From: Acidobacteriota bacterium | GTDB taxonomy: Bacteria > Acidobacteriota > Terriglobia > Acidiferrales > UBA7541 | DNA: 33,185 bases | Reading direction: 5' to 3' | NCBI GenBank assembly: GCA_003224235.1 | Contig: QHYU01000085.1 | Span: 1-33,185, forward strand | Part shown: one piece after another, positions 1 to 33,185 of the stretch | Layout: the number at the start of each line of letters is the position of its first letter | How positions within the stretch are numbered: the stretch's first letter is position 1 | Made by a program: the position numbers and the translations under genes | Notes under the pieces: model-generated | What the model was told of the DNA's origin: nothing | What the model saw: only the letters and a program-made list of their open reading frames with translations | Databases searched by the model: none

Positions 1-407
1 TTCACCCGATCGAGCAATCCGACCATCAGCGGGTCAGGCCCTCCCACTTCTCGGTGCGGCTGGCTGCTCTCTTCGTCCGGATCGTTGGCGTTCTCCAGCG
101 AAGTGACCGCAGGGGTTTTCTTCCTCAAACGCATCAGCACGATGTTGGAGGTCAGACGGTGCAGCCAAGTGGAGAAAGCCGATTCGCCGCGGAAGGTAGC
201 AATCTTGCGAAACACTTGAAGGAAGGCTTCCTGCGTCAGCTCTTCGGCTTCGGCTGTGTTCGCCACCATGCGCAAGCACAGGGCATGAACACGCCGGCTG
301 TGCGACCGGTAGAGGTGTTCAAACGCAGCCCCATCGCCCTGCCGGGCTCGCCGGATGGCTTCCGCCTCGTTCAGTTCTTCGCCTTCGCAGCCTATCGACC
401 GGGCCAT
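1..407 (-). CDS. ECF-type RNA polymerase sigma factor, 3' end beyond the left edge
   Basis: The minus-strand frame starts at ATG 407 and runs open off the left edge, giving 135 visible residues. AAAGGAGG at 412-419 is a strong, closely spaced ribosome binding site that fixes the start. Residues about 20-100 match sigma-70 region 2: an acidic stretch [19 protein letters not shown] at 52-70, then [19 protein letters not shown] at 78-96, the -10 recognition part. Region 4, which reads the -35 element, must lie outside the window, so the subgroup cannot be set. The role is to direct RNA polymerase to an alternative promoter set, usually in response to a membrane or envelope signal. It lies 50 bp behind the secreted-protein gene 458-1069 on the same strand, so the two may be co-transcribed. 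An anti-sigma gene would be expected further left. Confidence 0.9.
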
Positions 408-457
408 GGAGCCTCCTTTGAGGGGCACGTGGCAATGGCTTGGGAGCCTCGTGCGCT

Positions 458-1069
458 TTAATATGGCCGTCTCTCGAATGTCCCATCCGAACCGCCAGCG
501 GGAGCGGAAACGTCCCCCTTGGATTTATGTTCCCGGGCCATCTGTCCGCGCGGTTTTGATCTTTCATGGCTGGACTGGGTCTGCGGCTCACAAGACCACT
601 CCGGATACGAGGTGCAAGCTGTCGCCTCGGACTCGCCGCCAAGAGCAACCAGGAGGGAATACTGGTTTGTCGCCGAAGAGCGGTGGCCTTCTGTTCTGAC
701 CGCGGGGGCCGCATAAACGAAGGTCAAGCCGAGGGCGGGCGCTTCGAGCGTCCGAACGGCGTAACCATTCCCTGTGTTAACCAAGTTCAATTGGGGGCGG
801 TCAGAAACGACTTTCATTTCGGCCGCCGCGGCCATAATGATTGCCGCCTTGCCCTCTCCGCGGACGTAAAGAGCATAAGGGGCGGCTGTGGATGGCAAGG
901 TGGATGCGTAGTCTCCGGCAGGTAGAACGCTGCCTCCCCATCTAGCCTCGACCGGCGTGAACTTGCCCTGATACGCCACCTGCGCGTTCCCCAAAACCGC
1001 AAAAGAACACAGTGCCAAGACCGCCAAGCCAAGGTGCTTAACTAGCTTCCAATTCCGAATCGATTTCAT
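458..1069 (-). CDS. Small exported protein of unknown function; C-terminal tail doubtful
   Basis: ATG 1069 is preceded by GGGAGAG (1074-1080). The first 29 residues form a signal peptide: positive [12 protein letters not shown], a hydrophobic core, and a cleavage-like NAQ. The mature part has the pattern [21 protein letters not shown], which I associate with small secreted proteins common in acidobacterial genomes; their function is not known to me. Up to about residue 125 ([11 protein letters not shown]) the protein looks orderly. The remaining ~75 residues are polar, rich in S, E, R and P, and unlike the rest. From about 685 down to 640, the neighbouring frame ([20 protein letters not shown]) looks at least as natural, so a frameshift near 690 is possible but not shown. 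It is divergent from the sigma gene at 1226 and upstream of the sigma gene at 407. Confidence 0.6.
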
Positions 1070-1143
1070 AGCGCTCTCCCTGTTCGATTTGGCGGCCCAT
1101 CTCGATGCATCGCTTGAACCGCCCTCAGCGCTCCAGACTGTTT

Positions 1144-1155
1144 ATTCGCGCGAAT
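1144..1155. promoter_or_regulatory. 12-bp palindrome in a divergent promoter region
   Basis: ATTCGCGCGAAT is a perfect palindrome about 75 bp upstream of both divergent genes (1069 on minus, 1226 on plus). A -10-like GATAAT follows at 1171-1176. An operator shared by the two genes is possible; the sequence alone does not show it. Confidence 0.25.
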
Positions 1156-1225
1156 ATTCCCAGCCAGTGTGATAATTTCGGTCGCGGGAATAAAATGGCG
1201 GGCGATTCAGTCTAAGGAAGTAGGG

Positions 1226-1759
1226 TTGGGAGAAGAAATCAAGTTCGGAAGCTTTGAACAGGTCGTATTGCCGCATCTGGATTCTGCTTACAACCTGGCG
1301 CGCTGGCTGACGCGCAATGACCAGGATGCGGAAGACGTGGTGCAAGAGGCGTACTTGCGCGCGCTCCGATTTTTTGACGGCTTCCACGGCGGAGACGCTC
1401 GCGCCTGGTTGCTCGCGATTGTGCGCAATACTTGTTACACCTGGCTGCAGAAGAACCGGCCGCAGGAACCCACGATGGTGTTCGACGAAGAAATCCATAG
1501 CGAAGAGGGCAGTTCTCTGAGCCCCGAAACGTTGCTGCTGCAAAGTGCCGACAGCCAGTTGCTCAGGCAGGCTCTGGAAGAATTGCCGCTGAAGTTTCGT
1601 GAGGTGCTTGTCCTGCGCGAGCTGGAAGGTCTCTCTTACAAGGAGATTGCCGACGTGGCTGACATGCCGATAGGCACGGTGATGTCCAGCTTGGCCCGCG
1701 CCCGCGCCCGGCTTCGGCAATGCCTGACGAATTGCCTGACCAAGGAGCCTCAAAGGTGA
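1226..1759 (+). CDS. ECF-type RNA polymerase sigma factor
   Basis: A 177-residue sigma-70 family protein of extracytoplasmic function type. Region 2 spans about residues 15-75 (AEDVVQEAYLRALRFFDGF, then ARAWLLAIVRNTCYTWLQK). Region 4 spans about 110-165 (LPLKFREVLVLRELEGLSYK, then a helix-turn-helix ending GTVMSSLARARARLRQ). I chose TTG 1226 because AAGGAAG (1214-1220) lies five bases upstream and the family normally begins just before the F-x-x-x-V-L-P-H segment; an in-frame GTG at 1169 would add 19 residues with no family match. Its stop overlaps the start of the anti-sigma gene 1756-2553 (GTGA), so the two are translationally coupled, and it would be held inactive at the membrane by that partner. 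The target promoters are unknown. Confidence 0.93.
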   Translation: MGEEIKFGSFEQVVLPHLDSAYNLARWLTRNDQDAEDVVQEAYLRALRFFDGFHGGDARAWLLAIVRNTCYTWLQKNRPQEPTMVFDEEIHSEEGSSLSPETLLLQSADSQLLRQALEELPLKFREVLVLRELEGLSYKEIADVADMPIGTVMSSLARARARLRQCLTNCLTKEPQR

Positions 1760-2553
1760 GCTGCAAGGATACGCAAGAATTGCTCGATGGGTATTTGGAT
1801 GGTGAGCTGGACATAGTCAGAGGCATGGAGATCGAAAGCCACCTGCGCCGTTGCCCAGCCTGCTCGCAAGTCTATGAAAATCATCAGGCTTTGCGGTCTG
1901 CCATCCGTGCCCGAGCCCCCTATTTCAAGGCTCCAGCCGGTCTGCACCAGCGGGTCCGGTCCACCGTCCGCCAAGCGAGCAAAGCCGAACCCGCCTCCCG
2001 CGTGGTGACCTGGCGCGCGCCCTGGCGCCCCGCATGGAACTTGCTGGGCCTTGCCGCGGCGCTGGTTATTGCCGTACTGACCTGGAGCATCTCGGCCCGC
2101 CTGTGGAGCCCTTCTGCGGATGAACTCCTGGCACAGGAAGTTCTATCCAGTCATGTGCGCTCACTGATGGCCAACCATCTGACCGACGTGCCCTCTTCCG
2201 ACCAACATACGGTCAAACCATGGTTCAACGGCAAGCTGGATTTCTCGCCACCGGTGAAAGATCTTACAAACGAGGGGTTTCCTTTGGTCGGCGGGCGCTT
2301 GGATTACGTGGGAAACAGGGCTGTGGCAGCGCTGGTTTACCAGCGGCAAAAACATTTCATTAACCTGTTTATCTGGCCAGCTTTTGAAGGCCCGGGCATT
2401 GCAGAGAAAACCGTGACGCGGCAGGGCTACAACCTGCTTCACTGGACCCAATCCGGTATGACCTACTGGGTGGTGTCTGATCTCAATCGGGGCGAGCTGC
2501 AGCAATTTGTACAGCTTGTGCGCAGCTCTGCCCCACTGCCAACCTCGCCTTGA
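1756..2553 (+). CDS. Membrane-anchored zinc-type anti-sigma factor
   Basis: A 265-residue protein. GTG 1756 overlaps the sigma stop codon, and AAGGAG at 1742-1747 sits eight bases upstream, so the start is well set. The N-terminal anti-sigma domain has the zinc motif HxxxCxxC (H29, C33, C36 in HLRRCPAC). One transmembrane segment covers about residues 95-114 (WNLLGLAAALVIAVLTWSIS). The outer 150 residues contain no motif I recognise; sequences such as GFPLVGGRLDYVGNRAVAAL and the FINLFIWP and MTYWVVSD strands suggest a beta-rich sensor domain of a kind often seen in anti-sigma proteins. It should bind and silence the sigma factor encoded just before it and release it on an extracytoplasmic signal. 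The gene converges on 2654-3079. Confidence 0.9.
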   Translation: MSCKDTQELLDGYLDGELDIVRGMEIESHLRRCPACSQVYENHQALRSAIRARAPYFKAPAGLHQRVRSTVRQASKAEPASRVVTWRAPWRPAWNLLGLAAALVIAVLTWSISARLWSPSADELLAQEVLSSHVRSLMANHLTDVPSSDQHTVKPWFNGKLDFSPPVKDLTNEGFPLVGGRLDYVGNRAVAALVYQRQKHFINLFIWPAFEGPGIAEKTVTRQGYNLLHWTQSGMTYWVVSDLNRGELQQFVQLVRSSAPLPTSP

Positions 2554-2592
2554 AGCTGACTCCCGGTGCGCACCCGGTGCGGCTCTTGCTGC

Positions 2593-2610
2593 AAGCCTGC
2601 GCGCAGGCTT
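2593..2610. terminator. 18-bp perfect palindrome between convergent genes, possible bidirectional terminator
   Basis: AAGCCTGCGCGCAGGCTT reads the same on both strands and lies in the 100-bp gap between the convergent anti-sigma gene (ends 2553) and the Spy-like gene (ends 2654). No T-tract follows, so intrinsic termination is uncertain; it may equally be a dispersed palindromic repeat. Confidence 0.4.
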
Positions 2611-2653
2611 CGAATAACGAACTACTCCACCAAGTAGGGTCCGCCGCTCTGCC

Positions 2654-3079
2654 TCACTTCGCCGCGGCCTTCCGTAGCTCTTCGAGCTTTGCCTGTTGCT
2701 CCGGTGTCAGCTTGTTCTTGATGCGCACGAGTAGCGTCACCTGGGCCCGTTTGATCTCGCGCTCGATGGTCAAAACCTTTTCCAGTTGTGCCAGTGCCTG
2801 CTGTTCCTCCACGCGTGGCTGCTTGACAATTGCGACCATCTTTTCCATTTCGTCTTGCAGCTTCCATTGCCACTCCGTGAATCTCAATTGTGCTTGCCTG
2901 ATTTCCGTCTTGAAGAAGATTTTCTGTTCATCGCTGAGCCCTATCGCCTCTTGGTGTTGCATCACCAGTTCGGGCGCGAAGAAACTCCTGCCGAACGGGT
3001 CTTCACCAGGCTTCTGCCCGCGGGCCGCGCCCACCGCGAGAAAGACCAGCGCGCAAACGCAGAGAACTCTCGCTCTCAT
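2654..3079 (-). CDS. Exported Spy/CpxP-like helical protein
   Basis: 141 residues. An N-terminal signal peptide (about 1-21, ending AARGQ) sends it across the membrane. The mature part is almost wholly alpha-helical and charged, with two LTxxQ-like segments (LSDEQK at 48-53, LTPEQQAKLEELR at 124-136) typical of Spy/CpxP and CnrX/ZraP-type periplasmic proteins, which act as chaperones or as sensors of metal and envelope stress. The start ATG 3079 lies one base after the stop of the anti-sigma gene 3081-3581. The order sigma, anti-sigma, Spy-like protein resembles metal-responsive units such as cnr, in which the periplasmic protein senses the signal and the anti-sigma factor relays it. That role is inference; no metal-binding His or Met cluster is visible. 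Confidence 0.82.
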   Translation of the reverse strand: MRARVLCVCALVFLAVGAARGQKPGEDPFGRSFFAPELVMQHQEAIGLSDEQKIFFKTEIRQAQLRFTEWQWKLQDEMEKMVAIVKQPRVEEQQALAQLEKVLTIEREIKRAQVTLLVRIKNKLTPEQQAKLEELRKAAAK

Positions 3080-3080
3080 T

Positions 3081-3581
3081 TCATTCCTCCTCCGTGTTGA
3101 TGGGAACCTTCATGTACGACTCGCCGAGTCTCGGTGTTGTTTGCAGGATCTCTTGGCCCGGTATCTGCAGGAGCACATCGCTTGGCGCTCGCCATTCCGC
3201 CAACCTCTCGGCCGCGGGGAGTTCGGCCTCCAGCACCGTTGGCGCTGCTCGCCAGTGCAACAACAATCCCATCACCAGCGCCGCCGTAACCACCGCAGTC
3301 GCTCCCGCCAGTACCCACCCTCCCACCGACCTGGCGCGCTTCTGTTCGCTTTCCGCCTCCGCGGCGGCCACCACGCGCGCGCGAAACTCCCCCGGCAGCT
3401 CCGCCCCTCGCGCCACCAGCGGCAGCATCGTATCCATCCTTTCACGTCGCGCCTGCAGCACCTCGAACTCCGCCGCGCACGCGGCGCACGTCTTCATGTG
3501 TTCTTCGAGATCGCCCGCCGCCGTTCCCGTTAGTGCGGCCTCCAGCAACTGTTCTTTCCATTTCACGCAGGCCTTCGTCAT
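3081..3581 (-). CDS. Membrane-anchored zinc-type anti-sigma factor
   Basis: 166 residues. The N-terminal domain has HxxxCxxC (H28, C32, C35 in HMKTCAAC), the anti-sigma zinc motif. A membrane segment lies at about 87-108 (GWVLAGATAVVTAALVMGLLL), leaving a short outer tail of about 58 residues. The ATG at 3581 overlaps the sigma stop codon (ATGA, 3578-3581), the usual coupling of a sigma factor with its inhibitor. One base separates its stop from the Spy-like gene, so all three are one operon. The outer tail is small compared with the other anti-sigma factor here, which fits a design in which the separate exported protein 2654-3079 does the sensing. Confidence 0.9.
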   Translation of the reverse strand: MTKACVKWKEQLLEAALTGTAAGDLEEHMKTCAACAAEFEVLQARRERMDTMLPLVARGAELPGEFRARVVAAAEAESEQKRARSVGGWVLAGATAVVTAALVMGLLLHWRAAPTVLEAELPAAERLAEWRAPSDVLLQIPGQEILQTTPRLGESYMKVPINTEEE

Positions 3582-4153
3582 TTCATCGCTTCCAACAGTA
3601 GTTTTCTCGCCGTGTGGAGCCTCGACCTTACTGTCCCCGCAGGTATTCCCAGCACCGCACCCACATCCGCTGCGCCCATCTCTTCCACAATCGAGAGCTG
3701 CAACACCCTCCGGAATTTCTCGGGCAAGCTCTCAATTTCGCTTCGCAATCGTTGCACCAGCACGCGTTCCTCTGCACTCCTTGCTCCGTCCACGGCGTCG
3801 CTCGTTCCTGCGACGTGCCATACCGTATCTCGCGCCAGCCGCCGCCGGTGTCCCCGCTGCCGATTGAGCGCCAGTCGGAAGGCGATTCGGTTCACCCAGG
3901 CTCGGAACTTCTCCGCCTCGCGCAGCGACGCAAACTTCTGGTACGCGCGCAGAAAAGCTTCCTGCGCCACTTCTTCTGCGTCGGCCGCGTTTCCCAACAC
4001 TCCGTAGGCAATCTGGAAAACGCGTCGCTGGTTTTCCGCTACGCGCGCGCCAAACGCTGCCCCGCGCTCCTCCGCTTCCACTCTGGCAATCAAGGCTTCC
4101 ACACACGCGCCTGTCACGCCGCTCCCGCTGCTACCCATCCAGACACCGCTCAC
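3578..4153 (-). CDS. ECF-type RNA polymerase sigma factor
   Basis: 191 residues from GTG 4153, preceded by CGGGAGAG. Region 2 is at about 40-100 (ADAEEVAQEAFLRAYQKFAS, then FRAWVNRIAFRLALNRQR); region 4 is at about 140-188 (LPEKFRRVLQLSIVEEMG, helix-turn-helix, GTVRSRLHTARKLL). An in-frame ATG five codons later is an alternative start. It is the first gene of a tight sigma, anti-sigma, Spy-like operon. The exported helical protein 4289-4832 lies 135 bp upstream on the same strand, with a strong hairpin between them. It differs clearly from the factor at 1226-1759, for example in the residue 100-140 linker, so it is not a recent duplicate. Confidence 0.93.
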   Translation of the reverse strand: MSGVWMGSSGSGVTGACVEALIARVEAEERGAAFGARVAENQRRVFQIAYGVLGNAADAEEVAQEAFLRAYQKFASLREAEKFRAWVNRIAFRLALNRQRGHRRRLARDTVWHVAGTSDAVDGARSAEERVLVQRLRSEIESLPEKFRRVLQLSIVEEMGAADVGAVLGIPAGTVRSRLHTARKLLLEAMK

Positions 4154-4240
4154 CGCTCTCCCGTTCAGTGCAATACTACTCTTCGCTCCGCCAATTCATC
4201 GAGCCAGGGCCTTCTCAGCCCTGCCCGCTCGGGCTGGGGG

Positions 4241-4263
4241 AGCGGGCGGTTGCACCGCCCGCT
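4241..4263 (-). terminator. Strong GC hairpin, terminator or dispersed repeat
   Basis: AGCGGGCGG and CCGCCCGCT form a perfect 9-bp stem around a 5-base loop. It lies directly behind the helical exported gene (stop at 4289) and before the sigma gene (start 4153). There is no T-run, so it may attenuate or end transcription only weakly. A partly overlapping GCCCGCT/AGCGGGC pairing (about 4223-4247) offers an alternative fold. Confidence 0.4.
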
Positions 4264-4288
4264 GCCTATCTCCGGTGATGCTGGCGAA

Positions 4289-4832
4289 TCAGAACAAGTA
4301 GAGCTGCTGAAACGCAGGCAGAATGGGCTGCAACACCGCCGCCAGCCGCACTGCCTCCAGCCGCTGCCTCTGCTCCGCGTCCAGCAGGCTCACCCATTTC
4401 GAAATAAAATCCTGCTGCACCTGGGCTACCTCTTGCTGCAGCGTGTGGATTTGGATCACCAACACCCCAACTTCAGCTGGGTTGCCGCCCGACTCCAGCA
4501 GTCCTTTCAGTTGTTGGACCCTCTGCCTGGATCCCTTCGAGCAGCGGCACTACCGCCGCCTGCCGTGCCTGCAGCAGTTGTTCTAGTTCCTCCACTTGCC
4601 CCTGCCGAAGCTGCAGGAACTGGACGACCACCTGAAGCGGCGACGGCGGCCCACCGCTCGCTTCGACTTTCGTCGCTTGCATCTGTTCCAGCATCTTCCC
4701 GATGTTCAGCTTGGAAAGATCTGGTGCCGAAAGGCCTGCCCCCGGTTTTTGCTGAGATTTTTGCGCGTGGAGCAGGCCGGCGCTCCCAATGAGCATAATC
4801 AGCAGCGCAACCATGGAGCCTCTGTGTTTCAT
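4289..4832 (-). pseudogene. Exported helical Spy-like protein gene with a single-base frameshift
   Basis: ATG 4832 follows AAGGAGG with a seven-base gap. The first 24 residues are a signal peptide ending LLHAQ. The first frame stops near 4473 after a short non-helical tail (GPTTERTAG). If one G of the GGG run in 4516-4523 is removed, translation passes from GIQAE into VQQLKGLLESGG, continues through AEVGVLVIQIHTLQQEVAQV and LLDAEQRQRLEAVR, and stops at TGA 4289-4291. The second half is strongly helical and coiled-coil-like, in keeping with the first half. The span of 544 bases equals 181 codons plus one base, so exactly one extra base explains it. The intact product would be about 180 residues, a periplasmic helical protein probably allied to the sigma operon downstream. 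A sequencing or assembly error is as likely as real decay. Confidence 0.8.
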
Positions 4833-4998
4833 GGCGATGCCTCCTTGGAAGGTGCATTTTGCGCCTTCATAGAGCAAGACACCGCGCCCACCTCACGCGT
4901 TCACAAGTCGAGCTACGGTTCCAAACCGCTTTGGGTCACAAGAGTCCCCAGTTTGGAGTGGAAACGCCGTCTCTTGAGGTGCCGCTGTTGGGAATGAA

Positions 4999-5075
<77 letters not shown>

Positions 5076-5248
5076 ACCGGGGGCACTCGGACGGAAACCG
5101 CAGGCCCGAGCGAAGTCATCAGATTAGCATAGCTGGCGTGTCGCGGCTAGGCTGCGTCAGCTCTGTGAAATTTAAATGGCACAGCCTTGATTACATTTGT
5201 GAGATAAGAGCCCGCGGGTACTCTTTCCTCCCCGACCTTGATCCCTTC

Positions 5249-5415
5249 GGGTGCCCCATCCTCGCCTTGTGAGGGTGGGGCTGTCATTTCGAGTCCGCCA
5301 TAGGGGACGGCCCCGCCTTGGCGGGGTCCGGGAGAGATTCCTCGGCCCGACCAACACCGTCGGCCCTCGTCCGAAACCAAAGGCCCCACCCTCACAAGGC
5401 GAGGATGGGGCACCC
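5249..5415. repeat. 33-bp perfect inverted repeat around a ~100-bp core
   Basis: Positions 5249-5281 and 5383-5415 are exact reverse complements over 33 bases. They enclose about 101 bp that include an inner hairpin (CCCCGCC TT GGCGGGG) and a TGTCATTTCGAG...GAGATTCCTCGG pattern that resembles dispersed intergenic repeats seen in acidobacterial and related genomes. It lies in the 620-bp gene-free gap between the tRNA and rtcB. No transposase is present, so it is non-coding: either a mobile miniature element or a large RNA hairpin. Confidence 0.8.
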
Positions 5416-5642
5416 CGGACATCCCTACGACCGGTCACAGGTGTTGAGTTCACCTTCGCGGAGTTGCCGGGACTGGGCCACATCGTGCCCCCTGGCGACC
5501 TTGCTGTAGTTGGGTGAGAAGCGAGGGGCGGCTGGCCGCTCGCCTGAACGGAGGAGCCAGTGGCGCGCAGCGTTCATGCCCACGCCCTAGAACCGCCTCA
5601 TCTGCCGGGCCGGGCTACGTGGGAATGTGTTAATCTCGCGCG

Positions 5643-5675
5643 TATAATGCAAATGCTGGCAGGTTGAAACCTGCC
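5643..5675 (+). promoter_or_regulatory. Probable rtcB promoter -10 box and 5'-leader hairpin
   Basis: TATAAT at 5643-5648 is a perfect -10 hexamer, with only a weak -35 candidate (TGGGAA, 5620-5625). The transcript would begin near 5655, just before GGCAGGTT-GA-AACCTGCC (5658-5675), an 8-bp-stem hairpin in the leader of rtcB, whose start is at 5704. Confidence 0.4.
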
Positions 5676-5703
5676 CACTCATCGGCAGGGCTCGTGGCCT
5701 CCC

Positions 5704-7149
5704 ATGGCGATCGAAAAGAGCCAACTGCGCAAACTGGATGACTATCGCTGGCTAGTGCCGTGTGCGACCAAACCCGGCATGCGCACCGATGCGCTCATCT
5801 ACGCCGACTCCCGGCTGCTCGAGCAGATCGTCCAGGATTTGTCGGTCGAGCAAGCGATGAACGTCGCTTTCCTGCCGGGAATTGTGGGTCGTTCATTAGC
5901 CATGCCGGACATCCACCAGGGATACGGTTTCCCGATCGGCGGTGTGGCAGCGACCCAACTGCCTAAGGGTGTTGTGTCGCCGGGCGGCGTAGGATTTGAC
6001 ATCAACTGCGGCGTGCGGTTGCTGGGCAGCAACCTCAGCAAGGACGATGTGCGGCCGAAGCTGCGCGAATTAGTCAATCAGCTCTTCCGCGATGTGCCGT
6101 CCGGCACCGGCTCCGAGGGCTTCGTGCAGTGTGGTTGGCAAGACCTGAACGATGTGCTCGAGCGCGGCGCCGCGTGGGTAGTGGAACGCGGCTATGGCGA
6201 AGCCGCCGACGTGGAGTTCTGCGAAGAATCCGGGCGAATGCCCGGCGCCGACGCCACGAAGGTATCCGATCGCGCCAAGCAGCGCGGGCGCACGCAGATC
6301 GGCACGCTGGGCAGCGGCAATCACTTCCTCGAAGTGCAGTACGTCGAGAAAGTGTTTGAGCCGGAGATCGCGGCCCGCTTCGGGCTGGCCGAGGAGCAGG
6401 TAGTGGTGATGATCCACTGCGGCTCGCGCGGCCTAGGCCACCAGGTTTGCACCGACTACCTGAAAGTGATGAACGAGGCCATGCGGCGCTACGGCATCTC
6501 GCTGCCCGACCGGCAACTCGCCTGCGTGCCCGCCGACACACCCGAAGGCGAGGACTATCTGGCGGCCATGGCTGCAGCGGCCAACTTCGCCTGGGCGAAC
6601 CGCCAAGCCATAACGCATTTTGCTCGACGTTCTTTCGAGAAGGTTTTCGGAAGCGACTCGCGCCTGGGCGTGGTGTACGACGTGGCGCACAACATCGCCA
6701 AGCGGGAGCGGCATCGCGTCGGCGAGCGCGAAATGGAAGTGCTGGTGCACCGCAAGGGAGCCACGCGGTCGTTCCCGGCGGGCTCGAGGTTCATTCCGCC
6801 GGCGTACCGGGATGCCGGTCAGCCAGTGCTGATCCCCGGCTCGATGGGCACGGCGAGCTATGTTCTGGTGGGCACTGAACGCGCCATGGAAGAAACCTTC
6901 GGCACGGTGTGCCACGGTGCCGGCCGCGCGATGTCCCGCACGGCGGCCAAGAAGGGCCGCGACGCGCGCGTGGAAACGAAAAAACTCGAAGACCAGGGAA
7001 TCATCCTTCGCGCGGAAACCCGCGACGGCATCCTCGAAGAGATCCCCGAGGCGTATAAGGACATCGACGCTGTGGTCGATGTGGTTCACAACGCTGGCCT
7101 GGCGCGCAGGGTGGCGCGCCTGCGGCCGATGGGTGTGATCAAAGGGTAG
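5704..7149 (+). CDS. rtcB: RNA-splicing ligase RtcB
   Basis: 481 residues, the full length for the family. RtcB joins RNA 2',3'-cyclic phosphate (via 3'-phosphate) ends to 5'-OH ends using GTP and Mn2+, acting in tRNA repair or splicing in the cytoplasm. The metal ligands and signature segments are all present: D99 and C102 in FDINCGVRL, H207 in GSGNHFLEV, H238 in HCGSRGLGH, H329 in YDVAHNIAK. The residue guanylylated during catalysis is H404 in HGAGRAMSR. The C-terminus VVHNAGLARRVARLRPMGV is canonical. The ribosome site before ATG 5704 is weak. No RtcA cyclase, RtcR regulator or archease gene is nearby, so it appears to stand alone with the small gene 7178-7354. The sequence shows no defect. 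Confidence 0.97.
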   Translation: MAIEKSQLRKLDDYRWLVPCATKPGMRTDALIYADSRLLEQIVQDLSVEQAMNVAFLPGIVGRSLAMPDIHQGYGFPIGGVAATQLPKGVVSPGGVGFDINCGVRLLGSNLSKDDVRPKLRELVNQLFRDVPSGTGSEGFVQCGWQDLNDVLERGAAWVVERGYGEAADVEFCEESGRMPGADATKVSDRAKQRGRTQIGTLGSGNHFLEVQYVEKVFEPEIAARFGLAEEQVVVMIHCGSRGLGHQVCTDYLKVMNEAMRRYGISLPDRQLACVPADTPEGEDYLAAMAAAANFAWANRQAITHFARRSFEKVFGSDSRLGVVYDVAHNIAKRERHRVGEREMEVLVHRKGATRSFPAGSRFIPPAYRDAGQPVLIPGSMGTASYVLVGTERAMEETFGTVCHGAGRAMSRTAAKKGRDARVETKKLEDQGIILRAETRDGILEEIPEAYKDIDAVVDVVHNAGLARRVARLRPMGVIKG

Positions 7150-7177
7150 GCGCGAGCGGCCACGTCCGGAGGCGGCC

Positions 7178-7354
7178 ATGCAGATCGCATTGAACGACGA
7201 GGAGCGGCGAGTCCTGCTGGAAGTGTTGAACGAGACGCTGCCGGACCTGCGCGAGGAAGTGTACAAGACGGAGAACTTCGACTACCGCGCGCAGCTCAAG
7301 CGGCGCGAAGCGCTGCTGAAGAGCCTCCTCGAGCGCCTCTCCGCAGCCGCTTGA
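7178..7354 (+). CDS. Small charged helical protein, unknown function
   Basis: A 58-residue frame from ATG 7178, with GGAGG at 7168-7172 five bases upstream. It starts 28 bp after the rtcB stop on the same strand, so it is probably co-transcribed. The product (MQIALNDEERRVLLEVLN at the start, then EEVYKTENFDYRAQLKRREA) is almost certainly helical and rich in E, R and L, with no signal peptide or membrane segment. I have the impression that proteins of this size and pattern recur in acidobacterial genomes, but I cannot name the family. A role beside RtcB is suggested only by position. Confidence 0.72.
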   Translation: MQIALNDEERRVLLEVLNETLPDLREEVYKTENFDYRAQLKRREALLKSLLERLSAAA

Positions 7355-7369
7355 TTCGGGTCGCCGGTC

Positions 7370-7837
7370 CTAGCCCTTCTCAGCGAACGAGCCTGTGCGC
7401 GGCGTGGCCAGGCGGACAAAATCGGCGTAGCGCATGCGAACGGCATCGCGGTGCGTCCCGGCGTTGAAAACGATCTCTTCGTCGGCGGCCAGCGTTTCAT
7501 CCACATACACCGGCAAGTCGTAAAGCTGGCCGAAAGGCGGCATCGCCCCCAACTCGCAATCCGGGAAGAGGTCGCTAAACTCCTGCTCCGTGGCTAGCCG
7601 TGCGGGGTTCCCCAGCAATTGGCCGAGTCTATCCAGGTTGACGTGGCACGCCGCTGGCAGCACGGCCAGCACGGTCGTGTCTCCGGCGCGCACCACAACC
7701 GTTTTAGCGACTTCCTTGCCGGAGACATGCATCACTGCCGCAGCGGCCTGGGCGGTGTAGGCCACCGCGTGGCTCATCACCGTATGAGGGGTCTTGTTTT
7801 CGTCAAGGAAGGATTTCAGGCGCGCAGACACGGTCAT
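7370..7837 (-). CDS. YbaK/ProX-type aminoacyl-tRNA deacylase domain protein
   Basis: 155 residues from ATG 7837, with AGGAGA upstream; an in-frame extension to 7990 lacks family character. Proteins of this fold hydrolyse mischarged aminoacyl-tRNAs in trans (for example Cys-tRNA-Pro or Ala-tRNA-Pro) in the cytoplasm. Visible features are the N-terminal PHTVMSHAVAYTAQ, the conserved lysine K45 in GKEVAKTVVV, the LPAACHVNLDRLGQLLG segment, a GAMPPFG loop and a C-terminal FNAGTHRDAVRMRYADFVRL. These are typical of the subgroup represented by YeaK-like and ProX-like proteins, so the exact tRNA substrate is open. The gene converges on the small gene 7178-7354 with a 15-bp gap. A tRNA-Pro lies 2.3 kb away, probably by chance. 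Confidence 0.88.
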   Translation of the reverse strand: MTVSARLKSFLDENKTPHTVMSHAVAYTAQAAAAVMHVSGKEVAKTVVVRAGDTTVLAVLPAACHVNLDRLGQLLGNPARLATEQEFSDLFPDCELGAMPPFGQLYDLPVYVDETLAADEEIVFNAGTHRDAVRMRYADFVRLATPRTGSFAEKG

Positions 7838-8015
7838 GACGGCTCTCCTTTCGCGCGGGCGCGAGGGCCAGATTATCTCGCTCGAAGGGCAAAAAAGAAA
7901 CAGCGTCGGGAGCAGAAACTCGGCTCGCCACGCTCGGAGCTGAATTGGATGCGACTCCGCTTGCAAGCGGGTGAACCCAGGGGAGACCAAAGGCCGAAGG
8001 ATTTTCTGGACGGCG

Positions 8016-9680
8016 TTACTCGCTGCCTATTCGCGCCGAGACGCTTTGCGAGACTGGCGTTGCCCCCGCCGCGCCAGGCAGGCGCACCAAACACGTTTCG
8101 GTTATGGCCTCGATGCTGCGGATCGGCAACACGATCGAGTCGGGCACGTCGCCATCGAGGCGGACCAGCGCGACAGCTTCCGCGCCGCGCACGGCTTCGC
8201 GCCGGCCCAATGCGAAGGTGGAAATGTTGATGCCCCGGCTGCCGAGGATGGTCCCCACCAGCCCGATCACACCCGGCACGTCGCGGTTGCGGAAGAACAG
8301 CAGCACGCCCTCCAGCGGGGCTTCGACCTCGATTCCATCGATGCTCAGGATGCGCGGCGCAGTGCCGTGAAGCACGGTCCCTTCCACTGAGAAGCCGCCG
8401 GCATCTTCGCCCGGCCCGAAGTGCATCGGGGTCATCGCCACTTCGAGCGTGTTGGGAAAGCCCTGTTCGCGGCGCCGCGTGCGCTCCTCCACCGCCAGCC
8501 CTCGCGCAGCAGCCACGGCGTCCGAGTTCACCAGGTTCACCTTTTCATCCAGCACAGTGTTCAGCACGCCGGCGAGGACGGCGCTACGCAGCAGGCGCGT
8601 GCCCAGCTCAGCCGGTTCCCCTGCATAGATGATGCGAACGCGCCCGAGCATTCCGCTGCGCCCGGCGGCGACCTGCGCCGCCAGCGACCCCAGCCGCTCT
8701 GCAAGTTCCAGATAAGGCCGCAGGCGGCGGTACTGCTCGGCCGAAAGCGTGGGCAGGTTGACCGCATTGCGCATCACTCCTTCGGCCAGGTAGTCGCGCA
8801 CTTCCTGGGCGATCTGCGTGCCGACTTCTTCTTGCGCTTCCTCAGTCGAGCCGGCCACGTGGGGCGTGGCAATCACATTCGGCAGGCCCAACAGCGGCGA
8901 GTTCCGCGGGGGCTCGACGGCAAAGACGTCGAGTGCCGCCCCTGCCAGGTGTCCCGAGCGCAAGGCTTCAGCCAGCGCCGCTTCATCCACCAACTCGCCG
9001 CGCGCGGTGTTGATCAGCCTCGCGCCGCGTTTCATCTTGGCGATGCTTCCAGCGTTGATCAAATTCTCGGTGGCGGGGCTGAGCGCCGCGTGCAGGGAGA
9101 CGAAATCCGAGCGCGACACCAGCTCATCGAGCGGCACCAGCTCGACGCCTGCTTCCTCGGCCACGCTTTCGCTGATGTAAGGATCGTAGGCCAGCACGCG
9201 CAGCTCGAGCGCGCGTGCCCGTCGGGCCACCTCGCTGCCCACGCGCCCAAAACCGACCAGGCCGAGCGTTTTGCCGCGCAGCTCGATTCCGGGCGCGCCG
9301 CTCTTCTCCCAACGGCCCGCGTGGATGGCGGCGTTCAGTTGCGGCACCAAGCGAGCCAGCGCCAGCAGCAGGGCCAGGGTGTGCTCGGCCACGCTGGTGG
9401 CGTTGCCGCCGGGGGTATTCATCACCAGGATGCCGCGGCGCGTGGCGGCGTTGAGGTCGATATTATCCACGCCCACTCCGGCGCGGCCGATCACGCGCAG
9501 CCGCGGCGCCTGCTCGAGCAATTCGTCGGTCACGCGGGTCGCGCTGCGCACCACTAGGGCATCAGCGTCGGCCAGTTCCGCGGCGAGCGCCCCCGCCCCC
9601 GGCAGCACTACCTCCCAGCCGGGCTCGCGGAGCAGGTCAATGCCTCGCTGGGTGATCTTGTCGGCTACAACGACTTTCAC
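8016..9680 (-). CDS. serA: D-3-phosphoglycerate dehydrogenase, long form with ACT domain
   Basis: 554 residues from GTG 9680 (MKVVVADKITQRG). It oxidises 3-phosphoglycerate to 3-phosphohydroxypyruvate with NAD+, the first step of serine synthesis. The NAD fold has GFGRVG at 143-148. Catalytic residues are R227 (NTARGELVDE), E256 (FAVEPPRNSP) and H274 (ATPHVAGST). After about 310 come the allosteric substrate-binding domain and, at about 455-530, a C-terminal ACT domain (VPGVIGLVGTILGSRGINIS), the site of serine feedback in this form. About 20 further residues extend past the usual end. A TTG at 9713 would add 11 residues, but a -35-like TTGACA sits immediately upstream of it (9715-9720), so the start at 9680 is preferred although its ribosome site is weak. 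It is divergent from yqeY. Confidence 0.95.
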   Translation of the reverse strand: MKVVVADKITQRGIDLLREPGWEVVLPGAGALAAELADADALVVRSATRVTDELLEQAPRLRVIGRAGVGVDNIDLNAATRRGILVMNTPGGNATSVAEHTLALLLALARLVPQLNAAIHAGRWEKSGAPGIELRGKTLGLVGFGRVGSEVARRARALELRVLAYDPYISESVAEEAGVELVPLDELVSRSDFVSLHAALSPATENLINAGSIAKMKRGARLINTARGELVDEAALAEALRSGHLAGAALDVFAVEPPRNSPLLGLPNVIATPHVAGSTEEAQEEVGTQIAQEVRDYLAEGVMRNAVNLPTLSAEQYRRLRPYLELAERLGSLAAQVAAGRSGMLGRVRIIYAGEPAELGTRLLRSAVLAGVLNTVLDEKVNLVNSDAVAAARGLAVEERTRRREQGFPNTLEVAMTPMHFGPGEDAGGFSVEGTVLHGTAPRILSIDGIEVEAPLEGVLLFFRNRDVPGVIGLVGTILGSRGINISTFALGRREAVRGAEAVALVRLDGDVPDSIVLPIRSIEAITETCLVRLPGAAGATPVSQSVSARIGSE

Positions 9681-9786
9681 GTCGGCTCTTAGCCTAGTGG
9701 GCGCAACCCCCAAGTGTCAAATTCGGACCGCAGCCAAGATGCCCTATGCTATAGTCACACTCTTCTTGCAGGCCAAAATTTCAGCC

Positions 9787-10239
9787 ATGCCCCTGATTGA
9801 GCGCATCCAGAGAGACCTTACGGAGGCCATGAAAACCAAGGACGAGCTGCGTCTGAGTGTGTTGCGCATGGTCAAGACCGCGCTCAAGAACAAGGAAATC
9901 GAGAAGATCCGCCCACTCGAGGATGCCGAGTCGCTCCAGGTGCTCCAGACCCTGGTCAAGCAGCGCCGAGAATCGATCGAGCAGTTCAGCCGCGGCGGGC
10001 GCACCGATCTGGCTGATAAAGAAACCAAGGAAATTACTATCATCGAAAGCTATCTGCCCGCTGCTCCCAGCGATGCGGAGCTCGAGCAGGCGATCGAAGC
10101 GGCCATCGCCGAAACGCACGCCAACTCCCCCAAGCAGATGGGCGCCGTAATCAAAGCGGCCAAGACGCGCCTGGAAGGAAAAACCGTTGACGGCAAGGTG
10201 CTCAGCGACCGCGTGCGCGAGCGGCTGAGCAAGGGATAG
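9787..10239 (+). CDS. yqeY: YqeY-family protein (GatB/YqeY domain)
   Basis: 150 residues, the usual size for YqeY. It starts at MPLIERIQRDLTEAMKTKD and includes the family segments LRLSVLRMVKTALKNKEIEK, VLQTLVKQRRESIEQFS, IESYLPAAPSDAELEQAI and the tail MGAVIKAAKTRLEGKTVDG. The domain is related to the tail of GatB in the tRNA amidotransferase and is thought to act on or bind tRNA; the precise job of the stand-alone protein is not established. An upstream ATG at 9739 would add 16 residues outside the family; the chosen ATG has only a weak ribosome site. A palindromic repeat (10272-10295) follows the gene. Confidence 0.93.
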   Translation: MPLIERIQRDLTEAMKTKDELRLSVLRMVKTALKNKEIEKIRPLEDAESLQVLQTLVKQRRESIEQFSRGGRTDLADKETKEITIIESYLPAAPSDAELEQAIEAAIAETHANSPKQMGAVIKAAKTRLEGKTVDGKVLSDRVRERLSKG

Positions 10240-10271
10240 AGAATAGGGCAAGAGACAAAAGGCAAAAGGTC

Positions 10272-10295
10272 GTAGGGGCACGGCATGCCGTGCCC
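10272..10295. repeat. Dispersed palindromic repeat (GGGCACGGCATGCCGTGCCC type), copy 1
   Basis: Positions 10276-10295 are a perfect 20-bp palindrome preceded by GTAG. A second copy with one mismatch lies in the opposite orientation at 28789-28812. Flanking purine-rich AAAGGCAAAAGG and pyrimidine-rich CTTTGCCTTTTT runs could extend the hairpin and add a T-tract, so it may also terminate the yqeY transcript. Confidence 0.75.
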
Positions 10296-10340
10296 GTTCA
10301 TGCTTTGCCTTTTTCCTTTTACCCTTTGCCTTGGTGCCTT

Positions 10341-10958
10341 GTGCCGCTGCCGGAGACCATCCCCGTCCGCTACACCGAAGAGGAAGCCGAATACCTGAGC
10401 GTGCGCCCGGTGGTGCGGCAAACTTTCCGCCTGCAAGAACTAATCGACATGGTGTTGTCCGTGACCGGCAAAGACCTGGCCCGCATCCAGCACATCCTGC
10501 GCACCGGAACCGTGGTGTTCCACTTCTACCGCTACCGTTGGCAGGGATTTGAGGCCGATGCCGCAGAACTCGCGGCAGCGCTGGCGTCCTTTCCCGACGA
10601 CGATCCTGCGCGGGCGTTCCGGGCTGAGGAGTGCACGGCAGCGCTGCTCGAAAGCGGTGGCCAGCCGCCGCGTCATTCGGTGGAGCTGAGCCGCGAGGCA
10701 GCGGCTCGCAAACGGTGGTTTCGTTCGCGTAGCTTCTGGGATTCCCTATTGGCACTCAGCCAGGCGCGGGCGCCCGTGTATCAGGGGTATTCGTATCTGC
10801 GCCGCGCCGATCTGTATCAGCAAGCGGTTTCTGCCGAGCAAATCGCGGCGCTCGCGGGCGAGGCAGCACGCCTGGCACCGCGCGAGCTGCGGGCTGGGTT
10901 GCGCCAACTGCCCGAGATGTCCCGCATCGTTTTCATTTGCCCGCGCCGGGCCGCTTGA
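10341..10958 (+). CDS. Conserved-looking protein of unknown function
   Basis: About 205 residues from GTG 10341; the frame opens further upstream (10290), but that part lies in repeat-like pyrimidine-rich DNA and is unlikely to be translated. There is no clear ribosome site, so the start is uncertain. The body begins LPETIPVRYTEEEAEYLSVR and contains a basic-aromatic VVFHFYRYRWQGF segment and a C-terminal PEMSRIVFICPRR. It looks soluble, with no signal peptide or membrane segment. I do not recognise the family. The codon pattern matches the surrounding genes, which supports it being real. It lies between yqeY and the doxX-like gene on the same strand; 35 bp separate it from the latter. Confidence 0.68.
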   Translation: MPLPETIPVRYTEEEAEYLSVRPVVRQTFRLQELIDMVLSVTGKDLARIQHILRTGTVVFHFYRYRWQGFEADAAELAAALASFPDDDPARAFRAEECTAALLESGGQPPRHSVELSREAAARKRWFRSRSFWDSLLALSQARAPVYQGYSYLRRADLYQQAVSAEQIAALAGEAARLAPRELRAGLRQLPEMSRIVFICPRRAA

Positions 10959-10993
10959 CCGGCGCGCAATCAGCGCAGAGGGGAGAGCCACAG

Positions 10994-11497
10994 ATGCAGA
11001 GCGCACAAGAATCAGCGGACCGGAACGCCTGGGTACTTGCCGGATTGCGCATTGCGGTCGGCGCGCTCTTCCTGATTTTCGGCGAGTACAAAGTCTTTGG
11101 CACGCAGTTCACGCTCGGCGGCGGCTTTCAATCCTGGATCAACCGCTTCCTGGCGGGCGGAACGTATCCGCTCATGGCCCCCGTGCTGCGGGGATTCATT
11201 CTGCCACACGGGACCCCAATCGCCTTCCTGGTGGCCTACGGAGAGCTGGCGATCGGCCTGGGCCTCGTGCTCGGCGTGCTGGTGCGCGCGGCGAGCCTGT
11301 TCGGGCTTCTCTTCATGCTCGCGTTGCTGTTTTCTTCGGACTACCCCGGACCGCAAGCGGCCTTCTGGCAATACTTCGGCGCTGCCCTGGATCACCTCGC
11401 GCTGGCGTTCTGCTTCGCTGCGTTTCTGTTCGGCGACGCGGATCGTGTCTGTTCGTTGCGAGGGAGTATTTTGCGCGCTCGATCCGCAAGACATTGA
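10994..11497 (+). CDS. DoxX-family integral membrane protein
   Basis: 167 residues from ATG 10994, with GGGAGAG at 10981-10987. About four membrane segments are visible: LAGLRIAVGALFLIFGEYKV near residues 15-35, IAFLVAYGELAIGLGLVLGV near 75-95, ASLFGLLFMLALLFS near 98-112 and LDHLALAFCFAAFLFGDAD near 130-148. The first segment with its GLRIxxGxLFLxFGxxK pattern and the AYGELAIGLGLVLG second segment are typical of DoxX-like proteins, whose relatives include the thiosulfate:quinone oxidoreductase subunit DoxD. The substrate cannot be read from sequence. It may be co-transcribed with the unknown gene upstream. Confidence 0.83.
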   Translation: MQSAQESADRNAWVLAGLRIAVGALFLIFGEYKVFGTQFTLGGGFQSWINRFLAGGTYPLMAPVLRGFILPHGTPIAFLVAYGELAIGLGLVLGVLVRAASLFGLLFMLALLFSSDYPGPQAAFWQYFGAALDHLALAFCFAAFLFGDADRVCSLRGSILRARSARH

Positions 11498-11740
11498 GTC
11501 GCGATACTGGTCGCCGATGTCACTTCTTCGGACATGCAAACCGGCTGGGCGCCTGTTGCGTCTAGTGAAGCCGCGGTGCAGGAATCGAATCCTCGCTGTC
11601 GCTCTGTTGCCTGGTGTGTAGGTTTCCGGCCCCTTGTAGCTTGCTTGGGCGCGGGCTCTAATGCTACTTTGCCCGCGCTTGCTACCGCTTCCGCTGCTCG
11701 CGGTGAATTGTGCGACGGAGCTTTGCCCCGGAGGTGATGC

Positions 11741-13903
11741 GTGGTTACGAAGCCCTGGAGTTCGACGGCGCCGCCGGACGAGTTCCGCCCCTACGTCGAG
11801 GCGACGACGCTGCTGCCGGAATTCACTCTGCGCGCCGTCATCCTGGGCGCGCTGTTCGGCATACTGTTCGGCGCAGTGACGGTGTACGTCGGGCTGCGCG
11901 CTGGCCTGACCGTGGCCGCGTCCATCCCCATCGCGGTACTTTCCATCAGCATCCTGCGCGCCTTTGGCCGGACCTCGATTCTGGAGAACAACCTCGTTCA
12001 GACGATTGGTTCGGCGGGCGAATCGGTGGCGGGCGGAGTTATTTTCACCCTGCCCGCGTTGATCTTCCTGGGCTTTCCGCTGGAGTACTCACGCATCTTC
12101 CTGCTGGCGCTGATTGGCGGCTGTCTGGGCGTATTGTTTATGATTCCTCTGCGCCGCCAGCTCATCGTCAAGGAACACGGCAACCTGCTCTACCCGGAGG
12201 GCACCGCCTGCGCCGACGTGCTGGTGGCGGGCGAGAAGGGCGGATCATTTGCCGGGCGCGTCTTCTGGGGCCTTGGTCTGGGCGGGGTCTACACTTTCTG
12301 TATGACCACGCTGGGCCTGTGGCCCGGCCAGCCCGACCACCAGCCGAAATGGCTGCCGGGCGCATCATTCCGGGCCGCGATCACGTCGGAGTACCTCGGC
12401 GTGGGCTACATCATTGGCCCGCGCGTGGCCGGCACGATTTTCGCCGGCGGCGTTTTGTCCTGGTTGGTGTTGATGCCGGCGATCAAATTCTTCGGCCAGC
12501 TCGCGCCGGGACCCGTCTACCCAAGCACCGTGCCCATCCCGGACATGACGCCCTCCCAACTCTGGGCCAGCTACATCCGGCCCATGGGCGCCGGAGCGGT
12601 GGCTGCGGCAGGGCTCATCACGCTGATGAAGACCATGCCGACAATTCTTGCCGCGCTTCGCTCGGGACTCAAGGACATCCGCGCCCAGAGCGGCGGCAGC
12701 GCGGTGGCCACCAGCCGCATCGAGCGCGACCTTCCCATGAAGCTGGTCGTGCTTGGCTCGCTCGTGATTGTGGCCATGATGTGGGCCTTGCTGACGTTTA
12801 AGCCGATTCCTGGCGCACAAACCAGCGTGGTGGCCAACCTGGCCGCGGGGCTTTTCGTGGTGCTCTTCGGCTTCCTGTTCGTCACCGTGTCATCACGCAT
12901 TGCCGGGCTGATCGGCACCTCCGCCAATCCCATCAGCGGGATGGCTATCGCCACGCTGATGGCCACCTGCGCGGTGTTCCTGCTGGCGCACTGGACCGGC
13001 GGGGCTTACGCGGCGCTGGCGCTGACCATCGGAGGCGTGGTGTGCATTGCCTCCGCCAATGCGGGGAACACCTCGCAGGATCTCAAGACAGGCTATCTTG
13101 TCGGTGCCACGCCGGCGCGGCAGCAAGTCGGCTTGGTGATCGGCGTCCTGACCTCGGTGATGGTAATTGGTGGCACGCTCATCCTGATGAACAAAGGTCT
13201 CGAGCAGTACAATCCCGCGCAAATTCCCCTCGATATCGAACATCCACCGGTGGGCGTGATGATCGAAGATCGCAGCTACACGCACCAGGGTAAGACTTAC
13301 GTGCTGGTGAACGCCCTGGGCTCCAGCACCGTGCCCGACGGCAAGTACCTCTACCATCCCGCTACGCGCCGGATCGAAATCCAGTGGGTGCAGGGCATCG
13401 GGAGCGACAAGGCCGCGGCGCCGCAGGCCCGGCTGATGGCCACGGTCATCAACGGCATCCTGAACCAGCGGTTGCCGTGGCGCCTGGTGTTGCTGGGGGT
13501 GTTCCTGGTGATCGCGGTGGAATTGCTGGGCATCAGGTCACTCCCCTTTGCGGTGGGCTCCTACCTGTCCATCGCCACCACCATGGCTATCTTTGCCGGC
13601 GGCCTGGTCCGCTGGCTCGCCGAGCGCGGCCAAGCGAAGCACGAACACGCTGAAAGTGAGGTCAGTCCCGGCTCGCTCTACGCTAGCGGCCTGATTGCCG
13701 CCGGCGGTGTTTTCGGCCTGCTCGGCATCATCATCAACCTGCTCGAAGACCCTGAGGTGAAGTTCCACTTCCTTCCGCAAGGCTTCTTCAATATCGGTCA
13801 GCGAGTGCTGGGAAGACTGTCGCAGAGCGATGGCTTGGCGGTGGCGGTATTCGCCCTGCTCGCGCTCTCCCTCTTCATCTTCGCCCGAAAGAAACTGGAT
13901 TAG
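11741..13903 (+). CDS. OPT-family oligopeptide/metal-chelate transporter
   Basis: 720 residues. GTG 11741 has GGAGG at 11730-11734, six bases upstream. The protein is highly hydrophobic with well over ten membrane segments and fits the oligopeptide transporter (OPT) superfamily, which imports peptides or metal chelates. Supporting segments are FTLRAVILGALFGILFGAVT, ILENNLVQTIGSAGESVAGG, the KEHGNLLYPEGTACADVLVA loop, GNTSQDLKTGYLVGATPARQ and the C-terminal RSLPFAVGSYLSIATTMAIF. A soluble loop at about residues 490-560 (PVGVMIEDRSYTHQGKTYVL and following) carries a beta-rich insertion present in the bacterial subgroup. The substrate is unknown. No peptidase or chelator gene is adjacent, so it appears to be a single-gene unit. 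Confidence 0.93.
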   Translation: MVTKPWSSTAPPDEFRPYVEATTLLPEFTLRAVILGALFGILFGAVTVYVGLRAGLTVAASIPIAVLSISILRAFGRTSILENNLVQTIGSAGESVAGGVIFTLPALIFLGFPLEYSRIFLLALIGGCLGVLFMIPLRRQLIVKEHGNLLYPEGTACADVLVAGEKGGSFAGRVFWGLGLGGVYTFCMTTLGLWPGQPDHQPKWLPGASFRAAITSEYLGVGYIIGPRVAGTIFAGGVLSWLVLMPAIKFFGQLAPGPVYPSTVPIPDMTPSQLWASYIRPMGAGAVAAAGLITLMKTMPTILAALRSGLKDIRAQSGGSAVATSRIERDLPMKLVVLGSLVIVAMMWALLTFKPIPGAQTSVVANLAAGLFVVLFGFLFVTVSSRIAGLIGTSANPISGMAIATLMATCAVFLLAHWTGGAYAALALTIGGVVCIASANAGNTSQDLKTGYLVGATPARQQVGLVIGVLTSVMVIGGTLILMNKGLEQYNPAQIPLDIEHPPVGVMIEDRSYTHQGKTYVLVNALGSSTVPDGKYLYHPATRRIEIQWVQGIGSDKAAAPQARLMATVINGILNQRLPWRLVLLGVFLVIAVELLGIRSLPFAVGSYLSIATTMAIFAGGLVRWLAERGQAKHEHAESEVSPGSLYASGLIAAGGVFGLLGIIINLLEDPEVKFHFLPQGFFNIGQRVLGRLSQSDGLAVAVFALLALSLFIFARKKLD

Positions 13904-14047
13904 CAGCAGCCCAAACCCCCGGAAGGTACGGCGCCCTGCTCCCATGATCCCTCGAGGCGCCGATTCCTATTCGTTCGAGTCTTTGCCTTTTTTCCTCCCT
14001 CGTTAGGCCTCTTTGACTCCCCACACCATTACCGCTAAACTTAGTCG

Positions 14048-14827
14048 ATGGGATCTAATCCACGCTCGTACGGCTATCGGTTCAACTGGGGCGGCCTGCT
14101 GACGCCCGCGATCAAGATACTGCTGATTGCTAATACCGCTGTCTTCCTGGTGCAGACTCTGGTCCAGCTGATCCTGGGCCCACAAGCTCATCGCTGGCTC
14201 ATCGAGTGGTTTGGGCTGATGCCGCGCGGGGTGACCCACGGCCTGCGCGTCTGGCAGCCATTCACCTACTTGTTCCTGCACGGCGGTCTGATGCACCTGC
14301 TGATCAACATGCTCGTGCTGTGGATGTTCGGCAGGGACCTCGAGCTGACCTGGGGCCGGAGGCGCTTTTACGCCTATTATTTTGTCACTGGGGTGGGCGC
14401 GGGCGTCGTGAACATCATCGTGAAAACGATCGCCGATCCTGCGGGGCTCGGCTCGGCATTGCAGCCCACCATCGGCGCCTCTGGCGCGATCTACGGCGTG
14501 CTCCTGGCTGCTGCCGTAGTGTTCCCGGATCGCCAGGTCTGGCTCATCCCGTTCCCCATTACCCTGCCGATGCGCGCCTACGTCGCCATCATGGGCGCAA
14601 TCGAGTTCTTCGGCACGCTGGGAGCGACTGGGGACAACATCAGCCACATCTCCCACCTCGGCGGCATGCTGGTCGGTTACTTGTACCTGCGCCGCGGATC
14701 GTTCCTCTATCGCATGCGCAACCGCCTCTTGGACTGGAAGCGGCGGCGCATGCGCCGCAAGTTTGAAGTCTACGTACGCGATCACCAGGATAAGCCCCCC
14801 TCGCGCCCCGATCACTGGGTGAACTAA
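14048..14827 (+). CDS. Rhomboid-family intramembrane serine protease
   Basis: 259 residues with about six membrane segments. Rhomboids cut membrane proteins within the bilayer using a Ser-His dyad. Here the serine is S145 in TIGASGAIYGVLL (GxSG motif) and the histidine is H203 in HISHLGGMLVGYLYLR. The HLLINMLVLWMFGRDLE segment at about 83-99 carries the conserved Asn region, and LHGGLMHLL precedes it. The C-terminal 40 residues are cytoplasmic and strongly basic (WKRRRMRRKFEVY). ATG 14048 has no clear ribosome site, but no better start is present because the membrane part begins near residue 20. The gene stands alone, convergent with the dehydratase-like gene. The substrate is unknown. Confidence 0.94.
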   Translation: MGSNPRSYGYRFNWGGLLTPAIKILLIANTAVFLVQTLVQLILGPQAHRWLIEWFGLMPRGVTHGLRVWQPFTYLFLHGGLMHLLINMLVLWMFGRDLELTWGRRRFYAYYFVTGVGAGVVNIIVKTIADPAGLGSALQPTIGASGAIYGVLLAAAVVFPDRQVWLIPFPITLPMRAYVAIMGAIEFFGTLGATGDNISHISHLGGMLVGYLYLRRGSFLYRMRNRLLDWKRRRMRRKFEVYVRDHQDKPPSRPDHWVN

Positions 14828-14839
14828 TTAATTAATTAG
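14824..14839. repeat. AT-rich 16-bp palindrome with stops in several frames, over the rhomboid stop codon
   Basis: CTAATTAATTAATTAG is self-complementary, includes the rhomboid stop TAA (14825-14827), and gives stop codons in all three frames of both strands. It is an unusual AT island in GC-rich DNA, lying in the short gap between two convergent genes. Confidence 0.7.
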
Positions 14840-14873
14840 AAGCCGGAGCGTTGCCTGCCTTCCTGTGTCGGAG

Positions 14874-15875
14874 CTAAAGCTGCGACCCCCTGCTCCTGGC
14901 GCCTGGCTCGCTTTTCGAGGCGTGGGAGGCTGCAACCGCCCGCCGCAGAACTTCCGGCGCGATGTTGGCGCCGGTGACCAACAGCACCACCGTTTCTCCT
15001 TTGTGGGACTGGCCGCTCTTCAGGAACGCTGCCGCCGTGGCGGCGCCGGCGGGCTCGGCCACCGTATGCTCATCGAGGATCAGGCGGTAGACGGCCCGCA
15101 GCATCTCTTCATCGCTGACCAGCCGCATATCGTCCACCAGTTCCCACATCTGTCGCACATTGCTTTCTAGGGGCACCCGCGCTGCCAAGCCATCGGCAAG
15201 GGTGTCGCTGGTGTCGGTTGCAAGGACGCGCCGCTCGGTCCAAGATCGGTAGTAAGCAGGGGCGCGCTCGGCTTGCACGCCAATGACGCGCGCCTGCGGG
15301 CGAAGGTGCTTGGCGGCGAAGGCTAGGCCGCGAATCAAGCTACTGTCCCCGACCGGGACGTAGATCACATCGGTGGCCGGCACTTGCTCAAAAATCTCAC
15401 AGCCGATGGTCGCCGCGCCCGCGGTCAAGTCCTCATCCTGCCCGTCCACCACCAGGAACCAGCCTTGGTCGGCGGCGTACCGCGCGGCGTGTTCCCGGGA
15501 CTCCTCGAGGTCGCGGCCTGCTTCCACGAAGCGCGCGCCCTGTTGCGCGATGCGGGCGCGTTTGACCGGGTTGGGATGCTGGGGCATAAAGATGAGCGCC
15601 GGCAGACCCATCCGGTGCGCAGCCCAGGCGATGGCAGCGCCGTGATTCCCGGTGCTGCTGGTGACCACGCCCGCCACCGGCCCGCGCCGCGCCTGCTGGC
15701 AGAGCGTATGGAGTGCTCCGCGGCACTTGAAGGACGATGTCGGCGCCTCATTTTCGAGTTTTAAGTACACGTCTGCGGCCGAGGCTTGGGCGAGCGAGTC
15801 CGCCGGAACCAGCCGCGTGACGGGAATGGAGTCGCGGAGCAGCGCGCGAGCTCGTTCGATGCCGGCAAAGTCCAT
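14874..15875 (-). CDS. PLP-dependent serine/threonine dehydratase-like enzyme
   Basis: 333 residues of the fold-type II PLP family (tryptophan synthase beta type), which includes threonine dehydratase. K50 in SSFKCRGAL should form the PLP Schiff base; SSTGNHGAAIAWAA at 73-86 holds the cofactor; VLLVTGAN near 310 is the C-terminal cofactor loop. The glycine-rich phosphate loop, usually GGGGL-like in dehydratases, is here PVGDSSLIRG (174-183), so the substrate may differ from threonine. No ACT domain is attached, as in catabolic or serine-racemase-like forms. The ATG lies five bases after the pyk stop, which implies co-transcription and coupling. Pyruvate would be the product if serine were the substrate, which would fit the pyk neighbour, but that is inference. 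Confidence 0.86.
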   Translation of the reverse strand: MDFAGIERARALLRDSIPVTRLVPADSLAQASAADVYLKLENEAPTSSFKCRGALHTLCQQARRGPVAGVVTSSTGNHGAAIAWAAHRMGLPALIFMPQHPNPVKRARIAQQGARFVEAGRDLEESREHAARYAADQGWFLVVDGQDEDLTAGAATIGCEIFEQVPATDVIYVPVGDSSLIRGLAFAAKHLRPQARVIGVQAERAPAYYRSWTERRVLATDTSDTLADGLAARVPLESNVRQMWELVDDMRLVSDEEMLRAVYRLILDEHTVAEPAGAATAAAFLKSGQSHKGETVVLLVTGANIAPEVLRRAVAASHASKSEPGARSRGSQL

Positions 15876-15880
15876 GGCGC

Positions 15881-17299
15881 TTAACTACCGACGACGTGGA
15901 ATTTCATGAAGTTGGTGGTGCCGCGGATGTCGAATGGCGTGCCGGCGACAACCGCGATCAAATCGCCCCGGCGAACCAGCTTCTCCTCCAGCAGCCGCTT
16001 TTCGGCGACCGCGGTCAGCGCATCAATGTTACGCACCCGGGGGATGTTCCGCGGGAGCACGCCCCAGTACAAACTTATGCGGCGCCGCGCTTCACGATTC
16101 GGTGAAAAGCCGACGATGAGCGCCTGGGGCCGGTACTTGGAGACCAGGCGCGCGGTGGAGCCGGTCTCGGTGAAGGCGGCGATGACCTTCATGTGCAACT
16201 CGCGGGAGGCGTGGCAAATCAGCTCGCAGGTGGCTTCGGCCACGTTGAGCCGTTCCCGTCGCCGGGGATGCGGGAACCGCACGATGCTGGCTTCGGCCTT
16301 GCGGATGATGCGGTCCATCATTTGCACGGTTTCGACAGGGTAGCGGCCGATAGCGGTTTCCGCCGAGAGCATCACCGCGTCGGTGCCGTCGAAGATGGCG
16401 TTGGCCACGTCGGAAGCCTCAGCGCGCGTGGGCCGCGGATTCTGGGTCATCGACTCGAGCATCTGCGTGGCGGTGATGACCGGGAGCCGAGCCTCGCGGG
16501 CGCGGGCAATGATCTCTTTCTGCACCACCGGCACGTTTTCTATACTCATCTCCACGCCCAGATCCCCGCGCGCGACCATCACCGCGTCGGCTACTCGCAG
16601 AATGGCATCGAGGTTTTCGATCGCCTGAGGCTTTTCCAGTTTGGCGATGATCGGCGTATCCTTGCCCGCGCGGGCCACGGCGGCCTTGGCGGCCAACACG
16701 TCTTCGGCCTGGCGAACGAAGCTGACGGCGATGTAGTTCGCCCCGTGGCGGAGCGCAAAGGCGAGGTCTTCGCGGTCCTTCGGCGTCAGGGCAGGCACGT
16801 TGAGCTTTACGCCGGGCAGATTGATGCCCTTGTGCTCGCCCAACTCTCCGCCGTTGACGACCTCGGTGGAAACAGTGTCGCCGCGCACGGCCAGCACCCG
16901 CAGCTCAATTAAGCCGTCCGCCAGCAGGATACGGTCTCCCCGCCGAACCTCCTGGGGCAAACGCTTGAAGTTGGTGCTGACCATGGCCCTGGTGCCGAGC
17001 CGGCTTGCGGTCGTGATCGCGAATTGCTGTCCGGCCCGGAGATGCACCGGCCGCCCTCCTTCGAGCGCCCCGGTGCGGATCTTCGGCCCCGGGAGGTCGG
17101 CCAGAATGGCGATCGGCTTTTCCCACCGCCCGGAGGCTGCGCGGATTCGCGCGATGGTGCGGGCGTGTTCGGTATAGGTGCCGTGGGAGAAATTCAGCCG
17201 CGCCACGTCCATGCCGGCCTGCAGCAGCCGGTCAATCATTTCGGCAGACTCGCTGGCGGGACCCAGCGTGCAAATAATTTTTGACCTTCGGTATTCCAT
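15881..17299 (-). CDS. pyk: Pyruvate kinase
   Basis: 472 residues from ATG 17299 (MEYRRSKIICTLGPASES). It makes pyruvate and ATP from phosphoenolpyruvate and ADP in the last step of glycolysis. Family motifs are complete: VARLNFSHG, ADLPGPKIRTG, the mobile B domain (about 70-170), the active-site IIAKLEKPQAIENLD with its Lys-Glu, MVARGDLGVE, the MLESMTQNPRPTRAEASDVAN segment (split here at TRAEASDVANAIFDGTDAVM) and LSAETAIGRYPVE. The C-terminal domain, about 120 residues, is the usual allosteric region. The start lies 25 bp behind the M20 peptidase gene; AAGGAA is upstream at a rather long distance. The gene is the middle of a three-gene minus-strand run. Confidence 0.97.
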   Translation of the reverse strand: MEYRRSKIICTLGPASESAEMIDRLLQAGMDVARLNFSHGTYTEHARTIARIRAASGRWEKPIAILADLPGPKIRTGALEGGRPVHLRAGQQFAITTASRLGTRAMVSTNFKRLPQEVRRGDRILLADGLIELRVLAVRGDTVSTEVVNGGELGEHKGINLPGVKLNVPALTPKDREDLAFALRHGANYIAVSFVRQAEDVLAAKAAVARAGKDTPIIAKLEKPQAIENLDAILRVADAVMVARGDLGVEMSIENVPVVQKEIIARAREARLPVITATQMLESMTQNPRPTRAEASDVANAIFDGTDAVMLSAETAIGRYPVETVQMMDRIIRKAEASIVRFPHPRRRERLNVAEATCELICHASRELHMKVIAAFTETGSTARLVSKYRPQALIVGFSPNREARRRISLYWGVLPRNIPRVRNIDALTAVAEKRLLEEKLVRRGDLIAVVAGTPFDIRGTTNFMKFHVVGS

Positions 17300-17324
17300 A
17301 TGATGTTCGGTGGGGTTCCTTAAT

Positions 17325-18752
17325 TTACTTGGCCCGCGTGAATTCCTCGACCACGCGGTAGAGAAACTCAATTCCCTTGCGGAAGGCCTCGAGCGGGATG
17401 CGCTCATCGTCGGCATGCATCCTGCGGTCGTCTTCATCGGCCATCGGGAAAGGCAGCAGTCCGTAGGCTTGAACGTTGCGCAGGCGGAGTTGCGCCGAGT
17501 CGGTGGCGCCCGTCGAGAGGAAGGGCAGCACCACAGCTTCGGGGAAAACCGTGGCGCTCGCGCGCTCGATCGTATGGTAGAGTTCACCATCAATCGAGGA
17601 TGGCGGCGCGGGCTGGCGCAATGCCGGCTCCACCTCAAACCGGATTTGTTGGTCGTCCACCAGCTTCGTTAGTTCAGCCATCAGCTCGCTGATCAAATCC
17701 CCGGGCAGCAGCCGAATATTCAGCGTGGCCCGGGCCTCCGACGGCACCACATTTGGCCGGATGCCAGCGCGCAGCATAGTCGGGGCGATCGAGTTCCGCA
17801 GCATGGAGTTCCACATCGGACTGGCTTCCGAGAGCACGCGCGCGGCGTGCTCCGTTCGTTCAGGCTGTTCTAAGGCCCGCATCCACTTCGCAGTGTCGGG
17901 GTCTTCGATCTTGGCCAACTGCTCGAAATACCGCCGTACGATCGCGCTGGGCCGCGCCGGCCCCTGATAAGCTCCGATCTTGGCGACCGCTGCGGCCAAA
18001 TGCAGCACGGGATTGTCCTTGCGCGGCTGCGAGCCATGCCCGGAGGGCCCGCTGGCGACCACTTGGACATTCACGGGGATTTTTTCGCTGGCTTGCACGC
18101 CCACGTATTGCACCTTGCCGTCCTTGACTTTCACTCGGCCGCCTTCATTGATGGCGAAGCCCGCGGCGATTTTGTCCCAGTGCTTGTTGATCACGAAGTC
18201 CATGCCAAACTCGCCGCGCTCCTCTTCATCGCCCTCGGCCAGGAAGATGACGTCGCGGTCCAAACGAACTCCGGCGCGCTTGAGCGCCACCACCACCGCC
18301 AGGTTGGCAATGACCATGCCTTTGTCATCAATCGCGCCCCGGCCGTAGAGGTACCCTTCCTTGATGACCGCCCCAAAGGGATCGACGCTCCACTTCTCCT
18401 TCTGCACGCCGACCGTGTCGATGTGGCCCAGCAACAGCAGCGCCCGCGAGGGATCGGGCACGGCGCTCGACCGCAGCCGCGCAACCACCACGCCGCGTTC
18501 CGGCGCGCTCTCCAGCACCTCGGCCTGAATCCCTTCCTTCTCCAGCACGCCCGCCAAATAACGGGCTGCGGCAAGCTCGTTGCCCGGGGGATTGACGGTC
18601 TGGATGCGCAGCAGATCAGCCAGCCACCCTGCGGCTTCGCCTTGCACCTTCGCCAGATCGGGCTTCGGGGGCTCCTGGCCAAGCGTGCTGGCAGCGATTG
18701 TAGCGAGGGCAAGTGAAATCTGCAGTACCAGACATCCGAGGCGGAATCGCAT
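17325..18752 (-). CDS. Exported M20-family metallopeptidase
   Basis: 475 residues from ATG 18752, with GGGAGG upstream; a longer frame to 18863 would bury the signal peptide. The signal peptide (MRFRLGCLVLQISLALATIA, to about residue 25) points to periplasm or outside. M20 peptidases are two-zinc enzymes that trim peptides or acylated amino acids. The metal site is visible: H110 and D112 in LGHIDTVG, the bridging aspartate near 142 in GRGAIDDKG, and the catalytic glutamate pair near 176 in EGDEEERGEFG. INEGGR and the distal histidine in RRMHADDERI complete the set. The dimerisation domain lies at about 220-330. It is the first gene of the run with pyk and the dehydratase and is divergent from the VWFA gene. 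Confidence 0.93.
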   Translation of the reverse strand: MRFRLGCLVLQISLALATIAASTLGQEPPKPDLAKVQGEAAGWLADLLRIQTVNPPGNELAAARYLAGVLEKEGIQAEVLESAPERGVVVARLRSSAVPDPSRALLLLGHIDTVGVQKEKWSVDPFGAVIKEGYLYGRGAIDDKGMVIANLAVVVALKRAGVRLDRDVIFLAEGDEEERGEFGMDFVINKHWDKIAAGFAINEGGRVKVKDGKVQYVGVQASEKIPVNVQVVASGPSGHGSQPRKDNPVLHLAAAVAKIGAYQGPARPSAIVRRYFEQLAKIEDPDTAKWMRALEQPERTEHAARVLSEASPMWNSMLRNSIAPTMLRAGIRPNVVPSEARATLNIRLLPGDLISELMAELTKLVDDQQIRFEVEPALRQPAPPSSIDGELYHTIERASATVFPEAVVLPFLSTGATDSAQLRLRNVQAYGLLPFPMADEDDRRMHADDERIPLEAFRKGIEFLYRVVEEFTRAK

Positions 18753-18924
18753 CCAATAACCTCCCAGAGATGGATGAAACTTATCGCGCGACAAACGCTT
18801 CATACTATCATGGCCATCCTGCGCGCGTTTCCCGGCGCGTAGGACCCGCTCCGCGGGAGGCAACGTGGCCCTGAGATTGAATCGTCACCCGTTTCGTGGC
18901 AGCATGAGAGCCAGCGAGGTTTGT

Positions 18925-20013
18925 ATGCGACTGACGCGACTGACACTGTTCCGCGCCTTGCTCTTGGGTGTGCTGATGGCCACGCTGATCCTGCCGGCAG
19001 GCGAACTGCAAGCGCTGGCCCAGGCGCAGCAGCCGCCACCGCCACCTCAGCAACCCGACAAGCAGGAAAAAAAGCCGGAGCAGCCGGGCGAGTTTGCCAT
19101 CTCGATCGAAGTGCCCCTGGTGACCGTGGACGTGGTGGTCACGGACAATTCCGGAAATTTCATCACCGGGCTGAAGAAGGATAATTTCCGCATCCTGGAA
19201 GACGGCGTGCCGCAGACCATCACCAACTTTTCTCCCACCGACGCGCCCATCACCATGGTGATGCTGATGGAGTTCAGCAAGCTGGGATATGAGTACTACG
19301 CCTATAAAGCAAGGAACGCCGCCTACGAGTTCCTGGACCAGCTCAACAAGGACGATTGGGTGGCGCTCGAAACCTTTGACCTGCGGCCCCGCATCGAGGT
19401 GGACTTTACCCGGGACAAACAGGAAGTCAAGCAGGCCCTGGCGCGCCTGGCCTTTCCCGGCTTCCGAGAAGCCAACCTGTTTGATGCGCTGCTCGACACA
19501 CTCGACCGCTTGCAGGACGTCAAGGGCAAGAAATCCATCTTCGTTCTCGCTTCGGGTTACGACACCTTCAGCAGGCATACCCTCGACCAGACCCTGAAGC
19601 GCGTGCAGCAGAGTGACGTTACCATCTTTTGTCTGGGCGTCGCCCGTGACTTCTTTGAGTACTACGACGCGCGCGGCGGCTACGGCGGCCCGGGCCGGCT
19701 GAGCTACTACCAGGCGGAGAATCAGCTCCGCGCGTTTGCGCAGAAGACCGGTGGCCGGGCGTGGTTCCCGCGCTTCGATGGCGAGCTGCCGGGTATCTTC
19801 CGCGAAGTGGCGGCTAGCCTGCGCAACCAGTACAGCCTGGGCTACACCCCTGCCAACAAGGCCCGCGACGGCAAATTCCGGAAGATTAAGGTCGAGTTGG
19901 TTGGCCCCGACGGCAGCCCACTGATCGTGGTGGATCAGCACCAAAAGAAGGTGAAGTACGTCGTATATGCCCGAGAGGGCTATTTCGCGCCCAAGACCGC
20001 CGTCGGCGACTAG
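18925..20013 (+). CDS. Acidobacterial-type VWFA-related secreted protein
   Basis: 362 residues from ATG 18925 (GCGAGG six bases upstream; ATG 18904 is an alternative). A signal peptide (about 1-33, ending LQALAQ) precedes a proline-glutamine linker, then EVPLVTVDVVVTDNSGNFIT, LKKDNFRILEDGVPQTITNF and a von Willebrand factor A fold. This layout is the VWFA-related family described chiefly from acidobacteria, usually abundant there and of unknown role. The metal-dependent adhesion site is not intact: where DxSxS is expected the protein has MEFSKLG, the threonine loop reads REANLFDALLDTL, and only ASGYDTFS resembles the third loop. It may therefore bind partners without metal. The gene is divergent from the M20 gene. 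Confidence 0.9.
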   Translation: MRLTRLTLFRALLLGVLMATLILPAGELQALAQAQQPPPPPQQPDKQEKKPEQPGEFAISIEVPLVTVDVVVTDNSGNFITGLKKDNFRILEDGVPQTITNFSPTDAPITMVMLMEFSKLGYEYYAYKARNAAYEFLDQLNKDDWVALETFDLRPRIEVDFTRDKQEVKQALARLAFPGFREANLFDALLDTLDRLQDVKGKKSIFVLASGYDTFSRHTLDQTLKRVQQSDVTIFCLGVARDFFEYYDARGGYGGPGRLSYYQAENQLRAFAQKTGGRAWFPRFDGELPGIFREVAASLRNQYSLGYTPANKARDGKFRKIKVELVGPDGSPLIVVDQHQKKVKYVVYAREGYFAPKTAVGD

Positions 20014-20094
20014 CCGTCCTCCTTTGAGCTCCTTCGCCCGCGCTGTGACATAGCAAGTTACTGAGTGCCGGGTCCGCCAAGAGTCAGCTCGCAA

Positions 20095-20523
20095 CTAGAG
20101 GTCTCCTGCGGCGATGCGGCGCGCACGGGCGGCGTCCACCGCGAAGTAGCCATCAAGCTCCGCGTAAGGTGCATTCTGCCGCGGCCGATAGTTCTCCAGG
20201 CCTTTGCGCAGTTGAGCCTCCGCGATTTGTGTGGCGGTGACGACCGGAGCCGCTCTAGCGCCGGGCTGTCGTGCGGCGCTATCTTGTTCCGACGCCGGAG
20301 GGGCTGGGCCGCTGTCGTCCGTCATCCGCGCTTCCGCCTCGGCAGCCAGGCGCACCGGAATCCGGTAGAGCCAGCCTTCCTCATCCATTAGCAGGAACTG
20401 ATAATCGCCGGCGTCCTCGTATTGTCCGTTGCGCACCGCGGGCACGCGTCCCTGGAATTGATACTCGTAGCGTCCAGTGCGGGTCAGCACGCGCGTCCAT
20501 CCCGTTTGTGTGACTTCGGTCAT
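20095..20523 (-). CDS. Protein of unknown function
   Basis: 142 residues from ATG 20523. There is no signal peptide or membrane segment. The first half looks beta-rich (TGRYEYQFQGRVPAVRNG, then YQFLLMDEEGWLYRIPVRLA); an alanine- and proline-rich linker (about 68-92) follows, and the C-terminal part ATQIAEAQLRKGLENYRPRQ looks helical. I do not recognise it. It lies behind the D-2-hydroxyacid dehydrogenase on the same strand, with 91 bp and a GC hairpin between them, and converges on the VWFA gene. Codon use resembles the neighbours, which supports it being a real gene. Confidence 0.6.
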   Translation of the reverse strand: MTEVTQTGWTRVLTRTGRYEYQFQGRVPAVRNGQYEDAGDYQFLLMDEEGWLYRIPVRLAAEAEARMTDDSGPAPPASEQDSAARQPGARAAPVVTATQIAEAQLRKGLENYRPRQNAPYAELDGYFAVDAARARRIAAGDL

Positions 20524-20580
20524 CGTCGCTCGCCAGAGCTTCCCGGTTGAGAGTCGTTAAGCAGCTAAAAGCAGCCAAGT

Positions 20581-20598
20581 GCCGGGCTGAGGCCCGGC
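20581..20598 (-). terminator. GC hairpin behind the dehydrogenase gene, terminator or dispersed repeat
   Basis: GCCGGGC-TGAG-GCCCGGC forms a perfect 7-bp stem with a 4-base loop, 17 bp after the stop of the gene 20615-21676. The surrounding AGTGCCGGGCTGAGGCCCGG pattern resembles palindromes scattered between genes in such genomes. No T-tract follows. Confidence 0.45.
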
Positions 20599-20614
20599 GC
20601 TACACACCGCTTGC

Positions 20615-21676
20615 TCAATAGCCGCGTTGCAAGTCCACTTGGTTCAGCAGCTCGCGGCCGCTGAACCACCGCTCCAGATTCTCGAGCAGTAGTTCGGTCT
20701 GCCGGTCCCACAAGTATTCACTCGCCGCGCTGATGTGCGGCGTGATGAAAACGTTTTCCAGCCCCCACAGAGGACTCTCCGGCGGCAGCGGCTCGCGGTC
20801 GGCGACGTCGAGAGCCGCTCCGGCGATGGCGCGTCGCTGGAGCGCCTCGGTCAATGCCGCTTCGTCCACAAGTGAGCCGCGCGCCACGTTGATCAGAAAC
20901 GCCGTCGGCTTCATCGCCGCGAGCTGCCGGGCGCCGATCAGGCGTCGCGTTTCCGGGGTTTCGGGCGCGGCCAGTACGACGAAATCGGCTTGGGGAAGCG
21001 CCTCGTCCAGGCGCGACGCCGGGAGAATGCGCTCCGCCAGGTCCGTATCGGCGTTGCCCGAGCGCGTCACTGCCCAGACCTTCATCCCCAGCGCCTTCAC
21101 GCGACGCGCCAGTTCGCGCCCGATGGCGCCAAAGCCGATGATCAAGAGCGTCTGCCCGGCCAGCTCACGCGGACGCTGCGGCACATCCCAGATCTCCTGC
21201 TGGGCCCAGCGGCGCTCCAGTTGATAGCGCACCGCAGCGGGGAAATGCCGCGCCAGCGCGACGAGTGTGCCCAGGATGTGCTCGGCCATGGGAATGGTGT
21301 GGACGCCGCTGGCGTTGGTCACCACCACATTTGACGCGCGCAGCTCCGGATACATCAACTGCCCTACGCCTGCCGCGGTCGAATGGAGCCACTTCAGCCT
21401 GCGCGCCCGGGTGAACTGCTCCGGCCGCAACGAATACCCGACAAAAATGTCGGTGTCGCCGATCTCGTCCTCCATGTGCTCGTAGGTTGGCAGGTGCACG
21501 ACGTTCATCTCCGGCCAGCGGCGCCGCACGCGCGCGGCGACGTCCGCCGGCGGCCGCCACAGCGTGAAGCGGTGCCAGACGCAGATCAACAACTTGGTTC
21601 CCGCCGGCGCGGCCCGGTCACCGCGCGCCGGCTCGTGGCGCTGCGTCGATCCCAGTGTGGAGCGCTCGCTTGTCAT
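20615..21676 (-). CDS. D-2-hydroxyacid dehydrogenase (NAD-dependent)
   Basis: 353 residues from ATG 21676, seven bases after the gpmI stop; a GGAGG inside the gpmI end serves it at a rather long distance. It belongs to the D-isomer-specific 2-hydroxyacid dehydrogenases, which reduce 2-oxoacids such as glyoxylate or hydroxypyruvate. The nucleotide fold has LLIIGFGAIGRELARRV. Catalytic residues are arginine in INVARGSLVDEAAL, glutamate in VADREPLPPESPLW and histidine in FITPHISAASEYLW. The N-terminal part (HLPTYEHMEDEIGDTDIFVG) is unlike SerA, and there is no ACT domain, so it is not a second phosphoglycerate dehydrogenase of the usual kind. The exact substrate is open. It is likely co-transcribed with gpmI. 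Confidence 0.92.
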   Translation of the reverse strand: MTSERSTLGSTQRHEPARGDRAAPAGTKLLICVWHRFTLWRPPADVAARVRRRWPEMNVVHLPTYEHMEDEIGDTDIFVGYSLRPEQFTRARRLKWLHSTAAGVGQLMYPELRASNVVVTNASGVHTIPMAEHILGTLVALARHFPAAVRYQLERRWAQQEIWDVPQRPRELAGQTLLIIGFGAIGRELARRVKALGMKVWAVTRSGNADTDLAERILPASRLDEALPQADFVVLAAPETPETRRLIGARQLAAMKPTAFLINVARGSLVDEAALTEALQRRAIAGAALDVADREPLPPESPLWGLENVFITPHISAASEYLWDRQTELLLENLERWFSGRELLNQVDLQRGY

Positions 21677-21683
21677 TGCCCGC

Positions 21684-23273
21684 TCACAGCCCTCCGCTTT
21701 GCTCTTTGCTCGCAACTCGCAGGTCGCGCCCAGTCATTTCCTCCGGCTGTGGTAGCCCCAGGATGGCCAGCAGCGTCGGCGCAATGTCCTGCAGCGAGCC
21801 GCCGGGGCGGAGCTGCAGCTTGTCGTCTTCCGTGACCAACACGAACGGCACAGGATTGGTGGTGTGATAGGTGTGCGGGCCGCCCGTCTGGGGGTCGATT
21901 ATCGTTTCGGCATTGCCGTGGTCGGCGGTGATGATCCAGCCGCCTCCGCGCGGACGCAAGGCCTGATAGATGCGGATCAGGCACGCGTCCACCGTCTCGA
22001 CGGCCTTGATTGCCGCTTCAAGCTTGCCCGAATGGCCGACCATGTCGGCGTTCGCGAAGTTCATCACGATGGCATCGAAATCGCCCTTTTCGATAGCCTT
22101 GACGACGTTGTCGGTGATGCCTGCTGCGCTCATCTCGGGTTTCAGGTCGTAGGTGGCCACTTTAGGCGAGGGCACCAGGATGCGCTCCTCGCCGGCAAAA
22201 GGCTTTTCCACGCCGCCGTTGAAGAAGTAGGTGACATGGGCGTATTTCTCTGTCTCTGCTACGCGCAGGTTCTTGAGATTCATCTCGGCAAACACCTGCG
22301 CCAGGATGTGTTCCACCTTCTCCGGGCCAAACACGTAGGGCAGCCAGGTAAACGTCTTGTCGTACTGCGTCATGGCTACGAAGAAAAGGTTTTTGGGCCG
22401 CTTGGGATCAGTGAACTTATCGAAGCCCGGCTCGGCCAGCGCTCGGGTGGTTTGTCTGGCACGGTCGGCGCGAAAGTTGAAGAAGATCACCGCATCGTCA
22501 TCGCGGATTTGTCCGACAGGAAGCCCCGCCGCCGCGCCGGAGGGAGAGGATTCCGTAATCACAATGGGGACCACAAATTCGTCGGTGACGCCCTGCTCGT
22601 AGCTGCGCCGGAGGGCTTCGATCGGATCGCTCGATTTGTACTCGGCTTCGCCGTGCACCATGGCGCGATAGGCTCGCTTGATGCGCTCCCAGCGGTTGTC
22701 GCGGTCCATGGCGTAGTAGCGGCCCATGACCGTGGCGATGCGCCCGGCGCCGTACTCGCGCATCTTCTGCTGGAGTTGGCGAAGATAATCGATGCCGCTA
22801 TTGGGCGGCGTGTCGCGGCCGTCCATGAAGCAGTGGACGAAGAGGCGCTCGACCTTGTTTTCCCGAGCCATGCGCAGCAGCGCAAACAGGTGCTCGATGT
22901 GGGAGTGCACGCCGCCATCACTGACCAGGCCCAGCAGGTGCAGTTGCCGTTCGCGCCCGCGCTGCATGGCCTTCAGCAACAGCTCATTCTTGAAAAATGC
23001 GCCCGTGGAAATTGCGTGGTCGATGCGCGTGATGTCCATATGGATGATGCGCCCCGCGCCGATGTTCAGATGGCCGACTTCGCTGTTGCCCATCTGGCCT
23101 TCGGGCAGGCCCACGTAAGGCCCCGAGGTGTGAATCAGCGTATTCGGGAACTTGCGCACCAGTTGGTCGTAGTTCGGCTTCCGCGCAAGAGCAATGGCGT
23201 TGCCCTCAACCTGGGGCCGGTAGCCCCAGCCGTCGAGCACGGTCAACACAATCGGTTTTGGTCGCTTCGGCAT
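21684..23273 (-). CDS. gpmI: 2,3-bisphosphoglycerate-independent phosphoglycerate mutase
   Basis: 529 residues, slightly longer than usual. It interconverts 3- and 2-phosphoglycerate through a phosphoserine intermediate using two Mn2+. Key elements: D14 in [10 protein letters not shown], the phosphorylated S64 in [73 protein letters not shown] and TADHGNAE. All are intact. The start ATG 23273 is flanked by the sequence GCGCTATGCCGAAGCGACC, a version of which recurs at 23709-23765 as a broken copy. In glycolysis the product goes to enolase, encoded 4 kb away on the same strand beyond an apparent insertion. Confidence 0.97.
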
Positions 23274-23277
23274 AGCG

Positions 23278-24110
23278 CGTCAGGATACACGGAATCGGAG
23301 CGGAAGCGAGAGTAACGGCGTTCGGTCAATCGTCAAGGGGATGATTGGCCACTGGTTGGCTCGACAACAGAGCAGAATAGGCATGTTGCCGGCAGGACAG
23401 ATCTCCCCCTCCCCCCTAGTTTTTCCGTAACTGTTGATTGTAAAGGACATTAAGTCCAATGATTTTGTAAGTGCAGATTCTGCGGGACTTACAGCGAGAA
23501 ATTCTGTATCTGCGCATTCTAAAGGGGTTGCGAGTGTCGGCATGGGTAGGCCGCCTGTTTCGAGAGAAGGGTATTGCGCGGCGCGGCGGGCCGCCAGATC
23601 ACTCCTTTCAGGGAATCGGCAAAGCTCTTGGCAGGCTTTGCAATCTATGTATACCGCGAACCGGCGCGCTTTAGGTTCGCCATCTTCGCATTTTCCCTCG
23701 GGCGAGCGGCCCCACCGATCGGGCACGGCCAGCACAATCGGCTTCGGGTCGCTTCGGCATAGCGCTGCCGGATGGCTGCGGTGGATGCACTCCAGTGGGC
23801 GTTTGCCAGCGCAGCATGACTTTCTTGGTAAGCGCAGGGGCGGGCCTAGCGAGTGTCAAGCAGAGATTAGGAGGGATCAGGAGGGATGTGGATTGACTTC
23901 CTCAGGGGTCGTATGGGAGCTTAGTCAACTTCGCGCCGAGGACGGAACGTGTTAGCTTCGGGCGCGGGTTCTTGGGGGGGGGTGGCGAGCGGGTCGTGAA
24001 AGCTTGGCAGTACAAGTGGGATAAGCCAGTTGAATTCGTGAGGAACGTTGGGCACTCTGGAATTTGCAAGCCCACTCCAAACTACCGAAAACCATTAGAT
24101 TTCGTGTTCT
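23278..24110. other. Gene-free stretch with mixed composition and a gpmI remnant
   Basis: I see no convincing gene in these 830 bp. Open frames exist on both strands (for example 23434-23955 plus) but have no ribosome site or domain. The part 23420-23550 is AT-richer than its surroundings, and a run of nine G occurs near 23974-23982. A degraded copy of the gpmI start is at 23709-23765. The stretch reads as rearranged, decaying DNA. Confidence 0.6.
23709..23765 (-). pseudogene. Degraded copy of the gpmI 5' end
   Basis: These 57 bases match the gpmI start region 23223-23277 with about eight differences and a few one-base gaps. On the minus strand they give ATGCCGAAGCGACC followed, after removal of one extra C, by codons for PKPIVLAVPDRWG, against [13 protein letters not shown] in gpmI. 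The match then fades. The shared bases include the few just upstream of the start codon. It is non-functional and sits 0.5 kb upstream of the intact gene in the same orientation. Confidence 0.75.
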
Positions 24111-26147
24111 ATGGAAAAAAAAGCAAACCTGCAACTCCTTAATTTTGGCGGCTTTATTCAGAGTGTTTGGTTGCCCGCCAAACGCGCGCTGGATTATGCA
24201 AATACGCGGTATGCCGAAGCACAGGAGAACTTGTCTCTCGGAGAGCCACGACCACCGGTGGGCATCGACTCTTGGGAAAGATTCGGATTTTACGGTCAAA
24301 GTGCCGTGTGGGAGGCCTATTTTTGGCTTCATTTCGGCATTGATCTAGGTTACTTCCCGAGGCGAGAAGCTGAGGATTTGCTGAGGCAGGGTTTTCCTGT
24401 TTCTCCCGAGTTCATAAGGCCATTCAGGCCGCTTTATCCCGTGTTGTTGAAAACTCTGATGACCGATGTACTCCGCGGCAACGAGTTTTTCCCCAGTGCA
24501 GGCTACGAGGGATTCAGAGACGCGGCCGCCATCCACATTCCATTCCAAGCGGCTCTTATGATGGAAGCCAGCTATGCCCGCAGCCCGGTGACCCAGAGCT
24601 TTACAATGGCCATGACTTTCATCTCCGAGCCATCGTGGGAAAAGTTGATAGGACGGGAAGAGTGGATGAAAGATGATCTCTCCACGGAGCGATTCGATCG
24701 TGCCCTCACTGGCGAACTGACGGAAGCTGCCGAACCCAACAAAGAGAACCTACTCGCTGGCTTCTTCCGAGCTATAGAACACATGGCCAATTTCCGGGCA
24801 TTGTTTGACACTCTTCGTACAACCCAGAAGCTCGAATATGCTGACGTGAAGCTGCTAGAGCGGCGTGTAAAGGAGATCTGCCTTTGGCGGTTGAATTTCG
24901 CGGCGGGCACAGCAAAGAAGCGTTTTTTCGATCTCCTGGACAGTGCTGCTTTGGCAATATCCTTAGAAAGGGACCGTCAGCAACTCGTCTCTAGTTCGAA
25001 GCCTAACGTTCCTGCATTCGGACAAGCTGTCGATAAAATAATAAACGAGTGGACTTCTGGAGTCATAATGGGGCCAGTAAACCACTGGCAAGAAACTCGC
25101 AACGAATCGCCAGTGTTCACAAGGACTTGTGCGCTAACTGCCGCAGCCAGCGAAGGGATGAAAATCGGATTGCTATGCGGACGGGAGTACAGTTTTCCCT
25201 CGGCGTTCATCGGCCGGGTCAACGATCTCGGCAGAGCGGAAGGCATCACCGCTGAATTCGTGAGTCTCGGCGGGACGCTCATCAGCGAACCAGCGCGCTA
25301 CCGGGTCATTGTCGACCGCATCTCGCATGAGGTGGCCTACTATCGCGGCTATCTGAAGCACGCCGTGCTGCAGGGCACCTACGTCATCAACAATCCGTTT
25401 CGGTGGTCTGCCGACGATAAATTCTTCAACACTTCGTTGGCGCAGAAGCTCGGCGTGGCCGTCCCGAAGACGGTGCTGTTGCCACAGAAGTCCTACCCGC
25501 AGGACGTGGACATCACTTCCGAGTCCCTGCGCAATCTGGAATACCCGATTGAGTGGGACGCGTTGCTGGACTATGTCGGGCGTCCCGCCATCCTGAAGCC
25601 GTTCCTCGGGGGTGGCTGGAAGCACGTGTATAAGGTCCACAACAAGGAAGAGCTGCTCGCGGCCTACGACGGCACCGGACCGTACTGCATGGTGCTGCAG
25701 GAGTTCATCGACTTCCAGCAGTACGTCCGCTGCTTCAGCTTCGGCAAGTCCGACATCATGCCCGTACCATACGAGCCGCGCGAGCGCCGGTATTTGGTTG
25801 AGCATGAATACCTGACGCCGGAACTGGGCGCGCGCGTCGTTCGCGACGCCCAGACCCTCAACCAGGCGCTCGGCTATGAAATGAACACCGTCGAGTTCGC
25901 CATCCGGGATGGCATTCCCTATGCCATCGATTTTCTGAACCCTGCGCCCGACTTCGAGCTCGATCGCATCACCCCTTTCTATTTCGAGCGCGTCGTGGAT
26001 CGCATGGCGCGACTCGTGATCGACCGCGCCCTGCGTGGCACTGCGGTCGATCCCTGGCCACGTTGGGAAGAGATGCTGGGCCTGGGTAAGGCGACCGATT
26101 TCGTCGACGCGCCGCGCGTTAGGGCTGCGGGAGCCGGAGCCGCATGA
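24111..26147 (+). CDS. Chimeric protein: unrecognised N-terminal region fused to an ATP-grasp ligase
   Basis: 678 residues. Residues 1-349 are mostly helical, with no signal peptide, and match no family I know; segments include DSWERFGFYGQSAVWEAYFW and FFPSAGYEGFRDAAAIHIPF. Their DNA is visibly lower in GC (one line, 24121-24180, counts 28 of 60), has no ribosome site, and starts with ATG followed by a run of eight A. From M350 (ATG 25158) the protein is an ATP-grasp enzyme, a fold that joins carboxylates to amines with ATP. Evidence is the lysine in GRPAILKPFLGGGWKHV, MVLQEFIDFQQYVRCF, MNTVEFAIRDGIPYAIDFLN (metal-binding E, D and N). The first 192 codons of that part are a near-identical copy of the gene at 32610. 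Translation from the internal ATG would give a 329-residue stand-alone ligase. Fusion, recombination or misassembly are all possible. Confidence 0.75.
   Translation: MEKKANLQLLNFGGFIQSVWLPAKRALDYANTRYAEAQENLSLGEPRPPVGIDSWERFGFYGQSAVWEAYFWLHFGIDLGYFPRREAEDLLRQGFPVSPEFIRPFRPLYPVLLKTLMTDVLRGNEFFPSAGYEGFRDAAAIHIPFQAALMMEASYARSPVTQSFTMAMTFISEPSWEKLIGREEWMKDDLSTERFDRALTGELTEAAEPNKENLLAGFFRAIEHMANFRALFDTLRTTQKLEYADVKLLERRVKEICLWRLNFAAGTAKKRFFDLLDSAALAISLERDRQQLVSSSKPNVPAFGQAVDKIINEWTSGVIMGPVNHWQETRNESPVFTRTCALTAAASEGMKIGLLCGREYSFPSAFIGRVNDLGRAEGITAEFVSLGGTLISEPARYRVIVDRISHEVAYYRGYLKHAVLQGTYVINNPFRWSADDKFFNTSLAQKLGVAVPKTVLLPQKSYPQDVDITSESLRNLEYPIEWDALLDYVGRPAILKPFLGGGWKHVYKVHNKEELLAAYDGTGPYCMVLQEFIDFQQYVRCFSFGKSDIMPVPYEPRERRYLVEHEYLTPELGARVVRDAQTLNQALGYEMNTVEFAIRDGIPYAIDFLNPAPDFELDRITPFYFERVVDRMARLVIDRALRGTAVDPWPRWEEMLGLGKATDFVDAPRVRAAGAGAA
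25158..25733 (+). repeat. Long direct duplication of the ATP-grasp gene, copy 1 (copy 2 at 32610-33185)
   Basis: The two 576-base segments align without gaps, with about 23 differences by hand count. About ten of these fall in the first 66 bases and the rest are spread thinly over the following 510. Similarity begins at the start codon; upstream sequences are unrelated. Copy 2 is cut by the window edge, so the full extent is unknown. Confidence 0.95.
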
Positions 26148-26217
26148 GCGCGCTTCCGCCTCACGCTCGGTGCGCGTCAGAGCACACGGATTTGCGGGCT
26201 AAGGTCTAGACCCTTAT

Positions 26218-27012
26218 TCATACGATCGACCGGACCACACCGCCTTCGACACGCAGCGCTGCTCCATTTGTCGCCGAGGCCAGCGGGCTGGACACGTACA
26301 CAACCAAGTGCGCCACTTCCAGGGGAGTCGCAAACCGCTTCAACAACGAGGACGGGCGGACAGAGCGAAAGAACTCTTTTTCCAAGGTGGCGGTGTCGCT
26401 CCCCTGAGCCTTGGCCATTTCTTGCAGGAACGCCTCTACACCCTCGCTGCGGGTCGGCCCGGCAAGCACGGAATTGACAGTGACGCTGGTTCCTCCGGTC
26501 ATCTCGGCCAGGCCGCGGGCCAACGAGATCTGGGCTGTCTTGGTGACGCCGTAGTGGATCATTTCTACGGGAATATTCAGAGCGGATTCACTGGAGATGA
26601 ACACAATTCGGCCCCAATTCCTCTTCAGCATTCCCGGCAGGTAGAATCGGCTCAATCGGACGCCGCTCAAAACGTTGACCTCGAAGAACCGCAGCCAGTC
26701 ATCGTCAGGGATGTCGGTAAATGGCTTGGGCTCAAAAATGCCCAGATTGTTCACCAGTATTTCGACCTGCGGCACGGAGCGTGTGAGCAGGTCTGCGCCT
26801 TTGCTGGCGCCTAAGTCTGCAGCTACCCCCCTCACACGCGCATCTTTTTGCTCTCGTCGAATACGCTCGACGGCCTCGTCCACCCGGTTCTGAGAACGGC
26901 CGTTCACCACGACAGCAGCCCCTTCTTGGGCGAAGAGGGAGGCTATTGCGAAGCCGATTCCGGCAGTTGAGCCGGTCACAAGAGCAGTTTTGTTGGTCAG
27001 TTGCAGGTCCAT
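26218..27012 (-). CDS. Short-chain dehydrogenase/reductase (SDR)
   Basis: 264 residues from ATG 27012, with AAGGTGA upstream. It is a classical SDR oxidoreductase using NAD(P)H. The cofactor motif is TGSTAGIG at 13-20; NNLG at 88-91 is the fold motif (NNAG in most relatives); the catalytic set is S140 or S141 with Y154 and K158 in HYGVTKT. The end GAALRVEGGVVRSIV is canonical. The substrate cannot be told from sequence; the naming as 3-oxoacyl-ACP reductase that such proteins often receive would be a guess. It lies in the segment between gpmI and eno, converging on the chimeric ATP-grasp gene with a 70-bp gap. Confidence 0.92.
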   Translation of the reverse strand: MDLQLTNKTALVTGSTAGIGFAIASLFAQEGAAVVVNGRSQNRVDEAVERIRREQKDARVRGVAADLGASKGADLLTRSVPQVEILVNNLGIFEPKPFTDIPDDDWLRFFEVNVLSGVRLSRFYLPGMLKRNWGRIVFISSESALNIPVEMIHYGVTKTAQISLARGLAEMTGGTSVTVNSVLAGPTRSEGVEAFLQEMAKAQGSDTATLEKEFFRSVRPSSLLKRFATPLEVAHLVVYVSSPLASATNGAALRVEGGVVRSIV

Positions 27013-27244
27013 GTTCCGGTCACCTTATTAGAATTCGCACGTGTCATCCACTGTCCAGAAGTCTGAAAGATAAGCACTGCCCGGCTTACGTACACTAAAG
27101 TCGTGTGCCCTTTCTTTCCAAGGTGTCGTCTTCCAAGGGAAGTGAGAGCACGTAATCTTCATTCCATTAGCAGCGGGTTTCCGCATGTCCTAAGCCTCTT
27201 CTCCCAACCTTTGGCCGACATTCTATACTCAGGTGGAAACCATC

Positions 27245-27327
27245 CGTTTCACCGCGAGGGCGCGGCGGGCGGGGAAGCGGGCGGCGGCGCCCAACTCCTC
27301 CTCGATGCGGACCAAGTGGTCGCACTT
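27245..27327 (-). pseudogene. Remnant of an enolase gene 3' end
   Basis: These 83 bases align without gaps to the real eno end (27432-27514) with about 15 differences. On the minus strand they read [20 protein letters not shown] then RRALAVKR, against [20 protein letters not shown] then RIAVAVKR. The reading frame is kept, so the copy is from a diverged enolase gene rather than random drift. The rest of the gene is absent. The remainder of 27013-27427 contains the inverted repeat described next and nothing else I recognise. Confidence 0.85.
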
Positions 27328-27349
27328 AACCCCGATTCCGATTTTGAGA

Positions 27350-27419
27350 GGCACTGTTTTGTCCTAATCAGTTAGATTTGCATGGTTTGGCGAAAACTGA
27401 GGAGGAACAAAACAGTGCC
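27350..27419. repeat. 70-bp element with 13-bp terminal inverted repeats
   Basis: GGCACTGTTTTGT (27350-27362) and ACAAAACAGTGCC (27407-27419) are perfect inverted repeats around 44 bp of AT-richer DNA. The ends resemble insertion-sequence termini (GGCACTG start). There is no room for a gene and no clear target-site duplication. It ends nine bases from the eno stop, so it could also fold as the eno transcript's 3' hairpin. Confidence 0.7.
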
Positions 27420-27427
27420 GCGAGAAA

Positions 27428-28849
<1,422 letters not shown>

Positions 28850-30082
28850 TTATTCCGGCTCTTCCAGCATGGACTCTTCGCGGACGACGATGGTGACGCC
28901 GGAATCGGTGACCGTATAGCGCTTGCGGTCGGCTTCGAGGTCGAAGCCGACCTCCGTGCGTTCGGGCAGGATGACGTGCCGGTCGATAATAGCGTTGCGG
29001 ATACGCGAGTACCGCCCGATGTTGACGTGGTTGAAGATAATCGTGTTTTCGACGTCGCAGTAGCTGTTCACCCGCACGTCGTAGCACAGCACTGATCGCT
29101 TCACGCGCCCGCCAGAGACGATCGAGCCGCCAGCCACGATGGAATCGAGCGCGGAGCCCTTGCGCTTTGGGTCGGCGAAGACGAACTTCGCCGGGGGATA
29201 TTGCTGCTGCCAAGTGCGCAGGGGCCACTGTTTGTCGTAGAGGTTGAAGACCGGCGAGACAGAGACCAAGTCCATGTTGGCCTCGTAGTAGGCATCGATG
29301 GTCCCCACGTCGCGCCAGTAGGGCGGCCCGGTCTTGTTTTCGTCCACGAAGTTATACGCGTAGACGCGATACTTGGAGATGATCTTCGGCAGGATGTCGC
29401 GGCCGAAGTCGTGCGAGGAGTGGGGATCTTCGGCGTCGGCGATCAGGATGGGAATCAGCAACTGGGTGTTGAAGATGTAGATCCCCATGGAGGCGTTCAC
29501 CTTGGTGGGATTCGAGTGCGAGCGCGAGGGCTCGGCCGGTTTCTCTTCAAAGCCGATGATGCGCCAATGCTCGTCGGTTTCGATGACCCCGAAGCGCTGC
29601 GCTGCTTCTTCGGGTTCGACTTCGAGGGTGGCCACCGTCACGTCGGCCCCGGCGTCGGCGTGCTGTTGCAACATCTTCTGGTAGTTCATCTTATAGATGT
29701 GGTCGCCGGATAGCACGATGGTGTAGTTGGACCTCTCGCTGCCAATGGAGTAAATATTCTGGTAAACGGCGTCGGCCGTGCCCAGGTACCAATTAGTGGA
29801 AACACGCATCTGCGGTGGGAGCACTTCGATGAAGTCGCCCAGGCCCATAATCGGCGACCACCCGCGGCGCACGTGGCGGTTCAAGCTCAGCGCTTTGTAC
29901 TGCGTGAGCACAAACACGCGCCGCAGGTCGCTATTGATGCAATTTGAGAGGGTTATATCAATGATCCGGTATACCCCGCCGAACGGCACCGCCGGTTTGG
30001 CGCGGTCGCGCGTGAGCGGCCACAGCCGTTCGCCCTGGCCGCCGGCCAGCAGTACTCCAATGGCCTCCCGCATCAGAGACAT
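28850..30082 (-). CDS. glgC: Glucose-1-phosphate adenylyltransferase
   Basis: 410 residues, the usual length. It makes ADP-glucose from glucose-1-phosphate and ATP, the committed step of bacterial glycogen synthesis. The N-terminal nucleotidyltransferase motif is VLLAGGQGERLWPLTRDRAK followed by PAVPFGGVYRIIDITLSN; LSGDHIYKMNYQKML holds the metal aspartate; FEEKPAEP and VNASMGIYIF are substrate-site segments. The last 120 residues form the left-handed beta-helix with hexapeptide repeats (SIVSGGRVKRSVLCYDVRVN, TIIFNHVNIGRYSRIRNAII). GAGGA lies ten bases before ATG 30082. No other glg gene is in the window. The promoter must lie in the 370-bp gap shared with the divergent rpsU. Confidence 0.97.
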   Translation of the reverse strand: MSLMREAIGVLLAGGQGERLWPLTRDRAKPAVPFGGVYRIIDITLSNCINSDLRRVFVLTQYKALSLNRHVRRGWSPIMGLGDFIEVLPPQMRVSTNWYLGTADAVYQNIYSIGSERSNYTIVLSGDHIYKMNYQKMLQQHADAGADVTVATLEVEPEEAAQRFGVIETDEHWRIIGFEEKPAEPSRSHSNPTKVNASMGIYIFNTQLLIPILIADAEDPHSSHDFGRDILPKIISKYRVYAYNFVDENKTGPPYWRDVGTIDAYYEANMDLVSVSPVFNLYDKQWPLRTWQQQYPPAKFVFADPKRKGSALDSIVAGGSIVSGGRVKRSVLCYDVRVNSYCDVENTIIFNHVNIGRYSRIRNAIIDRHVILPERTEVGFDLEADRKRYTVTDSGVTIVVREESMLEEPE

Positions 30083-30333
30083 CGTCGGTCATTCCTCGGG
30101 TCCGGTCGTCGCGGTGCATCCGCGCCTCTGCGGCTCAGGCTCTTTGCGCTCCAAAGGGTCGCCCGGACGTTTTCAGCCCCGCAGCATTCTACCAGCAAGT
30201 TCCGGCGGACCGTATACCCGACTCGGTGGCCCGGAAAGAACCACGGCTCGCTGAGCGATCCTGGGCCGCCTTGGCCAGCCCGGGGCGACCCCTGGCCGGA
30301 GGCCGCGAACTCTTGTCTTCTGAAAAACAGTGC
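30083..30333. other. Non-coding gap between divergent glgC and rpsU
   Basis: I see no gene here. An imperfect hairpin (GGCCAGCCCGGGG/CCCCTGGCC) lies near 30274-30299. The rpsU promoter candidate follows at 30334; a glgC promoter is not obvious. Confidence 0.5.
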
Positions 30334-30362
30334 TTGACTTCGGATTGCCGCTTGGTTAGAAG
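30334..30362 (+). promoter_or_regulatory. Candidate sigma-70-type promoter of rpsU
   Basis: TTGACT (30334-30339) and TAGAAG (30357-30362) are separated by 17 bases, close to the housekeeping consensus. Transcription would start near 30369, leaving a leader of about 85 bases before rpsU. Confidence 0.5.
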
Positions 30363-30452
30363 AGGCGCATAATAGCCCATTTGGGGCCACCCTCTTTAAC
30401 ATGGACAAGAGTGGTATCAACAGTGGGCCAAAGGAACGGGGGTGAAATCTGA

Positions 30453-30650
30453 GTGGCGGAAATCATTATCCAGGAGAACGAATCACTGGAAAACGCCCTG
30501 CGCCGGTTTAAGCGCAAGGTGCAGCAGGAAGATATCATTAAGGAGATCAAAAAACACAGCTTCTATATGAAGCCCGGAGAAAAGCGCCGGGCTAAGGAAG
30601 CGCTTTCGCGGAAGCGGCTGCGCAAAAAGCAGCGACGTGAGCAAGATTAG
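30453..30650 (+). CDS. rpsU: Small-subunit ribosomal protein bS21
   Basis: 65 residues from GTG 30453, with a G-rich ribosome site (GGGGGTGA) upstream. The protein has the bS21 pattern: IIIQENESLENALRRFKRKV, then IIKEIKKHSFYMKPGEKRR, and a lysine- and arginine-rich tail (SRKRLRKKQRREQD). bS21 sits near the anti-Shine-Dalgarno end of 16S rRNA and helps start translation. The gene is monocistronic or leads the zinc-ribbon gene 147 bp downstream. AAAACCC-TT-GGGTTTT (30657-30672), directly after the stop, is a weak terminator candidate. Confidence 0.97.
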   Translation: MAEIIIQENESLENALRRFKRKVQQEDIIKEIKKHSFYMKPGEKRRAKEALSRKRLRKKQRREQD

Positions 30651-30762
30651 GCGGCCAAAACCCTTGGGTTTTCCAATGCAGCTTCGGACCAGTCGGCCAG
30701 TGGGACCCGCAGACCTCCTCAGCGTTTCCCAGCACAGTCTGACTCGGGCTAGCAGGCTGCCC

Positions 30763-30783
30763 GCCCCGCTCCCAGCGCGGGGC
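30763..30783 (+). terminator. GC hairpin just ahead of the zinc-ribbon gene
   Basis: GCCCCGC (30763-30769) pairs with GCGGGGC (30777-30783) around a 7-base loop. It ends two bases before the GGGAG ribosome site (30786-30790) of the gene at 30797. It could end rpsU transcription or mask the ribosome site. Confidence 0.4.
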
Positions 30784-30796
30784 AAGGGAGCAGCAA

Positions 30797-31096
30797 ATGG
30801 AATACCACGATAAGGTTCTGAAGTGCTCGGAATGCGGTGCCGAGTTTGTTTTCACCGCCGGCGAGCAGATGTTTTTCGCCGATAAGGGCTTCAAGAACGA
30901 GCCCAAGCGGTGCAAGGCCTGCAAAGCCAAGCGCTCCGAGAACTCGGGCTCCGGGACCTACCAACGCGCCGAAACCAAGACGACCTGCTCGCAGTGCGGG
31001 AAGGAAACCACGGTTCCCTTCAAGCCCACGCAGGGCCGTCCGGTGTACTGCCGCGAGTGCTTCCAGCAGCGGCGGACTTTGGGTTCCCCAGCGTAG
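30797..31096 (+). CDS. Double zinc-ribbon protein (CxxC-x20-CxxC type)
   Basis: 99 residues from ATG 30797, with GGGAG upstream. Two zinc-ribbon modules are plain: C10, C13, C39, C42 (LKCSECGAEF ... KRCKACKAKR) and C64, C67, C85, C88 (TTCSQCGKE ... VYCRECFQQ). The first resembles the short zinc-ribbon found in many bacterial proteins of unknown role (EFVFTAGEQMFFADKGF core); the second is the CxxC..CxxC repeat seen at the end of such proteins. It may bind nucleic acid or other macromolecules; the family has no settled function as far as I know. It lies behind rpsU on the same strand. Confidence 0.88.
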   Translation: MEYHDKVLKCSECGAEFVFTAGEQMFFADKGFKNEPKRCKACKAKRSENSGSGTYQRAETKTTCSQCGKETTVPFKPTQGRPVYCRECFQQRRTLGSPA

Positions 31097-31405
31097 AGCG
31101 GACTCGCGATCCCACCGAAGGGTTCGTGGAAGCCAGGGCTCGGTGGTTCGCCCTCCCGCAGACAAGCTGCGCTCCACCGGTGCAAGCAGCCCGGCTCAGG
31201 CTGAAGGGCCGCCCCTCGTCAAACCTCCGTCGTATCCCTGTAAGATCGACCCGGGGCCGCGGTCCCCTCGCTCGGGGTGCCCGCATTCCGCAGGTCAGGG
31301 CGCCCAAGCCCGCGAAACTTCTTCGGATGTATTTCTGCCCCTATCGGAGTATGATAGCGCCGGTCCGGCCTCCTCAACTCGGGTTCCCCAGGGGCGTGCG
31401 CCTGA
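31097..31405. other. Gene-free stretch upstream of the amidoligase pair
   Basis: I find no gene in these 309 bp. TATGAT at 31350-31355, 51 bp before the next start codon, is a reasonable -10 box for the gene at 31406, but no -35 element at proper distance is seen. GC-rich short inverted repeats are present without clear function. Confidence 0.4.
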
Positions 31406-32539
31406 ATGGGTCACTGCTTTACCATCGGCGTTGAAGAAGAGTTTCAAATTGTTGATCCTTCAACTCTGGAACTCCGTTCGCACGTCAGCAAACTGATTGC
31501 CGCCACCTCGCCGGACATGGGCGAACAGATCAAGCCAGAGCTTCACCAGTCGATCGTCGAGATGGGCACGCGGATCTGCCGAGACGTTCCGGAGCTGCGC
31601 GAGGAGCTGTACCGCACCCGCGGCGCGTTGGTGTCAGCGGCAGAGCGGGTGGGATTGCAAGTGGCCGCGGCCGGTACGCACCCCTTTTCCAATTGGATTG
31701 AGCAGGTGATTTCTCCAGGCGAGCGCTACGAGAACATCGTGGAGGAGCTGCAGCAGCTCGCGCGTTCCCTGCTGATCTTTGGCATGCACGTGCACGTCGC
31801 CATGCCGGACTGCAACACGATGATCGACCTGATGAATACCGTGCGTTATTTCCTCCCGCACCTGCTGGCGCTCTCCACCAGTTCTCCCTTCTGGATGGGT
31901 CGCGACACCGGCCTGAAGTCCTACCGCACAACGATCTTTCGGCGGTTTCCCCGCACCGGTGTACCCGACCACTTCGGCTCCTGGAGCGAGTACGACAACC
32001 ATGTGAAGCTGCTCGTGGATCTTCATTGCATCGACAACGGAAAGAAAATCTGGTGGGATGTTCGTCCTCACCCCACCTTCGGAACCCTGGAGTTCCGCGT
32101 CTGTGACATTCCCACGCGAATTGAGGAAACGATCGCCATCGCCGCGTTGATCCAGGCGATCATCGTCAAGCTGCATCACCTCTACACCCAGAACATGGGT
32201 TTCCGCCTCTACCGCCGGGCGCTAATTGAGGAGAACAAGTGGCGCGCGGCCCGCTGGGGCATCGATGGCAAGCTGATCGACTTCGGCAAACGCATCGAAG
32301 TGCCTATGCGCGACTTGGCTGTCGAGTTGCTTGAGTTTGTAGACGACGTGGTGGACGAACTCGGCAGCCGTTCGGCAGTGAACTATGTCCACACGATCCT
32401 GCGCGAGGGCACCAGCGCCGAACGGCAGTTGCGCGTATACAAAGAAACCGGCGACCTCAAGGCCGTAGTCCGGCAAGTGGTGGCCGAAACGCGCGCCGGA
32501 ATCACTGTTGGCGCGGCCTGCGCGGCCGGCGCGCCTTGA
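31406..32539 (+). CDS. Carboxylate-amine ligase of the GCS2 / YbdK family
   Basis: 377 residues from ATG 31406. The fold is that of glutamate-cysteine ligase type 2, which joins a carboxylate to an amine with ATP. GVEEEFQIVDP at 8-18 has the metal-binding glutamates; GMHVHVAMPD at 126-135 has the histidine pair; RPHPTFGTLEFRVCDIPTRI is the second metal and substrate segment. YbdK from E. coli has weak glutamate-cysteine ligase activity, but the natural substrates of most relatives are unknown. The ATP-grasp ligase gene follows 70 bp downstream, so two different ligases are probably made together. Such pairs of GCS2-like and ATP-grasp enzymes have been described in comparative work on amidoligases and proposed to build small peptides or modify metabolites. 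The ribosome site is weak. Confidence 0.93.
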   Translation: MGHCFTIGVEEEFQIVDPSTLELRSHVSKLIAATSPDMGEQIKPELHQSIVEMGTRICRDVPELREELYRTRGALVSAAERVGLQVAAAGTHPFSNWIEQVISPGERYENIVEELQQLARSLLIFGMHVHVAMPDCNTMIDLMNTVRYFLPHLLALSTSSPFWMGRDTGLKSYRTTIFRRFPRTGVPDHFGSWSEYDNHVKLLVDLHCIDNGKKIWWDVRPHPTFGTLEFRVCDIPTRIEETIAIAALIQAIIVKLHHLYTQNMGFRLYRRALIEENKWRAARWGIDGKLIDFGKRIEVPMRDLAVELLEFVDDVVDELGSRSAVNYVHTILREGTSAERQLRVYKETGDLKAVVRQVVAETRAGITVGAACAAGAP

Positions 32540-32609
32540 GCGGGACGATTCTGAAGGCAGTTGGGCCCCAGAAACAAGAACAAAAATCTAAACTGAGGAG
32601 CGAGTGCCT

Positions 32610-33185
32610 ATGAAAATTGGACTGCTGTGCGGGCGGGAGCTTAGTTTCCCCCCGGCGTTCATCGACCGGGTCAACGATCTCGGCAGAGCGGAAGGCATCA
32701 CCGCTGAATTCGTGAGTCTCGGCGGGACGCCCATCAGCGAACCAGCGCGCTACCGAGTCATTGTTGACCGCATCTCGCATGAGGTGGCCTACTATCGCGG
32801 CTATCTGAAGCACGCCGTGCTGCAGGGCACCTACGTCATCAACAATCCGTTTTGGTGGTCTGCCGACGATAAATTCTTCAACACTTCGTTGGCGCAGAAG
32901 CTCGGCGTGGCCGTCCCGAAGACGGTGCTGCTGCCACAGAAGTCCTACCCGCAGGACGTGGACATCACTTCCGAGTCCCTGCGCAATCTGGAATACCCGA
33001 TTGAGTGGGACGCGTTGCTGAACTATGTCGGGCGTCCCGCCATCCTGAAGCCGTTCCTGGGGGGTGGCTGGAAGCACGTCTATAAGGTCCACAACAAGGA
33101 AGAGCTGCTCGAGGCCTACGACCGCACCGGACCGTACTGTATGGTGTTGCAGGAGTTCATCGAGTTCCAGCAGTACGTCCGCTGC
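32610..33185 (+). CDS. ATP-grasp ligase, cut by the right edge
   Basis: 192 codons are visible from ATG 32610; GAGGAG (32595-32600), nine bases upstream, is a good ribosome site. The protein begins MKIGLLCGRELSFPPAFIDR and contains the nucleotide-binding lysine in GRPAILKPFLGGGWKHV and MVLQEFIEFQQYV. The catalytic C-terminal part lies outside the window but can be inferred from the duplicate at 25158-26147, which retains it. It should form an amide or peptide bond with ATP, perhaps acting after the GCS2-type ligase just upstream. Unlike its duplicate it has a proper leader, ribosome site and operon partner, so this is likely the parental copy. Confidence 0.92.
   Translation, partial: MKIGLLCGRELSFPPAFIDRVNDLGRAEGITAEFVSLGGTPISEPARYRVIVDRISHEVAYYRGYLKHAVLQGTYVINNPFWWSADDKFFNTSLAQKLGVAVPKTVLLPQKSYPQDVDITSESLRNLEYPIEWDALLNYVGRPAILKPFLGGGWKHVYKVHNKEELLEAYDRTGPYCMVLQEFIEFQQYVRC

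Follow-up and report, generated by a model that had tools for sequence, protein, structure and literature searches.

A cassette of three stand-alone ligases, accompanied by a peptidase-like protein and an esterase, begins at the right end of the Acidobacteriota DNA analysed here (33,185 nucleotides, the entire contig G000:C61, referred to below as the window). Its product is probably a short metabolite of peptide-like or amide nature, assembled bond by bond without a ribosome or an NRPS. The gene order, its conservation among genomes, the fold class of the ligases and their conserved catalytic residues were observed and argue for this assignment. The genes are located as follows.

31406..32539, + strand: GCS2 (YbdK-type) carboxylate-amine ligase gene, ATG at 31406, stop at 32539, 377 amino acids (open reading frame and profile matches)
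32596..32601, + strand: Shine-Dalgarno-like GAGGAG before the ATP-grasp gene, ~8 nt upstream of its ATG (read from the sequence)
32610..33185, + strand: first 192 codons of a RimK/LysX-like ATP-grasp ligase gene, ATG at 32610, frame open at the window end
33596-35008, joined coordinates, beyond the window: circularly permuted ATP-grasp, 470 amino acids
35161-36195, joined coordinates, beyond the window: M29-like metallopeptidase, 344 amino acids
36266-37009, joined coordinates, beyond the window: PF00756 esterase, convergent

The end of the contig falls inside the ATP-grasp gene, for which an alternative in-frame GTG is present at 32604. The contig is continued by contig C105 through an exact 161-base overlap, and C105 in turn by contig C207 through an exact 116-base overlap. 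These joins are supported by relatives showing the same gene order. Once joined, the ATP-grasp protein is complete at 329 amino acids (the remainder lies on C105, L004, minus strand), and its gene overlaps that of the permuted ATP-grasp by 4 nt. The unit then reads GCS2, RimK-like ATP-grasp, permuted ATP-grasp, M29-like protein and the convergent PF00756 esterase. The original prediction, made from the window, had described two ligases on one strand 70 bp apart, the second with a strong ribosome site; re-reading of both frames, the spacing and the GAGGAG confirmed this. It had also expected the unit to run past the right edge, where the two overlaps indeed give three more genes. Of the gene kinds anticipated there, hydrolases were found (the M29-like protein and the esterase), but an amidotransferase and a transporter were not, and a third ligase, the permuted ATP-grasp, is present as well. 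That ligase and the conserved linkage of the genes support the proposed small-peptide or amide unit, with the product class being what we infer.

The GCS2 protein matches PF04107 with 205.9 bits against a gathering score of 21 (E 1.1e-60) and is the sole PF04107 protein of the genome. The closest solved structures are those of YbdK (1r8g/1tt4). Homology to E. coli YbdK (PDB 1r8g) extends over the full length and includes the GhExE motif, and both proteins belong to the NCBIfam group 'YbdK family carboxylate-amine ligase'. However, the cassette protein falls in a sub-group of its own, NCBIfam NF010039 'carboxylate-amine ligase' (534.5 bits, cut-off 371), and stands beside two ATP-grasps. The GhExE motif, described as the ATP/Mg motif of GCS2 ligases (PMC2588565), corresponds to G8-V-E-E-E12. 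Within the cassette family, G8, E11 and E12 are present in 38 of 38 sequences and E10 in 37.

The RimK-like ATP-grasp is recognised by its fold and conserved residues. Against TIGR00768 (RimK family, cut-off 143.4), its 192-residue part scores 29.7 bits, and a 678-residue frame holding a full-length second copy scores 27.3 bits. The AlphaFold2 model of the family (pLDDT 87.8) has a clear ATP-grasp fold. Foldseek matched it to Ddl, LysX and RimK, while the top VIA-align matches were RimK, LysX and ArgX (Z 22-23.5 over ~258 residues, rmsd 2.4-2.9), with the graspetide ligases MdnC and PsnB also among the fold neighbours. K147, GGG151-153, E246 and N261 are found in all 57 sequences compared and D258 in 56 of them. 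As modelled, the protein thus combines the fold and the conserved ATP/metal residues of the ATP-grasp superfamily. The likeness to RimK, LysX and ArgX covers ~260 residues and includes the ATP-grasp residues. However, identity to them is 13-18%, the score is well under the TIGR00768 cut-off, and the cassette protein has D-F-L-N where E-x-N is usual. In further contrast to LysX, no LysW-like partner was found with the cassette.

The permuted ATP-grasp is placed by Pfam in CP_ATPgrasp_2/1 (PF14403/PF04174), not in a glutathione synthetase family, with 34.6 bits to CP_ATPgrasp_2 (cut-off 32). Its model (pLDDT 93.9) aligns with YgiC/YjfC at Z 31 (YgiC over 369 residues), with E. coli glutathionylspermidine synthetase at Z 30, with plant and human glutathione or homoglutathione synthetases at Z 29-30, and with Cp1B at Z 25.7; entries no more than 1 Z unit apart are regarded as tied. 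The modelled protein has the glutathione synthetase/YgiC permuted fold, and R121, D123, E135, N137, E139, K354, GG360-361 and R435 are invariant (n=47). YgiC/YjfC and glutathionylspermidine synthetase are the best structural matches (Z 30-31, rmsd ~3.4, 354-370 residues), but identity is only 14-16% and the cassette protein has no amidase domain. The eukaryotic glutathione and homoglutathione synthetases share the fold over 401-421 residues, and a GCS-type partner gene adjoins the permuted ATP-grasp in the cassette, although identity is 13-16% and the Pfam family is different. Cp1B, a ligase of the fungal E-64 pathway, is of the same fold class and is a stand-alone ATP-grasp acting in series with another amide-forming enzyme (PMC12568646). 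Its partners, an amide bond synthetase and an oxygenase, are nevertheless unrelated to those seen here and include no GCS2 or M29 protein. The family PF14403/PF04174 is also shared with the CP_ATPgrasp/Alpha-E/transglutaminase systems, for which peptide synthesis or modification is predicted, but no Alpha-E domain protein (PF04168) was matched in the present genome.

The M29-like protein scores 34 bits against PF02073 (cut-off 27). The M29 metal ligands in the joined protein are E195 (GEV), E267 (GEL), H293, H313 and D315, and the matching columns are conserved; the family keeps both glutamates, H(IAFG) and T-H-V-D. In the alignments, the two glutamates and one histidine correspond to residues of AmpS, and a histidine and the aspartate to residues of NicX. 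By sequence, its top PDB match is the NicX dioxygenase. NicX, however, has neither glutamate in the alignment, so the M29-like protein looks like a member of the peptidase branch. In the esterase, the G-x-S-x-G motif is present, and S119, D174 and H226 are conserved in at least 97% of 52 sequences.

When 84,980 species genomes were scanned using the alignment of the ATP-grasp, at least 538 relatives were confirmed. In the best 80 of these loci, which were read, a permuted ATP-grasp lies within a few kb in 71, GCS2 in 65, the esterase in 52 and M29 in 38. Close relatives account for 52 loci, Acidobacteria by record title with few exceptions; all carry the permuted ATP-grasp, 50 carry GCS2, 34 M29 and 32 the esterase, counts to be read with many contigs ending early. 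An initial set of relatives showed the four-gene order again, both inside the family and in a second family of the class. Where the Acidobacteriota order holds, only short gaps separate the genes (medians 53, 48 and 121 nt, some genes overlapping). The 28 distant loci, by record title mostly from Chloroflexota, Planctomycetota, Gemmatimonadota and other Acidobacteriota, include the permuted ATP-grasp in 19, GCS2 in 15, the esterase in 20 and M29 in 4. Other orders occur there: esterase, ATP-grasp, permuted ATP-grasp and GCS2 (sometimes two GCS2 genes), or ATP-grasp, GCS2 and M29 with the permuted ATP-grasp not seen. Since the order differs in other phyla, the linkage is not merely shared ancestry of one locus; since the permuted ATP-grasp was not seen in some distant loci, not all three ligases are needed in every case. 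By our estimate, chance alone would place a single-copy gene inside a given 12-kb stretch of a 4-Mb genome ~0.3% of the time. Conservation of the pair in related genomes, on which the original prediction depended, was thus found across Acidobacteriota, with rearrangement in other phyla. The distribution is nevertheless patchy: of 396 sampled Acidobacteriota genomes, 130 have the ATP-grasp family, and these belong to 81 of the 211 genera covered.

The survey yielded some side observations. Some loci (L031, L050, L066, L069, L077 and L078) carry a second PF00756 esterase and a further ATP-grasp (PF02222/PF13535) directly after the first esterase. A distant ATP-grasp subfamily (E ~1e-45, frames of ~415-485 amino acids) occurs in ~20 Acidobacteriota genomes (e.g. 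G374, G382 and G303). An apparent fusion of the two ATP-grasps in L052 was not taken as evidence, as the frame crosses an ambiguous base (X) at the junction. No cassette protein matched a defence system in PADLOC, the ATP-grasp had no match in 72,556 plasmid records, and no PHROGs match pointed to a phage origin.

The RimK-like ATP-grasp is present twice in the genome, with the second copy, which the original prediction does not mention, upstream in the window.

24111..26147, + strand: 678-residue frame, in which an orphan stretch of 349 residues at the N-terminus is joined in frame to an ATP-grasp copy (open reading frame list)
25158..26172, + strand: second ATP-grasp copy, followed by ~25 nt from the start of the permuted ATP-grasp, the next gene in the cassette (alignment)

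The second copy (25158-26144), the C-terminal half of the 678-residue frame, is 93.5% nucleotide-identical to the cassette copy. With dN/dS of 0.29 between them, both copies have been under some constraint. The second is a recent duplication whose footprint extends into the next gene. The contig break sits in a stretch nearly identical between the two copies, and is probably an effect of the duplication. The orphan part looks foreign, judged by its low GC and unusual codon use (GC 51.8% and GC3 55%, against ~62% and 79% in its neighbours). It has no relative in 60 related genomes or 396 Acidobacteriota genomes, and no match in plasmids, PHROGs or PDB sequences. In a sister genome from this genus (L062:5583-8134; G001:C173), GCS2 is without ~codons 70-320 and the permuted ATP-grasp ends after ~residue 165, followed by the sequence of another gene. 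These deletions indicate that the cassette is being lost there. The ATP-grasp frame is still open in spite of them, and the protein may therefore also act alone. Elsewhere in the window, positions 5249-5415 hold a 33-nt inverted repeat whose arms match perfectly and stand 101 nt apart. Two 80-nt copies, 84% alike, lie at 27248-27327 and 27435-27514; one forms the 3' end of the enolase gene and the other is found just past its stop.

Formation of an acyl phosphate is established for all three ligase superfamilies. With three such ligases conserved beside a peptidase-like protein and an esterase, a stepwise amide-forming route is the best reading. Linked distinct ligases reportedly often catalyse successive steps, and their operonic linkage has been described in general terms (PMC4431377). 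We infer the substrates, the order of steps, the hydrolase roles and the small-molecule nature of the product as follows. By analogy with glutathione-type pathways, GCS2 would phosphorylate a carboxylate, of which the gamma-carboxylate of glutamate is the likeliest, for coupling to an amine or amino acid. A second amine or amino acid may then be attached by the permuted ATP-grasp to the carboxylate left free in the gamma-glutamyl product. The pairing of GCS2 with a glutathione synthetase fold suggests such a product and its extension, as happens in glutathione, homoglutathione and glutathionylspermidine. The RimK/LysX-like ATP-grasp could add another residue, and the M29-like metallopeptidase and the esterase could trim, release or recycle the product. 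As gene order varies between phyla, it is no guide to the order of steps.

The same pairing could also make glutathione or an immediate analogue through non-orthologous enzymes, with GCS2 forming gamma-Glu-Cys and the permuted ATP-grasp replacing GshB. Gamma-glutamylcysteine ligases do occur among GCS2 proteins, and the permuted ATP-grasp model shares the fold of eukaryotic glutathione synthetase. Neither a GshB-type glutathione synthetase (PF02955) nor GshA (PF04262) was matched in this 99.4% complete genome, positive controls being used, so that making glutathione would require a replacement. However, bshC is present (PF10079, 304.7 bits, G000:C141:31130-32263, L125), and gene content has led to a prediction of bacillithiol for Acidobacteria (PMC6282198). 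From the genes present, this genome likely relies on bacillithiol as its low-molecular-weight thiol, and the main thiol would be accounted for. With the canonical glutathione genes absent and bshC present, the cassette is probably not simply the main thiol pathway. In addition, the second ATP-grasp and the M29-like peptidase would be superfluous for glutathione, the ATP-grasp family is missing from about two thirds of the sampled Acidobacteriota, and identity to solved glutathione synthetases is only ~13-16%. We consider a glutathione pathway unlikely. The RimK-like ATP-grasp itself scores far under every curated cut-off in a genome without PF02955 and PF04262. Membership in a known pathway such as glutathione synthesis, which would have refuted the original prediction, was therefore not recognised. 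Only slightly better placed, though still unlikely, is the modification of a protein or a cell-surface polymer by RimK-like addition of glutamate or other residues, to be reversed by the M29-like protein and the esterase. RimK, LysX and ArgX, the nearest folds of the ATP-grasp, do work on protein tails or carrier proteins. No small LysW-like carrier or target gene is conserved within the cassettes, however, and the nearest folds of the permuted ATP-grasp use small peptides.

The presence of hydrolases is also compatible with amine scavenging, in which GCS2 would gamma-glutamylate amines that the M29-like peptidase and the esterase later release or degrade; glutamylation of amines for catabolism is known from other pathways. 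Against this, the genes that recur beside the cassette across phyla include no oxidase, dehydrogenase or aminotransferase, and two extra ligases make little sense in catabolism. This role appears improbable. Still less credit is given to cyclisation of a ribosomal precursor by the ATP-grasps, as part of a graspetide-like RiPP pathway. The fold neighbours of the ATP-grasp do include MdnC and PsnB, but RimK and LysX outscore them, and no small frame is conserved in 151 intergenic and upstream stretches. The only small frames that recurred in this precursor search shadow two other genes, an upstream aminotransferase-like gene and an inserted one. To our knowledge, GCS2 is absent from known graspetide systems, which also counts against this role; we regard it as very improbable.

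The stepwise synthesis of a peptide-like or amide metabolite is thus preferred, against which it should be mentioned that these folds serve several reactions, including protein and ribosomal-peptide modification, and that M29 accompanies few of the distant loci. A more specific proposal is doubtful at present: the product could be a new, widely shared soil-bacterial metabolite, a gamma-glutamyl pseudopeptide possibly handling thiols or metals, with YgiC/glutathione-synthetase-like and RimK-like enzymes acting after a YbdK-type ligase. No description of this exact gene set was found in the literature searched, outside of which stands a 2009 amidoligase survey by Iyer et al. that reportedly treats such neighbourhoods. 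For most YbdK-type GCS2 proteins, we know of no established true substrate. The cassette occurs in at least four phyla, its ATP-grasp family in a third of the sampled Acidobacteriota, and with a single GCS2 protein in this genome the recurrent cassette makes the question of YbdK-type substrates directly testable. Should the cassette prove to make a new gamma-glutamyl metabolite, the compound would be widespread in soil.
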